Part shown: piece by piece, positions 1-64,000 of the stretch
Layout of the letters: each line of letters opens with the position of its first letter
Position numbering within the stretch: position 1 is the stretch's first letter
Source of the DNA: Myxococcota bacterium
GTDB taxonomy: Bacteria; Myxococcota_A; Bradymonadia; UBA7976; UBA1532
NCBI GenBank assembly: GCA_963169045.1
Contig: CAUJDF010000091.1
Coordinates: 1 to 64,000 of the forward strand
Direction of reading: 5' to 3'
Length of the DNA: 64,000 nucleotides
Notes under the pieces: model-generated
What the model was told of the DNA's origin: nothing
Seen by the model: only the letters and a program-made list of their open reading frames with translations
Databases searched by the model: none
Position numbers and translations under genes: made by a program

Positions 1-343
1 CATGCGTCCTTGCGAGAAAACCATCGCGCATGTAGTTGTGTTCCGGCGTGGAGAGTTTTTGCAGCGTGTCCGAGGCGACGTGATGGTTGGTGAGCACTAA
101 ACCTTGGCTGGAAACAAACGAAGCCGAGCCGCCCGAATTGAAGCGAACCGACGAAAGCATGAGATGCTCCGTCCACGCGTCCGTGGGCTCGAACCCGTAT
201 CTCGCCTGCAATTGCTCCACGGGCAAGTTATTAAACAGCCACATTCCTTCGTCGCCCACCGACGGACGAGCCAGCAAGGGGACTGAGGCGGTCAAGCAGG
301 CGGCAGCCAGTAGACGGGCAGCTCCGTGATAACGCATCAACAT
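1..343 (-). CDS. S46 family dipeptidyl-peptidase (DPP7/DPP11-like), N-terminal part only
   Basis: The first 114 codons of a gene that runs off the left edge of the window. The reading starts at the ATG at 343 (a second ATG lies at 337) with a signal peptide of about 25 residues, so the product is exported. It then shows DEGMW (residues 31-35), SSVRFNSGGS (64-73) and GLVLTNHHV (81-89), hallmarks of S46 serine peptidases, which remove N-terminal dipeptides. One of the two His residues in TNHH (H87/H88) would be the catalytic His; the Ser nucleophile lies in the missing C-terminal part. GC content (about 55%) and use of TTG, TTT and AAT codons are unlike every other gene here, so this gene probably belongs to another genome or a transferred segment. 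Confidence 0.85.
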   Translation of the reverse strand, partial: MLMRYHGAARLLAAACLTASVPLLARPSVGDEGMWLFNNLPVEQLQARYGFEPTDAWTEHLMLSSVRFNSGGSASFVSSQGLVLTNHHVASDTLQKLSTPEHNYMRDGFLARTH

Positions 344-445
344 CGATCGATCTCCAGCTCCGTAGTTCGAATTGATCCGCTCGACCGGCGCCGAGCTTAA
401 CCTCTCCCGAATCTTAGAGAGCCGGGCCCATTCATACAATCCGCC

Positions 446-510
446 CCCACCCCGCCGGGGGGCCTCTGGGGGGTGTCTGACACCGCGTGGCGGCCCCCCG
501 GTGGGGTGGG
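446..510. repeat. GC-rich nested inverted repeat
   Basis: Two 19-base arms (446-464 and 492-510) are reverse complements with a single mismatch. The spacer holds a smaller perfect inverted repeat, GGTGTC-T-GACACC (about 471-483). It lies between the S46 gene start and the tRNA-Phe terminator, in non-coding DNA. It could be a palindromic REP/MITE-like element or a strong RNA hairpin; no transposase is visible. Confidence 0.6.
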
Positions 511-516
511 CGCATG

Positions 517-557
517 AAAAAGCCCGCAAATGCTCGGTGAATCGAGGATTTACGGGC
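517..557 (-). terminator. Rho-independent terminator after tRNA-Phe
   Basis: On the minus strand a 10-bp stem (557-548 with 531-522, one G-U pair) closes an inner CTCG/CGAG stem and is followed by five T residues (521-517). It begins 11 bases after the tRNA 3' end, as expected for a tRNA transcript. Confidence 0.8.
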
Positions 558-568
558 GTTATTCCCAG

Positions 569-641
569 TGGTCAGGGCCAGAATCGAACTGGCGACACGT
601 GGATTTTCAGTCCACTGCTCTACCAACTGAGCTACCTGGGC
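569..641 (-). tRNA. tRNA-Phe (GAA), with mismatched acceptor stem
   Basis: A 73-base cloverleaf on the minus strand: D arm GCTC/GAGC, anticodon stem GTGGA/TCCAC with loop CTGAAAA giving anticodon GAA, and T arm GCCAG-TTCGATT-CTGGC. CCA is not encoded. The 5' acceptor strand (GCCCAGG, 641-635) and the 3' strand (CCTGACC, 576-570) pair at positions 1 and 4-7, but positions 2-71 (C/C) and 3-70 (C/A) cannot pair. The 5' arm would need CCTGGGC and the 3' arm would need GGTCAGG, so the two ends look as if they come from different tRNA-Phe genes. The GC content changes at the same place. Confidence 0.85.
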
Positions 642-659
642 CCGTTTGGCGTGCGCGGG

Positions 660-688
660 AAAGTGCCACCGGAGGCCCGCGGTGTCAA
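660..688 (-). promoter_or_regulatory. Likely sigma-70 promoter of tRNA-Phe
   Basis: On the minus strand a perfect -35 TTGACA (688-683) is followed after 17 bases by CACTTT (665-660), which keeps the A at position 2 and T at position 6 of a -10 box. Transcription would start around 652, about 11 bases before the tRNA. Confidence 0.5.
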
Positions 689-710
689 GCTGGTTCGGTG
701 GAAATCGGCC

Positions 711-1343
711 TCAGGGGGTCAGGGCGAGCTGCAGGTGCCCCAGGGCCTGGGCGCGGTGCTCCACCGTGAGGCGGTACTGACCGGGCGCGAGGGCCGGGAG
801 CGTGGTCCCGTCGGGGCCCAGCGAGCTCAGGGCGCGCGTCTCGCCGCCAGCCGAGAGACGCAGCAGCGCGCCCGCCGGCGGCGGACGGAGGGGGCGCACG
901 GTGAGGGAGAGGCGTTGCGGGCCGTCGGCCTCGAGGTCGACCTCGAGGGGGAGGTCGCCCAGCGTCACCTGGTAGCGCAGGTCGTCGGGCGCGCCCGCCG
1001 CGCCACGAACGGTCACCGCCGCGCCGGGGAGCGGCTGGAGCGCGTCGGCCAGCGGCTGCAGGCGCTCGCCCAGCCAGCGGACGGCGATGCGCAGGACGTT
1101 CAGCGGGTCCGCGTCGACCGGCCAGAGGTCCAGCGCGCGTCGCGTCACCGCGTCGGGGACCGCAGGGGCGCGGGCGAAGGCGTCGGGGCCTTCGTCGCGC
1201 AACACCAGGCCGAGCGCGCCGACCAGCTCGACGCAGTCGGGGCACGCCCGCATCTCGGCGTGCAGCGCGGCCTCGGCCTCGGCGGGCAGGAGGCCGTCGA
1301 AGTACGCGGCGAGGGTTTCTTCGTCGGGGCAGCGGTGCTTCAC
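711..1343 (-). CDS. Zinc-finger anti-sigma factor
   Basis: 210 residues. The N-terminus carries a zf-HC2-like cluster (H28, C34, C37, with C5 nearby), the zinc-binding module that many anti-sigma factors use to hold an ECF sigma factor. The spacing H-x5-C-x2-C is a little wider than the classic H-x3-C-x2-C. No membrane segment is evident, so this would be a cytoplasmic anti-sigma; the C-terminal 110 residues resemble a small beta-rich sensory domain but are not recognised. It lies 52 bases downstream of the ECF sigma gene on the same strand, the usual sigma/anti-sigma order, and probably inhibits that factor. Confidence 0.75.
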   Translation of the reverse strand: MKHRCPDEETLAAYFDGLLPAEAEAALHAEMRACPDCVELVGALGLVLRDEGPDAFARAPAVPDAVTRRALDLWPVDADPLNVLRIAVRWLGERLQPLADALQPLPGAAVTVRGAAGAPDDLRYQVTLGDLPLEVDLEADGPQRLSLTVRPLRPPPAGALLRLSAGGETRALSSLGPDGTTLPALAPGQYRLTVEHRAQALGHLQLALTP

Positions 1344-1395
1344 GGCTGGCTCCTCAGGTGGCTCGCCCGCACTCGACGCGGCGCGCGCGCGGGTC

Positions 1396-2019
1396 TTACG
1401 CGCCGTCGAGCAGGCCCCCCTGCTCGGCGAGGACGCGCAACCGCTGGATGAGGCGCGTCTTGCGCGTGTAGACGGCGCCGCGCGTCGTGCGAAAGGTCGC
1501 GGCGATGGTCTCCGCCGGCAGCTTCTTCACGTAGATGAGCTCGAGCAGCAAGCGATCGGACGGGCTCAGCGACGACGCGAGCCGCTCGAGGCGCTCGCCG
1601 CGCGCCTCGTCGTCGCGGGCGAGCAGTCGCTCGAGCGGATCGGGCGACGGATCGGCGGGCGCGGCCATGCCCGGGCCGTCATCGTCGCGCGTCTCGTCGA
1701 GCGAGAGGTGGCCGCGCCGCCGCCGCAGTGCGTCGAGCGTGCGCCGCACCGTGATGATGCGCACCCACGAGCGCACCGTGCAGCCGTTGCGGCCGGTGTA
1801 AGCGCGCAACCGTCGACGGTCGTCCTCGAGCAGCGCCATGAAGAGCTCGTTGTGGAGGTCGGCGAGCTCCGCTTCGTCGAGCGCCACGTCGTACCTGCGC
1901 GCCGTGAGCTGGATCAGGAAGTAGACGTAGCGGGTGAAGCGGCGGACGAACGTCGTCCAGGCGGTTCGATCGCCGGCGATGCACGCGTCGAGGAGCGCGC
2001 GGTCTTCGTCCGCTTCCAT
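1396..2019 (-). CDS. ECF-type RNA polymerase sigma factor
   Basis: 207 residues. Region 2 spans about 10-95 (LLDACIAGDRTAWTTFVRRF, then the RSWVRIITVRRTLD helix) and region 4 about 135-200, with a helix-turn-helix around LPAETIAATFRTTRGAVYTR. The acidic linker between them (residues about 107-125) is typical of extracytoplasmic-function sigma factors. The anti-sigma gene follows after 52 bases and a Gly-rich lipoprotein gene precedes it by 49 bases, so the three are probably one transcript. The CHAT/ATPase gene is divergent from this unit, making it a candidate target, which is inference only. Confidence 0.85.
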   Translation of the reverse strand: MEADEDRALLDACIAGDRTAWTTFVRRFTRYVYFLIQLTARRYDVALDEAELADLHNELFMALLEDDRRRLRAYTGRNGCTVRSWVRIITVRRTLDALRRRRGHLSLDETRDDDGPGMAAPADPSPDPLERLLARDDEARGERLERLASSLSPSDRLLLELIYVKKLPAETIAATFRTTRGAVYTRKTRLIQRLRVLAEQGGLLDGA

Positions 2020-2068
2020 GGTTGCGGGAGCCTAGCAGAGTCGGGCCGGGTCGCGAACCTCGGCGCGT

Positions 2069-2665
2069 TCAGCCGCCGTCGGCCGATCCGGAGGTGGCGT
2101 CGGCGCGCCCGCCACAGCCGCTGTCGGCGGCCGCGCACGCGTCGGGGCCGCCGTCGACGTGGGCGTCGCCGGGGCCGCCGTCGACGTCGGCGTCGCCGGG
2201 GCCGCCGTCGACGTGGGCGTCGCCCGAGCCGCCGTCGACGTGGGCGTCGCCGGGGCCGCCGTCGACGTGGGCGTCGCCCGAGCCGCCGTCGACGTGGGCG
2301 TCGCCGGGGCCGCCGTCGACGTGGGCGTCGCCCGGGGACGCGTCCGGCAGCACACCGGCGTCGCCGGTCGCGCCGCCTTCTCCGCCGGCGCCGCCCTGAC
2401 CGCCGGCGCCGCCCTGGCCGCCGGCGCCGCCCTGACCGCCGGCGCCGCCCTGACCGCCGGCGCCGCCTTCTCCGCCGCCACCACCGCCGCCGGCGCCCGC
2501 GTCCGGAGGGGCCGCGCCGCCGCCGGCGCCACCGACGCCGCCGCCGCCGTCGTCCGCCTTCTCGGGCTCGGGCGTCCACCCGCAGCCACCGGCGCCCGCC
2601 GACAGCGCGATCGCGAGCGCGATGGCGCGCCACATCCCAACGATGGCGAAGTTCGCTCCCCGCAT
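2069..2665 (-). CDS. Gly/Ala-rich repeat lipoprotein
   Basis: 198 residues from the ATG at 2665; an alternative ATG at 2635 removes ten residues and gives a more normal signal peptide (MWRAIALAIALSAGAGGC). A lipobox ends at the Cys of AGGC, so the protein should be exported and lipidated. The mature part is almost entirely low complexity: GGQGGA hexapeptides, then seven 9-residue (P/S)GDAHVDGG units. Such Gly-rich and Asp/His-rich spacers follow the lipid anchor in many myxobacterial lipoproteins; here almost nothing else follows. It leads the sigma/anti-sigma unit and faces the CHAT gene across a 63-base divergent promoter region. Confidence 0.7.
   Translation of the reverse strand: MRGANFAIVGMWRAIALAIALSAGAGGCGWTPEPEKADDGGGGVGGAGGGAAPPDAGAGGGGGGGEGGAGGQGGAGGQGGAGGQGGAGGQGGAGGEGGATGDAGVLPDASPGDAHVDGGPGDAHVDGGSGDAHVDGGPGDAHVDGGSGDAHVDGGPGDADVDGGPGDAHVDGGPDACAAADSGCGGRADATSGSADGG
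2148..2336. repeat. Seven 27-bp coding tandem repeats
   Basis: Seven nearly identical 27-base units in the lipoprotein gene, each encoding (P/S)GDAHVDGG (one unit has DADV). The units differ mostly by P/S exchanges, so copy number could change by slippage. Confidence 0.9.
2372..2470. repeat. 18-bp coding tandem repeats
   Basis: About five 18-base units encoding GGQGGA or GGEGGA in the same lipoprotein gene. GC is extreme. The units form the Gly-rich linker just after the lipid anchor region. Confidence 0.85.
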
Positions 2666-2728
2666 GCGTCCCACCCGACGAGCCCGGAGGGCGGAGCTTA
2701 CACGCGACCCGGCGACCGAGTCTCTCGT

Positions 2729-5700
2729 ATGATGCCCGCCGTGTCCGACACCCCCGCCCTCCCGCGGATGACCCTCGGCTTCGCCGTCGAAGCGCCGGGC
2801 GACGCCGCCGTCTGGCTCGCGACGGGCGACGCCGCCGGTCGCGCGGCGCGCTGGTGGTACGAGCGCCACCGCTTCGACACCGGCCGCGCCGCCGAAGAGG
2901 CGGCCGCACTGCGGCGCGCGCTGCGCCGCGTCGTGGAGCGGGCGGGCGACGCCGACGTGCTCGCCACCCACGGCCGGCTGCTCTTCGACCTGCTCCTGCC
3001 GGCGCCGGTGAAGGAGACGCTGCGCGCCGCGCCGGGGGGGCTCCTCACGGTGGCGGCGGGCGGTGAAGCGGGCGACGTGCCCTGGCCGCTGCTGCACGAC
3101 GGCCAGGACTTCCTCGGGACGCGCTGGGCCCTCGGCGAGGTCGCGGCCCGCGCCGACGCGCGCCCGCCCGCACCCCCGGTCGACCGCGACCGCCTGTTGG
3201 TGATCGCCGATCCCGCGGGGGACCTGCCGGCGGCGCGCTTCGAGGGCGAGGCGCTGCTGCGCGAGTGGACGGAGGGGGCGGGCGGCCTCGCCTGCGATCT
3301 GCGCCTCGGCGCGCTGCGCGTGGGGGATTTTCTCAGGATTTTCAGGACGTTCCGATTCGTTCACTTCGCGGGTCACGCGGTCGCGGGCGACGCTGACGGG
3401 CCTGCCGGCTGGCAGTTCGCCGACGGGCGGCTCGGCGTGGCGGAGCTGGCGGCGCTCGGCGGCGGCGCCGGCCCCGCGATGATCTTCGCCAACGCTTGCG
3501 GCTCCGCCGGTCCCGCGGGCCCGATCGCCGAGGCGTTGCTGGCCGGCGGCGTGCGGCACTTCGTCGGCACGTTGGTGGACCTGCCGGATCTGCCCGGCGC
3601 CGACTTCGCGCGGCACGTGTATCGGTCGCTCGCGGAGGGTCTGCCGGTCGGCGAGGCGCTCCGCCGGGCGCGGGCGACGGCGCGGCGCGACGGGGCCGGC
3701 GTCTGGGCGGCCTACAGGCTGTACGGCGATCCGGAGACGGCGTGGTTCCGGCCGCGGCCCACGGAGCGCTTCGCGCTGGGCGTCCGTACCGGGGTGCTGC
3801 TGGCGGCGCGGCGGCCCGCCGAGGCGGATCCGCCCGCGGTGGAGGCGTTCGCCGAGGCGCGCGCCGCCTGGCGGGCGGCGTTTCGGGAGGCGGTCTCGGC
3901 GGAGGGGGGGCGTCTGTTGCCGGGGCGCGGCGCGGTGGACCGCGCGGTCTTCGGGCTGCCCGTCAGCCACGAGAACGACGCGGCGCGGGCGGCGCGCGCG
4001 GCCTGCCGGCTGCGGTCGGAGCTCGGTCCCGGCGGCGTGGCGGTGGTGGTGTCCGGGCAGATGGTCGCCGTGGGGGCCGACGTCGTGGGGCCGGCGGCGG
4101 CCGAGGCGGAGGCGGCGGCGTGGCGTCTGCCCGCCGGGGTGTACGCGCTCCCGGCCGCGGCGCGGCGCCTGGCGGACGCGGTGGCGCTCGGCCCGGGCGT
4201 CGAGGGCGCGGTGGCGATCCTCGGTCCCGGCGGACCGGCGGTCGTCGAGGACACGCCGCTCGTCGGGCGCGCCGCCGAGATCGCGCGCCTCGAGGAGGCC
4301 GCGGCGCAGGTGCTGCGCGCGGGCGCGCCGGCGGCGGCGACGTTGCTGGCGCCGGCGGGCATGGGCAAGTCGCGGCTCGCGACGGCGCTGGCGGAGCGCC
4401 TCGCCGATCGCTTCACCGTCCTGCGCGGCGCGGGGGTGCCCTACGACGAGGCGAGCCCGTTCGCCGCAGTCTCGGGCGTCCTGCGCGACCTGCTGGGCGT
4501 CGACGAGAGCGCGCCGCCGGCGCGGGTCCGGCAGCGGCTCTCGGCGCTCCTGGCGCGACTCGACGCGGAGGAGACGGCGACCGGGGTGCTCTCGATCGAC
4601 GCCCTGCTGGCGGGCGAGGGCGGGCGGGCGAGGCTCTCGGGCCGCGAGCCCGTCCTGGCCGCCGCGCTGGGCCTGGGGGCCGACGAGGGGCGGGGGAGCA
4701 CCGTCGAGGCGGGGCTGGTCCCGGCGGCGGTGCGGGAGCTCGTGGCGGCCGCGGCGCGGCACCGGCCGCTGCTCCTCGTGTTCGAGGACCTGCACTGGCT
4801 GCCCGACGCCGGCCTCGCGGTGGTCGACGAGCTGCTCGCCGGACTGCGCGGCGTGCCGGTGTTCCTGTTGTCGACCGCCCGCACGGAGCTGCTCGATCGT
4901 GCGCCGCACTGGTTCGAGTCGGCGCGCCACCTGCGCCTCGACCTCGGGCCGCTTTCGGCGCGCGAGTCGGAGGCGCTGCTGCGGCAGGTCGCGCCGCCGG
5001 ATCTCGACGAGGTCGCCGCCAAGGCGCTGCTGGACCGCGCCGAGGGCAACCCGCTCTTCCTGCGCGAGCTCGGCCTGGCGCGCGCCGACGACGCGGAGCT
5101 GCCCGCCAGCGTCGAGGCGGTCGTGCTGGCGCGCCTCGACCGGCAGACGCCGTTCGAGCGCGAGGTGCTGCGGGCGGCGGCGGTGCTCGGCCGCACGTTC
5201 TGGCGCGAGGGCGTCGAGCGGCTGTTGCAGCGGCCGGGCGTCGAGGCCGCGCTCGAGGCGCTCGCCGCGCGCCGCTTCGTCGTCCGTCGCGCGGCGGGCG
5301 AGCCGGCCGGGCTCGTGGAGTGGCGCTTCACGCACGCGATCCTGCAGGAGGTGGTGTACCGCGGCATGGGGGCGCGTCCCCGGGCGGCCTACCACGGTCG
5401 GGCGGCGCTGTGGCTCGGCGAAGAGCAGGCGCCCGTCTGGTCGCGCGTCGCCGCGCACTTCGCCGCGGCGGGGGACACGGCGCGCGCGACGACGGCGTGG
5501 CTGCGCGCGGGGGCGCAGGCGGCGGAGGGCCTGGCGCCCGTCGAGGCGCGGCGGGCATATGAGGCCGCGCTGGCGCAGGACGACGCGGCGGGAGGCGTGC
5601 TCGACGCGGCGTCGCGCGCCCACGCCGAGGAGGAGCTGGCGGACCTCGCGCGGGCGGCCGGCGATCCGGCCGAGGCGGCGCGGCGGCTCGACGCGGCCGT

Positions 5701-6829
5701 GGCCCGCACGCCCGCGTGCGACGTCGCGCGGCGCGCCGAGCGGATGCGCAAGCGGGCCGAGGTCGACGAGACGCTGGGCGACCTTTGCGCCGCGCGGGCG
5801 CGCCTGACGGACGCGCTCTCGCTGCTCGAGGCCGCCGCCGACGGCGAGGCGCGGGTCGTGCGCATCCGCTGTCGCCGCGACGAGGGCTGGCTCTGCCACC
5901 GCGACGGCGACTACGAGGGCGCCGTGGCGCGCCTCTCGGCGCTGCTCGCCGAGGTGCGGCCGACGGAGCAGTCGCTGCTCGGCGCGGTCCACAACGCGCT
6001 CGGCGTCGCGGCCTACGCGCGCGGCGAGTTCGCCGCCGCCGAGCATCACTACCGGCGCGCGCTCTCGGCCTACGAGGCCGCCGGCGACGAGTCGCGCATC
6101 GCCACCTTGAACAACAACCTGAGCATCCTCGCCGAGAAGCAGGGGGACTTCGCGACCGCCGTCGCCTGCCAGCAGCGCGCGCTGCGCATCAAGGCCGCCC
6201 GCGGGGACCGGGCGGGCCTCGCGCGCTGCTACAACAACCTCGGCACCATCTACGGCGAGATGGGCGAGTTCGAGCGGGCGAGGGATTTCCTGAGGGAATC
6301 CGTGCGGATACGCGCGCGCGCCGGCGACAGCGGGCTGGCGATCGGCTACGCGAACCTGGGCGAGGCGCACCTGTCGCTCGGCGAGCTCGACGAGGCGCGC
6401 GACTGGCTCGAGCGCGCGATCGCGCTGTGCGACGAGGGGCGCGGTCCGGCGTACCTGCTGCCGGACGCGTGGCGCATGCTGGCCCAGGTGCGCCTCGATC
6501 GCGGCGACGCCGAGGGGGCCGAGGCGGCGGCGCGGCGGGCGCTGGCGCTCGCGGAGGACCACGGGGACCGGCCGCGGGCGGGGGCGGCGCTGCGGGTCCT
6601 CGGCGAGGCGCTGTCGCAGCGCGGCGACGCCGACGCGGCGGACGCGCGCCTGGCCGAGGCCGTAGAGCGGCTCGAGGCCCTCGACCAGCCGCTCGAGCTC
6701 GGCCTGGCGTACGCGGCGCGGGCCCGACACCTGGCGTCCCGCGACGGCGCCGCGGCCGATCGCTGGCGCGCCCGCGCCCGGGAGCTGTTCGCCGCCGTGG
6801 GCGCCACGAGACAGCTCGCCCGGCTGTGA
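2729..6829 (+). CDS. CHAT protease - cyclase-like - STAND ATPase - TPR fusion protein
   Basis: 1366 residues from the ATG at 2729 (a second ATG follows directly). Residues about 120-350 form a CHAT (caspase-like) domain, with FVHFAGHA (His 212 and 216) and FANACGS (Cys 257) as the likely catalytic dyad. About 375-500 resembles a degenerate class III nucleotide cyclase domain (FGLPVSHENDAARAARAA, then VVGPAAAEAEAAAW). About 510-900 is an AAA/STAND ATPase with Walker A PAGMGKS (542-548) and Walker B LLLVFEDLHW (Glu 686, Asp 687). From about 1000 to the end there are TPR units, including YNNLGTIYGEMGEFERARDF. No signal peptide. By analogy with STAND proteins, the TPRs would sense a ligand and the ATPase would gate the protease. 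Confidence 0.85.
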   Translation: MMPAVSDTPALPRMTLGFAVEAPGDAAVWLATGDAAGRAARWWYERHRFDTGRAAEEAAALRRALRRVVERAGDADVLATHGRLLFDLLLPAPVKETLRAAPGGLLTVAAGGEAGDVPWPLLHDGQDFLGTRWALGEVAARADARPPAPPVDRDRLLVIADPAGDLPAARFEGEALLREWTEGAGGLACDLRLGALRVGDFLRIFRTFRFVHFAGHAVAGDADGPAGWQFADGRLGVAELAALGGGAGPAMIFANACGSAGPAGPIAEALLAGGVRHFVGTLVDLPDLPGADFARHVYRSLAEGLPVGEALRRARATARRDGAGVWAAYRLYGDPETAWFRPRPTERFALGVRTGVLLAARRPAEADPPAVEAFAEARAAWRAAFREAVSAEGGRLLPGRGAVDRAVFGLPVSHENDAARAARAACRLRSELGPGGVAVVVSGQMVAVGADVVGPAAAEAEAAAWRLPAGVYALPAAARRLADAVALGPGVEGAVAILGPGGPAVVEDTPLVGRAAEIARLEEAAAQVLRAGAPAAATLLAPAGMGKSRLATALAERLADRFTVLRGAGVPYDEASPFAAVSGVLRDLLGVDESAPPARVRQRLSALLARLDAEETATGVLSIDALLAGEGGRARLSGREPVLAAALGLGADEGRGSTVEAGLVPAAVRELVAAAARHRPLLLVFEDLHWLPDAGLAVVDELLAGLRGVPVFLLSTARTELLDRAPHWFESARHLRLDLGPLSARESEALLRQVAPPDLDEVAAKALLDRAEGNPLFLRELGLARADDAELPASVEAVVLARLDRQTPFEREVLRAAAVLGRTFWREGVERLLQRPGVEAALEALAARRFVVRRAAGEPAGLVEWRFTHAILQEVVYRGMGARPRAAYHGRAALWLGEEQAPVWSRVAAHFAAAGDTARATTAWLRAGAQAAEGLAPVEARRAYEAALAQDDAAGGVLDAASRAHAEEELADLARAAGDPAEAARRLDAAVARTPACDVARRAERMRKRAEVDETLGDLCAARARLTDALSLLEAAADGEARVVRIRCRRDEGWLCHRDGDYEGAVARLSALLAEVRPTEQSLLGAVHNALGVAAYARGEFAAAEHHYRRALSAYEAAGDESRIATLNNNLSILAEKQGDFATAVACQQRALRIKAARGDRAGLARCYNNLGTIYGEMGEFERARDFLRESVRIRARAGDSGLAIGYANLGEAHLSLGELDEARDWLERAIALCDEGRGPAYLLPDAWRMLAQVRLDRGDAEGAEAAARRALALAEDHGDRPRAGAALRVLGEALSQRGDADAADARLAEAVERLEALDQPLELGLAYAARARHLASRDGAAADRWRARARELFAAVGATRQLARL

Positions 6830-6935
6830 CGAGCCTCCGCGGCGCCCCGCGGGGCAATTCCTTGCACTGTGCCCGGTCGCGCGCCGCTGGCTAGGCTCGC
6901 GGGTCGGGAATTTCCGTCCGAGGGGAGACACCGCG

Positions 6936-7574
6936 ATGCGACGGTTGGCAATCGTGCCGCTGGTCTTCGCGCTGGCGCTGGGCTTCGCCGCGCCCGCCCT
7001 GGCCACGACGCTGCTCGAGCTCGACGTGCCCGAGATGGCGCAGCGGTCGGAGCTGGTGTTCGTGGGGCGCGTGGTCGGGCAGTCGAGCCGGCTCGACCGC
7101 GACGCCGAGGGCATCCGCGTCCTCACCGACACCGCGTTCGCGGTGGATCGCGTGCTGAAGGGCGAGAAGATCCGCGACTTCACGCTCACCCAGATCGGCG
7201 GCACGGCGGGCGAGGGGACGGAGCGTCGCACGCAGGTCGTGCATGCCCAGGCCGCCTTCCAGGTGGGCGAGTCGGTGGTGCTCTTCCTCGAGCGCACGAC
7301 CACGGGCCGCCTCGTCCCCACGGGCATGGAGCAGGGCAAGTACACGCTCTCTCCGGGCGAGCCGCCGCTGGCCGTGCGCCAGTCCTACAAGCCGCGCGCG
7401 GCGAAGGTGCGTGAAGCGCGCGTGAAGACGTTCGCCGGCGCCCCCCTGGACGGCGACCGGCTGACGCTGCCGCAGCTCGAGGCGCTGATCCGCGGCGAGC
7501 GCCCCGTGCCGGCGCCGGTCCGCGTGCTGCGCACGCCCCAGGTGAGCCTGCCGAAGCCGGAGGTGCGGCGATGA
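6936..7574 (+). CDS. Secreted protein of unknown function, coupled to the metalloprotease
   Basis: 212 residues with a clear signal peptide (about residues 1-23, ending ALA). The mature part has a pattern common in myxobacterial secreted proteins found beside matrixins: a 'seldom named' beta-rich domain with RSELVFVGRVV, VDRVLKGE and FQVGESVVLFL. A good ribosome site (GGGGAG) lies about 9 bases upstream of the ATG. Its stop codon overlaps the start of the next gene (ATGA at 7571), so the two are translationally coupled. It might be an inhibitor, chaperone or co-factor for that protease; this is inference from position only. Confidence 0.7.
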   Translation: MRRLAIVPLVFALALGFAAPALATTLLELDVPEMAQRSELVFVGRVVGQSSRLDRDAEGIRVLTDTAFAVDRVLKGEKIRDFTLTQIGGTAGEGTERRTQVVHAQAAFQVGESVVLFLERTTTGRLVPTGMEQGKYTLSPGEPPLAVRQSYKPRAAKVREARVKTFAGAPLDGDRLTLPQLEALIRGERPVPAPVRVLRTPQVSLPKPEVRR

Positions 7575-9271
7575 GGCGCGCGATCCGATTCGGCCTCGCG
7601 GGCGTCCTTCTCGTGGCGGGCGGCGCCGTCGCCTACGAGTGGCAGGGCGCGAAGTGGGCGCGCTCCGAGATGCCGGTGCCCTATGTGGTCAACGCCACGC
7701 TGTCGGCGGACCTGCCCGATCGCGAGGCGCTCGAGGGCGTCCAGACGGGCTTCAACGCGTGGAACGCGCTGCCCTGCTCGTTCATGCGGTGGGAGTACAA
7801 GGGCCGCACCGAGAACCGCGCGTGGGGCGCCGACGACGGCGAGAACGTCGTCTCGTGGCGCGAGGACAACTGGGACGACTCGCCGTCGGCACTCGCCATC
7901 TGCAGCTCCATCTGGAACTTCCAGGGCAACCTCAGCGACACCGACGTGAAGTTCAACGGGTTCCACCACCAGTGGGCCCACTTCCGGAACGGCGGCGGCG
8001 GCGGTGGCACCGACATCGCCAGCGTCCAGGCGCACGAGTCGGGCCACGCGCTCGGCCTCGGCCACAGCAACGTGCCGGGCTCGACGATGTGGCCGAGCAC
8101 CGGGCCGGGCGACATCAGCGGCCGCTCGCTGGGCGCCGACGACATCCAGGGGGCCTGCGAGGTCTATCCGTCGGGCGGCGACGTGCCCGATCCCGACGAG
8201 GACCCGCCGCCGCCCGAGGGCACCGTCGACTACGGCGGCGACTGCTCGCGCGACAACTGCAAGGAGGGCCTCTTCTGCGTCAGCGACGGCCGCGAGTCGT
8301 ATTGCACGCGGGTGTGCACGCCCCCCGAGAACACCTGCGGCAACGGCTGGTACTGCGCGCAGCTGTCCGGCGGCGGCGGCGCGTGCGCCAAGGGCGAGGA
8401 TCCGCGCGGCGCGCTCGCCGGCTTCGGCGAGGCCTGCGGCGCCGACAAGGCCTGCGAGGCGGGCCTGATCTGCGTCAACGACGACGAGAGCCTGTACTGC
8501 ACCGGTCCGTGCGCCGACGGCGCCTGCCCCGGCGGCTACTTCTGCATCGACCTGCAGGGCGGCGGCAACGCCTGCGCCCGGGGCGAGGGCATGGGCGGCC
8601 CCGGCGACCTGCCCGGCGCGGGCGAGCCGTGCACCGACCGCGGCCTGTGCCAGAACGGCCTCTTCTGCATCAACGACGCGAGCAACGTGAACGACCAGGG
8701 CGACGTCGTGCCGTACTGCACGAAGTCCTGCGACGACGGCGCCTGCGACGACGGCTTCCGCTGCGTCGAGGTCCAGCCCTCGGGCACGGCGTGTCAGAAG
8801 ATCCCCAGCGCCGGCAACCGGAAGCTCGGCGATCAGTGCTGGGTCAACCCCGAGTTCCCGTGGGAGCAGCCGAGCTGCGGCGCCGGCCTCATCTGCGTCG
8901 ACTTCGTCCAGCGCAACCAGGAGGTCGTCGAGCCGGGCACGTGCAGCAAGAACTGCACGAAGGACGACTGCTGCCCCGAGGGCTGGGGCTGCGCCGAGCT
9001 GACGCCCGTGTTCGCCCAGTGCCGCCAGGGCGAGACCGACTCGCCCAGCTTCGCCTGCGCCGGCACGCGTCCGCCCATCGACGATCCGCTCGATCCGGTG
9101 GGCGGCTCGGGCGGCTCTGGCGGGGCCGGCGGCGCCGGCGGCGGCGTCGGCGTGGACGAGGGGGGGGACGGCGGCGGGTGCGCCGCTGCCGGCCACGCCC
9201 TCTCGCCGATCTGGCCCGCAATGGCGCTGCTCCTGCCGATCCTCGCCCGCCGCCGTCGCCCCCGCCCGTGA
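7571..9271 (+). CDS. Matrixin-type zinc metalloprotease with Cys-rich repeats and MYXO-CTERM-like tail
   Basis: 566 residues: signal peptide (about 1-21), a metzincin catalytic domain, then Cys-rich repeats and a sorting tail. HESGHALGLGH (155-165) is the three-His zinc site, followed by the Met-turn residue in STMWP. Residues about 215-480 hold four or five repeats with six or more Cys each (GLFCVSDGRESYC and similar), probably disulfide-bonded. The end has a GGSGGAGG linker, a GGGC motif, a hydrophobic helix and RRRRPRP, matching the MYXO-CTERM arrangement that anchors proteins to the myxobacterial surface after cleavage. Probably a secreted, surface-displayed protease. It overlaps the preceding gene by four bases. 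Confidence 0.88.
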   Translation: MRRAIRFGLAGVLLVAGGAVAYEWQGAKWARSEMPVPYVVNATLSADLPDREALEGVQTGFNAWNALPCSFMRWEYKGRTENRAWGADDGENVVSWREDNWDDSPSALAICSSIWNFQGNLSDTDVKFNGFHHQWAHFRNGGGGGGTDIASVQAHESGHALGLGHSNVPGSTMWPSTGPGDISGRSLGADDIQGACEVYPSGGDVPDPDEDPPPPEGTVDYGGDCSRDNCKEGLFCVSDGRESYCTRVCTPPENTCGNGWYCAQLSGGGGACAKGEDPRGALAGFGEACGADKACEAGLICVNDDESLYCTGPCADGACPGGYFCIDLQGGGNACARGEGMGGPGDLPGAGEPCTDRGLCQNGLFCINDASNVNDQGDVVPYCTKSCDDGACDDGFRCVEVQPSGTACQKIPSAGNRKLGDQCWVNPEFPWEQPSCGAGLICVDFVQRNQEVVEPGTCSKNCTKDDCCPEGWGCAELTPVFAQCRQGETDSPSFACAGTRPPIDDPLDPVGGSGGSGGAGGAGGGVGVDEGGDGGGCAAAGHALSPIWPAMALLLPILARRRRPRP

Positions 9272-9369
9272 CCCGAGCCGCCCGGCAGGGTTGATCTCCA
9301 GCCGTCGCGCAAGTAAGAACGGCCGGCTTCTCGCTCCCCGAAAGCCGACAACCCCGCCCCGGAGGACGG

Positions 9370-10794
<1,425 letters not shown>

Positions 10795-10833
10795 ATCGAG
10801 ATCGCCGGCGTCGGCTGCCTGCCTCGAGCCGGA

Positions 10834-11466
10834 TCAGGCGTCGTTGGGGGACCAGAGCACCTCGGCGCGCCCGGCGCGGACGGCCACCCAGCGGCTCCAC
10901 ACGAAGAAGGCGTCGCTCAGGCGGTTCAAATAGGGGACGACCCACGGGTCGAGCGGCTCGCGACGCGCCAGCGTGGTGCACAGGCGCTCGGCGCGGCGGC
11001 AGACGGTGCGGCAGAGGTGCAGGTCGGTGTTGGCGCGGCAGCCGCCCGGCAGCACGAAGCTGCGGAGCGCCGGCAGCGCCTCGTTGTGTTCGTCGATGAG
11101 CGCCTCGAGGCGCTCGACGTCGCCGGCGCCGACGCGCGGTTGCTGCGGGCGCAGGTCGCCGGGCAGCGTCGCCAGGAGGGAGCCGAGGTTGAAGAGCTGG
11201 TTCTGGACGCGCCGGAGCACGGCCACCATCTCCTCCTGGCCCAGCTCCGCGCACGAGACCGTCGCCGCGCCGACGTGGGCGTTCAGCTCGTCGACGGTGC
11301 CGTAGGCCTCGAGGCGCAGCGCGTCCTTCCGGACCTTCTGCCCGCCGACCAGGCGCGTCTCCCCCTTGTCGCCGGCGCGCGTGTAGACCCGGTTGATGCG
11401 CACCCGTGGCTCCCGAAACCGATCGCCGTCGCTCACCTCGGACCTCCGTCCCATGTTCGCGGGCAA
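10834..11466 (-). CDS. pduO: Cob(I)alamin adenosyltransferase, PduO type
   Basis: 210 residues (an ATG at 11454 is also possible). PduO/MMAB-type enzymes transfer adenosyl from ATP to cob(I)alamin to make coenzyme B12. Signature motifs are present: YTRAGDKGETRLVGG for ATP binding (residues 28-42), YGTVDELNAHVG, RRAERLCTTL and YLNRLSDAFFVWSRW near the C-terminus. Cytoplasmic, no signal peptide. It ends close to and convergent with the MoaC-GNAT gene (about 40 bases between stops) and is divergent from the next GNAT gene. Two radical SAM proteins with B12-type N-terminal domains elsewhere in the window would use cobalamin, but not necessarily the adenosyl form. Confidence 0.9.
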   Translation of the reverse strand: MPANMGRRSEVSDGDRFREPRVRINRVYTRAGDKGETRLVGGQKVRKDALRLEAYGTVDELNAHVGAATVSCAELGQEEMVAVLRRVQNQLFNLGSLLATLPGDLRPQQPRVGAGDVERLEALIDEHNEALPALRSFVLPGGCRANTDLHLCRTVCRRAERLCTTLARREPLDPWVVPYLNRLSDAFFVWSRWVAVRAGRAEVLWSPNDA

Positions 11467-11531
11467 GGTAACTCGGGGCCGCGCCGACCGCCACGGCGGA
11501 AACTTGCCTTGGACCGGCGGCCGGGGCTCTC

Positions 11532-12044
11532 ATGGGAGGGCCTTTCGGGGAGACGGCCGTGTTGATCGACCTGGTGCCGTTCGCGCAGGAGCACGTGGCG
11601 CGGGCGACGACGTGGGAGCGCGATCCGCGCGTGCACGACGCGGTCCCCGGCCTCGAGCCCGAGAGCCTCGAGGCCCGCATGGACGCCCGCGTCTCGCCGG
11701 GTCCGGACGCGCGCCACTTCGCGCTCGTCAACTCGGGCGGCCTGCACGTCGGCTGCGCCAGCCTCTTCCGGCAGCCGGAGTGCGTCTCGTTCCAGGTCTA
11801 CGTGGGCCCCGAGCACCAGCACCACGGCTACGGACGCCGCGCCATCCAGCAGCTCGCCGGCGAGGCCGCCCGCTGGGCCCCGAACCTGCCGATCGTCATC
11901 CGCGTCTTCGCCGACGAGCCGGGCCTCTTCGAGCTCTGCGAGGCCCTCGGCTTCACCCGCCGCGGCCACGAGCACACGCGCTACCTCGGCGCCCTGCGGC
12001 CGATCTACGTGATGTCGCTCGATCGCCTGTCCGCCAGCGTCTGA
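11532..12044 (+). CDS. GNAT family N-acetyltransferase (RimJ/RimL-like)
   Basis: 170 residues from the ATG at 11532. The GTG at 11559 is a strong alternative because GGGGAG sits six bases before it, whereas the ATG has only a weak site. The GNAT fold shows in VGPEHQHHGYGRRAIQQL (acetyl-CoA pyrophosphate loop) and FELCEALGFTRRG near the C-terminus. The substrate cannot be told; the RimJ/RimL-like layout often modifies protein N-termini or small amines. Divergent from the cobalamin adenosyltransferase gene. Confidence 0.8.
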   Translation: MGGPFGETAVLIDLVPFAQEHVARATTWERDPRVHDAVPGLEPESLEARMDARVSPGPDARHFALVNSGGLHVGCASLFRQPECVSFQVYVGPEHQHHGYGRRAIQQLAGEAARWAPNLPIVIRVFADEPGLFELCEALGFTRRGHEHTRYLGALRPIYVMSLDRLSASV

Positions 12045-12099
12045 CGCGAGACGTCCCGGCGCGCTTGCGCCTGCGCGCGGCGGACACCATCCTGCCGGC

Positions 12100-13359
12100 G
12101 TGAAGGACTTCGGCTTTCGACTGCTCGTCCTCTGGTACCGGCTGCTCGGCGCGACCCCCACGCAGGCCGAGTGGCGCGCGCGCCAGGCCCGGCAACGCAC
12201 CGCCGAGACGCAACGCGCGATCGGCGCCGCCGTCGAACGCAACGCCGACCGGCGCTACACCTGCGTCTGCGGACGCCTGCTGGTCGCCGGCGACCAGCGT
12301 TGTCCGGGCTGCGGCCGGCGCCAGCTGCTGCCGTTCGGCGTGCGGCGGGCGCTGCGGACGCTCGGCCTCGTCGTGCCCGAGGCGGTGCCGGGCAGCGGCC
12401 TCATGCTCATCCTGATGGCCGCGGGCTTCGTGATCGAGCTCAAGCTGAGCGGCGGCAACTTCATGCAGCCGCTCGGGGCGCCGGGCACGTCGATCGACCT
12501 CGGCGCGTCCCTCGCCGAGCTGACGAACGGGCCGCAGCCGTGGCGCGCCTTCACCTACACGCTGCTGCACGCCAACCTCTTCCACATCCTCTTCAACACG
12601 ATGGCGCTCGTGCAGATCGGCCCACTGGTCGAACGCCGCTTCGGGACGGGCCGCTTCCTGTTCGGCTGGCTGGTGGGCGGTGCGGCGGCGGTGATCGTAC
12701 CGCCGGCCTTCGGCTTCGGGCGCATCGGGCCGACGGTCGGCGCGTCGGGCGCCGTCTTCGCGTTGATGGGCATGGCGCTCGTGCGCGGCCACCTCGACGG
12801 CGACACCCGCGGCCGCTTCATCCGCGACGTGATGGTGCGGTGGGTGCTGTACAGCACCGTCTTCGGTCTCGCCATCGGCGGGGTCGCACACTCGGCGCAC
12901 TTCGGCGGGCTCGCCGCCGGCGCGCTCCTGGCCTGGGTCGTCCCGCCGCCGGACGACGTCCCGGCCCGCCGCGCCATCGGTCCGTGGCTGTGCGCCCTCG
13001 CGCTCGCGGGCATGATCGCCTCCCTCGGCGCGTTCGTCCGCTGGCGGGCCGCCGGGGCGCCCCAGCCGGACGAGCTGGACTGGAGGCTCTCGGACGAGTG
13101 GGCCGAGGTCCGCGCCCGGCAATCGGGCCTCGAGAGCGCGCTCGACGAGGAGGGACGGGCGCTCGCGCGTCGGGGACGCGACGGGACTCTCGACGACGCC
13201 TTCCTCGCCGAGGTCCGCGCCTACCTGCACGCGCGGCCCTACGGCACGGGGCGGGCGCTCGTCGACCTGCTCAAGCGCGACGCGTCGTTCGAGGTGGACC
13301 GGCGCCTCGAGATGCTGCGGGCCGAGCGCGAGATGCTGGCGCGACAGCGCGGCTACTGA
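12100..13359 (+). CDS. Rhomboid-family intramembrane serine protease with zinc ribbon
   Basis: 419 residues from a GTG start. An N-terminal zinc ribbon (C55, C57, C68, C71: CVCG...CPGC) precedes a six-helix rhomboid core (about 98-300). The catalytic dyad is Ser216 in GASGAVFA and His267 in AHSAHFGG; the HANLFHILFN motif before it is also typical. The C-terminal 110 residues are charged, probably cytoplasmic and helical. Rhomboids cut transmembrane segments inside the membrane. The fused zinc ribbon suggests cytoplasmic substrate recognition. The stop overlaps the convergent kinase gene by seven bases. Confidence 0.88.
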   Translation: MKDFGFRLLVLWYRLLGATPTQAEWRARQARQRTAETQRAIGAAVERNADRRYTCVCGRLLVAGDQRCPGCGRRQLLPFGVRRALRTLGLVVPEAVPGSGLMLILMAAGFVIELKLSGGNFMQPLGAPGTSIDLGASLAELTNGPQPWRAFTYTLLHANLFHILFNTMALVQIGPLVERRFGTGRFLFGWLVGGAAAVIVPPAFGFGRIGPTVGASGAVFALMGMALVRGHLDGDTRGRFIRDVMVRWVLYSTVFGLAIGGVAHSAHFGGLAAGALLAWVVPPPDDVPARRAIGPWLCALALAGMIASLGAFVRWRAAGAPQPDELDWRLSDEWAEVRARQSGLESALDEEGRALARRGRDGTLDDAFLAEVRAYLHARPYGTGRALVDLLKRDASFEVDRRLEMLRAEREMLARQRGY

Positions 13360-15053
13360 CCGCCCTCGAGCCGTCGCGCGATCGCCCGGCGCACGGCGAG
13401 GCCCAGCTGCAGGTGCCGGTGCTCGAGCGCGCGCTCGAGCGCCCGGTGCCGGTTCTCGAGATCGGCGACGCGGTGCTCGCGTTCGGCGAGGATCGTCGCC
13501 TGCTCGCTCTCGAGGTTCAGGCGGCTCTTGCGCAGCTCGTTGAGCTGCACCCGCAGATCGGCCAGCTGGCGGAGCTGCCGCGCGGCGGCGTGGCGCTGCG
13601 CGTCGAGGGCCTCGCCCTTCTCGGAGCGCTTGCGGTAGATGCGCTCGAGCGACTCGAGCTCCGCGGCGATGTCCTCGCGAAAAAGATCACGGAAATCGAC
13701 CACTTGCGAGCCTGCGCCCTTGGCCGCGGCGTGGTACAGCGCGCCCTGGCGCGCCTCGATCGCGTCGTAGCGCCGGGCGTACTCGGCGTCGAGCTCGGCG
13801 ATGCGCCCCTCGTACGCGGCGATCTGCTCGCGCACCGCGGCCAGCTCGGCCTCCTGCGTCGCGAGGTCGGCCTCGAGCGTCTGGAGCGCCCGTTCGATCG
13901 GCCGCAGACGTCCCTCGATGTCGCGGGCGAGCGTCGCCGTCTCGGCGCGCGCCTCGGCGAGCGCGCCGGCCACGTGCTCCCGCGCTTCGGTCAGGTCGGC
14001 GATCGCCGGCTGGATGGTCCGGATGTCGTCGGGCAGCTGGCCGTCGGGCCAGAGGCGCTCGAGGCTCGCCCGCAGGTTGCGCCCGTACCGCTCGAGGTCG
14101 CCGGGGCTGCCAAGCGCCGGTAGCCGCAGGTTGCCGACGACCGCCTGTTCGCGGACGTCGCCCGAGGACGGCACCACCGTCTTGTAGCCGTCGTTCGCCG
14201 TGTCGGCGACCGAGAACAGGTGCAGCGCGCCCTCGAGCGCCTCGGCTGTGTGATAGCGGGCGTCGGGCTCCTTCTCGAGGCACGTCATCACGATGCGCTC
14301 GAGCTCGGGCGGCACGTCGGGGCGCAGGCGGCGCACCGGCACCGGCGCCTCATTCAGCTGCGCCTTCATGACGATGACCGGGTTGCGGCCGACGAACGGC
14401 GGCCGGCCCACCAGCATCTCGTACATCACGAGCCCGACCTGGTAGAGGTCGCTGCGCGCGTCGATGGCGCCGGCGGTGGCCTGCTCCGGGCTCATGTACT
14501 CGGGGGTGCCGAGGGTCATGCCCGTCGCCGTCGTCGCGATCTTGCCGGGATCGGTGGCGTCGAGCTTGGCGATGCCGAAGTCGACGACCTTCACGAAGTC
14601 GCGGTGCCGCTGGTTGTCGACGAGGAAGATGTTCGCCGGCTTGATGTCGCGGTGGTACACGCCGCGCGCGTGCGCCGCGGCCAGCGCCGAGCAGATCTGC
14701 CGGGCGATGAACGCGGCGCGCTCGGGTGCCAGCGGGGCCTCGGCGTCGAGCAGGTCGGCGAGCGTGCGCCCCTCGAGCAGCTCCATGACGATGAAGCCGA
14801 TCGACTCCTCGGCGGTGCCGTAGTCGAGCACGCGCACGACGTGCTCGTGCAGGAGCGAGCAGATGACGCGCCCCTCCTGCATGATGCGCGCGAGCGGATC
14901 GCGCTGGCGGCGCAGGTCGCGGCGCAGGATCTTGATCGCGACGCGGGCGCCGCTCGTGGAGTCGGTGGCCTCGAAGACGCCGGCCATGCCGCCCGTCGCG
15001 AGCGCGCGCGTGAGCACGTAGTGGCCGATGCGAGTGTCGACGAGCGACTCCAT
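13353..15053 (-). CDS. Ser/Thr protein kinase with C-terminal coiled coil
   Basis: 566 residues. A eukaryote-like kinase domain spans about 10-275: Gly loop LATGGMAGVFEA, Lys41, catalytic HRDIKPAN (134-141), DFG (158-160) and the activation segment GTPEYMSPEQ. All residues needed for catalysis are present. Residues about 330-566 form a long charged coiled coil (repeated heptads rich in E, A, R and L), with no membrane segment, so the kinase is cytoplasmic and may dimerise or bind partners by the coil. It overlaps the rhomboid gene tail to tail, and lies 40 bases from the divergent dihydroorotase start. Confidence 0.92.
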   Translation of the reverse strand: MESLVDTRIGHYVLTRALATGGMAGVFEATDSTSGARVAIKILRRDLRRQRDPLARIMQEGRVICSLLHEHVVRVLDYGTAEESIGFIVMELLEGRTLADLLDAEAPLAPERAAFIARQICSALAAAHARGVYHRDIKPANIFLVDNQRHRDFVKVVDFGIAKLDATDPGKIATTATGMTLGTPEYMSPEQATAGAIDARSDLYQVGLVMYEMLVGRPPFVGRNPVIVMKAQLNEAPVPVRRLRPDVPPELERIVMTCLEKEPDARYHTAEALEGALHLFSVADTANDGYKTVVPSSGDVREQAVVGNLRLPALGSPGDLERYGRNLRASLERLWPDGQLPDDIRTIQPAIADLTEAREHVAGALAEARAETATLARDIEGRLRPIERALQTLEADLATQEAELAAVREQIAAYEGRIAELDAEYARRYDAIEARQGALYHAAAKGAGSQVVDFRDLFREDIAAELESLERIYRKRSEKGEALDAQRHAAARQLRQLADLRVQLNELRKSRLNLESEQATILAEREHRVADLENRHRALERALEHRHLQLGLAVRRAIARRLEGGQ

Positions 15054-15093
15054 GACGGCGAGAAGCTAGCACACACCGGGCGAGGAGGGGGAC

Positions 15094-16413
15094 ATGGGCG
15101 GCAGCATCACGTTTCGCGGGGCCGAGCTGGTCCTGCCCGGCGGGGTCGAGGCCGGCGATCTCGTCATCGAGGACGGTCGCATCGCGGCGATCGGCGCCGG
15201 CGTGGCGCCGCGCGGCGAGGTCGTCGACGCCCGCGGCCTCGCGCTGCTGCCGGGGGTGATCGATCCGCAGGTGCACTTCCGCGAGCCGGGTCCGACGCAC
15301 AAGGAGGACCTCGCCACGGGGAGCGCGGCGGCGGCTGCCGGCGGCGTGACGGCCTTCCTCGAGATGCCCAACACGGACCCGCCGACGACCTCGCGGACCG
15401 CGCTCGAGGACAAGCTGCGGCGCGCCGCGGGCCGGGCGACCGCGCACTACGGCTTCTTCCTCGGAGCGACGCCCGACAACTTCGACGAGGTGGCGGCGGC
15501 GCGGGACGTGCCGGGGATCAAGATCTTCATGGGGAGCTCCACGGGGACGCTGCTCGTCGATGACGAGGCGGCGCTCGACCGCCACTTCGCGGTGGCGCGG
15601 GTGCCGATCGCCGTCCACGCGGAGGACGAGGCGCGGCTGCGCGAGCGCAAGCGGCTGCTGACGGCGCCCGATCCGGCGCTGCATCCCGTGATCCGCGACG
15701 AGGAGGCGGCGCTGATCGCGACGCGCCGCGCGATCGCGCTGGCGGAGCGGCACCGTCGCCGCCTGCACGTGCTGCACCTCAGCACGGCCGAGGAGGCCGA
15801 CCTGCTGCGGCGCCGGCCGCGCGACGGCCTGGTGACGAGCGAGACCCTGCCGCAGTTCCTGTTCCTCGACGCCCGCCTGTACGCGACGCTGGGCACGCGC
15901 CTGCAGATGAACCCGCCCGTGCGCGAGGCGCGGCACGGCGAAGCGCTCTGGGCGGCGCTGCTCGACGGCACCATCGATTGCCTCGCCACGGACCACGCGC
16001 CCCACACGCTCGAAGAGAAGGCGCGGCCCTACGGCGAGGCGCCGAGCGGGATGCCCGGCGTCGAGACGTCACTGCCGCTGATGCTCGACGCGGTGTCTCA
16101 GGGCCGCTGCACGCTGCGACACATCGCCCGCTGGATGTGCGAGGGGCCGGCGCGCTGCTACGGCCTCGTCGGCAAGGGGCGCCTCGAGGTGGGGTACGAC
16201 GGGGACGTCACGCTCGTCGACCTGAAGCGGGCGCGGGTCGTGCGCGGCGACGAGCTGTTCACGAAGGTGAAGTGGTCGCCGTTCGAGGGCTGGACGCTGC
16301 GCGGCTGGCCGGTCATGACGGTGCTGCGCGGTCGGCCGGTCTTCCGCGACGGCGCGATCGTCGAGGGCGTCTTCGGCGAGCCGCTACACTTCGCGTCGCT
16401 GTCTCAAGACTGA
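15094..16413 (+). CDS. pyrC: Dihydroorotase
   Basis: 439 residues, usual length. Catalyses the cyclisation of carbamoyl aspartate to dihydroorotate in pyrimidine synthesis. The metal-site motif reads DPQVHFREPGPTHKED (about residues 67-82) where many enzymes have HxH; this Q form occurs in a known subfamily. EMPNTDPPTT, HAEDEARL and LATDHAPHTLEEK supply the remaining metal and substrate contacts, and the C-terminus has the usual amidohydrolase sequence GDVTLVDL. GAGGAGGGGG precedes the ATG by about 3 bases. Cytoplasmic. It is the only pyrimidine gene in the window. Confidence 0.9.
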   Translation: MGGSITFRGAELVLPGGVEAGDLVIEDGRIAAIGAGVAPRGEVVDARGLALLPGVIDPQVHFREPGPTHKEDLATGSAAAAAGGVTAFLEMPNTDPPTTSRTALEDKLRRAAGRATAHYGFFLGATPDNFDEVAAARDVPGIKIFMGSSTGTLLVDDEAALDRHFAVARVPIAVHAEDEARLRERKRLLTAPDPALHPVIRDEEAALIATRRAIALAERHRRRLHVLHLSTAEEADLLRRRPRDGLVTSETLPQFLFLDARLYATLGTRLQMNPPVREARHGEALWAALLDGTIDCLATDHAPHTLEEKARPYGEAPSGMPGVETSLPLMLDAVSQGRCTLRHIARWMCEGPARCYGLVGKGRLEVGYDGDVTLVDLKRARVVRGDELFTKVKWSPFEGWTLRGWPVMTVLRGRPVFRDGAIVEGVFGEPLHFASLSQD

Positions 16414-16425
16414 ACTGTCGTTCAG
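16410..16425. promoter_or_regulatory. Palindrome resembling a LexA-type operator
   Basis: CTGAACTGTCGTTCAG is a perfect 6-bp inverted repeat with a four-base spacer, containing GAAC-N4-GTTC. It overlaps the dihydroorotase stop codon and lies 56 bases before the alpha-2-macroglobulin start. GAAC-N4-GTTC is the SOS box form of several phyla, and the myxobacterial box also ends in GTTCAG. No lexA gene is in the window, so this is a motif match only. Confidence 0.3.
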
Positions 16426-16481
16426 TGTCGACACGGGCGCAGGCATTGGCGAACGATGGCGCCAATCCGGAGGTGCCCGCC

Positions 16482-19400
16482 ATGTCTCAGACGTGGAAAC
16501 GACTGTCGCTCGGACTGGTGCTGCTGCTCGCGACGGCGTGCGGCGACGACGAGCCCGCGCAGGGGGGCAAGGCGCCCGAAGCGGCGGCGCCCGTCTCGGT
16601 GGTGACCGGCGAGGCGCCGGCACCCGGCGCGGTGCAGCCGGCCCCCGCGCCGCCCTCGGTGGCGCCGGGCGAGGCCGAGCCGCTGACGATCGTCGCGGCG
16701 ATCCCCCAGGATCGCGTCGACGGCGCCGTCCGCCCGACGATCACGTTCAGCCGGCCGGTGCACGCGATGGGGGCCGAGGACCCGTCGCCCCCCGCGACGC
16801 TCACCCCGACGGTGAAGGGCCGCTGGCGCTGGCTCGGCAGCAGCACGCTGGAGTTCGCCGCCGAGGCGCCGTTCCCGCTGGCGACCGCGTTCCAGGTTCG
16901 CGTGCCGGCGGGTGTGCGCGCGCTCGACGGCGGCGCGCTGGCCGACGAGTACGCGTACGGCTTCGAGACGCCGCGGGTGAGGCCGATCGGCGGCGATCCG
17001 GTGTCGTCGTGGCAGGCCTACCGGTGGGTCCAGCCGGACCAGACGTTCGAGATCGTCTTCACGCAGCGGCCGAAGGAGGCGAGCCTCACCGACCGCGTCC
17101 GCGTCGTGTCGGCGACGGGGGAGTCCGTCCCCGTCTCGGTGGTCCGCGTCGAGACGCCGTACGAGAAGGAGGTCCGCCTCGCCAAGGAGAAGGGACAACC
17201 GCCGCCGAAGGCGCCCGAGACCGTCCCCAACGTCGGCGACGCGGACCACCGCGTCTTCGTGCAGGTCCGCCCGACCAGGCCGCTCGCGCTCGGCACCGAC
17301 CACCAGCTCGCATTCCTGGCCGGCATCGAGAGCGCCGAGGGTCCCCTGGCGAGCGACGAGGAGGTCGTTTGGAAGTTCAGCACGTATGGCCCACTGGCGG
17401 TGAACTTCGTCGGCTGCCAGCGGTGGCACGGCGGCTGCCCGGACGGACCGCTCACGATCCAGCTGAACAACCCCGTCCTCGCCAAGGACCTGAAGGCGGC
17501 GCTGAAGATCGAGCCGGCGGTGACGGTCGAGTGGCCCGAGGACCTCGAGCAGGCGCAGAGCGACTGGGTCCTCGGCGGCGATTTCAAGCCGTCGACCCCG
17601 TACCGCGTGACGATCGCCGCCGGCCTGAAGGACCGGTTCGGCCAGACGCTCGCGCAGGCCTTCGAGGGCCCGTTCGAGACCGGGGACTACGAGCCGTACG
17701 TCAACTCCTGGGCCGACGAGGCCCTGCTCGAGCGCGAGCATCGGCTGGCGTTGCCGATCACCCACGTCAACGTGCCGTCGATGACCGTGCGCTGGGCGCG
17801 GCTGACGCCCGAACAGGCGATCCCGTGGCTGCAGAACCCCTACCGCGATGGCGAGCCGGGGGGCATGCAGACCGTCCAGGCGCCGCTGAACGCGCCGCGG
17901 AACTTCCGCGCGACGAGCCCGCTCGACCTCGCGCCGCTCTTCCAGGGCGCGCCCGGCGCCGGTCGCCTGGCCTTCGTCAAGGTGTCGTGGCGTGACGGCG
18001 ACCGCGACAGCGTCCAGCCGACGATGGTGCAGGCCACCGGGCTGGGCGTGCACCTCAAGACGTCGCCGGGCGACACGCGGGTGTTCGTCTGGCGGCTGTC
18101 CGACGGTGCGGGTGTGCCCGCGGCGAAGGTGGAGCTCGTCGACGAGGCGGGCAAGGTGATGGCCAGCGCGCAGTCGGCCGCCGACGGCGTCGCCGCGCTG
18201 CCCGGCGTGGCGGCGCTGCCGCTCCCGCAGGTGGGCGACGGCGGCTACCCGCTCTACGGACCACCGTTCCTCGCGGCGCGCGTCACGCTGGGCGACGACG
18301 TCGCCTTCGCCACCACCCGCGACCCCTGGCAGCTCGGGCCCTACCGCTACGACCTGTCCAGCGACTGGGAGGGCGTGCCGCCGCGCGCCGAGGGCGTGGT
18401 CTTCGCCGATCGCGGCATCTACCGGCCGGGCGATCCGCTCCACGTGAAGGCCATCCTGCGGGAGCGCAGCGTGGGCAAGCTCGTGATCCCGGCGGGACGC
18501 AAGGTCGCGATCGAGCTGCTCGATCCGCAAGGCGACAAGGTGCAGGAGGCCGAGGGCACGCTGTCGCGGTTCGGTGGCGTGCACACGAAGCTCACCATGC
18601 CCGCCGAGGGTCGCTTGGGCGACTACACCGTGCGGGTCACGGATCCGACGAGCAAGCTCACCTGGGCGACGTCGGCGCGCATGGCGGAGTACCGGCCGCC
18701 CGAGTTCCTGGTGGACGTGAAGGTCCCCGAGGGCCAGCGCTACTTCGACGGCGATCCCGTCAAGGCGGCGGTCGAGGCCCGGTACCTGTTCGGCGCCGCG
18801 ATGAGCGGCGCCGAGGTCCGGTGGGCCATGCACGCGAAGCCGGGCACGTTCGCGCCCGAGAAGAACGACGGCTTCGTCTTCGGCCGGCGCTACGAGTGGT
18901 GGAACGACGAGGAGTACGTCGACGAGCAGCTCGTGGCGAGCGGCGCCGGCGTGCTCGACGGGGAGGGCCGCCTCGCGGTGGAGGCCGGTCCCGCCGACAC
19001 CCCCGACGACCGGCCGCAGGACTACACCGTCGAGGCCTCGGTGACCGACGTGAACCGGCAGGAGGTCGCCGGCCGCGTCGCGTTCCCCGTGCACCCTGCC
19101 GCGTTCTACGTGGGCCTGAAGGGGCCCGCCGGCTTCGCCACCGCGGGGCAGCCCTTCACCGTGCAGGTGGTCGCGATGTCGCCCGCCGACGAGCAGCGCG
19201 TCGCGGGCGCCAAGGTCGAGCTCCGGCTCGTTCGGCATGACTGGAAGACCGTCCAGAAGCGCACCGGCACCGGCACCTTCGAGACCGTCAGCGAGCGGGA
19301 GGAGGTCGAGGCGGGCAAGTGCGCCGCGACGACCAACGCCGACGTCGCGGCGCCCGCCACGTGCACCTTCACCGCCGAGAAGAGCGGCTACCACGACCTC

Positions 19401-22310
19401 GTCGCGACCGCGACGGACGAGCGCGGCCGCAAGACGACGACGAACGACAACCTGTGGGTGGTCGGCCCCGGCTACGCCGCCTGGCTGCAGGACGACGACA
19501 ACCGCGTCGAGGTCGTCGCCGACAAGGCCACCTACGAGATCGGCGAGACGGCGAAGCTGCTGGTGCAGAGCCCGTTCCCCGAGGCCGAGGCGTGGGTGAC
19601 CGTCGAGCGCGAGGGCATCCTCATGCAGCAGCGGCTGCGCCTCTCGGGCACGGCGACGCCGATCGAGATCCCGATCGACGAGTCGATGATCCCCAACGCG
19701 TTCGTGGGGGTCGTGCTGGTGCGTGGGCGCGTGCAACCGCCCGGAAAACCTGGGGATCCGGGGCGTCCGGCGTTCCGCGCGGGCTACCGCGAGATCCGGG
19801 TGATGCCGGCGGCGAAGCGGCTGAAGGTCGAGGTGACGCCCGACGCGGCGGAGCGACGGCCGGGCGACGACATCGCGATCGACCTCGCCGTCAGCGACCG
19901 CCAGGGGCGCCCGGCCCAGGCCGAGGTCACGCTGTGGGCCGTCGACGAGGGCGTGCTCTCGCTGACCGGCTACGAGGCGCCCGATCCGGTCGATGCGCTC
20001 TACAGCCCGCGCGGCCTCAGCGTCCGGCAGGCGACCAACCTGCTCGCGCTCGTGCCGCAGATGCGCTACGGCGAGAAGGGGCGCGAGCAGGGCGGCGGCG
20101 GCGGTCTCGGCGAATCGATGACCGTGCGCAAGCGCTTCGAGACGACGCCGCTCTTCATCGGCGCGGTCGAGACCGACGCGCAGGGCAGGGCGCGCGCGAC
20201 CGGCAAGCTGCCGGACAACCTGACGACCTTCCGCATCATGGCGGTGGCGATCACCGCCGACGACCGCGGCGGGCGTGGCCGCAGCAAGATCGTCGTCAAC
20301 AAGCCGCTGATGGCCCGGCCGGCGCTGCCGCGCGGGACGCGCATCGGTGACGTCTTCGCCGCCGGCATCGTCGTGCACGCGAAGCAGGCGGGCGCGCAGG
20401 CGGCCTCGCGGCCCGTGGACGTCAAGGCGGTCGTCGAGGGGCCGATCCAGGCGATGGAGGCGCTCGAGCGCCGCGTCACCGTGCTCGAGGGCAAGGGACA
20501 CGAGGTCCGCTTCGCGTTCAAGGCGACGGGCGACGGGCCGGCCAAGGTTCGCTTCTCGGTCAAGAGCGGCGCCGACGACGACGCCGTCGAGATGACCATC
20601 CCGGTTCGCCTGCCGGTCGCGCAGGAGGCGGTGGCGGTCTATGGCGACGCACCCGCCGGCGGTCCGGCCGTCACCGAAGCGCTGGCGACGCCGAACGGCA
20701 TCCGCCCCGACGTGGGCGGCCTGCAGCTCACGCTGGCGAGCACCGCGCTCGTCGGGCTGGGCGCCGACGCCGAGGCGCTCATCGACTACCCGTACGGCTG
20801 CCTCGAGCAGCAGTCGAGTCGACTCGTGCCGCTGGTGGCGCTCAAGTCGCTCCTCGATCGCTACGGCAAGGACTGGCTCGGCGAGCGGCAGCCCACCGAG
20901 GTCGTCGCCACGGCGGTGAAGGCGATCGAGGCCATGCAGCGCCCCGATGGCGGCTTCGGCTACTGGCCGGGCAGCGGCTGCTCCGCCTACTGGGCCAGCG
21001 CGTACGCGACGCTGGCGCTCGGCGAGGCGCAGGCCGCCGGATACCCCGTGCCGCCGAAGACGCTCTCGTCGGCGCGCGAGTACGTGCGCGAGCGCCTCGA
21101 CGCGGCGCAGCCCTGCGAGTGGGGCCCGCGCCGCGACGAGGAGCGTGCGCTCGGCAGCTACGTGCTCGCGCGGGCCGGCACGTCCCCGCTCGAGGTGATG
21201 CGCAAGCTGCACGACAACCGCAAGGGCATGGCGCTCTTCGGCCAGGCATTGACGGCGCACGCGTGGGCGCTGGCGGAGCCGCGCGGCGGCCGCGCCGGCG
21301 CGATGATGACCGAGATCATGAACGCCGCCCGGGTCACGCCGAGCGAGGTGCACTTCGAGGAATCGAGCCCGACGACGTACGCGGCGCTGTTCTCGAGCGA
21401 CACGCGCACCACCGCCATCGTGCTGCAGTCGCTGCTCGCGACGAAGCCCGACCACCCCTTCGTGCCGAAGATCGTGCGCTACCTGCTGAAGATCCGCGGG
21501 CGGGGCACCTATCGCAGCACGCAGGAGGCGAGCTTCGCGCTGATGGCGCTCTCCGACTTCGCGCGCATCCGCGAGAAGGACGTGCCGGCGTTCGAGGCGA
21601 CGGTGAGCCTCGGGGGCAACGTGATCGCGAAGGAGTCCTTCCAGGGCCGTGGCGTCGACGCGAAGCAGGCGACGCTGCCGGTGGCGCAGTTGCCGCCGTC
21701 GGGGCAGCAGATGCCGCTGGTGTTCGGCGCGACGGGCGCGGGTCACCTGTATTACGGCGCGCTCCTCCGCTATGCGCCGGCCGAGATGCCGACGCAGGCG
21801 CGCGACGACGGCCTGGTGGTGCAGCGCTGGTACGAGCCGTTCGGGCGCGAGGGCCAGACGCGCTCGGTGGTCGAAGGCGAGCTCGTGCGCGTGCGGCTGC
21901 GCGTCGCGACGCACCAGGAGCGCTACTACGTGGTCGTCTCCGATCCGCTCCCGAGCGGCCTCGAGTCGGTCGACACGGCGCTGCGCACGACGGCGCGCCT
22001 CACGCCCCTCGCCACCGACGAGGAGGGCGCCGAGGAGGGGGGAGATTCCGAGAGCACCGACGGGCACGACGTCGGCTGGTGGTACTCGCCGTTCAACCAC
22101 GTCGAGCAGCGCGACGAGCGCGTGGTGCTCTTCGCGGACCGGCTCCCGCCGGGCGTCCACACCTACAGCTACGTCGCGCGCGCCACCACCGCCGGCACGT
22201 TCGTGCTGCCGCCCGCCCGCGCCGAGGAGATGTACACGCCCGAGGTGTCGGGCCGCAGCGACGGCGGCATCTTCTGGGTGCACCCCCGCGCCGAGGTCTC
22301 GATGCGGTGA
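16482..22310 (+). CDS. Bacterial alpha-2-macroglobulin lipoprotein
   Basis: 1942 residues. MSQTWKRLSLGLVLLLATAC is a lipoprotein signal with Cys20 as anchor; Gly at +2 favours the outer membrane. The chain has N-terminal macroglobulin (MG) domains, a bait region near the middle and a thioester domain with CLEQ at 1440-1443, which forms the Cys-Gln thioester that traps attacking proteases. A second stretch, VDEGVLSLTGYEAPDP (about 1158-1173), is a typical MG marker of this family. Bacterial alpha-2-macroglobulins are thought to guard the envelope against host or competitor proteases and are commonly paired with penicillin-binding protein 1C. Here pbpC follows but is separated by an opposed YceI gene. 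CGGAGGTG lies 8 bases before the ATG. Confidence 0.93.
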   Translation: MSQTWKRLSLGLVLLLATACGDDEPAQGGKAPEAAAPVSVVTGEAPAPGAVQPAPAPPSVAPGEAEPLTIVAAIPQDRVDGAVRPTITFSRPVHAMGAEDPSPPATLTPTVKGRWRWLGSSTLEFAAEAPFPLATAFQVRVPAGVRALDGGALADEYAYGFETPRVRPIGGDPVSSWQAYRWVQPDQTFEIVFTQRPKEASLTDRVRVVSATGESVPVSVVRVETPYEKEVRLAKEKGQPPPKAPETVPNVGDADHRVFVQVRPTRPLALGTDHQLAFLAGIESAEGPLASDEEVVWKFSTYGPLAVNFVGCQRWHGGCPDGPLTIQLNNPVLAKDLKAALKIEPAVTVEWPEDLEQAQSDWVLGGDFKPSTPYRVTIAAGLKDRFGQTLAQAFEGPFETGDYEPYVNSWADEALLEREHRLALPITHVNVPSMTVRWARLTPEQAIPWLQNPYRDGEPGGMQTVQAPLNAPRNFRATSPLDLAPLFQGAPGAGRLAFVKVSWRDGDRDSVQPTMVQATGLGVHLKTSPGDTRVFVWRLSDGAGVPAAKVELVDEAGKVMASAQSAADGVAALPGVAALPLPQVGDGGYPLYGPPFLAARVTLGDDVAFATTRDPWQLGPYRYDLSSDWEGVPPRAEGVVFADRGIYRPGDPLHVKAILRERSVGKLVIPAGRKVAIELLDPQGDKVQEAEGTLSRFGGVHTKLTMPAEGRLGDYTVRVTDPTSKLTWATSARMAEYRPPEFLVDVKVPEGQRYFDGDPVKAAVEARYLFGAAMSGAEVRWAMHAKPGTFAPEKNDGFVFGRRYEWWNDEEYVDEQLVASGAGVLDGEGRLAVEAGPADTPDDRPQDYTVEASVTDVNRQEVAGRVAFPVHPAAFYVGLKGPAGFATAGQPFTVQVVAMSPADEQRVAGAKVELRLVRHDWKTVQKRTGTGTFETVSEREEVEAGKCAATTNADVAAPATCTFTAEKSGYHDLVATATDERGRKTTTNDNLWVVGPGYAAWLQDDDNRVEVVADKATYEIGETAKLLVQSPFPEAEAWVTVEREGILMQQRLRLSGTATPIEIPIDESMIPNAFVGVVLVRGRVQPPGKPGDPGRPAFRAGYREIRVMPAAKRLKVEVTPDAAERRPGDDIAIDLAVSDRQGRPAQAEVTLWAVDEGVLSLTGYEAPDPVDALYSPRGLSVRQATNLLALVPQMRYGEKGREQGGGGGLGESMTVRKRFETTPLFIGAVETDAQGRARATGKLPDNLTTFRIMAVAITADDRGGRGRSKIVVNKPLMARPALPRGTRIGDVFAAGIVVHAKQAGAQAASRPVDVKAVVEGPIQAMEALERRVTVLEGKGHEVRFAFKATGDGPAKVRFSVKSGADDDAVEMTIPVRLPVAQEAVAVYGDAPAGGPAVTEALATPNGIRPDVGGLQLTLASTALVGLGADAEALIDYPYGCLEQQSSRLVPLVALKSLLDRYGKDWLGERQPTEVVATAVKAIEAMQRPDGGFGYWPGSGCSAYWASAYATLALGEAQAAGYPVPPKTLSSAREYVRERLDAAQPCEWGPRRDEERALGSYVLARAGTSPLEVMRKLHDNRKGMALFGQALTAHAWALAEPRGGRAGAMMTEIMNAARVTPSEVHFEESSPTTYAALFSSDTRTTAIVLQSLLATKPDHPFVPKIVRYLLKIRGRGTYRSTQEASFALMALSDFARIREKDVPAFEATVSLGGNVIAKESFQGRGVDAKQATLPVAQLPPSGQQMPLVFGATGAGHLYYGALLRYAPAEMPTQARDDGLVVQRWYEPFGREGQTRSVVEGELVRVRLRVATHQERYYVVVSDPLPSGLESVDTALRTTARLTPLATDEEGAEEGGDSESTDGHDVGWWYSPFNHVEQRDERVVLFADRLPPGVHTYSYVARATTAGTFVLPPARAEEMYTPEVSGRSDGGIFWVHPRAEVSMR

Positions 22311-22326
22311 GGCCCGGACGGGCGGC

Positions 22327-22851
22327 TCAGCCGCCGGCGGGCTCGGGGATGTCGAACTCGATGGTCACGCGGTCCTGCAGGCGCAGCGTGCCGAGCATCG
22401 CCTTGAACGGCTTGATGCCCCAGCGGCTGGGCGTCAGCTCCACCCGGCCCGCGAGGCGATCGCCCGCGCGCCGCGCCGTCACCGTCACGCGGTCCGTCCG
22501 GCCGACGAGCGTCAGCTCGCCGTCGACGCGCCAGCCTTCGGGCGTGGGCTCGGCCCGGCCGCGGAAGACGATCTCGCGGTGGCGGCCCGCCTGCAGCACC
22601 TCGTCGTGCGCGTTCTTCAGCACCTCGCGGCGGAACATCTCGTTGAGCCCGCCGGGGTCGAGCGTGCCGTCCCGCATCGTGCCGTCGACGCGCATCGACT
22701 GCGGCTCGAAGCGCGCCTCGACGTCGCGCCCGTCGGCGCGCACCGTGAAACGTTCGACCGTGAAACGCAGGTCGTGCGCCATCGGCGAGAGCATCCCGCC
22801 GCGGTCCTTGTACGTGAAGACACGCACCGTGCCGGTATCTTGGGTCGTCAT
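22327..22851 (-). CDS. YceI family protein
   Basis: 174 residues, starting at the ATG at 22851, 21 bases from the divergent pbpC start. The YceI lipocalin-like fold is supported by LSPMAHDLRFTVERF near the N-terminus, IVFRGRAEPTPEGWRVDGEL and VELTPSRWGIKPFKAMLG near the C-terminus. Family members bind isoprenoid or long-chain lipid molecules. No signal peptide is visible, unlike the periplasmic E. coli protein. It sits antisense between the alpha-2-macroglobulin and PBP1C genes, an unusual insertion into that pair. Confidence 0.82.
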   Translation of the reverse strand: MTTQDTGTVRVFTYKDRGGMLSPMAHDLRFTVERFTVRADGRDVEARFEPQSMRVDGTMRDGTLDPGGLNEMFRREVLKNAHDEVLQAGRHREIVFRGRAEPTPEGWRVDGELTLVGRTDRVTVTARRAGDRLAGRVELTPSRWGIKPFKAMLGTLRLQDRVTIEFDIPEPAGG

Positions 22852-22872
22852 GGCGCCGCACTGTAACAGCGC

Positions 22873-25065
22873 ATGCCGCCGTCCGCGATGATGCGTCGCC
22901 GCCTTCGGCGCGCGCTCGTCGCCGTCACGGCGCTCACGGGGGCCGCCCTGCTGGCGCTCTGGGCGGCGGTGGCGCTCGTCGACTTCCCCGTGGAGCGCCT
23001 CGAGCACCGCGACACCGAGAGCCGCCGCCTGCTCGACCGACACGGGCTGCTGCTGCGCGAGGCCCTCAGCGATCGCGAGGGGCGCGGCGCGTGGCGCACG
23101 CTCGACGAGATCGGGCCGTGGCTGGCGCCGGCCTTCGTCGCCGTCGAGGACCACCGCTTCTTCGACCACCCGGGCGTCGATCTGCGCGGCGTCGCGCGCG
23201 CCTTCGTCGACAACGTCGGCGCGGGGCGTGTCGTCGCCGGCGGCAGCACCATCACCCAGCAGCTCGTGCGCCAGGTCCTCCCGCTGCCGCGCTCCCTCGG
23301 CGGCAAGCTCCAGGAGGCGGTGTGGGCGCTGCGCCTCGAGCGCGCGTTCGACAAGCGGTCCATCCTCGAGCAGTACGCGAACCGCGTGCCGTTCGGGCAC
23401 GGGGCCTTCGGCGTCGAGGCCGCGGCGCGGCTCTACTTCGGCAAGCGCGCGCGAGAGCTCACCCTGGCCGAGGCGGCGCTGCTGGCCGGCGTGCCGCGCT
23501 CGCCGAGCCTCGCCAACCCCTTCACGGACGCGGAGGCCGCGCGCCGCCGGCAGCGGACGGTGCTCGACCGCATGCGGGCCACCGGCGCCATCGACGCCCG
23601 CCAGCACGCCGAGGCGGTCGCCGAGGTCCTGCCGTTTCGGCCCGCCGATCGCGCGCGACGCTTCGCCGCGCCGCACTTCACGACGTTCGCGCTCGCCGCC
23701 GGCGTGCCCGCGGGCGACGTGCCGACGACGCTCGATCTGCCGCTGCAGAGCGAGGTCGAGGCGGCAGTGAAGCAGACGCTCCGCGGCCTCGCCGAATACG
23801 ACGCCACGCAGGCCGCGGCGGTGGTGCTCGACAACCGCACCGGCGACGTCCTGGCGTGGGTCGGCAGCGCCGACTTCTTCGACCCGGTCGAGGGCCAGGT
23901 CGACATGGTGATCGGCCGGCGGCAGCCCGGCTCCACGCTCAAGCCGTTCGTGTACGGCCTGGCCCTCGAGGGCGGCTTCACCGCGGCCGACGAGCTGCCG
24001 GACCTGCCGCTCTGGTTCCCGACCGCCTTCGGCGACTACCGGCCCCGCAACTACGATCGGCACTTCCACGGCTGGGTGCCGCTGCGCGTCGCGCTGGCGA
24101 GCAGCTACAACGTCCCGGCGGTCTGGCTCGCGTGGCGGCTCGGCGTCCCGCGGCTGCACGAGCGCCTGCGCGACCTCGGCTTCGACAGCCTCGACCGCCG
24201 CCCCGACCACTACGGCCTGGGGCTGGCGCTCGGCAACGGCGAGGTGCGGCTGCTCGAGCTGACGAACGCGTACCGCGCGCTCGCCAACGAGGGCACGTGG
24301 CGTGCCGTCCGGTTTCGGCGGGAGGACCCCGTCGGTCGCGGCCGCCGCGTCATGCCGCCCGAGGTGGCGCGGCTGCTCACCGACATCCTCGCCGATCCAA
24401 TGGCGCGCATCCCCGGGTTCGGCCGCGACAGCCCGCTCGAGCTGCCGTTCCCGGCGGCGGCGAAGACCGGCACGAGCACCGACTTCACCGACAACTGGAC
24501 GGTCGGTTACACCTCGGCGGTCACGGTCGGCGTCTGGGTGGGCAACTTCGACGGCCGTCCGATGCAGGGGGTCAGCGGCGTCGCCGGCGCAGGGCGGCTC
24601 TGGCACCTGACGATGCTCGCGGCGATGCGCGGCCGGCCGGCCGATCCGTTCTCGCGCGCCGGCCTCGAGCAGGTCGAGCTCTGTCGCCGCCGCGACGGGG
24701 CCGAGGCCGACGCCTGCCGCCACCGCATCGTCGACTGGGTGGTGGCGGACGCCGCGACCACGCCGCGGCGCCGCGAGGCCCTGCCGGCGGCGGAGGCCCT
24801 GGCGGTGACGTTCCCGGGGGAGGGTGATGTCTTCGGTCTGAGCGCCGACGTCCCCGAGGACCACGCGCGCCTGCGCCTCACCGCGCGGGCGCCCGGCGAT
24901 GTGGCGCGCCTCGTCTGGGAGATCGACGGCGCCGCCCATGCGCCCGTCGATCCACCGTTCGCGCAGTGGTGGACGGCCCGGCCCGGCGCGCACCACGTCC
25001 GCGTCTGGCCGGAGGGGCGCCCGGACGCCGCGAGCCGCCCCGTGCGCTTCGAGGTGCTGCCCTGA
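22873..25065 (+). CDS. pbpC: Penicillin-binding protein 1C
   Basis: 730 residues (starts at residues 6 and 7 are also possible). One N-terminal membrane anchor (about 10-35), then a glycosyltransferase domain with EDHRFFDHPG (catalytic Glu), GGSTITQQL and KLQEAVWALRLE, then a transpeptidase domain with SxxK (S354-K357), SYN (411-413) and KTGTS (531-535), all intact. A C-terminal BiPBP-like beta domain ends the chain (about 645-730). It polymerises peptidoglycan in the periplasm. PBP1C genes typically lie beside alpha-2-macroglobulin genes, as here, with a hypothesis that PBP1C repairs the wall where the trap acts. Confidence 0.93.
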   Translation: MPPSAMMRRRLRRALVAVTALTGAALLALWAAVALVDFPVERLEHRDTESRRLLDRHGLLLREALSDREGRGAWRTLDEIGPWLAPAFVAVEDHRFFDHPGVDLRGVARAFVDNVGAGRVVAGGSTITQQLVRQVLPLPRSLGGKLQEAVWALRLERAFDKRSILEQYANRVPFGHGAFGVEAAARLYFGKRARELTLAEAALLAGVPRSPSLANPFTDAEAARRRQRTVLDRMRATGAIDARQHAEAVAEVLPFRPADRARRFAAPHFTTFALAAGVPAGDVPTTLDLPLQSEVEAAVKQTLRGLAEYDATQAAAVVLDNRTGDVLAWVGSADFFDPVEGQVDMVIGRRQPGSTLKPFVYGLALEGGFTAADELPDLPLWFPTAFGDYRPRNYDRHFHGWVPLRVALASSYNVPAVWLAWRLGVPRLHERLRDLGFDSLDRRPDHYGLGLALGNGEVRLLELTNAYRALANEGTWRAVRFRREDPVGRGRRVMPPEVARLLTDILADPMARIPGFGRDSPLELPFPAAAKTGTSTDFTDNWTVGYTSAVTVGVWVGNFDGRPMQGVSGVAGAGRLWHLTMLAAMRGRPADPFSRAGLEQVELCRRRDGAEADACRHRIVDWVVADAATTPRRREALPAAEALAVTFPGEGDVFGLSADVPEDHARLRLTARAPGDVARLVWEIDGAAHAPVDPPFAQWWTARPGAHHVRVWPEGRPDAASRPVRFEVLP

Positions 25066-25080
25066 TCGGGCTGCCGGTCG

Positions 25081-27021
25081 CTACTGCGGCGCCGCCCAGC
25101 CGCGCGGCGCCCGCTTCCAGCGCGGCCAGGCGGGGATGAGCAGCCCGCGCCGGCGCTGGTTGTTGATCACGTCCAGCATCTGCTGCGGGTTGCCGTCGCA
25201 CATGGCCACCAGCGTCCGGCGCTCGCTCGGCCGCAGCTCGAGCAGGTCGTCGGCGATGCGCTCCATGGCGTCGTCGGGCAGCGGGCGCAGCGTGCGCGTG
25301 GCCTCGGTGAGCCACGGCGGCGCCGCCAGCCCGGGCGCGGGCGTGGCGCTGCGCGCGGTGACCGCCACCAGGATGGGCAGGCGCGCGTCGCGCACGGCGC
25401 TCACGAGCGCGAGCACGTTGGCGTCGAGCGTCTCGAGGCCGTCCAGCCAGAGCACGAACGGCCGGTGGCGATGGCCGCAGTGCTGCAGGAAGTCGGTCAT
25501 GCGCCGCAGCTCGATCGCCGGCGCCACGACCATCGCGCCCTCGGACTTCGGCGCCAGCCACGCCAGCAGGCGATCGCGCACCTGCGCGTCGGCGCCGCGT
25601 CCCGACAGCCACCAGTCGAGGTGGTCGCGGGCGGCGTCGACCTCGAGGCCCAGCGCGCCGGCCACCGACAGCGCCAGATCCCGCACGCCGTGACCGGTGA
25701 CGTTCAGCGACGGCCAGAAGTGGCGGTGGCCCTCGAGGTGTCCGCCGGCGAGCCACGGCACCAGCGTCTCCTGGACCAGGCGCGACTTGCCGCACCCCGG
25801 CGGCCCGGTCATCACCAGCACGGCGGGTTGCGGTGTGCGGATCCAGCGCGAGAGGCTCTCGAGCAGCCGCTCGAGCAGCGCCTCGCGCCCGTGCAGCCGC
25901 GCGGGCCGCAGCGGCGGCTCGAGTGGGCGCGCGAGGCGGATGTCGGTGTTGACCGACACGCGCGATCCGCGCCGGCTCAACAGCGCCTCCGCCTCGTCGT
26001 CGGTCATCGTCGTGTCGTGCCGCACGTCCTGGCCCGGCGGCCGCGGCTCCGCCCGTCCCGGGTTGATGACCTCGAGCGGGGCGTCGGCGAGCATCGCCAG
26101 CGCGCGGCGCACCTCGGCCACGTGCTGGAGCCGGTCGTTGATCTCGGGCCGCATCATCTGGTCGAGCACGCTCCACAGCCCGACGGGCGTGGCGAAGCCG
26201 GCGCGCGGCTCGAGCGGGGGGCAGCCGTGGTCGAGCCGGATCATCAGCGACTGCACGGGGCTCGGCGCCCAGAAGGGCAGGCGCCCGCAGATGATCTCGT
26301 AGATCACGATCGCGAACGCGTACAGGTCGGTCCATGGCCCGATGCGCCGGCGCGACCCCGTGGCCTGCTCCGGCGCGGCGTAGTCGACGGTGCCGAGCAG
26401 ATCGTGGGCCGAGGTGCCGCTGCGCGCCTGGTCCTTCAGGCGCGCGACGCCGAAGTCGAGCAGGACCGGCTCGCCGCTCGCGTCGATCAGGATGTTGTCG
26501 GGTTTGATGTCGCGGTGGATGACGCCGCGTGCGTGCGCGTACCCCAGCGTCTCGAGGATGCGGTCGACGACCGGCCCCATCTGGCGCCAGTCGGTCCACT
26601 CGGCGCCGACCTCCTGCATGGGGCGGCCGGCATGCAGCACCATCACGAAGAACAGCCCCACCGTCGGATCGCGGCCGGCGTCGATGATCGGCACGATGCG
26701 CGGGTGGTCGAGGCGCGCCATGGCCTCGATCTCGCGCTGGAACCGCAGCTCGGCGGCCGGCGCGCCGGCGATGCTCGACAGCAGCACCTTCACCGCCACG
26801 GTCTGGCCCGTGAGCTGGTCGTGGGCGCGCCAGACCTCGCCCATGCCGCCCGCGCCGAGCCGGTTGAGCAGCGCGTAGCGACGGGCGATGAGCACGTTCG
26901 GCATGGCCGCCTCGTCGGGCGGCACGGCCATCTCGTGGGTGTCGCGTGTGTCGGTGGGGCCCGGTCGGGGTCCCGCCCGGTTCGGACCGGGACGCGCTCC
27001 ATCGTAGATCAGGCGCGACAT
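25081..27021 (-). CDS. Ser/Thr protein kinase - AAA ATPase fusion
   Basis: 646 residues from the ATG at 27021 (alternative starts at residues 31 and 40 lie nearer the kinase). Kinase domain about 45-310: GAGGMGEVWRA, Lys78, HRDIKPDN (169-176), DFG (189-191) and GTVDYAAPEQ. A linker leads to an ATPase with Walker A GPPGCGKS (406-413) and the Walker B-like VLWLDGLE. Unlike the larger kinase at 35.7 kb it has no TPR tail and ends soon after the ATPase. Probably a signalling kinase whose activity or assembly is controlled by the ATPase. Its neighbours are a convergent pbpC and a divergent Cys-rich lipoprotein. Confidence 0.88.
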   Translation of the reverse strand: MSRLIYDGARPGPNRAGPRPGPTDTRDTHEMAVPPDEAAMPNVLIARRYALLNRLGAGGMGEVWRAHDQLTGQTVAVKVLLSSIAGAPAAELRFQREIEAMARLDHPRIVPIIDAGRDPTVGLFFVMVLHAGRPMQEVGAEWTDWRQMGPVVDRILETLGYAHARGVIHRDIKPDNILIDASGEPVLLDFGVARLKDQARSGTSAHDLLGTVDYAAPEQATGSRRRIGPWTDLYAFAIVIYEIICGRLPFWAPSPVQSLMIRLDHGCPPLEPRAGFATPVGLWSVLDQMMRPEINDRLQHVAEVRRALAMLADAPLEVINPGRAEPRPPGQDVRHDTTMTDDEAEALLSRRGSRVSVNTDIRLARPLEPPLRPARLHGREALLERLLESLSRWIRTPQPAVLVMTGPPGCGKSRLVQETLVPWLAGGHLEGHRHFWPSLNVTGHGVRDLALSVAGALGLEVDAARDHLDWWLSGRGADAQVRDRLLAWLAPKSEGAMVVAPAIELRRMTDFLQHCGHRHRPFVLWLDGLETLDANVLALVSAVRDARLPILVAVTARSATPAPGLAAPPWLTEATRTLRPLPDDAMERIADDLLELRPSERRTLVAMCDGNPQQMLDVINNQRRRGLLIPAWPRWKRAPRGWAAPQ

Positions 27022-27133
27022 CTGCCCATCATATCCCCGGAACCCGGTGGATCGCGCAAGACCCTGCATCGGTGGGGACCCGAGGGCGCGCCGGCGTTGC
27101 CCGGCTCGGCGCGGCGCGGTTATCGTCCGCGCC

Positions 27134-28732
27134 ATGCGCTGCGCGCTGCTCCTCGTCCTCCTGCTGGCCGGCTGCGACGACGCCGCCTCTCCGGGCGCGT
27201 CCGACGCCGGACGCACGCCCGGCGTGCGCGACGCCGCCCGCGCCTTCGGCGACGCCCTGCCGCCGGCGGACGCCGCGCCGCCCTGCGGCTCCCAAGGGTC
27301 GCCGCACGCCGACGGTGGTTGCGCAACGCCACCGGGGCCCGACGCCGCGCCGCCCGACTGCCGCCTGAACAGCGACTGCGCGCCCGGTCTGTATTGCCGG
27401 GAGGGGCGCTGCTCGTTCGACTGCCGCGAGGCGCGCGATTGCCCGCCCGGCGCGCGCTGCGAGAGCGGCCAGTGCCGGTCCGGGCCGGAGTGCGCCGCCG
27501 ACGCCGACTGCGGCGCGCCGGCGCGCGTCTGCGAGGCGGGCGCGTGCGCCGACGGCTGCGCGATCACCGGCTGCGCGGCGGGGACGCGCTGCGACGCCGG
27601 CGGCGGGCGCTGCCGTCCCGAGGACTGCGGCGGCTGCGAGCCCGGCTTCGTGTGCGACCGCGAGGCGGCGCGGTGCGTGGTCGACGACTGCGGCGGGTGC
27701 CCGGCGGGGCGGCGCTGTCGCGGGGGCGAGTGCGTCGTCGAGGACTGCGGCGGCTGCCCCGCCGGCCAGCGCTGCCAGCGCATCACCGGCCAGTGTGTCG
27801 TCGAGGACTGCGGCGGCTGCGTCGTCGGCGAGCGCTGCGATCCGGTCGCCGCGCGCTGCGTCCCCGAGGACTGCGGCGGCTGCCCCGCCGGCCAGCGCTG
27901 CGACGTGGAGCGCGTCCAGTGCGTGCTCGTCGGTCACGGCGCGCTCGGCGATCCGTGCGCCCGCGACGCCGAGTGCGACAGCGGGATCTGCCTGCGCGTG
28001 AGCATCGGCGGGCGCCCCGAGAGCGCCTGCGCCACGCTGTGCTGCAGCGAGACGCAGTGCCCGCAGGGCTTCGGCTGCCTGTACTCGAGCGGCGCGCGCT
28101 ACTGCGTCCCCGGCCGCTTCAACGTCGCCGGCGACGGCTTCACCCGCGACGGCCGCCAGGCCTGCGGCGACAACGCGTGCCGCAGCGGCATGTGCGAGCT
28201 GCGCGAGAACGGCGACCGCTGCCTCGGCGCGTGCTGCACCGACAACGACTGCGTCGCCATCGGCGGCGGGTCCTGCTTCTTCGGTCAGGCCGGCGCGTCG
28301 ATGCGATCCTGGTGCGACCTGCCCGCGTCGATCATCGGCGGCTTCCCGGGCGAGCCGTGCGGCTACGGCTTCGGACCGCAGGAGTGCCAGAGCGGCATCT
28401 GCATCGCCAGCGGCCTCGCCGACCCGCCCGGCTTCTGCGCCGGCACGTGCTGCACGAACGCCGAGTGCGGCGAGCAGGTCTGCGGCCAGGTCGTCGGCTT
28501 CAGCGGCCGCCCCGAGGACGGCATCGCCACCGCCTGCGTGCCGCTGCCGCGCGGGGCCGCCGAAGAGGGCGCCGCCTGCGCCGACGACGCCGAATGCCAG
28601 AGCGGCCACTGCGTCGAGAACGTCTGCGCCGAGCCTTGCTGCTTCGACTTCGACTGCCGCGGCGAGCGCCGCTGCCGGCCGCGCGACAACGGCGAGGGCA
28701 CCCACGTCCGCGTGTGCTGGCTGGAACGCTGA
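27134..28732 (+). CDS. Cys-rich repeat lipoprotein
   Basis: 532 residues from the ATG at 27134. MRCALLLVLLLAGCDD is a textbook lipoprotein signal with Cys14 as anchor and Asp at +2. The mature chain has over 70 Cys in short repeats: five DCGGC(P/E)xG-type units (27.6-27.9 kb), then five longer CC-containing units such as CATLCCSETQCPQGFGC. The Cys pattern indicates many disulfide bonds and export. Similar Cys-rich surface lipoproteins are numerous in myxobacteria; function unknown. No MYXO-CTERM tail is present, unlike the metalloprotease. Divergent from the kinase-ATPase gene. Confidence 0.85.
   Translation: MRCALLLVLLLAGCDDAASPGASDAGRTPGVRDAARAFGDALPPADAAPPCGSQGSPHADGGCATPPGPDAAPPDCRLNSDCAPGLYCREGRCSFDCREARDCPPGARCESGQCRSGPECAADADCGAPARVCEAGACADGCAITGCAAGTRCDAGGGRCRPEDCGGCEPGFVCDREAARCVVDDCGGCPAGRRCRGGECVVEDCGGCPAGQRCQRITGQCVVEDCGGCVVGERCDPVAARCVPEDCGGCPAGQRCDVERVQCVLVGHGALGDPCARDAECDSGICLRVSIGGRPESACATLCCSETQCPQGFGCLYSSGARYCVPGRFNVAGDGFTRDGRQACGDNACRSGMCELRENGDRCLGACCTDNDCVAIGGGSCFFGQAGASMRSWCDLPASIIGGFPGEPCGYGFGPQECQSGICIASGLADPPGFCAGTCCTNAECGEQVCGQVVGFSGRPEDGIATACVPLPRGAAEEGAACADDAECQSGHCVENVCAEPCCFDFDCRGERRCRPRDNGEGTHVRVCWLER
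27617..27930. repeat. Tandem DCGGC coding repeats
   Basis: Five units of about 16-22 residues, each beginning with (E/D)DCGGC and containing a second Cys pair. The DNA units are alike enough to suggest duplication within the lipoprotein gene. Confidence 0.75.
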
Positions 28733-28788
28733 ACGGCGATTCATTTTCGTGATATGGATGCGCGACCCCAACCCGCGGGAGAGCGCCC

Positions 28789-29934
28789 ATGGTCGACTTC
28801 AACCTCACGCAGGACCAGCAGCAGCTGCGCGATCTGGCTCGCAGCTTCGCCGCCGACAAGATCCGCCCGGTCTCGGCCCACCACGACGAGACGGGGGAGT
28901 TCCCGTACGAGGTGCTGAAGGAGGCCTGGAAACTCGGCCTCCTGAACACGCACATCCCCGCGGAGTACGGCGGCCTCGGCCTCGGCACGTTCGAGGGCGT
29001 GCTGCTCGGCGAGGAGCACGCCTGGGGCTGCACCGGCATCTCGACGGCGATGGAGGCCAACACCCTCGCCGAGGCGCCGGTCATCGTCGCCGGCAGCGAC
29101 GCCCAGAAGAAGAAGTACCTGGGCCGCATGATCGACGAGTTCCTGCTCGCCGCCTACGCCGTCACCGAGCCGGGCGCCGGCTCCGACGTGGCCGGCATCC
29201 GCACGACCGCCGAGCGCCGCGGCGACAGGTACGTGATCAACGGCGAGAAGATGTGGATCACGAACGCCGGCAAGGCGAACTGGTTCTTCGTCCTCGCCAA
29301 GACGGACCGCGACGGCGGCCACCGCGGCATGACCGGCTTCATCGTCGACGCCGACAGCCCGGGCATCCAGGTCAGCGAGAAGCTCTGGAACATGGGCCAG
29401 CGCGCCAGCGACACGCGCGGCATCACGTTCACCGACGTCGAGGTCCCCGTCGAGAACCGATTGGGGGAGGAGGGCGAGGGCTTCAAGATCGCCATGAAGG
29501 CGTTCGACAAGACCCGCCCGCTCGTGGCCTCGGGCGCCGTCGGCCTCGCCCGCGCGGCGATGGAGCATGCCATCCGCTATGCCACCGAGCGCCGCACCTT
29601 CGGCCAGCCGATCGGCAACCACCAGGCGATCGCCTTCATGATCGCCGACATGGCCAAGGACATCGAGGCCGCGCGCCTGCTCGTCTGGCAGTCCGCGTGG
29701 AAGATCGACAACCACCAGCGCAACACGCTCGAGGCGGCTTACGCCAAGTGCTTCGCCGCCGACATGGCGCACCGCGTGGCGAGCGACGCCGTCCAGGTCT
29801 TCGGCGGCTATGGCTTCAACACCGAGTACCCGGTCGAGAAGCTCTTGCGCGACTCGAAGATCTTCCAGATCTACGAGGGCACGTCGCAGATCCAGCGCGT
29901 CATCATCTCCCGCACCCTGCTCGGCCAGCGATAG
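28789..29934 (+). CDS. Acyl-CoA dehydrogenase
   Basis: 381 residues, the usual length for a soluble acyl-CoA dehydrogenase of the medium-chain type. Motifs: [16 protein letters not shown] (FAD and substrate binding), [14 protein letters not shown], and [12 protein letters not shown] near the end, where Glu363 is the catalytic base that takes the alpha-proton. [14 protein letters not shown] is also conserved. It oxidises acyl-CoA to trans-2-enoyl-CoA with transfer of electrons to ETF in beta-oxidation. Possible lipid supply partner of the neighbouring membrane-lipid operon; that link is only positional. Confidence 0.92.
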
Positions 29935-29969
29935 GCCCCGCCGCACGCCCCCCGCCGTCGGAGGTCGCA

Positions 29970-30201
29970 TGAGCAGCGTGGGCATCGACGTCGGCTGGGT
30001 CCTCGGCGTCGCCCTCGGTGACCACTGGGGCCGCAAGGCATGCGCCCCCTCGCCGTGCGCCTCCTGTGGGGTGATCCGGACGACACCGACGAGAAGGTGC
30101 TCAAGACGAAGACGAAGCAGGTGTGGACCTGGCGCGACCATCGCAACAACCGCTGCCGCGCCACCTTCGAGAACGGTCGCCTCGTCACCGATGGCGGAAC
30201 T
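29970..30201 (+). pseudogene. Frameshifted small gene of unknown function
   Basis: GGAGGTCGC lies directly before the ATG at 29970, which opens MSSVGIDVGWVLGVALGDHW. About 20 codons later the sensible reading moves to another frame, beginning at about 30040 with LLWGDPDDTDEKVLKTKTKQ and VTFENGR-like residues (RATFENGRLVTDGG). Together they look like one small protein with a C-terminal 'WGxPD...TKTKxVW' domain. Neither frame has a stop before the convergent PAP2 gene. A sequencing error or a true frameshift could explain it. Confidence 0.35.
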
Positions 30202-31020
30202 TCAGCGGGACACCGCCCCGGCGGCGTCGCGATCCGCCACGGCGCGCCGCGCGCACAGCGCCGCCGACAGCGCGAAGAAGCCACCGCCCGCCAGCACGTC
30301 GACCGCGTAGTGGTAACGCAGGTACAGCGTCGAGACGAACAGACCGAGACACGCCGGCAGCATGACCCGGAAGCGGCGCCGCGCGTGGCGCCGGTCGTGG
30401 TCGAGCATCACCAGCGTGATCAGCACGTGCAGGCTGGGAAACACGTCGTAGAGGGACGTGCCGCGCGAGATCACGGCGTGGTTGAGCGCCGTGGCCCAGC
30501 CTCCGGCGAGGGGCGCCGCGAACGCCTCGGGGTACGCGATGGCGGGGCCGGTGGCGGGGACGAGCAGGTAGCCGCCGAGGCCGAGCGCGAACGCGGTAAA
30601 GAGCGGTACGTACAGGCGCTCGGCGTCCTCGCGGCGGCGCAGCGCCCAGAGCAGGCCGCCGTGCACGTAGGCGTGGTAGCTCAGGTAACAGAGGCTCATC
30701 ACGTCGGTGAGCAGCGGCGTGTGCCAGGTCTGGATGGCGATGGCGGGGCTCTCGCCGAACAGCGCGCGGTCGGCGCGGAGCAGCGCGGCGTCCCACGTCG
30801 GCGTGCCGAGGGCGGGCGTGATCCAGGCGACGGCCTCGTAGAACCAGAGCGTGTAGACGTAGGCGGAGGCGAGCCGCAGGCGTGTGGGCGCGAACCGGCA
30901 GACGAGCGCGTAGACCGCCGTCGCGCCGAGCACGGCGAGGGCCGGCAGGGGGGCGCCGCGCACCGCCAGCGCGAGTGAAGTGAGGCCGCCGAGGGCGAAG
31001 AGGAGGCGCTCGTGGATCAA
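30202..31020 (-). CDS. PAP2-family phosphatase, inositol-phosphoryl-ceramide-synthase-like
   Basis: 272 residues from a TTG start at 31020 that overlaps the desaturase stop (TTGA); there is no ATG in this stretch, and the length fits. A membrane protein with about six helices. The PAP2_3/Aur1-type signature appears as LVPATGPAIAYP, FPSLHVLITL and LRYHYAVDVLAG, which supply the conserved Arg/His residues for phosphoryl transfer. It could dephosphorylate phosphatidate to diacylglycerol or transfer a phosphorylated headgroup. Last gene of the seven-gene lipid operon, four bases overlapping its upstream neighbour. Confidence 0.82.
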   Translation of the reverse strand: MIHERLLFALGGLTSLALAVRGAPLPALAVLGATAVYALVCRFAPTRLRLASAYVYTLWFYEAVAWITPALGTPTWDAALLRADRALFGESPAIAIQTWHTPLLTDVMSLCYLSYHAYVHGGLLWALRRREDAERLYVPLFTAFALGLGGYLLVPATGPAIAYPEAFAAPLAGGWATALNHAVISRGTSLYDVFPSLHVLITLVMLDHDRRHARRRFRVMLPACLGLFVSTLYLRYHYAVDVLAGGGFFALSAALCARRAVADRDAAGAVSR

Positions 31021-31910
31021 CGCGGCGTCACCGTCCCGCGGGGACCGCCGCCGAGCGTCGCGCGCGCGAAGTCGGCCACGAAGCGCAGGTAGGTCGGGAT
31101 GTAGGGCGCCTCGCGGCGCGCGAGGTCGTCGCGCAGCGCCGCGTGCAGGCGCGGCAGGTGGTACCAGGGCACGCCGGGGTAGAGGTGGTGCTCGAGGTGG
31201 AAGTTCTCGTTGCACATGAAGAATCGGGACACGGGCGTGCCGAGGATCGTCCGCGTGCCGCGCACGACGTCGCTCGCGTCGGCGAGCAGCGTGTGCTGGC
31301 TCATGCCACGGACGTTCACCAGCGTGTTGACGATGGCCATCGGCAGCAGCCAGCCGTGCAGCAGCCAGGGCCACGGCACCCACGCGGCGACGGCGGCGAC
31401 GAGCGCGACGAGGGCCGCCACTTCGCCGGCGACGAAGGCGCGGTCGCGACCCGTGCCCTGCCGCCAGCCGAGGACCGGGATGGCCGTGACGTACGCAGGG
31501 TAGCCGAGCAGCAGCCGGCCCCAGTGCATCGCGTAGACCAGCGCGCGGCGGCGCGTGTAGTTCTCGTAGTGGTCCGGATCGCCCTCGGCCCCGAGGTGGG
31601 CGTGGTGCCGCAGGTGGAGCACGCGGTAGGCCGCGAAGTTCTGCAGCACGGGCAGCGCGCACAGGGCGCCGAGCGCGTGGTTGACGGCGCGCCGCCGGGA
31701 GAGCACGCCGTGCACCGCCTCGTGCGTGAAGAGGCTGATGCCGTGCAGCGACGCCGCGGCGACGAGGGAGAGCGGCGCCGCCCAGGGCGAGGCGAGCGCG
31801 ATCGCGCCGGCGGCCGACCCGAGGTACAGCGCGGCGAAGATCCCGAAACGAAAGATGAATCGACGCGGCTCGTGCGCGTGTAGCGCGCGCAGGAGCGCGG
31901 CGTCGATCAC
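31017..31910 (-). CDS. Membrane fatty acid desaturase-like protein
   Basis: 297 residues from a GTG at 31910 that overlaps the preceding stop (GTGA). The three His boxes of the membrane desaturase family are visible: HEAVH (63-67), HLRHHAH (99-105) and, near the end, FHLEHHLYPG. They bind two irons. Four hydrophobic helices surround them. The family introduces double bonds into fatty acyl chains or hydroxylates lipids or carotenoids. In this operon an acyl chain of a membrane lipid is the likely target. Overlaps the PAP2 gene by four bases. Confidence 0.87.
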   Translation of the reverse strand: MIDAALLRALHAHEPRRFIFRFGIFAALYLGSAAGAIALASPWAAPLSLVAAASLHGISLFTHEAVHGVLSRRRAVNHALGALCALPVLQNFAAYRVLHLRHHAHLGAEGDPDHYENYTRRRALVYAMHWGRLLLGYPAYVTAIPVLGWRQGTGRDRAFVAGEVAALVALVAAVAAWVPWPWLLHGWLLPMAIVNTLVNVRGMSQHTLLADASDVVRGTRTILGTPVSRFFMCNENFHLEHHLYPGVPWYHLPRLHAALRDDLARREAPYIPTYLRFVADFARATLGGGPRGTVTPR

Positions 31911-32536
31911 CGGCGGCCCCGCGCTTCGAAGAGGTCGCGATACAGCCGGAGGAAGACGTAGGCGCCAAGCTCCAGGCCGGCGCGGACCTCGGGGCCGCCG
32001 ACCGCGAAGGCGGGCCGGTAGAAACCCTCGGCGTGGGCCGGATCGAGCCGCTCGTGGGTGGCGTAGTGCACGAGCGCGCCGGCGGGCAGCCAGCCGCGCG
32101 CGACGAGGGCCTCGCCGATCTGCGCCGAGAAGCCCGCGAACAGGTCCTCGATCATGCCCAGCATGGCCAGGCCCATCGCCGGCGGCTCGTGCTCGCACAC
32201 GGCGAGCAGCGTCGCGTTGAAGGCCCGCACCTCGGGCCACGGCGCCGCCGGCTCGCACGCGCCGAGGCGACGGAGCAGCTCGCGGAACGTGGCGCCGTGG
32301 GCCGCCGCCGGATCGCCGCGGCCCGCCTCGTCGGCCAGGTTGTCGACGAGCGCTTCGCGCGCGAGCGGCCCGCGCCCGAGCAGCGCCCGCATCGGCCGCG
32401 GGAAGAAGTCGACCGCAAACAGGAACTGCGCCTGCGTCGCGACGAAGTCGTCGTGCCCGAACGTCCCGTCGCGCAGCGCCGCGAAGTACGGGTGGTCGTC
32501 CGCCGACCGCTTCAGGTCAACGACGAGAGCGCGCAT
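31907..32536 (-). CDS. Heme-oxygenase-like diiron oxidase (iron-containing redox enzyme)
   Basis: 209 residues, helical, no signal peptide. It matches the Haem_oxygenas_2/HDO fold: HPYFAALRDGTFGHDDFVATQ at the start, then DEAGRGDPAAAHGATF, MIEDLF and HYATHERLDPAHAEGF. The Glu, His and Asp residues in these segments are the likely ligands of a diiron centre. Known relatives (UndA, BesC, SznF) use O2 to cut or oxidise amino acids and fatty acids. The aminocarboxypropyl group added by the nearby BtaA-like protein is a possible substrate. The ATG at 32536 lies 6 bases after the preceding stop; GTGA overlap with the next gene. Confidence 0.8.
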   Translation of the reverse strand: MRALVVDLKRSADDHPYFAALRDGTFGHDDFVATQAQFLFAVDFFPRPMRALLGRGPLAREALVDNLADEAGRGDPAAAHGATFRELLRRLGACEPAAPWPEVRAFNATLLAVCEHEPPAMGLAMLGMIEDLFAGFSAQIGEALVARGWLPAGALVHYATHERLDPAHAEGFYRPAFAVGGPEVRAGLELGAYVFLRLYRDLFEARGRR

Positions 32537-32542
32537 GCGTCG

Positions 32543-33430
32543 TCAGATCTCCGCCGTGGCGAGGTGCATCCACCGGATGCCCCGCAGGATACCCGGCCAC
32601 GCGAGCGCGTGGATCGTGCAAACGGCGCCGGGCTGCACCCCGCGGGAGGCGAGCCACGCCGTCTGCGGCTCGAGGCGCGCGTCGAGGCCGAAGCACGCGA
32701 TCTCGCCGTCGCGCCACGGCAGATCGCCGCAGCGGCGCAGGTAGGCGCCGAGGGTGGGCGTCCAGCCGCGCGGCCCGCGCGGCAGGTGCACGAGCGGCCA
32801 GGGCGCGCCGGTGGAGACGAGGCGCAGGTCCTTGCGGCCGGCGGTGGAGACGCGGTCCTCGTCCGCTTCGGGGCTGAGATCCGCGCCGGGATCGGCGGGC
32901 GGCGGGGGGCAGGAGGCGGCGTCGAGCGCGCGCAGCGCCGCCGGCGCGACGAAGTACAGCTGGAGCGTCGCGACCGGACGCGTGAGGCGGCCCGGGTGCA
33001 GCCCCTGCAAGCTGCGCGTCACGTCGCCCCTCTCGCCGCGCATCGCCGCGAAGTACGCGAGCCGCCACCGCCGGAAGCGCGGCTCGCGCATCTTCGCGAC
33101 GGCGCCGAGGGCGGCGCGGCGCGCGAGGCCCGTCCCGCGGTGGTCCGGCGCCACCTTCAGATCGCCGAGGTACACGGACGGAACGCGGCGTCCCGCGACA
33201 TCCGCCGTCCGCAGCACGCCGGCGATGGCGCCGACGACCCGCGGCCCGTCGGTGGCGACGAGATAGTGCGCGTCGCCGAGCCCGCGGTGGAACGCGCTGT
33301 AATCGTCGCCGTGGTCGATCGTGAAGGCGTCGTCGTCGAGCGGATAGGGGATGCCGGCCTCGAGCGCGCGCAGGCCGGGGACGAGCGGTCCGAGCGCGGC
33401 GGCCTCGTAGTGGCGCCACTCAGGACGCAC
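32543..33430 (-). CDS. GNAT family acyltransferase
   Basis: 295 residues, longer than a simple GNAT. An N-terminal GNAT domain (about 1-140) has the acetyl-CoA binding loop LGDLKVAPDHRGTGLARRAA and VPSVYLG before it. The C-terminal half (about 150-295) is a second domain of unclear fold, with ALYRLYF-like sequence and a WTPTLGAYLRR segment. No signal peptide. The substrate is unknown; in this operon it may N-acylate the amino group made by the BtaA-like enzyme, analogous to lyso-ornithine lipid synthesis (inference). Starts 11 bases inside the BtaA-like gene. Confidence 0.75.
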   Translation of the reverse strand: MRPEWRHYEAAALGPLVPGLRALEAGIPYPLDDDAFTIDHGDDYSAFHRGLGDAHYLVATDGPRVVGAIAGVLRTADVAGRRVPSVYLGDLKVAPDHRGTGLARRAALGAVAKMREPRFRRWRLAYFAAMRGERGDVTRSLQGLHPGRLTRPVATLQLYFVAPAALRALDAASCPPPPADPGADLSPEADEDRVSTAGRKDLRLVSTGAPWPLVHLPRGPRGWTPTLGAYLRRCGDLPWRDGEIACFGLDARLEPQTAWLASRGVQPGAVCTIHALAWPGILRGIRWMHLATAEI

Positions 33431-34307
33431 GCCGCGCGACCTCGATGCGCTCGTAGAAGAGCGAGCGGTCGCGCGCGAGCAGGTCCGCGCCGAGCGCGTC
33501 GTCGAACGTGAACGCCGGGGCGAAGAAGCGACGCAGATCGCGACGGTTGTTCAGCTGCCGCATCACGACGACCCCGCCCGGCCGCATCGCGCGCGCGAGG
33601 TGGGCTGCCCAACGTCCGACCAGGTCGTCCGCGGACCAGTCGAAGACGTTCGACAGGCTGACGAGCCCGAACCGGTCGAGCGCGGGCACGGCGAGCAGGT
33701 CGCCCAGGAGCCACGCCACGTCGCCGTGGCGGCCGAGGTAGGCCGGCGCCTCGACGTGGCGCTGCAAGAAGACGTGCTGCAGGAAGGGGTTGCGCGACGC
33801 GTCGTCCCGCGCGAGACCGCGCTCGAAGGCGCGTTGGAAATACGCCGGGTAGCTGCCGGGCGCGGCGTGCTGCGTCGCGGCGGGGCCGAACATCGTGTGA
33901 AGCAGCGCGTCGGAGAACGCGAGCGCGAACGCCGTCGGCCAGTAGCGGTGCGCCCGCCAGCGCGCGGCGAGGCCGATCGCGCCGACGAAGAACGCCTCGA
34001 GCTCGTCCTCGGGCGCGACGAACTCAGTGATCACGCCGCGCAGGACGCGGAACAGCCCCTCGAACGCGCCGCGCTGGTTGAGGGCGGCGAGGCGTCCTGC
34101 GTCCGTTTCTTCAGCCTTTTCGCGGCAGTGCGCGATCTGCGCCGGATTGATGTCGAACGCGGTGACGGCGACGTCCGGCCGGCGCCGGGCCAGGGTCAGC
34201 GCGGTGCAGCCGCCGGACGCGACGACGAGCGCCGCGTCGGCGTCGCCGAGCAGGGCCGCCTCGACCTCGGGATCCTCGCGGACGACGGCGAACTGCGGGC
34301 GTGTCAC
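33420..34307 (-). CDS. btaA: BtaA-like SAM:diacylglycerol 3-amino-3-carboxypropyltransferase (DUF3419)
   Basis: 295 residues from a GTG at 34307 that overlaps the preceding stop (GTGA). The DUF3419/BtaA signature: FAVVREDPEVE, then the SAM site ALVVASGGCTALTLA (26-40) and VTAFDINPAQIAH (48-60), and a late SLSNVFDWS. BtaA transfers the aminocarboxypropyl part of S-adenosylmethionine to diacylglycerol, the first step of betaine-lipid (DGTS) synthesis. It is a little shorter than known BtaA proteins, so another acceptor is possible. No BtaB-type N-methyltransferase is visible nearby, which normally finishes DGTS. Confidence 0.8.
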   Translation of the reverse strand: MTRPQFAVVREDPEVEAALLGDADAALVVASGGCTALTLARRRPDVAVTAFDINPAQIAHCREKAEETDAGRLAALNQRGAFEGLFRVLRGVITEFVAPEDELEAFFVGAIGLAARWRAHRYWPTAFALAFSDALLHTMFGPAATQHAAPGSYPAYFQRAFERGLARDDASRNPFLQHVFLQRHVEAPAYLGRHGDVAWLLGDLLAVPALDRFGLVSLSNVFDWSADDLVGRWAAHLARAMRPGGVVVMRQLNNRRDLRRFFAPAFTFDDALGADLLARDRSLFYERIEVARRAS

Positions 34308-35080
34308 GGCGGTCCGTCCTCGCCGGGCGGGCGCGCGGTCAGCGCGAGCTCGCGGGCGCGCGCCGGTGCCGCGCCCCTCGGCGCGCGCAGCGGCTCGATC
34401 ACCGCGTCGCTCGCCCCGGGCGGCGGCCGGAGCCGGCGGCGCTGCGCGCCCGGGCTCGCCGGCGCCGTGAAGCGCACGGGGACGCGGACGAACGCCTGCG
34501 GCGTCTCGAAGGCCTCTTCGGAGGCGGCGGCGATCGGGACGCCCGGCGTTGCCTGCTCCGGCGCGGCGGCGCCGGCCCGGGACCGCCGCAGCGGCTCGAG
34601 GACCCGGGCGCGCGTCCGGCCGCGGCGCTCGAAGAGCAGGATGGGATCGGCGTCGAACGCCTCGTCGAGCACGGCGTCGGGGAAGGCGCGCCGCAGGGCC
34701 TCGGGCGCGCACGCCCCTTCGCCGTGCGGCACGGCGTGGACTGCCCGCGACAGCGCCGCGGCGAGGGTCGCCGGCCGCGTCGCGTCGTCGGGCGCCGACA
34801 GCGCGACTGCCCGGTGCCCCTCGGTGCGCGCCGCGGCGGTCGCGACCCGCGGCACGAGGCGCCGCCGGCCGACGAGCTCCAACGTCAGCGGTGCGGCCAG
34901 CCCCGGGGCCACGACCGACGCCGGCGCGCGCGCCGCCTCGTCGGGCTCCGTCGCGGCCGGCGCGTCGAGCGCCGCGCCCGTGGCGCCGTGCAGCGCGTCG
35001 GGGTGGCCGCAGAGGAAAGGGGAGGACGAGTCGGGCAGGAAGGTGACGTGCGCCGACTCGGGCCCTCTACGGTGTCCCAT
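34304..35080 (-). CDS. Pro/Ala/Arg-rich protein of unknown function in lipid operon
   Basis: 258 residues from the ATG at 35080, which lies inside the preceding gene (overlap of 14 bases); it ends with a four-base overlap with the BtaA-like gene. No recognised domain. A core of about residues 60-200 reads as a plausible globular segment (LELVGRRRLVPRVATAAART, DPILLFERRGR), while the N- and C-terminal parts are Ala/Pro/Arg-rich. No signal peptide or membrane segment is clear. Strict operon placement with overlaps on both sides is the main evidence that it is a real gene. Confidence 0.5.
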   Translation of the reverse strand: MGHRRGPESAHVTFLPDSSSPFLCGHPDALHGATGAALDAPAATEPDEAARAPASVVAPGLAAPLTLELVGRRRLVPRVATAAARTEGHRAVALSAPDDATRPATLAAALSRAVHAVPHGEGACAPEALRRAFPDAVLDEAFDADPILLFERRGRTRARVLEPLRRSRAGAAAPEQATPGVPIAAASEEAFETPQAFVRVPVRFTAPASPGAQRRRLRPPPGASDAVIEPLRAPRGAAPARARELALTARPPGEDGPP

Positions 35081-35660
35081 CGGCCTGCCCGTCGCGCGTG
35101 CCGGAGTCGAACAGCACTTCGCCCAGCCGGTGCAGGTGGCGCGGGTGCAGCACGTTCTGCGGTCCGGCGCGGTCGACGGGCACGTCCATCGACCAGACGG
35201 CGAGCTCGGAGCAGTAGAAGCGCTCCTCGTTCGGGGCGCCGACGATGCCGAGGAAGTCGTAGCCGGCGCCGGCCTTGGCGCGCGCCCTCTCGACCGCGGC
35301 GCGGCCGCCCTCGGGCGTCCAGCCGCGGGGCCGCACGAGCTGGACGCGGTGCGACTCGCGCAGCAGCTTCTCGAGCGGCACGACGACCACGCCCTTGCCG
35401 ACGGCCTCGACCACCTCGAGGCGCTGGCGGTCGAGGATCGCCGCGTGCGAGAGCGGCGAGTTGGTCGAGACCGCGATGAGATCGTCGGTGGCGTGGTATC
35501 CGCGGACGACAAGCCAGTCGCCGTCGGCCCCGGCGCGCTTCACCGTGGCGAGCCAGGACGAGACCTCGGCCTCGTACTCGGGCCCGGTGCGGCGCACCAG
35601 CGCGTCCGTACCGGCGGAGCAGCCGGCGAGGAGGGCGAACAGCAGGAGCTTGCGTGTCAT
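35067..35660 (-). CDS. YiiX/YebB-like permuted papain-fold lipoprotein
   Basis: 197 residues from the ATG at 35660 (an upstream ATG at 35678 is less likely). MTRKLLLFALLAGC is a lipoprotein signal. The NlpC/P60-like permuted papain fold shows in GDWLVVRGYHATDDLIAVS, PLSHAAILD (catalytic His) and RFYCSELAVW (catalytic Cys). YiiX-like proteins hydrolyse or transfer acyl groups or cross bridges; the fold is shared with LRAT-type acyltransferases. It starts 19 bases after the kinase stop and overlaps the next gene by 14 bases. In a lipid operon it might act on a lipid amide or ester, though a cell-wall substrate is equally possible. Confidence 0.8.
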   Translation of the reverse strand: MTRKLLLFALLAGCSAGTDALVRRTGPEYEAEVSSWLATVKRAGADGDWLVVRGYHATDDLIAVSTNSPLSHAAILDRQRLEVVEAVGKGVVVVPLEKLLRESHRVQLVRPRGWTPEGGRAAVERARAKAGAGYDFLGIVGAPNEERFYCSELAVWSMDVPVDRAGPQNVLHPRHLHRLGEVLFDSGTRDGQADGTP

Positions 35661-35679
35661 GCGCGGAGCATAGACCACG

Positions 35680-38600
35680 TCAGCGCGATCGCGTGTGTCC
35701 CGTGGTGGAGTGGGTGCGCGTCACGAGCACGTCGAGCTTGTCGACGCGCTCGACCACGTCGTACTTGCGCGCGGCGACGGCGAGCTCGCGGATGGTGCGG
35801 CGCAGGCGCTCGGCCTCGTTGTCGTGCAGGCGCACGTCGTAGCGCAGGTCCTCGGCCTGCAGCAGGCGCATCTCGGCCTCGCTCCACCGGCCCTCGGCGC
35901 ACAGGGCCCACGCCTGGCCGAGGCAGGCGTAGAACTCGACGGCGAAGAGGTTGCCGCGCGCGTGGCCGTGGGCCTCCTCGAAGGCGGCCATCGCCGCCCG
36001 GGTGTCACCGCGGTTCCAGGCGCACAGGCCGATCTGCAGGCGCGCCACCGTCGCCGTCACCTCGCGACCGGCCTCGTCGGCCTCCTGGGCGATGCGCGTG
36101 AAGGCCTGCTCCGCGCGCTCGATCTGGCCCTCGAGGCGGTCGAGCTGCGCCAGCGCCGTCCGCGCCGCCAGCGCCTCGGCGAAGAGGCCCTCGGTGCGCG
36201 CGCTCTCGAGCGAAGCCTCGAAGGCCATCAGGGCCTGGTCCAGTCGGCCGAGGTGCTGGTAGAGCTGGCCGAGCGTGAGGTGCGCCAGGCAGCGCGCCCG
36301 CGGGTCGCCGCTCTTGCGCGCGAACTTCAGCGCATCCCAGAGCCAGTGCTCGGCGGCCTCGGGCTCGTCGTCGTGCAGGCGCAGCAGGCCGAGCCGGCTG
36401 GCGGCGCGGGAGCCCACGCCCGCCAGCTCGTTGCGCTTGGCGATCTCGAGCGCCTCCTGGGCGTGGTGCTCGGCCTCGTCGGGCTGGCCCGCGTGCTCGG
36501 CGGCCTCGCTGCCGATGAAGTGGATCTCGGCGCGCTGCTCCGGCGTGAGCAGCCGGGTGCGGTCGTCCCACTCGAGCACACGGCGCGTGAACGACACCGC
36601 GTGGCCCATGAGGCCGGCGCCGTGCAGCCGCCGAAGGCTCTCCTGGCCGAGCCCGAGCGCGCGCTCCATCTCGCCGGCCTCGGCGTGGTGCCGCGCGACG
36701 ACCTCGAGCTCGATTCCGGTCTGGTCCTGCTGCGCGCGCGCGAGCTTCAGCTCGGCCGCGGCGAGGTTCAGCTCGGGCCAGTTGCGCAGCTGGCGGCACA
36801 CGCTCTTGAACTGGTTGCGCACGAGATCGTGGTTGAAGCGCCAGCGGCCCTCGCCCTGCTCGACGATGAGGCCGGCGCTCACCGCCCGCTCGAGCATCGC
36901 CTCGACGACCTCCGGGTCCTGGGGCAGCTCGGGCGCCTCGGGATCGCCGTCGACCCCGCACAGCCGCAGCAACGGTCGCAGCGTGAACGACCGCCCGAGC
37001 AGCGTCGCCCGCGCCAGGGTGCTGCGCAGATCGCCGCCGCCGGGCCCGCGCGTGGCGCCGTCGATGCGCGTCTGCAGCACCGCGTTCGGATCGGACGGCG
37101 CCCGGCTGACGCCCTCCTCCTCGAGGAAGCCGCGCAGCGCCTCGAGCGCGATCAGCGGGTTGCCGGCGGCCTGCATGCACGCCGCCTCGGCCAGCCCGGG
37201 GGGCAGGGGGGCGAGCGCCTCGAGCGCCGGGGCCAGATCGTTCGGCCGCAGCGGGGCGAGCCGCAGGTGGTCGGTGCCCTTGAGCGCGAGCAGCGCCTGG
37301 CGCGCGGCCTGGACCGTGGTGCGCTGGCTCGGCCGCAGCGTCACCAGCATCAACAGCCGCGGCGGCCCGTCGGCCTGCGCGAGGCGGTGCACGAGCCGCA
37401 GGACGCGGCCCTCGGGCGACCACTGCGCGTCGTCGGCCCAGATGAGGAACGGCCGCTCGCCGACGAAGTCGCGGATCATGCGCGCGGCGCGCGCCGTCTG
37501 GATCTCGTCGTTCGTCTGCTCGCCGCCCGACGGCCCCCACAGCGCATCGATGGCGTTCTGGCGCGCCTCGGCCTCGGGGAACACCGCCGCCAGGATGTCG
37601 TCGGCCTCCGTCCGGACGGCGTCCGGTGCGCCGAGGTAGCGCAAGAACGACTGGCGCAGGCCGCCACCGCTGCGCACGTGGGGTTCGCTGCGGATGACGA
37701 GCGCCGGCATGCGCCCGGTCTCCTCGAGCCACTCGCGCAGGTGGCCGGCCAGGCGGCTCTTGCCGATGCCCGGCTCGCCCTCGATGAGGACGACGCGCGG
37801 GCCGTGACCGGCGAGCACGCCGTGGGCCGCCTCGAGCAGGATCTGCCGCGCCTCCTCGCGCCCGGCGATCGGCGGCTCGCGCAGGTGCAGCAGACCGGGG
37901 CCGCACGGCTCGCGAACCGGGACGATCGGCGAGCCGATGTTCGACAGCGGCTCGTCCATGCTGAGGAGGTCGTCGGGCGACTCGAACTCCGTCGGATCGG
38001 GGCGCGGGCCGAGCGCGTCGAGCGCGGCGCGCAGGTCGGCGACGGACCGGAAGCGGTGCACCGGCGACTTCTCGAGCAGCTTCGCGACGATGGGGACGAG
38101 GCCTGGCGGCGCGTCGACGTCCGGGCGCAGCGCGATCGGCGGCACCGGCGTGCGCTGGTGGTGCGTCAGCAGGTGCCGGCCGTGGAACGGCAGCTCGCCG
38201 GTGAGGATCTCGAAGAGCATCACGCCGAGCGAGTAGAGGTCCGTCCAGGGGCCGATGGCGGCGATCTCGCCCTTGGCGGCCTCGGGCGCGATGTACGCCG
38301 GCGTGCCCTCGATGCGGCGCCCGGCGACGCGGGCGTCGTGGACGGCGAGCGCGATGCCGAAGTCGACGAGCTTGAGCGACTCGGCGCCGAGGACGCCGGG
38401 GACGAGCAGCACGTTGCCCGGCTTGAGGTCGCGGTGGACGAGGTCGCGCGCGTGGGCGTGGGCCAGGCCGCCGAGCAGCAGGTCGATGAACGTCCACAGT
38501 CGCGGCCAGGACCACGGCTCGCGCACGAAGCGCGTCAGGCTCTCGCCCGGGACGTACTCCATCGCCACGAACGGCGAGTCGTTCGCCGTGCGGCCGTAGT

Positions 38601-38826
38601 CGTAGATGCCCACGACGGACGGGTGCGAGAGGCGCGCCATCGCGCGCACCTCGCGGTTGAACGAGCGGTCGGCGGTGCCCTTGCGGTCGCCCTTCAGGCT
38701 GAGCACCTTGACGGCGCAGTGGCCCCGGGCGCGGTGGCTGTAGGCGAGCCACACGGTGCCCATCGAGCCCTCGCCCAGCTCTTCGCGCGCCTCGTAGCCC
38801 TCGGGGAAGTCGTCGGGGGAGAGCAT
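35680..38826 (-). CDS. Ser/Thr protein kinase - STAND ATPase - TPR fusion
   Basis: 1048 residues from the ATG at 38826, which follows GGAGATC; an ATG at 38895 would add 23 residues. Kinase about 8-270: GEGSMGTVWLA, Lys40, HRDLKPGN (131-138), DFG (155-157) and GTPAYIAPEA. ATPase about 320-720: Walker A GEPGIGKS (350-357), Walker B FLIWADDAQW. The C-terminal third holds TPR-like repeats (e.g. RCLAHLTLGQLYQHLGRLDQ). This architecture is common in myxobacteria and suggests ligand-gated signalling. Directly upstream of the seven lipid genes with only 19 bases between, so probably the first gene of the transcript. Confidence 0.92.
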   Translation of the reverse strand: MLSPDDFPEGYEAREELGEGSMGTVWLAYSHRARGHCAVKVLSLKGDRKGTADRSFNREVRAMARLSHPSVVGIYDYGRTANDSPFVAMEYVPGESLTRFVREPWSWPRLWTFIDLLLGGLAHAHARDLVHRDLKPGNVLLVPGVLGAESLKLVDFGIALAVHDARVAGRRIEGTPAYIAPEAAKGEIAAIGPWTDLYSLGVMLFEILTGELPFHGRHLLTHHQRTPVPPIALRPDVDAPPGLVPIVAKLLEKSPVHRFRSVADLRAALDALGPRPDPTEFESPDDLLSMDEPLSNIGSPIVPVREPCGPGLLHLREPPIAGREEARQILLEAAHGVLAGHGPRVVLIEGEPGIGKSRLAGHLREWLEETGRMPALVIRSEPHVRSGGGLRQSFLRYLGAPDAVRTEADDILAAVFPEAEARQNAIDALWGPSGGEQTNDEIQTARAARMIRDFVGERPFLIWADDAQWSPEGRVLRLVHRLAQADGPPRLLMLVTLRPSQRTTVQAARQALLALKGTDHLRLAPLRPNDLAPALEALAPLPPGLAEAACMQAAGNPLIALEALRGFLEEEGVSRAPSDPNAVLQTRIDGATRGPGGGDLRSTLARATLLGRSFTLRPLLRLCGVDGDPEAPELPQDPEVVEAMLERAVSAGLIVEQGEGRWRFNHDLVRNQFKSVCRQLRNWPELNLAAAELKLARAQQDQTGIELEVVARHHAEAGEMERALGLGQESLRRLHGAGLMGHAVSFTRRVLEWDDRTRLLTPEQRAEIHFIGSEAAEHAGQPDEAEHHAQEALEIAKRNELAGVGSRAASRLGLLRLHDDEPEAAEHWLWDALKFARKSGDPRARCLAHLTLGQLYQHLGRLDQALMAFEASLESARTEGLFAEALAARTALAQLDRLEGQIERAEQAFTRIAQEADEAGREVTATVARLQIGLCAWNRGDTRAAMAAFEEAHGHARGNLFAVEFYACLGQAWALCAEGRWSEAEMRLLQAEDLRYDVRLHDNEAERLRRTIRELAVAARKYDVVERVDKLDVLVTRTHSTTGHTRSR

Positions 38827-38949
38827 GATCTCCAGTTCGGGATCGCCGAATACATCGGCTCCGCGGGAAGCCTCACCATAGCAGAACGGGGTCATCGTCT
38901 CACGATTGCGCCTGACGGCGCCCCGGGGCCGGGGCGACCGGCCGTCTCG

Positions 38950-38978
38950 TTGACACGCGGGATGCCCGTTGATTTCAT
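38950..38978 (+). promoter_or_regulatory. Candidate promoter of the acyl-CoA ligase gene
   Basis: TTGACA at 38950-38955, 17-base spacer, then TTTCAT (4 of 6 matches to a -10 box) at 38973-38978. Transcription would begin near 38985, three bases before the ATG at 38988, which has no ribosome site. The mRNA would be nearly leaderless. The divergent kinase gene starts on the other side. Confidence 0.4.
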
Positions 38979-38987
38979 GCGCGTCCG

Positions 38988-40799
38988 ATGAAAAACCAGT
39001 CGATCCCCGCGATCTTCCGCGAGCAGGCGGGCAAGCTGGGCAGCCGCCCGATGATCTACGCGAAGGTGAGCGGCCACTGGTCGCCGCTGACCTGGGCCCA
39101 GGTGGCCGAGCGCGTCGACCACCTCGCGGCGGGCCTGATCGCCCTGGGGGTGCGGCCCGGCGACCGCGTGGGCCTCCTGTCCGAGAATCGTCCGGAGTGG
39201 GTGGTCGCCGATCTGGCGACCCTGTCGGCGGCCGCAGCCGACGTGCCCGTCTATCCGACCAACACCCCGGACCAGTGCGCTTATGTCGTGAACGACGCCG
39301 GCGCGCGCATCGTGTTCTGCAGCACGCTGGAGCAGGTGCAGAAGCTGCTGTCGGTGCGCGACGCGATGCCGCACCTCACCCACGTCGTGCACTTCGATCC
39401 GGACGTGGCGGCGCCGCCGGTCGAGGGCCTCACCGTCATGTCGCTGGCCGCGCTCGAGGAGCGGGGCCGGACGCACGGCGACCGCGCCGCGGTCGACGCG
39501 CGGGTCGAGGCGCTCGGTCCCGACGATCTGTTGACCCTCATCTACACCTCGGGGACGACGGGCGAGCCGAAGGGCGTGATGCTCACGCACGGCAACATCG
39601 TCGCCAACTGCGAGGCGACGCGGCGCGCGGTGCGGCTCGACAAGAACGACGTGGCGCTGTCGTTCCTGCCGCTCTCCCACAGCTTCGAGCGGACGGTGGG
39701 CTACTACCTCCCCGTGCTGTTCGCGGGCGCAACGGTCTATTACGCCGAGAACATGGACCGGCTGGGCGAGAACCTGGCCGAGGTGCGGCCGACGATCATG
39801 GCCGCGGTGCCGAGGCTCTACGAGAAGATGTACGCCGCGTTCCAGGAGAAGCGGGGGGCGGCGGGCCCGGCGCGGCGCGCGCTCGTCGACTGGGCGATCG
39901 GCGTCGGCCGGCAGGTGAGCCGCGCGCGGCAGGCGGGGCGCGCGCCCTCCGCGCTGCTGGCGGCGCAGCACAAGGTGGCGACGGAGCTGGTGCTCGGCCG
40001 CATCGCGGCGCGGCTCGGCGGGCGCCTGCGCTTCGCGTGCAGCGGCGGCGCGCCGCTGGCCGCCGATCTCGCCGAGTTCTTCCACGCGGCGGGCATCCTC
40101 GTGCTCGAGGGCTACGGCCTGTCCGAGACGGGCCCCGTGCTGAGCACGAACCGCCCCGAGGCGTTCCGCTTCGGCACCGTCGGCCGCCCGCTCGACGACG
40201 TGCGACTGCGCATCGCGCCCGACGGCGAGATCCTCGCCCAGGGCCCGAACATCATGCGCGGCTACTGGAACAAGCCCGAGGCGACGGCGGAGGTGCTCAC
40301 GGCCGACGGCTGGTTCGCCACGGGCGACATCGGCGAGCTCGACCGCGACGGATTCCTGCGCATCACCGACCGCAAGAAAGACCTGATCAAGACGGCGGGC
40401 GCGAAGTACGTGGCGCCGCAGAAGATCGAGGGCCTGCTCGAGCTGCAGCCGCACATCGATCAGGCGGTCGTCGTCGGCGACAACCGGCCGTTCTGCGTGG
40501 CGCTCATCGTCCCGACCTGGGGCAAGCTGCGCGAGCGCATGCGCGAGAAGGGATCGATGACCGGTGACCCCGCGGCGCTCGCCCGCGAGCCCGAGGTCCG
40601 CGAGCTTCTGCGGTCCGAGGTCGAGGCGGTGAACGCGCGGCTCGCCCCGTACGAGACCATCAAGAACTTCGTGCTCATCGATCGGCCGTTCACCCAGGAG
40701 AACGGCCTGTTGACGCCCACGTTGAAGCTGCGTCGCCGGGCCGTCGCCGTCGCGCACGCCGCCGAGATCGACGAGCTCTACCGACAGACCCGGCGTTAG
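38988..40799 (+). CDS. fadD: Long-chain acyl-CoA ligase (AMP-forming)
   Basis: 603 residues, of the FadD15-like size class. Motifs: LIYTSGTTGEPKGVMLTH (P-loop/ATP site, about 185-202), ACSGGAPLAADLAEFF, EGYGLSETGP and FATGDIGELDRDG, then TDRKKDLIKTAGAKYVAP near the C-terminus with the catalytic Lys of the thioesterification step. It activates fatty acids to acyl-CoA. Divergent from the kinase-led lipid operon across a 92- to 161-base gap; it could supply acyl-CoA for lipid assembly there, but also for general fatty acid use. Confidence 0.92.
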   Translation: MKNQSIPAIFREQAGKLGSRPMIYAKVSGHWSPLTWAQVAERVDHLAAGLIALGVRPGDRVGLLSENRPEWVVADLATLSAAAADVPVYPTNTPDQCAYVVNDAGARIVFCSTLEQVQKLLSVRDAMPHLTHVVHFDPDVAAPPVEGLTVMSLAALEERGRTHGDRAAVDARVEALGPDDLLTLIYTSGTTGEPKGVMLTHGNIVANCEATRRAVRLDKNDVALSFLPLSHSFERTVGYYLPVLFAGATVYYAENMDRLGENLAEVRPTIMAAVPRLYEKMYAAFQEKRGAAGPARRALVDWAIGVGRQVSRARQAGRAPSALLAAQHKVATELVLGRIAARLGGRLRFACSGGAPLAADLAEFFHAAGILVLEGYGLSETGPVLSTNRPEAFRFGTVGRPLDDVRLRIAPDGEILAQGPNIMRGYWNKPEATAEVLTADGWFATGDIGELDRDGFLRITDRKKDLIKTAGAKYVAPQKIEGLLELQPHIDQAVVVGDNRPFCVALIVPTWGKLRERMREKGSMTGDPAALAREPEVRELLRSEVEAVNARLAPYETIKNFVLIDRPFTQENGLLTPTLKLRRRAVAVAHAAEIDELYRQTRR

Positions 40800-40834
40800 C
40801 CTATTGCGGCCCCGGGTGCTAGACTCACCGGGTC

Positions 40835-41323
40835 GTGATTTACGAGACTTCCTGCGGAATCATCCCCTTCCGAAGGGCGGGGGGTGAAATTGAATACCTG
40901 CTCCTGCACAGCGTGCTGGTGCGCAACCCCGACGCGGCCTGGGAGTTCCCCAAGGGCAGCCCCGATCCGGGCGAGTCCGAGACCGAAGCGGCGCTTCGCG
41001 AGCTGCGCGAAGAGACCGGCCTGACGAACGTGCGGATGCTGCCCGACTTCCGCGACCAGGTGCAGTACTGCTATCGGCGCGACGGGCGCCCCATCGAGAA
41101 GACGGTGACGTTCTTCGCCGCCGAGGTGGTCGACTGGTCGCCGATCCCGAGCGCCGCGCCCACCCGTGAGCACGGGCCCCACCCCTACGAGCGCATGTGG
41201 TTCCGGTGGGCCGCCGAGGGCGAGGCGATGCGGCTGCTCTTCCATCCGGGCATGCGCCTGCTGCTCGAACGCACCGCGTTCTTCATCCACGAGCACGACC
41301 GCATCCAGCGCCGCGGCGGGTAG
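40835..41323 (+). CDS. Nudix hydrolase (bis-nucleosyl tetraphosphatase-like)
   Basis: 162 residues from a GTG start; there is no in-frame ATG near. The Nudix box is perfect: GSPDPGE, then REL REETGL (G-x5-E-x7-REUxEExGU) at about residues 41-63. The early sequence MIYETSCGIIPFRR is typical of the Ap4A pyrophosphatase subfamily. Members hydrolyse dinucleoside tetraphosphates and similar compounds. Follows fadD on the same strand with 35 bases between, so may be co-transcribed. Confidence 0.88.
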   Translation: MIYETSCGIIPFRRAGGEIEYLLLHSVLVRNPDAAWEFPKGSPDPGESETEAALRELREETGLTNVRMLPDFRDQVQYCYRRDGRPIEKTVTFFAAEVVDWSPIPSAAPTREHGPHPYERMWFRWAAEGEAMRLLFHPGMRLLLERTAFFIHEHDRIQRRGG

Positions 41324-41438
41324 TCGACACACGCGCTCGGCCTTCGCGAGGCTCGCCGCCGCGCGTCGACGCCTTCGCCGCCTCTCGCTTCGGACGAGTC
41401 GACCGCCCTCCGCCGAGGGCGGCCCGCCACGCGCCCCG

Positions 41439-42959
41439 TCAGCGGAACAGCCGCTTCACCGCGCTGCGCATCTCCGGCAGCGTGAAGCCGAGCGAGATGC
41501 CGCCGACGGCGTACTGGACGCGGTCGACGCGGAGCTCGGCGTCGGGCGCGTCGGCTTCTTCGAGCACCCGCTGCAAGGGTTTCGCGGAGACGGTCACGCC
41601 GCGGGCGAACAGGCGCACGCTCACGCGGCGGCTGACGAAGAAGAGCCAGCCGAGCTCGCCCTCGAAGCGCAGGGCGGTGTCGAAGCGGCTGGCCTCGCGC
41701 TCGGCGTCGGCCCACAAGTAGCTGGTGTCGAGCTGCGGCACGAGCGAGAGGTAGATCGAGCCCAGCGGCGTCTCGAGGCTGCCGACGGGGCCGATCCCGC
41801 CGGCGATCTGGACCCACTCGACGCGGTGCGGGGCGCCGTCGAAGTCGAGCGTCGTCCACGACGCCGCGATCGAGGGGCCGAGGTCGAGGTCCAGGTCCCA
41901 GGCACCGCGGACGACGCTGCTGCGGATGTTGCGGACGGTGAAGCCGGAGAGCAGGCGCAAGAAGCGATGGGTCGGCGGCTGCGTGGCGTCGAGCGCGGTC
42001 GTCTCGCTGCCGACGGTGCGCTCCGCGTCGATGGTGATGGTCGGGCTCGTGACGTCGAAGGCGACGCTGTTGGGGACGAGGCCGACGAGCAGGTCGCGGG
42101 CGAAGGCGCCGGCGTCGCGGGCGCGCATGTCGACGACCTCCTGCCCGTAGAGGAGATCGGTGCGGATGGGCGGCGCGTCCGGCGCGAAGGCGTCCTCGAG
42201 CCGGGTGGTGACGAGCGCGCCGTCCGCCCGGCCGTGGACCTCGGCGTGCAGCACGTGCGTCGCGCCGAGCTCGAAGAGCACGTCGTCGCGGAACGTGGCG
42301 GGCGTCGGGCCCTCCGACGTCCAGTCGAACTCGGCGAGGCGGTCGGCGACGGTGTCGAGGCGCACGACCTCGGCGTCGGGCCAGCGGGCGGCGGCCCAGG
42401 CGCCGAGCCGGTCGCCCAGGGTGTCGGAAACGAGCTCGCGGTCCGCGAGCGGCGGCACGACGACGATGCGCCACGGGCGCGGCGCGCCGTCCGCGAGGAC
42501 GACGGGCGCCGGTGGCGTGTACGACCAGGCGGCGCCGCTGAGCAGGTCGACGCCGACGCCGACGGGCGCGAGCCACCAGAGCGGCCCGGCGAGGAGGAGG
42601 GGCGCGTTGGCGCCGAGGCTGCCCCCCCAGCGGTAGTCCGCCTCGAGCTCGAGGGCGCGCGGCTCGCCCTCGCGGGCCCGCAGCTCGAGTCGGCGGCGGC
42701 TCGCCCGCGGCACCTCGACGATCGCGGGCGCCGTCGCCAGCGGCGTGACGTCCTCGTCGCGCACCTCGGCGGCGGCCGGCCGCGTGACGACGCGCAGGCG
42801 CTGCTTGCGGCCGGCGAGCGTCGCGCAACCCGAGAGCAGCGCGGCGGTCACGACGATGGTGGGAAAGCGTCGCAGCGGCCCCGTTCTGCACGACCCGCGC
42901 GCCGGATGGCAAGCCGGGACGATCGAGCGGCGGGCGCGCGGCCCGACGATCTCCGGCAC
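41439..42959 (-). CDS. Outer-membrane-type lipoprotein, unknown function
   Basis: 506 residues as read from the ATG at 42959. The signal appears late: RRFPTIVVTAALLSGCATLAG has a good lipobox (LLSGC), but would leave a 45-residue leader, so the true start may be an unusual codon nearer. The N-terminal part resembles a PEGA-type domain (LRVVTRPAAAEVRDEDV). A middle segment (WRIVVVPPLADRELVSDTLGDRLG) looks like a small beta domain, and the C-terminal part has beta-strand alternation suggestive of an outer-membrane or adhesin-type beta structure. No named family is recognised. Divergent from an AraC-type regulator that may control it. Confidence 0.6.
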   Translation of the reverse strand: MPEIVGPRARRSIVPACHPARGSCRTGPLRRFPTIVVTAALLSGCATLAGRKQRLRVVTRPAAAEVRDEDVTPLATAPAIVEVPRASRRRLELRAREGEPRALELEADYRWGGSLGANAPLLLAGPLWWLAPVGVGVDLLSGAAWSYTPPAPVVLADGAPRPWRIVVVPPLADRELVSDTLGDRLGAWAAARWPDAEVVRLDTVADRLAEFDWTSEGPTPATFRDDVLFELGATHVLHAEVHGRADGALVTTRLEDAFAPDAPPIRTDLLYGQEVVDMRARDAGAFARDLLVGLVPNSVAFDVTSPTITIDAERTVGSETTALDATQPPTHRFLRLLSGFTVRNIRSSVVRGAWDLDLDLGPSIAASWTTLDFDGAPHRVEWVQIAGGIGPVGSLETPLGSIYLSLVPQLDTSYLWADAEREASRFDTALRFEGELGWLFFVSRRVSVRLFARGVTVSAKPLQRVLEEADAPDAELRVDRVQYAVGGISLGFTLPEMRSAVKRLFR

Positions 42960-43015
42960 CGTTCGTCGGGCGCGGCGTCGACCCCGTCCATAGGATGGGC
43001 GGCGGAGGCGCAGTC

Positions 43016-43876
43016 ATGGAACCGCTCAACCGGGCGCTCGACCTCATCGAGGCGCACCTCGAGGACGACATCGAGGTGGCGGCCCTCGCGCGCGCCGCGC
43101 GCATGTCCGAGCACCACTTCCGGCGTCTGTTCGCGAGCCTCGCCGGCATGGGCGTCGCCGAGTACGTCCGCCGCCGACGGATGACCGTGGCGACGGCGGC
43201 GGTGCTCGCGGGCCGGGAGACCCTCCTCGAGATCGCCCTGCGCTTCGGGTACGCGTCGGGCGACTCGTTCGCCCGCGCCTTCCGCGACCTGCACGGTGTG
43301 GGGCCGAGCGAAGCGCGCCGCGCCGGCGTCACGCTCCGCTCGCAGGCGCCGATCCGATTCCGTCTGACCGTCCACGGATGCACCGAGATGCGCTACCGGA
43401 TCCTCGAATCGCCCGCCTTCCGGCTCGTGGGGCGCCGCGCGCGGCTGCCGCTCGTCCACGAGGGCGTCAACCCGCACGTTCAGGCGTTCGTCGGCTCGAT
43501 CCCGATGGCGGAGAGCGTCGCGCTCAAGGCGCTCGGCGACATCGAGCCGCAGGGCATCCTCGCCGCGAGCGCGAACTTCGACGAGGGACGCGCGGAAGGC
43601 GGCGCGTTCGACTACTGGCACGCCGTGGCGACCACGCGGCCTGCGCCGCCGGGGCTCGATCACCTCGACGTCGAGGCCGGCGCCTGGGTCGTGTTCGCGT
43701 CGTCCGGCGCCTTCCCCGAGACGCTGCAAAGGCTCTGGCCCGCCGCCTTCACCGAGTGGTTCCCCACCCATCCCTGGGAGCTGCGGCCGGGCCCGGAGCT
43801 CGTACGCATGCAGCCGTCCGCCGACTGGTCCACCGCCGACTGCGAGCTGTGGCTGCCCATCCGTCCGCTGGACTGA
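43016..43876 (+). CDS. AraC-type regulator with GyrI-like effector domain
   Basis: 286 residues from the ATG at 43016, preceded by GGAGG at about 8 bases; an upstream ATG at 42995 is less likely. Two helix-turn-helix motifs in the N-terminal AraC domain (IEVAALARAARMSEHHFRRLF and LLEIALRFGYASGDSFARAF), followed by a GyrI-like small-molecule binding domain with RILESPAFRLVGR and ADCELWLPIR. This architecture (Rob/SoxS/BmrR-like effector sensing) responds to amphipathic compounds. It faces the lipoprotein gene across a 56-base divergent promoter. Cytoplasmic transcription activator. Confidence 0.9.
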   Translation: MEPLNRALDLIEAHLEDDIEVAALARAARMSEHHFRRLFASLAGMGVAEYVRRRRMTVATAAVLAGRETLLEIALRFGYASGDSFARAFRDLHGVGPSEARRAGVTLRSQAPIRFRLTVHGCTEMRYRILESPAFRLVGRRARLPLVHEGVNPHVQAFVGSIPMAESVALKALGDIEPQGILAASANFDEGRAEGGAFDYWHAVATTRPAPPGLDHLDVEAGAWVVFASSGAFPETLQRLWPAAFTEWFPTHPWELRPGPELVRMQPSADWSTADCELWLPIRPLD

Positions 43877-43986
43877 CGGGCTCCCCGCCGGCGCCGACGG
43901 CCCGCGCTCGAGGACGGCCGACCTCGACGTCGGGGGAGCGCCGTCCGCCCATTGACCGCCGGCTCGCGGCCGGGGCCCGCCCCACC

Positions 43987-44832
43987 TCAGGCCGCGAGGG
44001 TGAGGCGTGCGCCTTGGGCGAAGGGCGTCGCGGCGTCGTGGGGCGGCACGTCGAGCTGCGGCGGCTGCCACAACGCGTCGAGGAACGGCGCGAGCGCCGG
44101 GGGGGCGTCCGCGCGGAGCGCCGCGGCGGGCCGCACGACGATGCGCGGCGGTGGCGTGCCGGCGGCGGCGGCCCAGGCGGCGAGCAGGGCCTCCCAGCCG
44201 AGGAGCTCCGTGCCGGCCGCGTTCCGCACCGGCGGCGGATCGGGATCGTGCAGCAGCGCGGCGACGAGGCGGCCGTGGTCGCCGGCGAACCACGGCTGCA
44301 GCGGGCGCGCCTCGGCCGGCACGGGCAGCGGGACGCCGCGCCGCAGGTTGTCGAAGAGCCGCGGGTCGCGCCCGAACGGCGTGAGCGGCGCGTGGCCGGG
44401 GCCGTAGAGCGCGCCGATGCGCAGGCAGGTGACGCGGCCGTGCCGCTCGAACGCGCGCACCTCCGCGGCGCGCTTGGCCGCGGCGAAGGGGCCCTCCGGG
44501 CGCGGCGGGTCGTCCTCGCGGTACAGCGCGTCGCGCGCCGGGCCGTAGACGACGGCGCTCGAGACGAGCAGGTAGCGCGCGGCGATCGGCACGTCGTTGA
44601 CGTCGTCGGGCGTGTAGGCGACGTGGTCGACGACCGCGTCCGCGCCGAACGCGGCGAGCGCCGCCGCGAGCCGCGGGCGGTCCCGGCGATCGCAGGCGAG
44701 GGGACGGACGTCGGGCGGCCAGGGGGCCGACTGGCCGCGCGCGATCGCGAGCACCTCGTCGCCGCGCGCCACGAGCGCCGCGCACACCGCGCGCCCGCCG
44801 CAGCCCGTCGCCCCGAGGACCGCGACGCGCAT
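43987..44832 (-). CDS. NAD-dependent epimerase/dehydratase-like protein
   Basis: 281 residues from the ATG at 44832. An N-terminal Rossmann motif MRVAVLGATGCGGRAV (GxxGxxG) and YLLVSSAVVYGPARDALY followed by AAAKRAAE (Tyr-x3-Lys pattern shifted) fit the extended SDR family. Usually acts on nucleotide sugars or other hydroxy compounds; substrate unknown. It follows the radical SAM gene with only two bases between stop and start, so the two are co-translated, making it a candidate partner for making a modified metabolite. Confidence 0.82.
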   Translation of the reverse strand: MRVAVLGATGCGGRAVCAALVARGDEVLAIARGQSAPWPPDVRPLACDRRDRPRLAAALAAFGADAVVDHVAYTPDDVNDVPIAARYLLVSSAVVYGPARDALYREDDPPRPEGPFAAAKRAAEVRAFERHGRVTCLRIGALYGPGHAPLTPFGRDPRLFDNLRRGVPLPVPAEARPLQPWFAGDHGRLVAALLHDPDPPPVRNAAGTELLGWEALLAAWAAAAGTPPPRIVVRPAAALRADAPPALAPFLDALWQPPQLDVPPHDAATPFAQGARLTLAA

Positions 44833-44834
44833 CG

Positions 44835-46211
44835 TCAGAACGCCACGTAGCGCCGCGGGAAGGAGCGCATCAGCCGCCGCCGCACCTCGGGCGACGCCGG
44901 GTTGCGCGCGCGGACGCGCTCGCGGAAGGCCTCGGCCATGCCCTCGTCGACGGTGGGCGAGGCGCGCAGCAGGTAGCGGTCCTCGAGCAGCGGATCGGCG
45001 GCGGCGGTGAAGGTCGCGCCGGTACCGTTCAGCCAGTCGAGGCGCTCCTGGTACGGCGCGCCGAGGTCGAGGCGCAGCGGGAAGGCGTGGAAGCACGGCC
45101 CGAGCTCACCGCGGCGCGGGATGCGGCTGAGCTCCTCGAGGAAGTCGAGCGTGGCGGCGAGGTCCTCGGGGCCGTCGCCCGGCACCGGGTTGAGCACGCC
45201 GAAGACGGGCAGGATGTCGTGGCGCAGGCACGCACGGACGAGCGCCCGCGCGCCATCGAGGTAGCGGCGCAGGCGGCCCTCGCCGGCGCCGATCTTGCCG
45301 AGCGCGCGCAGCGAGCGGCCGCTGGCGGACTCGAGGCCGAAGTAGATGAAGTCACAGCCGGCCTCGGCGAGGTGCGGCACGTCGTCGGGGTGGAGCACGT
45401 CGACGCGGCTCTCGCACAGGAACGGCCGGCCGGTGCGGCGCAGGCGCTCGAGCACGTGCGCGGCGCGGTCCCGCGGGACGCCGAAGAGCGGGTCGCAGAT
45501 CCACAGGTAGCAGTCGCGCGGCAGCGCCTCGATCGCGGCGAGGTCCGCGTCGACCTTGGGGTCGGGATCGGCGCGGAACGACGGCGCGGCGAGGCGTTCG
45601 GTGCAGAAGTGGCACGAGAACGGGCAGCCGCGCGACGTCAGCCAGCAGAAGATCTGGTAGCGATCGGGCGCGCGCATCAGCGTCGGGTCGAGCGGCGCGG
45701 GATCGGTCGGTTGCGCGCCGGGCGCGTTGCGGACGACGTCGGCGCCGAAGCGCCAGACGAGGCCCGGCACGTCGGCGAAGGACGCGCCGCGCGCGATCGC
45801 CTCGGCGCCGTCCTCGCCGGGGCCGGCGACGACGCCGTCGACCTCGGGGAAGCGGCGCACGACTGCCTCCGCCGCCCCCGTGGCCCAGACACCGCCGAGC
45901 ACGACGGGCAGGCGCGGGGTGCGCGCCTTGAGCGCCCGCGCGAGGGCCAGCCCGAAGCGCCCCTCGACGGTGGACAGGCAGCTGATGCCGACCGCGCGCG
46001 GGCGCTCGTCGAGCACCGCCTGCGCGATGCGGTCGAGCAGCGGGCCTTCGCCATCCGGCAGATCGACGGACGGGTCGAGGACCGCGACGTCCGCGCCCGC
46101 GCGGCGCAGCGCGCTGCCCAGCGTCAGGTTGGAGAGCGACGGACAGACGCCGCCGGGCAGGTCCCGGGCCTCGAGCGGCGTGCTGACGAGCAGGAGATCG
46201 GGCGCGGTCAT
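44835..46211 (-). CDS. B12-binding domain radical SAM protein
   Basis: 458 residues from the ATG at 46211 (an upstream ATG at 46223 also fits). The N-terminal half has a B12-binding-like Rossmann fold (VGISCLSTVEGRFGLA, VVLGGVWATGAAEAVV). The radical SAM core has CPFSCHFC (CxxxCxxC) binding the 4Fe-4S cluster and SAM, then the HDILPVFGVLNPVPGDGPED segment typical of Elp3/MiaB-NifB layouts. Members perform methylations or rearrangements with radical chemistry in natural-product or lipid synthesis. Operon partner: SDR enzyme, two-base gap. Divergent from the TlpA-like gene. Confidence 0.85.
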   Translation of the reverse strand: MTAPDLLLVSTPLEARDLPGGVCPSLSNLTLGSALRRAGADVAVLDPSVDLPDGEGPLLDRIAQAVLDERPRAVGISCLSTVEGRFGLALARALKARTPRLPVVLGGVWATGAAEAVVRRFPEVDGVVAGPGEDGAEAIARGASFADVPGLVWRFGADVVRNAPGAQPTDPAPLDPTLMRAPDRYQIFCWLTSRGCPFSCHFCTERLAAPSFRADPDPKVDADLAAIEALPRDCYLWICDPLFGVPRDRAAHVLERLRRTGRPFLCESRVDVLHPDDVPHLAEAGCDFIYFGLESASGRSLRALGKIGAGEGRLRRYLDGARALVRACLRHDILPVFGVLNPVPGDGPEDLAATLDFLEELSRIPRRGELGPCFHAFPLRLDLGAPYQERLDWLNGTGATFTAAADPLLEDRYLLRASPTVDEGMAEAFRERVRARNPASPEVRRRLMRSFPRRYVAF

Positions 46212-46299
46212 CGCCCGCAGCATGACCGGGCCGGCCGTCCCATCGCGTCCGTCTTCCGGCCGATGTGTCGCCGCGCGCGGCGTGCGTACGCTCGGCGAC

Positions 46300-46776
46300 A
46301 TGTTCGTCCGCAGCCTCGTCCTCGCCGCTCTGTTGTCCGGGGCTCCGCCGCTCGCGGAGCGGGTCCTGCCGACGCCCGACGGGGGAACGCTGCGCCTCGG
46401 CGACCTGGGCGCGCGCGTCGTGGTGCTCGACGTGTGGGCCACGTGGTGCGATCCCTGCCGGGCGGCGCTGCCTCACCTCGAAGCCCTCGCGCGGGAAGGC
46501 GCGGCGCGCGGGGTGGCGGTGGTCGCCCTCGCGCAGGACGAAGACGCGGCGCGGGTGCGCGCGTTCGCCGCCGCGCTGGGGCTCTCGCGGGCGCGGGTCG
46601 TCCTCGATCCCGAGCACAAGGTCGCCGAGGCGCTGGCGCCGGGGACGCTGCCGACGACGTACGTCCTCGACGCGACAGGAAGCGTGCGCGCGAAGTTCGA
46701 GGGTTACCGTCCCGGCGACGAGGCGCGGGTGCGCGCGGCGGTCGAGGCGGTGCTCGCCGGCGGCGCGTCGCCGTGA
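46300..46776 (+). CDS. TlpA-like thioredoxin, exported
   Basis: 158 residues from the ATG at 46300, chosen because it begins a signal peptide (MFVRSLVLAALLSGA). A thioredoxin fold with WATWCDPC redox motif and the cis-Pro loop TLPTTYVLD. TlpA-like proteins reduce cytochrome c apoproteins or other exported thiols. Its stop overlaps the start of the 973-residue heme protein (GTGA at 46773). As first gene of a seven-gene redox operon it may keep heme-binding Cys residues reduced before heme attachment. Confidence 0.88.
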   Translation: MFVRSLVLAALLSGAPPLAERVLPTPDGGTLRLGDLGARVVVLDVWATWCDPCRAALPHLEALAREGAARGVAVVALAQDEDAARVRAFAAALGLSRARVVLDPEHKVAEALAPGTLPTTYVLDATGSVRAKFEGYRPGDEARVRAAVEAVLAGGASP

Positions 46777-49694
46777 CCGCGTCGGCGGGCGGCGGTCGCG
46801 ACGCCGACCGGCGCGCCGCAGACGGTGGTCATGGCGCCGTCGGGCCGACCGCGGACGGCGGTCGCGGCGCCGCGACCGGCGGCAGCGTTCGACACCGCAC
46901 CGCGCGGGTGGCGTGCGTCGCGGGCCTCGCGCTCGCGGGCTGCGCGCCCGACGGCGGCGACCGGTTCGCGACGACCGTCGCGCCGGTCCTCGAGGCGCGC
47001 TGCGCGGCGACCTTCTGCCACGGCGTCGCGCCGGACGCCGAGGCGCGCGGCGAGGTGGTCGACTGGACGCGCCTGCACTTCCGCGTCGACGCGCGCGGGC
47101 GGCTGACCGACGTCGAGGCGGCCCGCGCGGCGGCGAAGCGCGCCGCGAACACCGACGAGGCGCCCGAGTTCTCCACGCTGCTGCGCAAGCCGCTGCCCGC
47201 CGCCTGGGGCGGCCTGCCGCACCACGGCGGGGCCAACTTCGCGTCGCCCGACGACCCGGCGTACGTCGCGCTGCGCGACTGGATCGCCGGCGAGGACGGC
47301 GGCGGCGAGTCCGCGCCGCCGCTCGACGCGCGCGAACGCCTCTTCGCCGAGACGGTCCAGCCGGCGCTCGTCTCGGGCGGCTGCACGAACGCCAACTGTC
47401 ACGGCGTCGACGCCGCCGTGCCGTACCGCCTCGACCCCGGCCTGGACGGCGTCTTCCCTCGGGCGGCGACGCGCGCCAACTACGCGCAATCGCTGACGAT
47501 GCTGTCGCTCGACGGCGATCCGTCGCAGTCCAGGCTGCTGCGCAAGGCGCTCCCGCTCCACGCCGGGGGCGTCCTGCACAAGGGCGGCAACGGGCTCTTC
47601 TCGGGGCGGGCCGATCCGCGGCCCGAGGCGGTGCGGCGCTGGGCCTGCGCCGAGCGCGAGGCGCGCTTCGGGCGGCCGTGCGACGACGGCGCGATCGAGG
47701 GCTTCGTGTTCGTGCGCGGCCCGCTCCCGCCGCACGGCCCGTTCGCGCTCGACACCTACGCGCCGGGGACGGCGCTGTACTGGGCGCACGACCTCGACGA
47801 CGCGCTGCGCCCGCGCGTGGTCGAGCGGCTCACCGACGCCTCCGCGGATGCGCGCGACCCGGCGGTCGATCCGTCGGGGCGGCGTGTCGCGTTCGCGATG
47901 CGCACGTCGGCCGAGGGCGGTCACGACCTGTACGAGCTCGAGCTCGCGACGCGCGCCGTGCGCCGCCTGACGAGCGACGCGGGCGGCGGGCGGACATACC
48001 GGCACCCGACCTACGGCCCCGACGGGCACCTGTGGTTCGTGTCGACGCGCGAAGGCGTCCTCGCCGACGGCGGCGACGTGCTCGACGCGGACCTCTACGA
48101 GATGGCGGGCGGCGAGATCGTCCGCCGCACCTTCACGCCGCACGCCGAGCGCAAGCCGGTCTTCCTCGTCCACGGCGAGGAGAACGGCGGCGAGATCGCC
48201 TTCACCGCGCTGCGCGAGGCCGTCCCGGCGCAGCGGCGGGCGCACCCGTTCCGGTTCCCGCCCGACCTGGCGACCGAGTACCACCAGCACTTCGGCATCA
48301 CGCCGCCCGAGGACCTGTTCGACGACGTCCGCGAGCTGCCGGATGGCCGCTACGTGATGACGATCGGCGCGCTGGACGGCGTGTGGCGGGCCGGCCGGCT
48401 CGGCGTCGTCGACCGCAACTTCGGGCCCGAGATGCCCGAGGGCGCGCCGCCCGGGCTCCCGTTCTACGCGCCGCCGCTGACGCGCCTCGATCCGGACGCG
48501 GCGGCCTCCGGCACGACGCGCGGCCTGTACCGCGACCCGGCGCCGCTGCCGGACGGGCGGCTCCTCGTCGCGTACGCACCCGAGACGGTCGACCTCGCGG
48601 ATCCCGGGGCGGCGTTCGACCTGCGCATCGAGGTCCTGACCCTCGAGGAGGCCGTCGACGGCGGCGGTCCGCGCATCGCCGCGCGCTGGCCCGTGGTCGA
48701 CGCCGTGGGGACGCACGACTTCGACCCCGAGCCGGTGTACGCCCGACAACCGGCGCCGGCGCCGGGCGAGCCGCAGTGGGATCCGGCGGCGACGACGGGC
48801 CTCTTCGTGCACCACGGCCTGCCGGTGATCGATGCGCTGCTGGGGAACCTGCCGCCGAGCGGACCGAAGGCGCCGCGGACCGACATCCGCGGCGCGCGGC
48901 TCGTCGAGGCGCTGCCGTCGCGCCCGTCCGAGCGCGCGCCGGTGCCGCCGGAGGACACGCCCGACGGTCGCCGGGGCGCGTCCTCGGTGGGCCTCGGCCG
49001 GCGGGGCGCGGCGCGTGTGCTCGCCGAGGTGCCGGTCGCCGACGACGGCACGTTCCAGATCGCGGTGCCGCCCGGCGTCGCCTTCCGCGTGCAGGCCCTC
49101 GACGCCGACGGGATGGCGGTGGGCACGATGCACAACCGCTGGTACGCGCTCGCGCCCGGACAGACGCTGGTGCAGGGCACGTCGCCCGCCGGCTACGCGC
49201 AGCGCTGCGCGCCCTGCCACGGCGCGGCCGACGGCGATCCGGCCCACGTCTTCGTGGCGCCGGACGTGCTCACGATGGCCTCGCAGACGCTGGGCCGCTA
49301 CGAGGGCGGCGATCCGCGCCGGCCGCTCCCGGTGCCGGTCGCCGACGCAAGTACGCGGATCGAGGTGGATTTTTCCGCCGACGTCCGGCCGATCCTCGAG
49401 CGCCGGTGCGGCTGTCACACGTCGGCGTCGCCGGCGGCGGGGCTGGATCTGGCGCGGCGTCCGACGCGCTGGTTCGACGCGGGCTACGAGCGGCTGCTGG
49501 CCGGCGATCTCGTCGACGAGGAGACGGGGAGCGCGCGGCGCAGCTTCCTCGTCGAGAAGCTCACCGGGCGCGAGCTCGACGCGCCGCGCGCGCTCGACGC
49601 GCCAGGGATCGCCCACGGCGACGTGAGCGCCGACGAGCTCCGGACGATCGTCCGCTGGATCGATCTCGGCGCGAACTTCAGGGGGCGGCCGTGA
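46773..49694 (+). CDS. Large exported multi-heme-c protein with propeller-like domain
   Basis: 973 residues if the GTG at 46773 is used, overlapping the previous stop. A lipobox (GLALAGC, Cys57) implies an unusually long leader; a GTG at 46908 would shorten it but leave too little before the Cys. Heme-like motifs: CX4CH at 77-83 and at 204-210, CxxCH at 812-816 (CAPCH) and CGCH at 879-882. The middle (about 340-680) has TolB-like beta-propeller repeats (DPAVDPSGRRVAFAM, HPTYGPDGHLWFVS), resembling the hydrazine-synthase-alpha middle domain. Probably an outer-membrane or periplasmic electron carrier or oxidase. Overlaps the next gene by four bases. Confidence 0.75.
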   Translation: MTASAGGGRDADRRAADGGHGAVGPTADGGRGAATGGSVRHRTARVACVAGLALAGCAPDGGDRFATTVAPVLEARCAATFCHGVAPDAEARGEVVDWTRLHFRVDARGRLTDVEAARAAAKRAANTDEAPEFSTLLRKPLPAAWGGLPHHGGANFASPDDPAYVALRDWIAGEDGGGESAPPLDARERLFAETVQPALVSGGCTNANCHGVDAAVPYRLDPGLDGVFPRAATRANYAQSLTMLSLDGDPSQSRLLRKALPLHAGGVLHKGGNGLFSGRADPRPEAVRRWACAEREARFGRPCDDGAIEGFVFVRGPLPPHGPFALDTYAPGTALYWAHDLDDALRPRVVERLTDASADARDPAVDPSGRRVAFAMRTSAEGGHDLYELELATRAVRRLTSDAGGGRTYRHPTYGPDGHLWFVSTREGVLADGGDVLDADLYEMAGGEIVRRTFTPHAERKPVFLVHGEENGGEIAFTALREAVPAQRRAHPFRFPPDLATEYHQHFGITPPEDLFDDVRELPDGRYVMTIGALDGVWRAGRLGVVDRNFGPEMPEGAPPGLPFYAPPLTRLDPDAAASGTTRGLYRDPAPLPDGRLLVAYAPETVDLADPGAAFDLRIEVLTLEEAVDGGGPRIAARWPVVDAVGTHDFDPEPVYARQPAPAPGEPQWDPAATTGLFVHHGLPVIDALLGNLPPSGPKAPRTDIRGARLVEALPSRPSERAPVPPEDTPDGRRGASSVGLGRRGAARVLAEVPVADDGTFQIAVPPGVAFRVQALDADGMAVGTMHNRWYALAPGQTLVQGTSPAGYAQRCAPCHGAADGDPAHVFVAPDVLTMASQTLGRYEGGDPRRPLPVPVADASTRIEVDFSADVRPILERRCGCHTSASPAAGLDLARRPTRWFDAGYERLLAGDLVDEETGSARRSFLVEKLTGRELDAPRALDAPGIAHGDVSADELRTIVRWIDLGANFRGRP

Positions 49695-50095
49695 GGGCGT
49701 GGGCCCTGCTGGCGCTGGCGGGGTGCGCGCCCGCGCCCGGCTACGAGTCGCTGCCGCCCGCGGACTTCCCGCGGTTCGTGGCGACGGTGCAGCCGGTGCT
49801 CGCCGCCCGCTGCGCGAACCCGACGTGCCACGGCCGCGCCGATCGGCCGCTCGAGGTGTTCGCGCCGCAGCTGCATCGCCTCGACGAGCGCCGGCTGTTC
49901 CTCGACGAGCCGCTGACCGCCGAGGAGACGCGGCGGAACTTCGACCGCGCGCGGGCGTTCGCCGCCGACGGCCTGCTGCTGAGCAAGCCGCTCGAGGGCG
50001 GCGCGGGACACGCGGGCGGCGCGCAGTTCGCCGACGAGGAGGAGCCGGAGTGGCAGGCGTTGCGGGACTGGGTCGACGCGGAGGCCGCGGAGTGA
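49691..50095 (+). CDS. Small CX4CH cytochrome-like lipoprotein
   Basis: 134 residues from a GTG overlapping the previous stop (GTGA). Lipoprotein signal ends at GCAPAPGY (Cys12). One heme-type motif, CANPTCH (C41, C46, H47), is CX4CH rather than the standard CxxCH, and matches the first motif of the large protein upstream. No second heme. Likely an outer-membrane-anchored monoheme carrier. The stop overlaps the DUF4266 start by four bases. Confidence 0.75.
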   Translation: MRAWALLALAGCAPAPGYESLPPADFPRFVATVQPVLAARCANPTCHGRADRPLEVFAPQLHRLDERRLFLDEPLTAEETRRNFDRARAFAADGLLLSKPLEGGAGHAGGAQFADEEEPEWQALRDWVDAEAAE

Positions 50096-50301
50096 CCCGC
50101 GCCTGGCTTTGGGGCACGTGCCTCGCGATCCTCGCCGGGTGCGCGCCCGTCCGCCCGTGGGAGCGCGCGGCGCTGACCGAGCGCTGCATGGCGCCGGCGC
50201 TCGACCCGCTCGAGGCCTCGCTCGACGCGCACGTGCACGCCACGCGCGAAGGCATCCAGGGCGCCACCGGCGCCGGGGCGGCGGCGTGCGGCTGCAACTG
50301 A
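50092..50301 (+). CDS. DUF4266 lipoprotein
   Basis: 69 residues from GTG (GTGA overlap). Signal MTRAWLWGTCLAILAGC; mature part CAPVRPWERAAL, DPLEASLDAHVHATREGIQG and ending GCGCN, a pattern typical of DUF4266. These small lipoproteins regularly precede DUF3570 outer-membrane proteins, often with thioredoxin and a flavin transferase (ApbE); no ApbE lies here. The tail overlaps the DUF3570 start by 16 bases. Confidence 0.8.
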   Translation: MTRAWLWGTCLAILAGCAPVRPWERAALTERCMAPALDPLEASLDAHVHATREGIQGATGAGAAACGCN

Positions 50302-51389
50302 TCGGCCTCGGGGCGATTCTGCTGTCCGTTCGCGGGTTTGCGGCCGACGGTGTCGCGGCCCGCGTCGACGTCTACACCGACGAGTGGATCACCGCCGTCT
50401 CGCCGTCGACGCGCGGCGCCACCTCGCCCGCCGACGGGGTGACCGTCGAGGCGAAGTACGCGCTGGACGCCGTCTCGGGCGCGACGCAGGTGCTGACGGT
50501 CGACGCCGTGAGCGCGGCGACGGGCTTCTACGAGGTCCGGCACGAGGCCCACGCCGGCGTGCAGGTCGCGCCGTCGGCGACGTGGTCGTTCGGCGCCGAC
50601 TACCAGCTCAGCGCCGAGCCCGACTACGTCACGCACGTCGCCGGCGCGAGCGCGTCCGCGGAGCTGCTCGACCGCCACGCCACGGCCACCCTCGCGTACC
50701 ACGTCGGCTTCGAGTCGGCGGGCCGCACGACGGACGCCTTCCGCGAGCGCACGACGAGCCACGCCCTCGACGCGTCGTGGCAGCACGTGCTCGACCGCCG
50801 GACGACGCTGACGGCGCTGGCGACGGGGCAGGTGGCGCGCTGCGGCCCCGTGTTCGGGTGCGCGGCGAGCCCGTACCGGTACGTCGCCGTGGGGCAGGGC
50901 GGGGCGCCGCTCTTCGCCGTGCCCGAGCGGCACCCGGACCTCCGCGCGCGGGGCGCGGGCGCGCTGCGGATCGCGCGGCACCTCGGCGGCGGCCGCGCGC
51001 TGCACGCCGGCTACCGGTTCGCCGGCGACTCGTGGGCGGTGACCGGGCACACGGCCGACGCGGCGCTGGTGCAATCGTTCGGCGGCGACGCGGTCGTGCT
51101 GCGGCTCGACGGGCGCTTCACATGGCAGGGCGCGGCCTCGTTCTACCGCGACACCTACGCGACCGCGCCGGACGCGCCGCGGTGGCGCACCGCCGACCGC
51201 GAGCTGTCCGGGCTGTGGGACGCGATGGCCGGCGCGCGCGCCGAGTGGGCCGCGACGGGGCCCGGGCCGATCTGGCGCACGCGCCTCAACATGCGCGTCG
51301 CGCGGCTCTGGTACCGCTACCCGGCCTTCTCGGAGCTGCCCGAGCGCAACGCCTGGCTTCTGGGAGGCGGTCTCGATGCGTCGTGGTGA
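50286..51389 (+). CDS. DUF3570 outer-membrane beta-barrel
   Basis: 367 residues from the GTG at 50286 (16-base overlap with DUF4266). Signal peptide MRLQLIGLGAILLSVRGFAAD. The mature chain is almost all amphipathic beta strands, ending with a C-terminal aromatic residue (ASW), as in barrels inserted by the Bam complex. DUF3570 proteins are paired with DUF4266 and assumed to form an outer-membrane pore for electron transfer or small molecules. Overlaps the next gene by 14 bases. Confidence 0.82.
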   Translation: MRLQLIGLGAILLSVRGFAADGVAARVDVYTDEWITAVSPSTRGATSPADGVTVEAKYALDAVSGATQVLTVDAVSAATGFYEVRHEAHAGVQVAPSATWSFGADYQLSAEPDYVTHVAGASASAELLDRHATATLAYHVGFESAGRTTDAFRERTTSHALDASWQHVLDRRTTLTALATGQVARCGPVFGCAASPYRYVAVGQGGAPLFAVPERHPDLRARGAGALRIARHLGGGRALHAGYRFAGDSWAVTGHTADAALVQSFGGDAVVLRLDGRFTWQGAASFYRDTYATAPDAPRWRTADRELSGLWDAMAGARAEWAATGPGPIWRTRLNMRVARLWYRYPAFSELPERNAWLLGGGLDASW

Positions 51390-51894
51390 GTGGCTGATGG
51401 CGGCGGCGCTCGCCGGGTGCGGCGGCCCGGACGGCGGCGGCGACGACGGGGCCGCCGACGCCGCGGTGGCGCGCACGATGCGCTGCGAGCTCGGCCGCGA
51501 GCGCGGCGGCGCCTTCGTGCCGCTCGGCGAGGACGACCGGGCGGAGCTCGTCCTCGGCTTCCAGGGCTTCCTGTTCTTCGAGGTGAACGTGCGCACGTCG
51601 CTGCCGGCGCCGACGAAGGCCGACGCGCTGTTCAGCGTGACGCTCGACGACCGCGCGCCGTTCGGCGCGACACAGATCGACACCTGGATCACGTCCGGCG
51701 CCGAGGGCCACGCGATGAGCGACGCGGTGATCATCTTCCTCGACGGGTCGGGCGTCGGCGCGTACACCGGCAAGACGGCCGAGGTGGCGATCCGCCTCGA
51801 CGGGGAGGGCGCCACGTGCACCGCCTCGGGCCGTGTGCGGCTCGTCGACGAGGACCCCTGTGTGCACACCGGCGACACGCCGGACTGCCCGTGA
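51376..51894 (+). CDS. Small lipoprotein of redox operon
   Basis: 172 residues from the ATG at 51376. Signal MRRGEWLMAAALAGCGG, lipobox at Cys15. The mature part is acidic, with a beta-rich pattern (ELVLGFQGFLFFEVNVRTS) and two late Cys (CVHTGDTPDCP). No heme motif. Overlaps both neighbours (14 and 4 bases), so its part in the redox unit is structural or assembly-related by position. Confidence 0.75.
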   Translation: MRRGEWLMAAALAGCGGPDGGGDDGAADAAVARTMRCELGRERGGAFVPLGEDDRAELVLGFQGFLFFEVNVRTSLPAPTKADALFSVTLDDRAPFGATQIDTWITSGAEGHAMSDAVIIFLDGSGVGAYTGKTAEVAIRLDGEGATCTASGRVRLVDEDPCVHTGDTPDCP

Positions 51895-54320
51895 AGCGCC
51901 CGCCGGGCCCGTTCCTGGCCGCCTTGCTGGCGGCGTGCGCGTCCGAGCCGACGCCGCCCGCGCGCGAGCTGCCCGCCTACCCGAACCCGTTCGGGCCCGC
52001 CGATCCGCTGTGGTCCGCGCAGCCGCACCGCGACAAGCCGCTCGAGGTCGTCGTCTCCCCGGACGGCGCGCGGGCCTACGTGTCGCTGCAGGGCACCGAG
52101 GACGACCCGGGACGCCACGTGGCGGTCGTCGACGTGCCGGGCCGCCGCCTCGTGGCCCGCGTGCCGGTGCCCGCGGGCCCGACCGGCCTCGCGCTCCACC
52201 CCGACGGCCGCTGGCTGGTCGTGCTCAGCCGGTTCGCCGATCGCGCCTCGGTGATCGACACCCGCACGCTCCGCATCGTGGCCTCGCCGCCCACCGATCC
52301 GTACGCGAGCGAGGCGGTGTTCACCCCCGACGGCGGCGAGCTCTGGGTCACGAACCGCTGGCGCGACACGGTCACGCCGTGGACGGTGGACGCGTCGGAC
52401 TTTCGCGTGACCGCGCAGGGGCCGGCCCTGTCGACCGGCGACAACCCGCGCGACGTCGCGCTCTCCGCCGACGGCCGGCGCCTCGCCGCGGCGGCGCTCA
52501 CCGGCCTGACGGTGTCGCTCGTCGATCCGGCGGCGCGCCGCGAGATCCGCCGCATCGACGTCGGCGCGCCGCCCAACGGCCTCGCGTTCGCCGGCGACTG
52601 GCTCGTGGTCGCGACGCTCTCCGCCGCCACGCACCACCCGCCGCTGGCCGGCCCGGACACCGACGGCGACGGGCGCCCGGGCGACGGCACGCCCAACGTG
52701 AACTTCCAGGACCTGCAGAACGAGATCGCGGTGTTCCGCGCCGCGGACGGCGCGCCCGCCCACCGCTACACGAGCGACACGATCTGCTGCCGCGACTACC
52801 GCGACGTGGACCCCGCCGACGCCGCGCGCCACGGCGACCTGCTGCCGCCGCGCGACACGTGGATCGTCGGCGGCGCGCTGCCCGAGCAGGTGGCGACCGC
52901 GCGCGAGGCGGACGGCGCGTGGTCCGTCTACGTGACCTACGCCGCCTCGGACGAGGTGCAGCGCTTCACGCTCGACGCCCCCACCGGCCGCCTTTCGCCC
53001 GGTCCGGTCTGGCCGACGACGGGCCACGACCCGCACGGCCTCGCCATCGCCGGCGACACGCTGCTCGTCGCCCACCACCTGAGCGAGACGCTCGGCTTCT
53101 ACGACCGCCACACCGGCGCCCCGCAGGGCGAGGTCGTCGTCGGCGACCTCACCGCCGGCCCGTACCCGGCGACCGACGTCGAGATCGGCGAGCTCTTCAA
53201 CGAGGTGACCGCGCCGTTCACCGTCGACGGCGACCAGGCCTGCGTCATGTGCCACCGCGAGGGCGGCAACATCGCCAAGGCCTTCTCCATGCCGCTCACG
53301 CGCTACCCGGGGCTCGGCCTGCGCATGACGATGGCCTACCGCGGCGCCGCCGACACGCGCCCCTGGTTCTTCGAGGCGGCGATGGACCAGACCAACTTCA
53401 AGCCGGTGATCAACGAGTTCGCGCGCGTCGAGAACTTCTGCTGCTCCGACTACACGCTGTGGCCCGAGGGCGCGCCGGCGGACTGCGCGACGAACCCGCC
53501 GCCGGCGTGCGACGCGCAAAACCCCTCGTCCGGCGACGGCTTCGGCGCGGCGCGGGGCCGCGAGGCGTTCGAGCACCCGCGCCCCACGCCGCACCCCACG
53601 CGCGACGCGTTCTTCCTCGCCACCGCGCGCCGCGTGATCGGCCGCGCCGAGTCGTTCGGCGACGGCCTGTACTTCGAGGACCCGATCACGGGCGTCCGGC
53701 GACCGATTCCGCTGGACTTCGACGGCCTGACGCGCGCGCTCGGCCTCTTCCTGCTGGCGCAGCCGCGCCTGCCGCCGAACCCCAACGCGCCGGACACCGC
53801 CCAGGCGCGCCGCGGCCGGGCGCTCTTCGAGAGCCCCGCGACGGGCTGCGCCACGTGCCACCCCGCGCCGTCGTTCGCCGCGTCGACGGACGTCAACCCG
53901 TTCGGCGTGCCGGTGCGGATGCGGCCGGTCGTGACGCCGATGCGCGACGCGGACGGCACCAACCTCGACCTGTTCGCCGGCGGCTTCATGGACACGTTCC
54001 CCACCGTCGAGATGGAGACGTGCGACGAGGTCTGCGGCGCTGCTGCCTGCGCCGAAGATCCCGACGTGTGCGACGACGTGCGCGACGTGCGCTTCGGCGC
54101 GCCCGGCCTGCGCGGCATCTGGGACCGCGCCGCCCGCTTCCTGCACGACGGGCGCGCGCGCACGCTGCGCGAGGTGCTGTGCACGCCCGGCCACCCCGCG
54201 CTGCGGCCAGGCGAAACCGGCTACAACGAGCGCGACGGCGTCGTCGACGCGCACGGGGGCACGAGCCACCTCACCCCCGCCGAGATCGAGGACCTGATCG
54301 CCTACCTGCTCACGCTCTGA
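51891..54320 (+). CDS. Beta-propeller plus di-heme peroxidase-like (MauG/CcpA-type) lipoprotein
   Basis: 809 residues from a GTG overlapping the previous stop. Lipobox at LLAACASE. Residues about 40-400 hold YncE-like beta-propeller blades (VVVSPDGARAYVSLQG, ALHPDGRWLVVLS); the C-terminal half is a di-heme cytochrome c peroxidase/MauG-like region with CVMCH (451-455) and CATCH (653-657). MauG relatives oxidise proteins or cofactors at the outer face; typical peroxidases reduce H2O2. Last gene of the operon; its stop overlaps the convergent sterol-desaturase-like gene by 19 bases. Confidence 0.88.
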   Translation: MKRPPGPFLAALLAACASEPTPPARELPAYPNPFGPADPLWSAQPHRDKPLEVVVSPDGARAYVSLQGTEDDPGRHVAVVDVPGRRLVARVPVPAGPTGLALHPDGRWLVVLSRFADRASVIDTRTLRIVASPPTDPYASEAVFTPDGGELWVTNRWRDTVTPWTVDASDFRVTAQGPALSTGDNPRDVALSADGRRLAAAALTGLTVSLVDPAARREIRRIDVGAPPNGLAFAGDWLVVATLSAATHHPPLAGPDTDGDGRPGDGTPNVNFQDLQNEIAVFRAADGAPAHRYTSDTICCRDYRDVDPADAARHGDLLPPRDTWIVGGALPEQVATAREADGAWSVYVTYAASDEVQRFTLDAPTGRLSPGPVWPTTGHDPHGLAIAGDTLLVAHHLSETLGFYDRHTGAPQGEVVVGDLTAGPYPATDVEIGELFNEVTAPFTVDGDQACVMCHREGGNIAKAFSMPLTRYPGLGLRMTMAYRGAADTRPWFFEAAMDQTNFKPVINEFARVENFCCSDYTLWPEGAPADCATNPPPACDAQNPSSGDGFGAARGREAFEHPRPTPHPTRDAFFLATARRVIGRAESFGDGLYFEDPITGVRRPIPLDFDGLTRALGLFLLAQPRLPPNPNAPDTAQARRGRALFESPATGCATCHPAPSFAASTDVNPFGVPVRMRPVVTPMRDADGTNLDLFAGGFMDTFPTVEMETCDEVCGAAACAEDPDVCDDVRDVRFGAPGLRGIWDRAARFLHDGRARTLREVLCTPGHPALRPGETGYNERDGVVDAHGGTSHLTPAEIEDLIAYLLTL

Positions 54321-55264
54321 CGCAGGCGGCCCCACAGCGCCGCCAGCGGGCCCAGCAGCGCCGATCCCAGCCGATGGGGCGAGTGATTCCGGTCCTCGGC
54401 GCGCAGCCCGAACCGCAGGCGCAGGCGGCCGCGCGTGACGTGCAGCGAGCCGCCGAGCCAGTCCCAGATCGCGAGGCAGGACCCGTAGTTGCGCTCGTAG
54501 TGCTCGGGCTCGACGCTGTGGTGGATCTGGTGCTGCGCGGGGCTGATGAGGACGTGCTCGACCACCGGGCCGTACGACAGCCACACGTGGGAGTGCCGAA
54601 GGTTGGCGCCGAGCGCGTTGAACGCGACCATGATCCCGTTCACGCCGAGCACGTCCCACGCCGTCACCTGGCCGCGGAAGAAGTAGTGGAACACGCCGGT
54701 CACCGCGCCGGTGACGAGGGCGCCGCGCAGCGAGAAGAGCACGTCCTCGACCGGGTGGCTGCGGTAGACGGTCAGCGGCGTCATCACCTCGGCCGAGTGG
54801 TGCACCTTGTGGAATTCCCACAGGAAAGGGACGCGGTGCAGCAGCCGGTGCAGCCACCATCGGCTCGCGTCCCAGGCGAGGAACAACGTCACGGTGTAGA
54901 GCGCGTCGGCGGCGAGGCGACCGAGCGGCGGCGCCGCCGGCGCGCCGAACGCGCGATCGAGCGCGCTGAAGACGGCCACCGCCACGCCGAGCGCGGACAC
55001 GGTCAGCGGCCCGAGCAGCAGCGCGCGCAGCAGCGCCTTGGCGAGCAGCAGCGCGTAGTCGAGGCGCGCCGACGGGTGCAGCCACACGCGCCGCGCGAAC
55101 ACGTAGCGCAGCAGCCCGCCGCGCCGCCGCTGCGCGACGTAGACGAGCGCCGCGAGCGCCGCCGCGCCGAGCAGGTACGCCCAGAACACGCGCTTCTCCG
55201 CGTCGAGCGGCCAGCGCAGCGGCCCGGTCACGGCGTCCCAGGTCGAGAGGAGCCAGTCGGCCAT
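54302..55264 (-). CDS. Sterol desaturase / fatty acid hydroxylase family membrane protein
   Basis: 320 residues from the ATG at 55264 (one-base overlap with the imelysin stop). About four or five membrane helices. The three His clusters of this diiron family are clear: HRLLHR (about 140), HKVHHS (about 153) and HQIHHS (about 240). Acts on lipid alkyl chains or sterols with O2. It pairs with the imelysin gene in a two-gene unit facing the redox operon tail to tail. Confidence 0.85.
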   Translation of the reverse strand: MADWLLSTWDAVTGPLRWPLDAEKRVFWAYLLGAAALAALVYVAQRRRGGLLRYVFARRVWLHPSARLDYALLLAKALLRALLLGPLTVSALGVAVAVFSALDRAFGAPAAPPLGRLAADALYTVTLFLAWDASRWWLHRLLHRVPFLWEFHKVHHSAEVMTPLTVYRSHPVEDVLFSLRGALVTGAVTGVFHYFFRGQVTAWDVLGVNGIMVAFNALGANLRHSHVWLSYGPVVEHVLISPAQHQIHHSVEPEHYERNYGSCLAIWDWLGGSLHVTRGRLRLRFGLRAEDRNHSPHRLGSALLGPLAALWGRLRQSVSR

Positions 55265-56406
55265 CAGTCGGCGTCGCCCGCGCCCTCGCGCGGCACGGTG
55301 AGCGTGAGCGCGGTCACCACCTCGCGCTTCAGGCGGTCGGTGACGCGCTTCACGGCGGCGTGCGCGGCGCGGACCGGCCCGGGATCGCCGGCGACGACCT
55401 CGTCGGGCAGCGCGTCGACGGCGGCGCGCGCGGCGGCGAGGTCGGCGGCCAGGCCGGCGGCGATGCGCCCGGGCACCAGGTCGTCGAAGCCGGGCGTGTC
55501 CGGCGGATCGCCCAGCAGGAGCCGCTCGGCGGCGAGCAGGTTGGCCGCGAGGGCCGCGCGCGAGTGGCGCGACCACGGCAGCTCCACGCAGTCGGGGCAC
55601 GGGGGGGCGTCGCGGCCGTCCGCGATCCCCGCAGGGCCGGCGAGCTTCACGTCCTTCACCATCAGGTCGAGGTAGAAGAGCGCCGCGAACAGGTCGTCCA
55701 GCGCGCGGCGCGTCGACGGGTACCGCGATCCCGGGCGGCCCGCATCGGCCAGGTGGCGGGCGAGGTCGGCGAAGGCCGCCGCGAGCGCCTCCGCGTGGCG
55801 GGCCACCTCGGCGGCCGCGGCGCGCGCGTATTCGGCCCGCCGGCGCCCGATCTCGGCCGGATCGAGCGCCGCCCAGGTGCCCTCGCGGTTGATCGCCACC
55901 TGCGGCGGGCACACGTTCTCCGGCCCGCGCCGGAACAGCAGCGACTCGAGCGCCCCCAGGCCGGTGACGTTGGGCAGGCTGCGCGCGAAGAAGTCGGGGC
56001 TCCGGTAGCCCGCGGCGGCGATCTCCTGGTCGACGCGGCAGGCGTTCACCGTCGGCCAGGCGTAGATCGCCGCGCGCCGGTCCTCGCCGCCGACGCGGTC
56101 CTTCGGCCCCGCCGGCCCGAGCAGCATCATCTCCGCCACCTGCCAGCGGTCCATCGCCGCGCGCCAGGCCGCCTGCGCCGCCGCGAGCGCCTCCGCGTCG
56201 CCCGGCGCCGCCGCGAGCGCCGCGCACGCGTCGCGCAAGCCAGCCGCCGCCGTCGCGAACTCCGCGTACGCCGGCCGGATCACGCGCTCGCCGAGGCTCG
56301 CCAGCACGGCGCGACGCGCGTCGTCCGCCGGGTCGACCGCACCGCCGCCGTCGGCGCCGCGATCGCACCCGAGCAACACCCAGAGCAGCGCCCAACGCTT
56401 CCGCAT
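55264..56406 (-). CDS. Imelysin family lipoprotein
   Basis: 380 residues from the ATG at 56406, which follows CCGGAGGTCC; an upstream ATG at 56448 lacks such a site. Lipoprotein signal MRKRWALLWVLLGC. The imelysin/IrpA signature VTGLGALESLLFRR and the helical layout (DRWQVAEMMLLGPAG) identify the family, whose best-known member is a surface iron-regulated protein. Acts outside the cytoplasm; possibly in metal or heme handling beside the cytochrome operon. Together with the sterol-desaturase-like gene forms one minus-strand unit. Confidence 0.88.
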   Translation of the reverse strand: MRKRWALLWVLLGCDRGADGGGAVDPADDARRAVLASLGERVIRPAYAEFATAAAGLRDACAALAAAPGDAEALAAAQAAWRAAMDRWQVAEMMLLGPAGPKDRVGGEDRRAAIYAWPTVNACRVDQEIAAAGYRSPDFFARSLPNVTGLGALESLLFRRGPENVCPPQVAINREGTWAALDPAEIGRRRAEYARAAAAEVARHAEALAAAFADLARHLADAGRPGSRYPSTRRALDDLFAALFYLDLMVKDVKLAGPAGIADGRDAPPCPDCVELPWSRHSRAALAANLLAAERLLLGDPPDTPGFDDLVPGRIAAGLAADLAAARAAVDALPDEVVAGDPGPVRAAHAAVKRVTDRLKREVVTALTLTVPREGAGDAD

Positions 56407-56543
56407 CCCGGACCTCCGGCGCGGCGCGGTTCGCAAGACGCGCGCCATCTCCGCCGGACGGCCGAGGGTCAGCGCCGCCCGGGCCTGCGCCCGCGGCGCG
56501 GCGCCGCCGAAACGAGGGCCAGCACCTCGCAGGAGCGCCCCGC

Positions 56544-58238
56544 ATGAGCAAAGGTCTGCTGGTCACGTACGGCGGCTTCCCGTACACCCCGTCGTCGCTC
56601 TTCCCGGACAACGGCATGGCCAACATGGCCGCGACGTTGATCGCCGCCGGCCACGAGGTGCGCGTCTGGGACCTGAACACGGTGTCCACGCTGGCGCGCA
56701 TGGTCCCCCCGGCGCTCCGGCCGCGCATGCGCGCGCTGCAGCGCCGCCTGCCCGACGTCGGCCGCGACCCGGAGACGACCGCCTGGGCGCGCGCGCTCGA
56801 CGCCGAGGTGGAGCGCCACTTCGCCGCCGCCGGCGACGCGCTCGGGGAGGAGGTCGTCGCCGAGCTCGCGCACGGCGGCTATGACTGGGTCGGCTTCAAG
56901 CTCTACATGGGCGACGGCTTCCGGACGTCGGTGCGCATCGCCGAGCGCGTCAAGTCCCGCCTGCCGCACGTGAAGGTGTTCGCCGGCGGACCGCAGCTCG
57001 ATCTCGTGCGCGGCGCCATGCTCGAGCGCGTCGCCGCGTTCGACGCGGTGGCGGTCGCCGAGGGCGAGCAGACGATCGTCCCGCTCGCGGAGTACGCGGA
57101 GGGCCGGCGATCGCTCGCCGACGTCCCCAACATCTACTGGCGCGATGGCGCCAGCATCCGCCGCAACCGCCTGTCGCGCGTCGACGAGATGAACGACTTG
57201 CCCACGCCGGTCTACGACCCCGACGTCTACCCGGCGCTCGCCGCGGCCGACGAGAAGATCCGGGTGCTGACCTACGACGAGAGCCGCGGCTGCCCGTATC
57301 AGTGCGCGTTCTGCATCCACGCGACGAAGAGCGGCGTCGTCCGGCGCACCAAGAGCCCGGAGCAGGTGGCCGGCGAGCTCGAGACCCTGCGGCGCCGCTA
57401 CGACACGCGCCTCTTCCGGTTCGCGGGCTCGGCCACGCCGTTCGGCCTGCTCGCCGACATGTCGAGGCTGCTGATCGCGCGCGGGATCGACCTGCACTAC
57501 AGCATCTACGCCACGCCGCACGGCCTCGTCCCGCGCCAGCTCCCGCTGCTCGTCGAGGGCGGCCTGTGGGGCATCTTCTTCGGCGTGGAGTCGGGCTCGG
57601 CGCGCGTACTGCGCGAGGGCCTCGGCAAGCGCAAGAACCGTCTGCCGCAGGTGGAGGCGGCGCTGACGGCTTGCCTCGACGCCGGCCTGTTCACGGTGGG
57701 CTCGGTCATCTACCCGGCCCCCGGCGAGGACGCGGAGAGCACCGAGGCGACGATCGCGCTGCTGACGCGCGTCTTCGCCGGGCGGCGCAACGGCTCGGTC
57801 CCCGTCGCGTTCGCCGGGCTCTTCCCGGAGACGCCCTGGTTCGAGGACCGCGCGCGCTACGGCTTCGAGATCGCCGACGAGAAGGCGTACCTGCACGAGG
57901 TGATGGACTACCGCATCAAGTCGCTGATGCCGTTCGCGCTGTGGCCCGAGGCGTCGTACACGCTCGACGGCAAGCCGCAGCGCGAGCTCGCGCGGCAGTC
58001 GTCGGCGTTCCTGTCGCGGCTGCGCGGCGCGGGCGTGGTCACGATGCTGCTCGACGACACGGCGCTCGTGGCGACGCTGGCCGGCATCCCGATGGAGCAA
58101 GCCCTCGACCACCTCGTGCAGATGTTCCTCACCGGCGACGAGGAGGCGATCCGCGACCTCGTGCGCACCGTGAACCGCCGTGCGCGCGTCGACGGCGGGC
58201 CGCTGCCGCGCCCGGCGCCCGAGCGTCTCGCCGCCTGA
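56544..58238 (+). CDS. B12-binding domain radical SAM protein
   Basis: 564 residues. N-terminal B12-binding-like region (LLVTYGGFPYTPSSLFPDNG, FAGGPQLDL at about 152), radical SAM core with CPYQCAFC (about 248-255) and GVESGSARVLREGLGK, and a C-terminal helical extension. Such proteins perform methylation or ring chemistry with cobalamin. Distinct from the other one in this window (44.8-46.2 kb). It lies 101 bases before a tryptophanase gene on the same strand, and 137 bases from the divergent imelysin gene. Confidence 0.88.
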   Translation: MSKGLLVTYGGFPYTPSSLFPDNGMANMAATLIAAGHEVRVWDLNTVSTLARMVPPALRPRMRALQRRLPDVGRDPETTAWARALDAEVERHFAAAGDALGEEVVAELAHGGYDWVGFKLYMGDGFRTSVRIAERVKSRLPHVKVFAGGPQLDLVRGAMLERVAAFDAVAVAEGEQTIVPLAEYAEGRRSLADVPNIYWRDGASIRRNRLSRVDEMNDLPTPVYDPDVYPALAAADEKIRVLTYDESRGCPYQCAFCIHATKSGVVRRTKSPEQVAGELETLRRRYDTRLFRFAGSATPFGLLADMSRLLIARGIDLHYSIYATPHGLVPRQLPLLVEGGLWGIFFGVESGSARVLREGLGKRKNRLPQVEAALTACLDAGLFTVGSVIYPAPGEDAESTEATIALLTRVFAGRRNGSVPVAFAGLFPETPWFEDRARYGFEIADEKAYLHEVMDYRIKSLMPFALWPEASYTLDGKPQRELARQSSAFLSRLRGAGVVTMLLDDTALVATLAGIPMEQALDHLVQMFLTGDEEAIRDLVRTVNRRARVDGGPLPRPAPERLAA

Positions 58239-58339
58239 ACGTCACCGGACGGTGCCCACGCGTCACCGGATGTTCACGTCCGCTGCGACCCTTCGCCGCG
58301 CCCGCGGCGTGGCACGCGCCGCGCAACGACGGCGCGGCG

Positions 58340-59710
58340 ATGAAGACCATCATCGAGCCGTTCCGCATCAAGGTCGTCGAGCCGATCCGCTTCACCACGG
58401 GCGAGGAGCGCGAGGCGCTGATCGCCGAGGCCGGCTTCAACCCGTTCCGGCTGCGCGCCGACGACGTGATGATCGACCTGCTCACCGACTCGGGCACGAG
58501 CGCCATGTCGGCCGAGGGCTGGGCGGGCATCATGCGCGGCGACGAGTCCTACGCCGGCGCGCGCAGCTGGTTCCGCTTCCGCGACCGCGTCCGCGAGGTG
58601 TTCGGCTTCGAGCACGTCGTGCCCGTGCACCAGGGGCGCGCCGCGGAGCGCATCCTGTTCGGCCTGCTCGTGAAGCCGGGCATGGTCGTGCCGAGCAACG
58701 CCCACTTCGACACCACGCGCGCGAACATCGAGTTCTGCGGCGGGCGCGCCGTCGACCTGCCGTGCCCCGAGGCCGCCGAGCCCGCGCTCGAGGCGCCCTT
58801 CAAGGGCAACATGGACGTGGCCGCGCTCGAGCGCCTGATCGCGTCCACCGGCGCCGAGCACATCCCGCTCGTGATGCTGACGATCACCAACAACTCCGGC
58901 GGCGGGCAGCCGGTCTCGATGGCGAACGTGCACGCCGTCGCGGCGGTCGCGCGCAAGCACGGCATCCCGTTCTACATCGACGCCTGCCGGTTCGCGGAGA
59001 ACGCGTGGTTCATCAAGCAGCGCGAGCCGGGCTGGGCGGAGGCGCCCATCCCCGAGATCGTGCGCGCGCTCTTCGCCGAGGCCGACGGCTGCACCATGTC
59101 GGCGAAGAAGGACGCGTTCTCGAACACCGGCGGCTTCCTCTGCACCCGCGACCCGCAGCTGGCGCAGCAGGAGCGCGACCTGCTCATCCTCACCGAGGGC
59201 TTCCCGACGTACGGTGGGCTCGCCGGGCGCGACCTCGAGGCGATCGCCGTCGGGCTCGAGGAGATCCTCGACGAGCACTACCTGCGCTACCGCGCGGCGA
59301 GCACCGCCTACGTCGTCGACCGCCTGGCCTCTGCGGGCGTCCCCGTCGTGCGCCCCGCCGGCGGCCACGCGGTGTACCTCGACGCGCGCCGCTTCCTGCC
59401 GCACGTGCCGCCGCTGCGGTACCCCGGCCAGTCGCTCGTCGTCGCGCTCTACGTCGAGGCCGGCATCCGCGGCTGCGAGATCGGCACCGCGATGTTCGGC
59501 CTCGACCCGCACACCGGCGAGGAGCGCCCCGCCCACTGGGACCTCGTGCGCCTCGCCATCCCGCGCCGCGTCTACACGCAGAGCCACATGGACTACGTCG
59601 TCGAGGCCACGCTCGAGGTCTGGCGGCGCCGCGAGCGCCTCGGCGGGATGCGCATCGTCGAGGCGCCGCGCTTCCTGCGGCACTTCAGCGCGCGTTTTGC
59701 GCCCGACTGA
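58340..59710 (+). CDS. tnaA: Tryptophanase (L-tryptophan indole-lyase)
   Basis: 456 residues. Cleaves L-tryptophan to indole, pyruvate and ammonia, with PLP. PLP Lys is K256 or K257 in MSAKKDAF; other motifs are LTDSGTSAMS, VHQGRAAERI, ACRFAENAWF and EGFPTYGGLAGRD. The closest alternative is tyrosine phenol-lyase, which is also 456 residues. The residue equivalent to TPL Thr124 is Asp (HFDTT, D124) as in tryptophanases, and CEIG replaces the TPL Arg-containing segment; both favour tryptophanase. Cytoplasmic. Follows the radical SAM gene and could supply or use indole from it. Confidence 0.85.
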   Translation: MKTIIEPFRIKVVEPIRFTTGEEREALIAEAGFNPFRLRADDVMIDLLTDSGTSAMSAEGWAGIMRGDESYAGARSWFRFRDRVREVFGFEHVVPVHQGRAAERILFGLLVKPGMVVPSNAHFDTTRANIEFCGGRAVDLPCPEAAEPALEAPFKGNMDVAALERLIASTGAEHIPLVMLTITNNSGGGQPVSMANVHAVAAVARKHGIPFYIDACRFAENAWFIKQREPGWAEAPIPEIVRALFAEADGCTMSAKKDAFSNTGGFLCTRDPQLAQQERDLLILTEGFPTYGGLAGRDLEAIAVGLEEILDEHYLRYRAASTAYVVDRLASAGVPVVRPAGGHAVYLDARRFLPHVPPLRYPGQSLVVALYVEAGIRGCEIGTAMFGLDPHTGEERPAHWDLVRLAIPRRVYTQSHMDYVVEATLEVWRRRERLGGMRIVEAPRFLRHFSARFAPD

Positions 59711-59721
59711 ACCTGGCCAGC

Positions 59722-59739
59722 GCCGCCGCAGAAGGCGGC
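59722..59739. terminator. GC-rich hairpin between convergent genes
   Basis: GCCGCC-GCAGAA-GGCGGC lies in the 41-base gap between tryptophanase and the minus-strand gene that ends at 59752. There is no T run, so it may act as a weak two-way terminator or be a chance hairpin in GC-rich DNA. Confidence 0.3.
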
Positions 59740-59751
59740 CGGCGAAGGTCT

Positions 59752-60651
59752 CTACACGTCGGCGGCGACGACGCCGCGCCGCTCGCCCCTGCGCGCGATG
59801 TCGTAGCGCAGCTCGAGGAACGGCTGCCCGAACACCGTGAACCGGTGCGACGCCGCGATCGCCCCGTCCTGCGCGCGCAGGCTCAGGCGCTCCTTCATCG
59901 TCCGCACGTAGCGGGCCCGGACGGCGCCCGCGCCGGCGCGCACGGTGAAGTAGAACCCCGGATCGCCGAATCGCCGCCCGTCGCTGACGAGCGACAGCCC
60001 CCCGCCCGCGTCGACCTGCGGCCGCAGCACGACGATCGCGTTCCCGTTGGGCAGGGGGAACACCACCTTGATGCACGCCCCCGCGTGCCCGGGGACGTGC
60101 GTCGTGCCGTACTCGCCGACGAACGCGGGGCGTCCCGTGTCGACCGCCGTGCGCACCCAGGCGGTGTGACGCACCCGCCCCGCCGCGTCGCCGATCCGCA
60201 CGATGCGGCTCTCGAACCCGCCGCGCAGCTCGCGGTCCGACAGCGGCAGGTTCAGCTGCGCGAGCCGGCGCGCGAAGATCCGCGCGATGAGCCAGCCGAC
60301 CGCGCGGAACGGACCCGACCAGCGGCCCTCGACCCGCAGATCGTACGCCGCGGTGCGGGTGTAGAAGTCGCGGAGGTCCGGATGGACCGCCTGCGGATCG
60401 AAGCCCGGGCCCGCGAGCGCGGACAGCCCGTCGACGAGCCCGTCGTCGGGGCCGGGCGGGAGGACGTGCAAGCCCTGCGTCTCGGCCCATCGCGCGAAGA
60501 AGTCGGCGCCGATCGCGCCCACCGAGCCCGACGGTCCGGCGAGCCAGGGCGCGTCCGCGAGCGCGACGCGGCGCCCGGTGGCGCGCACCCACTGCTGGGT
60601 CGCCCAATCGACCAGATCACCGCGCCGCACGCCGAGCCAGACCACGCGCAC
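59752..60651 (-). CDS. Conserved hypothetical protein
   Basis: 299 residues as read from a GTG at 60651 (a GTG at 60645 also fits; no ATG is near). No family is recognised. The C-terminal half has a set of beta strands with KVVFPLPNGNAIVVLRPQV and GDPGFYFTVR, reminiscent of a lipid- or acyl-modifying enzyme fold; the N-terminal half is helical. No signal peptide. Divergent from the spheroidene-monooxygenase-like gene across about 66 bases. Confidence 0.6.
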   Translation of the reverse strand: MRVVWLGVRRGDLVDWATQQWVRATGRRVALADAPWLAGPSGSVGAIGADFFARWAETQGLHVLPPGPDDGLVDGLSALAGPGFDPQAVHPDLRDFYTRTAAYDLRVEGRWSGPFRAVGWLIARIFARRLAQLNLPLSDRELRGGFESRIVRIGDAAGRVRHTAWVRTAVDTGRPAFVGEYGTTHVPGHAGACIKVVFPLPNGNAIVVLRPQVDAGGGLSLVSDGRRFGDPGFYFTVRAGAGAVRARYVRTMKERLSLRAQDGAIAASHRFTVFGQPFLELRYDIARRGERRGVVAADV

Positions 60652-60717
60652 ACCATAACCGAGGGTCGACGGGCCGCGCACTTGCCGGCGGTTCGCACCG
60701 CGCCCTACGGTGCGTCC

Positions 60718-61437
60718 ATGGTGATCCACACCTTCCACCTCGCGAGGCCGGGGCTCGCGACCACCGTCGCGGCGCTCGTCCGGCCGCCGACGTCGGCCAC
60801 GGTCGCCGGGCTGCGCCACGCGGAGTGCATGATGCCGATGCGCCTCGGCGCCCCGCTCCTCTCGCCGGGACGCTGGCAGATCCGTCGCCTCGCGATGTTC
60901 GCCGCCTGGGACGACGAATCGGCGGTCGACGGCTTCCTGCATGGCACCCGCCTCGGCCGCGCGCTGGCCGAAGGATGGCACGTCCGCCTGAAGTTCCTCC
61001 GCCGCTGGGGACACGTCGCCGCCTTCGACGGCCTGCCTGCGAAGGCCGGCGAGACCGATCCCGACGCGCCGGTCGTCGCCGTGACCGTCGCGCGCATGCA
61101 GCTGCTGCAGATCCCCCGCTTCCTCCGGTGGGGCAAGCCCGTCGAGCGCCTGGTGCGCGACCACCCCGGCACGACGCTCGCGCTGGCCGCCACCCGGCCG
61201 CTGCGCACCATCGCGACGTTCACGATCTGGCGCTCCGCGCGCGAGATGACCGAGATGGTCCACGGTCGCAGCGCGGTCGAGGCCCCCGAGCGCCACGCCG
61301 CCGCGATGGCCGAACGCCGCCGCAAGGACTTCCACGTCGAGTTCACGACGCTGCGGTTCACCTGCGTCGGCGAGTACGGGTCGTGGGAGGGGCGGTCGTC
61401 GCTCGTGCCGACGTCGCGGCGCGACGTCAGTCGATGA
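60718..61437 (+). CDS. Spheroidene monooxygenase (CrtA)-like protein
   Basis: 239 residues from the ATG at 60718. The C-terminal part, HGRSAVEAPERHAAAMAERR and FHVEFTTLRF plus GEYGSWEG, matches the CrtA family, which hydroxylates carotenoids; early AAWDDESAVDGFL is also shared. No other carotenoid genes are in the window. It overlaps the convergent outer-membrane-protein gene by 11 bases. Substrate here uncertain. Confidence 0.75.
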   Translation: MVIHTFHLARPGLATTVAALVRPPTSATVAGLRHAECMMPMRLGAPLLSPGRWQIRRLAMFAAWDDESAVDGFLHGTRLGRALAEGWHVRLKFLRRWGHVAAFDGLPAKAGETDPDAPVVAVTVARMQLLQIPRFLRWGKPVERLVRDHPGTTLALAATRPLRTIATFTIWRSAREMTEMVHGRSAVEAPERHAAAMAERRRKDFHVEFTTLRFTCVGEYGSWEGRSSLVPTSRRDVSR

Positions 61438-62293
61438 AGTTCATGCTGGTGCCGATGCCCAGCGACATCAGCGCGATCATCGACGCGCGGCGGCCCGACT
61501 GGTCGGCCGGGTCGTCGCCGAAGACGTGGTCGACGGTGACGCGGCTCCACAGCGGCAGGTCGCCGCCGACCGGGAAGGCGACGCCCATCGCCCAGCGCAG
61601 GCCGTAGATGCCGTTCGCCGGCTCGTACGTCGGCTCGAGCATCAGCTCAAACTGCGGTGAGATGGCCGTGAATCCCGCCGAGACGTTGGCGACGGTAGCG
61701 GCCTCCCGCGTGGACGCGGTGCCGTACGCGTCGCGGTACGTCTTCTCCTCGAAGCTCCACAGCGACGCGCCGCCGGAGAGGCCGATGAAGATGGGCACCT
61801 TGCGGTTCGCGTAGTACTCGGTCGTGCGGATCACCTGCCCGCCCTCCACCCGGTCCGAATACGACAGGACGACGTTGTGCGTGCCGCGGTAGCCGAGGCC
61901 CTTCGCGAGCACCACCTGGCCGCGCGCCCCCCACCGCGGCGCCCCGCCGAGCGGGTTGTAGACGCCCTGCAGGTTGACGAGCGCGATGTCGAGGTCGAGG
62001 TGGGCGTGCAGGTCCACGCCGGCCATGTACCCATGCTGGCCATCGACCACCTGATACGGCTGGCCCTCCCAGTCTTCGCGCGTCCAGAAGACGGGCACGT
62101 CGGCCAGGCCGCCCAGGGCCCCGACCCGCAGCAGCGGGAACGTGCCGACGCGGCTGCCGCCGAGGTATGCGTCGTCGCCCGACGCGGCGGCGGCCCGGGG
62201 GGCGCCGCTCGCCAGCATGACGACGACGAGGGCCGCGACGGCGCGAGCGGGGAGGCCGGTCGGCACGGTCGCGCGGGATCGATGACTCGACAT
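61427..62293 (-). CDS. Outer-membrane beta-barrel, unknown function
   Basis: 288 residues with a signal peptide ending near AAAASG. The mature chain is beta-rich with amphipathic strands (WGARGQVVLAKGLGYRGTHN, ISPQFELMLEPTYEPANG) and finishes MSLGIGTSMNFID. It is probably a porin-like or transporter barrel. The 11-base convergent overlap with the CrtA-like gene is noted. No family name is safe from sequence alone. Confidence 0.65.
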   Translation of the reverse strand: MSSHRSRATVPTGLPARAVAALVVVMLASGAPRAAAASGDDAYLGGSRVGTFPLLRVGALGGLADVPVFWTREDWEGQPYQVVDGQHGYMAGVDLHAHLDLDIALVNLQGVYNPLGGAPRWGARGQVVLAKGLGYRGTHNVVLSYSDRVEGGQVIRTTEYYANRKVPIFIGLSGGASLWSFEEKTYRDAYGTASTREAATVANVSAGFTAISPQFELMLEPTYEPANGIYGLRWAMGVAFPVGGDLPLWSRVTVDHVFGDDPADQSGRRASMIALMSLGIGTSMNFID

Positions 62294-62436
62294 CTCGGGT
62301 CGCTCCTGTCTCGCTCGTGGGTCGGCGGGCCTGACTGCGAGACACGTGCCACGGTCGCGGGCGCAGGCCGGACGGCCGGCGCCCGCGTGTGTCGTCGCGT
62401 TCGAACGCGCGGACGAACGTCCGCCGAACGCTCGGA
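62294..62436. other. Non-coding stretch before the fragment region
   Basis: About 140 bases before the first recognisable gene fragment. No clear gene, RNA, repeat or promoter is visible; it would carry the promoter of the minus-strand beta-barrel gene. Confidence 0.5.
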
Positions 62437-62595
62437 CACGACGCCATCCTCCACCTCGTCGGCGAGATCACCGCCGGGCAGCTCATCGTGACGCCGCGGC
62501 CGGGACCGCCCCACGCGAGCAGCGCGTCCGACCAGGAAGTCTTCATTTGGGCGACGACGTGCTCGTGCCCGACATCGCGGGGTCGCGCAGCACCT
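62437..62595 (+). pseudogene. Uma2-family nuclease, fragment with internal deletion
   Basis: Two short matches in different frames. The first (62437-62529) reads HLVGEITAGQLIVTPRPGPP, the N-terminal motif of Uma2 (DUF820) nucleases. The second, in another frame (62541-62585), reads LHLGDDVLVPDIAG, the central motif. The roughly 30 residues that normally separate them are missing, so the gene is a decayed remnant. Confidence 0.65.
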
Positions 62596-62955
62596 CGGGG
62601 AGCTGCGCGCGGCCCTCGGAGCTCCGCCGGCCCGCGAGCTTCACCTCGGCGCGGACGCGCCGCGCGGCGTCGCGCACGTCCGCCGGGTGGTTGCGGTGTG
62701 CATGCGGCGCTCGCTCGAACCGTCGCTGCGCGAGGCCGAGCGCGTGCTGTCGAGGATGGGCGGCACGCCGCGCGCCGCGTTCGCGTCGCGCGTGCGCTTC
62801 CTGCCGCTGGGGCCGCCGCTGTGCGTGCCGCCCGTCGACCGGGGCGTGCTCGACACGCTCGTCGAGGGCCTGTATCGCGGGCGCAAGCTGACGGCGTCGT
62901 ATGCGCCGCGGGGCCAGGAAGCGCGCCCCTACACACTGCACCCGCTCGGGCTCGT
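62582..62955 (+). pseudogene. WYL-domain regulator, central fragment
   Basis: An open stretch with WYL-like sequence: MRRSLEPSLREAERVLSRMG, VLDTLVEGLYRGRKLTASY and YTLHPLGLVS. The last motif is the conserved entry to the WYL beta barrel. The N-terminal HTH and the C-terminal effector part are both missing, and the reading runs into an antisense toxin gene. A remnant of a transcription regulator that often governs defence islands. Confidence 0.55.
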
Positions 62956-63153
62956 CTCGAAGACCTCGACGAGGACGCCGAAGTCGAGGTCGTGGGTGAA
63001 GACGACGCTGCCCTGCGCGCGCGCCCAGGCCATGATCTCGGCATCCGGGGCGCGTGGATCCCCGACCGCCGTCCAGTGAACGGCGTCCAGCCCGTGCGCG
63101 GCGAAGAAGGCGCACCCGGCCGGTGAGAGGTTCATGTCGACGACGAGCTTCAC
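62929..63153 (-). pseudogene. DUF5615 PIN-like toxin, truncated
   Basis: 74 residues from a GTG overlapping the DUF433 stop (GTGA). The start is good DUF5615 (Mut7-C/PIN-like) sequence: VDMNLSPAG, DAEIMAWARAQGSVVFTHDLDFG. After FG the normal continuation is lost and the chain ends with VFETSPSGCSV. Full-length family members have about 110-120 residues, so the C-terminal third is missing. The antisense WYL fragment ends in the same place. Confidence 0.7.
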
Positions 63154-63428
63154 TCGGCGTTCGCCAGCGGAACGTCGAGCGCCTGCGCGCGCCAGGCCGC
63201 GTATTCGAGGGCAGCCTGCAGGTCTCCCGGTTCGAGATACGGGGAGGCGGCCAGGATCTCGGCGTGGGTTCGGCCCCTTGCCATCAGGCCCAGCAACGTG
63301 CCGACCGTGACGCGCATGCCGCGAATGCACGGGCGCCCGCCCATGACGTCCGGATCGAACGTGATGCGCGACTGGCCTGCTCGTACGACCCCGAGAGGTC
63401 GATCGCGATCGACTCGCGGGGCTCGCAC
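63150..63428 (-). CDS. DUF433 antitoxin-like protein
   Basis: 92 residues (the N-terminal ten or so may not be translated; no nearer ATG exists). ITFDPDVMGGRPCIRGMRVTV is the DUF433 signature, followed by an HTH-like stretch ARGRTHAEILAASPYLEPGD. DUF433 proteins are antitoxins of DUF5615 toxins. Overlaps the toxin remnant by four bases, the normal order. Intact here although its toxin is not. Confidence 0.75.
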   Translation of the reverse strand: MRAPRVDRDRPLGVVRAGQSRITFDPDVMGGRPCIRGMRVTVGTLLGLMARGRTHAEILAASPYLEPGDLQAALEYAAWRAQALDVPLANAE

Positions 63429-63444
63429 GACCCCCGGCGCGCCA

Positions 63445-64000
63445 CTACTGCCGGAACGGCAGCGCGTACGTCTCGAACGCGTTCGCGGCGGCGGGCGGCG
63501 GCCCCACGGCGAGCTCGAACGCGCGCCGCCGCGGGTAGAACACGATCGCGTGCGCGTTCAGGTCGCCGAGCGCGGCGCGCCGCAGCGCCGCGCGCACCGC
63601 GTCGGCGTCGCGCAGGTCGGCGCCCGCGAGCGCCGCGCGCCGGTCGCGCGCGAAGCCCGGGTTCTCGGCGAAGTGGTTGATCGCGAAGACGCGCTCGCCG
63701 TGGCGGGCCTCGCGCCGCGCGACGTCCTGCTCGAGCCGCATCACGATCATCGACCGCGGATCGGCCAGCAGCAGGTGCTGGAAGGTGAGGATCGGGCCGA
63801 GCAGCTTCTCGGCGTCCTCGACGGTGCGGCCCTCCTCGAGCACGCGCCGGTACACGAGCGACGTCGGCAGCACGTTCGGCGCCGGCGGGCGGTGCTTCTC
63901 GCCGTACACCTCGAGCACCGCCGCGGTGAGGCCGTGCTCGTTCATGCCCGAGTACACGCCGACGAGCATGGGGAACGCGACGCTGGTGAAGCGGTGCTTC
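63445..64000 (-). CDS. Acyl-CoA:6-APA acyltransferase-like Ntn hydrolase, 5' end beyond window
   Basis: The last 184 codons of a gene that begins beyond the right edge; the frame is open to base 64000 (KHRFTSVAFP at the edge). VYSGMNEHGLTAAVLEVYG, LADPRSMIVMRLEQD and VFAINHFAENPG are typical of the C45/choloylglycine-like Ntn-hydrolase group. The N-terminal nucleophile is not in the window. Family members form or cut amide bonds of acyl-amino compounds. Confidence 0.75.
   Translation of the reverse strand, partial: KHRFTSVAFPMLVGVYSGMNEHGLTAAVLEVYGEKHRPPAPNVLPTSLVYRRVLEEGRTVEDAEKLLGPILTFQHLLLADPRSMIVMRLEQDVARREARHGERVFAINHFAENPGFARDRRAALAGADLRDADAVRAALRRAALGDLNAHAIVFYPRRRAFELAVGPPPAAANAFETYALPFRQ

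What the first reader, a model, noticed from the sequence alone, without database searches (positions are those of the whole stretch)
2729..6829. CHAT protease fused to a cyclase-like domain, STAND ATPase and TPRs
A caspase-like protease with apparently intact His/Cys residues (H216 or H212 with C257) sits in one chain with a cyclase-like domain, an ATPase and TPR sensors. Such proteins can act as gated cell-death or signalling switches in bacteria. The degenerate cyclase domain is an unusual addition. It is divergent from an ECF sigma/anti-sigma unit, hinting at a linked response.
Basis: partly seen in the sequence, partly recalled or inferred. Interest (0 to 1): 0.65.

Follow-up and report, generated by a model that had tools for sequence, protein, structure and literature searches.

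The report
STAND-gated CHAT protease with sigma/anti-sigma partner
A caspase-like bacterial protease, built onto a molecular switch of the kind found in immune sensors, travels with a transcription sigma factor and its inhibitor and probably turns genes on by cutting that inhibitor at a conserved arginine, without any CRISPR machinery.

Summary
Window 2729-6829 (+) encodes a CHAT protease, a degenerate class III cyclase domain, a STAND-type ATPase and TPRs. The His/Cys site and Walker motifs are invariant in 9 of 9 full-length homologues. The cyclase fold is real, but both metal-site Asp are lost in 9 of 9.

The partner matters more than the cyclase. The gene travels with lipoprotein, ECF sigma and soluble anti-sigma genes, divergent from it in 10 of 12 checkable loci; in two genomes the trio is unlinked but kept. 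The anti-sigma is a zinc-finger-like head, a linker and a beta-rich tail. One linker arginine (R113) is invariant in 26 of 26 anti-sigmas, the most conserved residue of the family. Anti-sigma hits from a search that did not use CHAT had CHAT next door in 6 of 8 cases.

Best reading: a CRISPR-free system working like Csx29/Csx30/CASP-sigma: the STAND switch gates CHAT, CHAT cuts the anti-sigma near R113, sigma is freed. Cleavage is inferred, not shown. Cell death is not supported. A CHAT neighbourhood of ECF54 sigma factors was already reported, so: new variant of a known kind.

The parts
2729..6829 (+). CHAT / pseudo-cyclase / STAND ATPase / TPR protein, 1366 aa
2972..3730 (+). CHAT protease domain (aa 82-334)
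   Evidence: Pfam PF12770; PDB relative 8tl0
3374..3376 (+). H216, likely catalytic His (H212 also invariant)
   Evidence: invariant 9 of 9; 26 of 28 rows, the other two being pieces of the broken L119 frame
3497..3499 (+). C257, likely nucleophile
3785..4228 (+). degenerate class III cyclase domain (about aa 353-500), metal-site Asp lost
4247..5527 (+). STAND-type ATPase (aa 507-933): Walker A 543-547, Walker B 686-687, GNP motif at 773-775
5897..6799 (+). TPR region (about aa 1057-1357), presumed sensor
711..1343 (-). soluble anti-sigma: zinc-finger-like head, linker, beta-rich tail (210 aa, GTG start)
1002..1007 (-). R113-G114 of the anti-sigma, candidate cut site
   Evidence: R113 26 of 26, G114 21 of 26
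1396..2019 (-). ECF sigma factor
   Evidence: TIGR02937 54.5 bits over cut-off 42.9
2069..2635 (-). lipoprotein gene, C-x-[FW]-[TI]-x-EP motif after the lipobox Cys, then a 9-residue repeat tail
   Evidence: motif in 12 of 12 trio loci; no family match sought
2697..2703 (-). GTGTAAG promoter-like element upstream of the lipoprotein gene
   Evidence: similar [GT]GTA element in 10 of 12 loci; weak

Best explanation
The protein is a cytosolic, STAND-gated caspase-like switch. The TPRs are the presumed sensor; the ATP-binding STAND module would assemble the protein when a cue is met, with the dead cyclase domain as a dimerising or linking element. The assembled CHAT domain then cuts the partner anti-sigma at or near R113-G114, in the linker between its sigma-binding zinc-finger-like head and its beta-rich tail. 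This frees the ECF sigma factor, which transcribes its own lipoprotein-sigma-anti-sigma operon and other genes. Shown here: domain make-up, conserved catalytic and ATP-binding residues, conserved linkage and co-occurrence, the invariant linker Arg. Inferred: the cue, the assembly, the cut and its site, release of sigma, the regulon.
For: Catalytic and Walker residues invariant in 9 of 9; H212, H216, C257 and D287 in 26 of 28 CHAT rows of these loci. Sigma beside CHAT in 10 of 12 checkable loci of the family; trio kept where unlinked, in G008 and G006. Strong anti-sigma hits (11, E<1e-50) in 57 genomes fall only in genomes with this CHAT gene. Eight further anti-sigma hits from 377 genomes: sigma beside 8, CHAT beside 6. 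R113 is 26 of 26 and the most conserved anti-sigma residue, ahead of the zinc-site Cys at 21 of 26; sole invariant column of a 25-row alignment; it lies at the end of a low-confidence, probably flexible stretch, residues 51-119. Anti-sigma has no membrane helix (top 19-residue hydropathy 1.10) and CHAT no leader, so both should be cytosolic. Precedents: Csx29 cuts Csx30, CalpL cuts CalpT.
Against: No cleavage, binding or transcription datum. Sigma binding by this anti-sigma is inferred from zf-HC2-like heads (Pfam hit in 2 of 8 rows, best 5.8e-6); some family members with R113 lack the zinc Cys (5 of 26 at each Cys column). Two of eight (L132, L138) have no CHAT nearby, nor do Planctomycetota L149 and L150 within about 7 kb. 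The PDB fold search with the anti-sigma model gave nothing at E<=0.001. The three known Craspases do not cut at a conserved site, so a conserved Arg is not what that precedent predicts. CHAT is unlinked in G008 and G006, and L063 has CHAT with no sigma upstream.
Confidence: 0.6

Rival explanations
1. Same regulon, different substrate: the sigma/anti-sigma pair senses its own signal (for example zinc or redox state) and controls the CHAT gene, while CHAT cuts some other protein. R113 is conserved for structure or for sigma binding.
For: The divergent layout with a short intergenic region (93 bases in the window) and a promoter-like element fits co-regulation. DSSP on the low-confidence model puts a strand at 113-117, so R113 may be structural. 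The Craspase precedent has non-conserved cut sites.
Against: R113 stays when the zinc Cys are lost and is the only invariant residue among 70 scored linker columns. The same anti-sigma class goes with differently built CHAT proteins in other lineages, which fits a shared substrate.
Confidence: 0.27
2. Cell-death or abortive-infection effector: the activated CHAT kills the cell or activates a pore-former.
For: STAND-caspase layouts do this elsewhere (recalled).
Against: No known defence model but TPR matches; no toxin-like partner was recognised; the conserved partners are transcription proteins.
Confidence: 0.08
3. The link is mere co-inheritance of neighbouring genes without a joint function.
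For: Many compared loci are orthologous or close paralogues, and unlinked cases exist (L048, L050).
Against: Of the window neighbours tested, the anti-sigma and sigma persist at paralogous loci L053, L054, L055 (and sigma in L057), while the downstream genes do not, apart from a weak M10 match in L055. Gene order differs between lineages (divergent; sigma-anti-CHAT; CHAT-sigma-anti), yet the genes stay together.
Confidence: 0.05

Closest known systems
Type III-E CRISPR CASP/Craspase: Csx29 (TPR-CHAT), Csx30, CASP-sigma (PMC10028731; passages and Discussion read)
   Same: A CHAT protease, a sigma inhibitor and an ECF-type sigma encoded together; the proposed logic is a CHAT cut that relieves sigma inhibition.
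   Different: Here no CRISPR array in window 1-30000 and no Cas gene among the neighbours scanned; CHAT is N-terminal on a pseudo-cyclase/STAND/TPR chain; the inhibitor is a small zinc-finger-like protein with one invariant linker Arg, while Craspase sites vary (PMC11106740).
CalpL/CalpT/CalpS (PMC11417357; passages read)
   Same: Protease, anti-sigma and ECF sigma in one module.
   Different: The protease is of the Lon type with a SAVED sensor, switched on by cA4.
ECF54 sigma group with CHAT neighbours (PMC8999054; passages read; source paper not held)
   Same: ECF sigma with CHAT proteins in a conserved neighbourhood; proteolytic control was proposed.
   Different: Proposed there without an anti-sigma; the model member is actinobacterial. 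Here an anti-sigma is present, and group membership could not be tested.
SAVED-CHAT (PDB 8tl0)
   Same: The only clear PDB sequence relative of the CHAT domain (E 2.3e-7).
   Different: Another sensor and another domain order.
TOMM kinase/cyclase fusion proteins (TIGR03903)
   Same: ATPase half of the chassis (aa 507-933, 101.9 bits).
   Different: Far below the family cut-off (705.75); CHAT stands in place of a kinase (kinase recalled from the family name) and the cyclase is dead.

Membership tests
CHAT protease (PF12770) | profile match over cut-off | tested here: met
   80.2 bits, cut-off 24
CHAT protease (PF12770) | His/Cys dyad | tested here: met
   H216 and C257 invariant 9 of 9, aligned with 8tl0
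CHAT protease (PF12770) | protease activity | not testable with these tools
   needs an assay
STAND ATPase | Walker A, Walker B and a GxP-type motif (motif list recalled) | tested here: met
   AGxGK, ED and GNP conserved; G773 and P775 invariant; AAA_16 64.2 bits over cut-off 32.6
Class III nucleotide cyclase | fold | tested here: met
Class III nucleotide cyclase | two metal-binding Asp | tested here: not met
   A360 and A402; absent in 9 of 9 (hand reading)
Type III-E CASP system | CRISPR array or Cas7-11 beside the CHAT gene | tested here: not met
   no array in window 1-30000; the contig starts at window base 1, so upstream is not seen; no search for Cas7-11 elsewhere in the genome
Type III-E CASP system | sigma and sigma inhibitor encoded together with CHAT | tested here: met
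ECF sigma factor | TIGR02937 over cut-off | tested here: met
   54.5 bits, cut-off 42.9
Zinc-finger (ZAS) anti-sigma | zf-HC2 match and zinc ligands | tested here: inconclusive
   zf-HC2 in 2 of 8 rows; C34 and C37 21 of 26
ECF54 sigma group | group profile match | not testable with these tools
   no ECF group models at hand; source paper not held
TIGR03903 TOMM kinase/cyclase | score over cut-off | tested here: not met
   101.9 against 705.75 bits

The most novel reading that the evidence does not exclude
A bacterial, CRISPR-free counterpart of an NLR-caspase pathway whose output is transcription: a STAND sensor activates a caspase-like protease that cuts a dedicated anti-sigma at one conserved Arg in a flexible linker. 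It belongs to a family of interchangeable CHAT modules (STAND-gated, DUF4384-type, tandem) that share this anti-sigma substrate class across Myxococcota, Armatimonadota and perhaps Planctomycetota, and from which CRISPR-controlled CHAT-sigma systems could have been recruited.
Probability: 0.45. Interest if true: 0.85.

Novelty: new variant of a known kind. Interest (0 to 1): 0.68.

Why it matters
If true, anti-sigma cleavage by caspase-like enzymes is a widespread bacterial signalling route rather than a peculiarity of type III-E CRISPR. It gives a one-residue, directly testable substrate prediction (R113 of the anti-sigma). It would show a STAND-caspase pair wired to transcription instead of death, which bears on how such pairs arose.

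Tried and rejected
Cyclase as the key novelty: the fold is real but the metal site is lost, so making a second messenger was rejected. Cell-death system: no partner found. The M10 metalloprotease and the gene before it (6936-9271) as part of the core: conserved in orthologous loci only, dropped. A fused zinc-finger-CHAT idea: PDB 8rot matched the anti-sigma profile weakly (E 0.0083, best domain i-Evalue 6.3), and the six roughly 1000-aa frames with a zinc-finger-like head that I scanned with Pfam were kinases, dropped. A first genome-contig scan with P0001 alone found nothing. Papers naming 8rot, 8rw5 or 8rlz: one hit, unrelated. Anything another protease might do beside the anti-sigma in L132: none seen among its frames by eye. 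Statements that something is not in print rest on searches of an open-access library only.

Rows dropped before counts: L098 is the same place as L133 and is counted once; L138 (membrane anti-sigma) is left out of the 26-row Arg count; L149 and L150 were read by eye (LRGG, LRAG), not aligned. The L119 CHAT is a broken frame. The match lists were cut by the tool, at E about 4e-5 and 2e-6.
Full report
Observation. The frame at 2729-6829 (+) is 1366 aa. Pfam finds CHAT at 82-334, AAA_16 at 510-712 and TPRs from about 1057, with nothing between CHAT and the ATPase. Nine full-length proteins (the window's and eight relatives that are 41-55% identical to it: L048, L049, L050, L052, L053, L054, L055, L057) align end to end. 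H212, H216, N255, C257, Walker A 543-547 (AGxGK) and Walker B 686-687 are invariant.

The middle segment. A profile of aa 335-512 of these nine matches six class III cyclase domains of the same genome (probability 92.3, E 5.4e-7). Its AlphaFold2 model (pLDDT 85.3, pTM 0.81) finds class III cyclases in all 50 rows shown, out of 143 matches at E<=0.001. Reading the alignments by hand, the Asp of strand 1 and the Asp of the GD turn are absent in 9 of 9. It is a pseudo-cyclase. The ATPase half resembles TOMM kinase/cyclase fusions, so CHAT seems to have taken the effector place on an existing cyclase-ATPase-TPR chassis (inference).

Neighbourhood. On the minus strand lie a lipoprotein (2069-2635), an ECF sigma (1396-2019) and a soluble anti-sigma-like protein (711-1343), with gaps of 49 and 52 bases. 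Own profiles run on six-frame ORFs and a lipobox motif search show sigma and lipoprotein genes beside the CHAT gene, divergent, in window, L049, L052, L053, L054, L055, L056, L057, L061 and L062: 10 of 12 CHAT loci of the family with enough upstream DNA. The two without are L048 and L063. L052 ends before the anti-sigma; the other nine have it. L050 and L060 start too close to, or inside, the gene to tell. In G008 and G006 the intact trio stands elsewhere (L128, L129) while the CHAT gene is kept (L048, L050). A lipoprotein with the C-x-[FW]-x-x-EP motif is present in 12 of 12 loci with sigma: the ten above plus L128 and L129.

Co-occurrence. A search of 57 related genomes with the anti-sigma profile gave 11 hits at E<1e-50, in G000, G006, G007, G008 (3), G010, G011 and G012 (3). 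All of these carry this CHAT gene, with three copies each in G008 and G012. Of the 13 same-family genomes, 9 carry the CHAT gene and 7 of those have the anti-sigma; G004 (contig end) and G005 (1140 contigs) do not. The 4 without the CHAT gene (G001, G002, G003, G009) have no such hit.

Test without CHAT as bait. The 15-row anti-sigma profile was run on 377 genomes of the phylum. Among the rows listed, eight places outside the 15 rows reached the beta-rich tail. Sigma is next door in 8 of 8 and CHAT in 6 of 8 (L131, L133, L134, L135, L136, L137; not L132 or L138). With 15 CHAT genes per 9 Mb, as in the window genome, 6 of 8 by chance is about 2e-10 if the cases are independent, which related genomes are not strictly; L133 and L135 had also turned up earlier through CHAT searches. 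In Armatimonadota (201 genomes) four full-length hits were listed, all beside CHAT genes, but these four were first found through CHAT. In Planctomycetota L149 and L150 a similar sigma/anti-sigma pair has no CHAT within about 7 kb. In the window genome 6 of 15 CHAT loci have a Pfam-detected sigma factor within 6 kb (binomial P 5.8e-5); the more sensitive sigma profile finds one near 8 of the other 14.

The linker arginine. In 15 anti-sigmas the invariant residues are H3, D7, C34, C37, R113 and Y190. In 26, R113 is 26 of 26 while C34 and C37 are 21 of 26; the next residue is G in 21, S in 3, T in 1 and Y in 1. Another alignment of 25 rows has R113 as its only invariant column. It lies at the end of a stretch predicted with low confidence (residues 51-119), just before a beta-rich tail. 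This is what a protease site between two domains would look like, but conservation alone does not prove it. Arg-specific cutting is stated for paracaspases and Arg/Lys for metacaspases (PMC8283722 passages); the three studied Craspases cut elsewhere (PMC11106740 passages).

Comparison. Csx29 cuts Csx30, the inhibitor of CASP-sigma (PMC10028731: passages and Discussion read). CalpL cuts CalpT, which holds CalpS (PMC11417357 passages). SAVED-CHAT effectors are described in PMC11229360 (passages). A review reports CHAT proteins in ECF54 neighbourhoods and proposes proteolytic control (PMC8999054 passages). What I did not find in searches is a STAND-gated CHAT with a pseudo-cyclase, the link to this anti-sigma class, or the invariant Arg. 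The library is open-access only.

Architectures. The same anti-sigma class goes with CHAT-DUF4384 proteins (L064-L067), with a CHAT-AAA_16 protein in another family whose middle segment looks cyclase-like by eye (L137), and with Armatimonadota CHATs. A tree of 63 CHAT domains scatters the linked ones over several N-terminal-CHAT groups; the C-terminal TPR-CHAT groups are unlinked except for tandem second copies; deep branches are unsupported.

Verdict. A real and probably functional module. Chances as I see them: shared pathway about 0.85, CHAT cuts the anti-sigma about 0.65, at R113 about 0.5.

Noticed in passing
L068, L071, L073-L077 (window genome, other contigs): Other CHAT genes of this genome are mostly TPR-CHAT proteins with lipoprotein-like leaders (L068, L075, L076, L077 by eye), many beside an ECF sigma gene; L075 also has a membrane-spanning zinc-finger-like protein next to it. 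This looks like a second, extracytoplasmic CHAT-sigma arrangement.
   Followed up: partly
L064, L065, L133: A second, C-terminal CHAT protein of about 1000-1150 aa follows the first CHAT gene directly, on the same strand, with its own intact His/Cys: perhaps a two-step protease cascade.
   Followed up: no
L139, L141, L142, L145, L147, L148: Zinc-finger-like heads fused to Ser/Thr kinases, with TPR or STAND parts in most, some beside ECF sigma genes: a kinase version of a sigma-linked switch.
   Followed up: partly
window 6936-9271: A small secreted protein gene and a matrixin-type metalloprotease gene follow the CHAT gene and are conserved downstream of it in 7 orthologous loci, not at the paralogous ones; they may belong to the regulon.
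   Followed up: partly
window 9370-10794: One frame reads like MoaC fused to a GNAT acetyltransferase (named from memory, not tested by profile); matches to both halves occur in L048, L049, L051 and L059.
   Followed up: no
window 2074-2363: The lipoprotein tail is a tandem array of a 27-base unit; tails of its homologues differ greatly (Gly-Glu runs, Cys-rich repeats), so it is a fast-evolving, probably surface-exposed lipoprotein.
   Followed up: partly
window 2697-2716; L128 upstream of its lipoprotein gene: GGTCGCCGGGTCGC followed by TGTAAG is shared between the two lipoprotein upstream regions although L128 has no CHAT gene beside it: a candidate sigma promoter.
   Followed up: partly
G000:C7 about 32-41 kb: Two sigma-factor hits, a CHAT gene and two class III cyclase genes lie within about 9 kb.
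   Followed up: no

What the first reader, a model, noticed from the sequence alone, without database searches (positions are those of the whole stretch)
30202..35660. Possible undescribed membrane-lipid pathway: BtaA-like enzyme with diiron oxidase, GNAT, desaturase and PAP2 in one overlapping operon
Seven minus-strand genes run from the permuted-papain lipoprotein to the PAP2 phosphatase with overlaps of 14, 4, 11, 4 and 4 bases and one 6-base gap, and a sensor kinase gene lies 19 bases upstream. The BtaA-like protein (DUF3419) would put an aminocarboxypropyl group from SAM on diacylglycerol. The usual partner BtaB, which trimethylates the product to the betaine lipid DGTS, is missing. In its place are a GNAT-type acyltransferase, a heme-oxygenase-like diiron oxidase and a membrane desaturase. 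PAP2 could make the diacylglycerol. Inference: the cluster makes a new homoserine-type lipid that is N-acylated or oxidised instead of methylated.
Basis: partly seen in the sequence, partly recalled or inferred. Interest (0 to 1): 0.85.

Follow-up and report, generated by a model that had tools for sequence, protein, structure and literature searches.

The report
Conserved three-gene N-acyl amino-acid pathway
A set of three genes, found side by side in very different bacteria (myxobacteria, sponge symbionts, Legionella and others) and apparently undescribed, looks like a short assembly line that takes an amino-acid piece from S-adenosylmethionine, oxidises it with an iron enzyme and attaches a fatty chain to it.

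Summary
Comparative data move the finding's centre. The conserved unit is a trio: a short divergent DUF3419 (BtaA-like) protein, a GNAT and a heme-oxygenase-like diiron protein. The full trio is resolved in 76 of 80 named loci from Myxococcota, Poribacteria, Planctomycetota, Legionella, Kistimonas and others. Among 378 other Myxococcota genomes, GNAT and diiron orthologues occur in exactly the same 20. Desaturase and PAP2 accompany the trio only in 11 Myxococcus/Pyxidicoccus-type loci, divergently transcribed. The C92 lipoprotein and the seventh ORF are not conserved.

New facts: the GNAT is modelled with N-myristoyltransferase (NMT) architecture; its C-terminus superposes on NMT1's catalytic C-terminal residue and is conserved in 93/93 sequences. 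The diiron protein keeps all six ligands but lacks CADD's sacrificial Tyr and Lys. The DUF3419 keeps the SAM core but lacks about 30 cap residues and has Trp-to-Arg before Glu-Asp.

Best reading: aminocarboxypropyl transfer, diiron oxidation, N-acylation, giving an N-acylated, oxidised, SAM-derived amino-acid lipid. Diacylglycerol as acceptor is unproven. No held paper describes the trio.

The parts
33420..34307 (-). Enzyme D: short divergent DUF3419 (BtaA-like) class I SAM-fold protein, 295 aa; proposed 3-amino-3-carboxypropyl transferase, acceptor unknown
   Evidence: Pfam 1.3e-14; AlphaFold pLDDT 93; SAM-MTase fold Z 12.9; core residues E11 D12 G33 D52 G80 N173 Y285 kept; own clade 100/100
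32543..33430 (-). Enzyme G: tandem GNAT with N-myristoyltransferase architecture, 295 aa; proposed N-acyltransferase using its C-terminal carboxylate
   Evidence: Pfam GNAT; AlphaFold pLDDT 91; VIA Z 16.4 to NMTs, residue 295 on NMT1 496; C-terminus [TS]xx[IL] in 93/93
31907..32536 (-). Enzyme H: heme-oxygenase-like diiron protein (HDO), 209 aa; proposed O2-dependent oxidation of the amino-acid intermediate
   Evidence: Pfam Haem_oxygenas_2 4e-14; ligands E70 H80 E130 H161 D165 H168 invariant; profile hits CADD, HrmI, BesC
31017..31910 (-). Accessory: membrane FA_desaturase-family enzyme, 297 aa
   Evidence: Pfam 2.3e-47; 58-64% identical homologue beside the trio in 11 Myxococcus/Pyxidicoccus-type loci; absent from 378 other Myxococcota genomes at E 1e-60
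30202..31020 (-). Accessory: PAP2_3 (Aur1/Ipt1-type) membrane phosphatase or phosphotransferase, 272 aa, TTG start
   Evidence: Pfam 8e-18; 46-55% identical homologue next to the desaturase in the same 11 loci
34304..35080 (-). Unknown ORF, 258 aa; gene status and membership uncertain
   Evidence: no Pfam/NCBIfam match; GC2 0.66; no homologue beside other trios
35067..35660 (-). C92 (YaeF/YiiX) permuted papain-like lipoprotein; same strand and overlapping, but not conserved with the trio
   Evidence: Pfam 9.5e-8; no homologue beside other trios

Best explanation
The core is a mobile three-enzyme pathway. Enzyme D (DUF3419) transfers the 3-amino-3-carboxypropyl group of SAM to an acceptor, giving a product with a free alpha-amino acid. 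Enzyme H (diiron HDO) oxidises that amino acid with O2. Enzyme G (NMT-like tandem GNAT) N-acylates the amine, probably with a long acyl chain, using its own C-terminal carboxylate as base. The product would be an N-acylated, oxidised, SAM-derived amino-acid lipid. In the window organism and in Myxococcus, a linked desaturase and PAP2 enzyme probably tailor it or supply the acceptor. Shown here: conservation and linkage of the trio, the families, the diiron ligand set, the SAM-fold core, and (on a predicted model) the NMT architecture with a conserved C-terminus. Inferred: each reaction, their order and the product. Unknown: the acceptor and the kind of oxidation.
For: Trio co-occurrence: GNAT and diiron orthologues in the same 20 of 378 other Myxococcota genomes. 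Trio resolved in 76 of 80 named loci across several phyla, 71 of them D-G-H or D-H-G on one strand. D and G usually overlap by 4 bases. Evolutionary distances correlate at 0.75-0.88. D keeps superfamily core residues and a SAM fold. H keeps six diiron ligands; known HDOs act mainly on fatty or amino acids (PMC13108848). G matches NMT over 248 of 295 residues with the C-termini superposed and a fixed C-terminus in 93/93; in NMT that carboxylate is the catalytic base (PMC4964394). D-H-G gene order in Poribacteria, Planctomycetota and Legionella matches the proposed order.
Against: No reaction has been assayed. D lacks about 30 cap residues and the Trp of the WED motif, so its acceptor, and even the transferred group (methyl versus aminocarboxypropyl), could differ. 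Architecture does not fix G's acyl length: the double-GNAT HisAT uses acetyl-CoA (PMC12219266). No transporter, thioesterase or other lipid gene recurs beside the trio. One locus, L065, lacks H.
Confidence: 0.45

Rival explanations
1. Lipohydroxamate variant of the main reading: H is an N-oxygenase that hydroxylates the amine made by D, and G acylates the N-OH, as N-hydroxylase plus GNAT pairs do in siderophore pathways. The product would be a metal-binding lipid.
For: H's profile matches the N-oxygenase HrmI, with the same E-x9-H spacing in the first ligand helix; oxidase plus GNAT is the classic hydroxamate pair (own knowledge).
Against: H matches CADD and BesC equally well. No iron-uptake or TonB gene recurs among the neighbour families listed.
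Confidence: 0.18
2. Small diffusible product: D uses a small acceptor, or cyclises or hydrolyses SAM, rather than a glycerolipid. H and G turn it into an N-acyl amino-acid signal or antibiotic-like compound used against or with eukaryotes and prey.
For: Shortened D cap; hosts include predators, sponge-associated Poribacteria, Legionella and Kistimonas; HDOs are common in natural-product pathways (PMC13108848).
Against: No conserved exporter or regulator beside the trio; lipid-type partners (desaturase, PAP2) in Myxococcaceae.
Confidence: 0.22
3. One reading: PAP2 makes diacylglycerol, D makes diacylglyceryl-homoserine, H, G and the desaturase finish a new membrane lipid, and all five genes are needed.
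For: Five-gene set kept in 11 Myxococcus/Pyxidicoccus-type loci with a rearranged orientation; close desaturase orthologues absent from the other 378 sampled genomes.
Against: Most trio loci have no adjacent homologue of this desaturase or PAP2; D is far from the longer DUF3419 proteins; PAP2_3 resembles Aur1-type transferases as much as a PA phosphatase.
Confidence: 0.12
4. Ordinary betaine-lipid (DGTS) synthesis with BtaB encoded elsewhere; the linked genes are incidental.
For: DUF3419 family membership.
Against: Linkage of H and G to D across several phyla. No methyltransferase family among the 25 listed for 49 neighbours. D is a separate clade from the longer DUF3419 proteins. DGTS synthesis needs neither HDO nor N-acylation.
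Confidence: 0.03

Closest known systems
BtaA/BtaB betaine-lipid (DGTS) pathway
   Same: DUF3419 family with SAM core motifs; probable aminocarboxypropyl chemistry
   Different: No BtaB seen nearby; enzyme about 30 residues shorter in the cap, Arg for Trp before Glu-Asp, own clade; partnered with HDO and GNAT instead of a methyltransferase
Heme-oxygenase-like dimetal oxidases (CADD, HrmI, BesC, UndA)
   Same: PF14518-type fold family and the full 3-His/3-carboxylate ligand set
   Different: CADD's sacrificial Tyr27 and Lys152 positions are Phe and Leu; the linked partners D and G are not reported for any characterised HDO in the papers held
N-myristoyltransferase (NMT) and the HisAT/NAT16 double-GNAT group
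   Same: Tandem GNAT architecture and, as in NMT only, a C-terminus that reaches the active site
   Different: About 10% identity, no Pfam NMT match, bacterial, encoded in a small-molecule operon
Hydroxamate siderophore N-hydroxylase plus GNAT pairs (e.g. IucD/IucB, MbtG/MbtK)
   Same: Amine oxidation possibly followed by GNAT acylation (own knowledge)
   Different: Flavin enzyme replaced by an HDO; the amine would come from SAM; no iron-uptake genes nearby

Membership tests
BtaA (SAM:diacylglycerol 3-amino-3-carboxypropyltransferase) | Pfam DUF3419 over its cut-off | tested here: met
   54.6 bits against 28.2
BtaA (SAM:diacylglycerol 3-amino-3-carboxypropyltransferase) | SAM-site and superfamily core residues | tested here: met
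   E11 D12 G33 D52 G80 N173 Y285 shared
BtaA (SAM:diacylglycerol 3-amino-3-carboxypropyltransferase) | Full-length cap and WED motif, as in the longer DUF3419 proteins | tested here: not met
   cap interval 25 vs 57 residues; Arg for Trp in 100/100
BtaA (SAM:diacylglycerol 3-amino-3-carboxypropyltransferase) | Diacylglycerol acceptor and aminocarboxypropyl transfer | not testable with these tools
   Needs an enzyme assay
DGTS pathway | BtaB methyltransferase beside BtaA | tested here: not met
   None in the window operon or among the 25 most frequent neighbour families; elsewhere in the genome not tested
HDO superfamily | Six metal ligands on the HDO fold | tested here: met
   E70 H80 E130 H161 D165 H168 invariant in 20 sequences, aligned to CADD and HrmI ligands
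HDO superfamily | Bound diiron cluster and O2 chemistry | not testable with these tools
   Needs purified protein
CADD / self-sacrificing pABA synthase | Sacrificial Tyr27 and catalytic Lys152 (CADD numbering, own knowledge) | tested here: not met
   Aligned residues are Phe and Leu in the profile
NMT | Tandem-GNAT architecture | tested here: met
   Predicted model, Z 16.4, rmsd 3.8, 248 residues, all 50 best rows NMT
NMT | C-terminal carboxylate in the active site | tested here: inconclusive
   Residue 295 superposes on NMT1 496 and the C-terminus is fixed in 93/93; catalysis not shown
NMT | Myristoyl-CoA donor and protein N-terminal glycine acceptor | not testable with these tools
   Needs an assay or a ligand-bound structure

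The most novel reading that the evidence does not exclude
An undescribed, horizontally spread pathway makes a new class of N-acylated, oxidised, SAM-derived amino-acid lipids, using a bacterial NMT-type acyltransferase that acts on a small metabolite, a new diiron reaction, and a DUF3419 enzyme with a new acceptor.
Probability: 0.4. Interest if true: 0.85.

Novelty: new variant of a known kind. Interest (0 to 1): 0.7.

Why it matters
The trio gives a sharp, small and testable target: three genes, widespread, in culturable hosts (Myxococcus, Pyxidicoccus). If right, it adds a new lipid or metabolite class, extends BtaA-type chemistry beyond betaine lipids, gives a new diiron reaction on an amino acid, and shows NMT-type catalysis in bacterial small-molecule biosynthesis.

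Tried and rejected
Seven-gene pathway: rejected, because the C92 lipoprotein, the unknown ORF and the kinase are not conserved with the trio. CADD-like pABA synthase for H: rejected on the missing Tyr27/Lys152 equivalents. Recurrent extra partner in other phyla: none found; Pfam over 49 neighbours saw no family in more than two; some Poribacteria share further neighbours (MORN repeats, WD40, Rieske), which look like shared genome context. Only Legionella has a conserved extra lipid-type gene, a second DUF3419. Viral contigs: no relative. Plasmids: no match. Foldseek with the DUF3419 model returned only SAM methyltransferases with weak scores, so the cap's fold is untested rather than new. Literature: four papers mention DUF3419, none with an HDO or GNAT. 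The idea that the desaturase acts on a homoserine head group, as RtxC does in rhizobitoxine, rests only on a below-cut-off hit to the arginine hydroxylase GntB (88 bits, cut-off 380) and was left as a lead. BtaA sequences of proven function were not at hand; comparators were longer DUF3419 proteins from Myxococcota.

Full report
Observation. Pfam confirms the family names for six of the seven. The seventh, 34304-35080, matches nothing and has an unusual second-position GC of 0.66. The upstream kinase is a Ser/Thr kinase with AAA and TPR regions, not a histidine sensor kinase.

What is conserved. A search of 143 relatives with the DUF3419 protein (D) found eight strong orthologues, and each is followed by the GNAT (G) and the diiron protein (H). 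A search of 379 Myxococcota genomes with G and then with H found strong orthologues in the same 20 other genomes, from about nine families, and in no others. By the hypergeometric this is about 1e-33, though genomes are not independent. Genomes of the window's own family lack the trio, so it was probably acquired horizontally. In the 20 fetched Myxococcota loci only the trio recurs widely; further shared neighbours are limited to pairs or triples of loci.

Breadth. One scan of the species-genome collection with the DUF3419 alignment gave 80 named loci: Myxococcus and Pyxidicoccus, other Myxococcota, many Poribacteria, Planctomycetota, five Legionella species, Kistimonas, a betaproteobacterium, Oligoflexales and a Rickettsiaceae MAG. 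Many are MAGs, so single odd taxa (for example Vogelbacteria) may be binning errors. The complete trio could be placed in 76; most of the rest are cut by contig ends, and L065 is a real exception without H. Orders are D-G-H in 36, D-H-G in 35, and five variants. D and G, where adjacent, usually overlap by 4 bases. Distances of the three proteins correlate at 0.75 to 0.88 across 91 loci, consistent with joint inheritance.

Accessory genes. Desaturase (58-64% identical) and PAP2 (46-55%) lie beside the trio in 11 Myxococcus/Pyxidicoccus-type loci, as a divergent pair 25-163 bases from D. Close desaturase orthologues are absent from the other 378 sampled genomes. Because those loci were found through the trio, independence of the pair from it was tested only. 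In five Legionella loci a second, longer DUF3419 follows the trio.

Enzyme D. The model is confident (pLDDT 93) and is a class I SAM fold (Z 12.9, 159 residues). Against 11 longer Myxococcota DUF3419 proteins, the superfamily core is kept: E11, D12, G33, D52, G80, N173 and Y285. Differences: Arg for Trp before Glu-Asp in all 100 trio proteins, a cap interval of 25 instead of 57 residues, and about 10 fewer residues between 188 and 220. In a tree the trio proteins form one clade at 100/100, apart from the longer ones. Inference: aminocarboxypropyl transfer is likely; diacylglycerol as acceptor is uncertain.

Enzyme H. A profile of H finds CADD, HrmI, a second pABA synthase and BesC in the PDB. 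Six ligand positions are invariant. The alignment puts Phe and Leu where CADD has its sacrificial Tyr27 and catalytic Lys152, so H is not that kind. A recent review says characterised HDOs act mainly on fatty or amino acids and number only about a dozen (PMC13108848). The type of oxidation cannot be read from sequence.

Enzyme G. By sequence G is just a GNAT. The model (pLDDT 91) is a tandem GNAT; all 50 best VIA matches are N-myristoyltransferases, Z 16.4 at 3.8 A over 248 residues, with G's last residue on NMT1 residue 496. Every complete G ends [TS]-x-x-[IL] or a close variant (93 of 93). In NMT that terminal carboxylate is the catalytic base, described as unique within GNATs (PMC4964394), while the double-GNAT HisAT ends earlier; structure searches had already detected NMT-type double-GNATs in bacteria (PMC12219266). 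A fixed C-terminus is what this mechanism predicts. Inference: G N-acylates an amine, perhaps with a long chain.

Mechanism. The simplest chain is D then H then G, which is also the gene order in Poribacteria, Planctomycetota and Legionella. None of these is excluded. Ordinary betaine-lipid synthesis is very unlikely.

Novelty. No NCBIfam family covers the trio proteins at its cut-off, and no held paper links DUF3419 with an HDO or this GNAT. The library holds only open-licence papers, so a description elsewhere is possible.

Noticed in passing
L102:8508-9623, L113:8579-9673 and the matching places in L112, L115, L117: In five Legionella species a second, longer DUF3419 protein (364-418 aa, Asn in place of Trp/Arg before Glu-Asp) follows the trio directly, making a D-H-G-D2 cluster. 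Two aminocarboxypropyl transfers may occur there.
   Followed up: partly
L102, L112, L113, L115, L117: The Legionella species with the trio (anisa, bozemanae, parisiensis, steelei, steigerwaltii) include several blue-white autofluorescent ones (from memory). Shared ancestry may explain this, and the known pigment legioliulin is a polyketide.
   Followed up: no
window 38988-40799 (+) and 28789-29934 (+): The cluster is flanked by an AMP-binding enzyme (looks like a long-chain acyl-CoA synthetase) and an acyl-CoA dehydrogenase on the other strand; not tested for conservation with the trio.
   Followed up: partly
G000:C2:59137-59652 (L002): The genome holds a second, very divergent DUF3419 relative (44 bits with its neighbours in the frame), possibly degenerate or non-catalytic.
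   Followed up: no
window 25081-27786 (-) and 35680-38895 (-): Two large Ser/Thr-kinase-type proteins with predicted ATPase regions lie on either side of the operon.
   Followed up: no
window 27047-28732 (+): A cysteine-rich 561-aa protein with many repeated C-x-x-C-type motifs and no Pfam match.
   Followed up: no
neighbours of trio loci in alignment A4: Among 49 neighbours, single cases of another FA_desaturase (probably L073:3939-5111), a CarF/plasmalogen-type Lipid_desat and a PS decarboxylase appear: weak further hints of a lipid context.
   Followed up: partly
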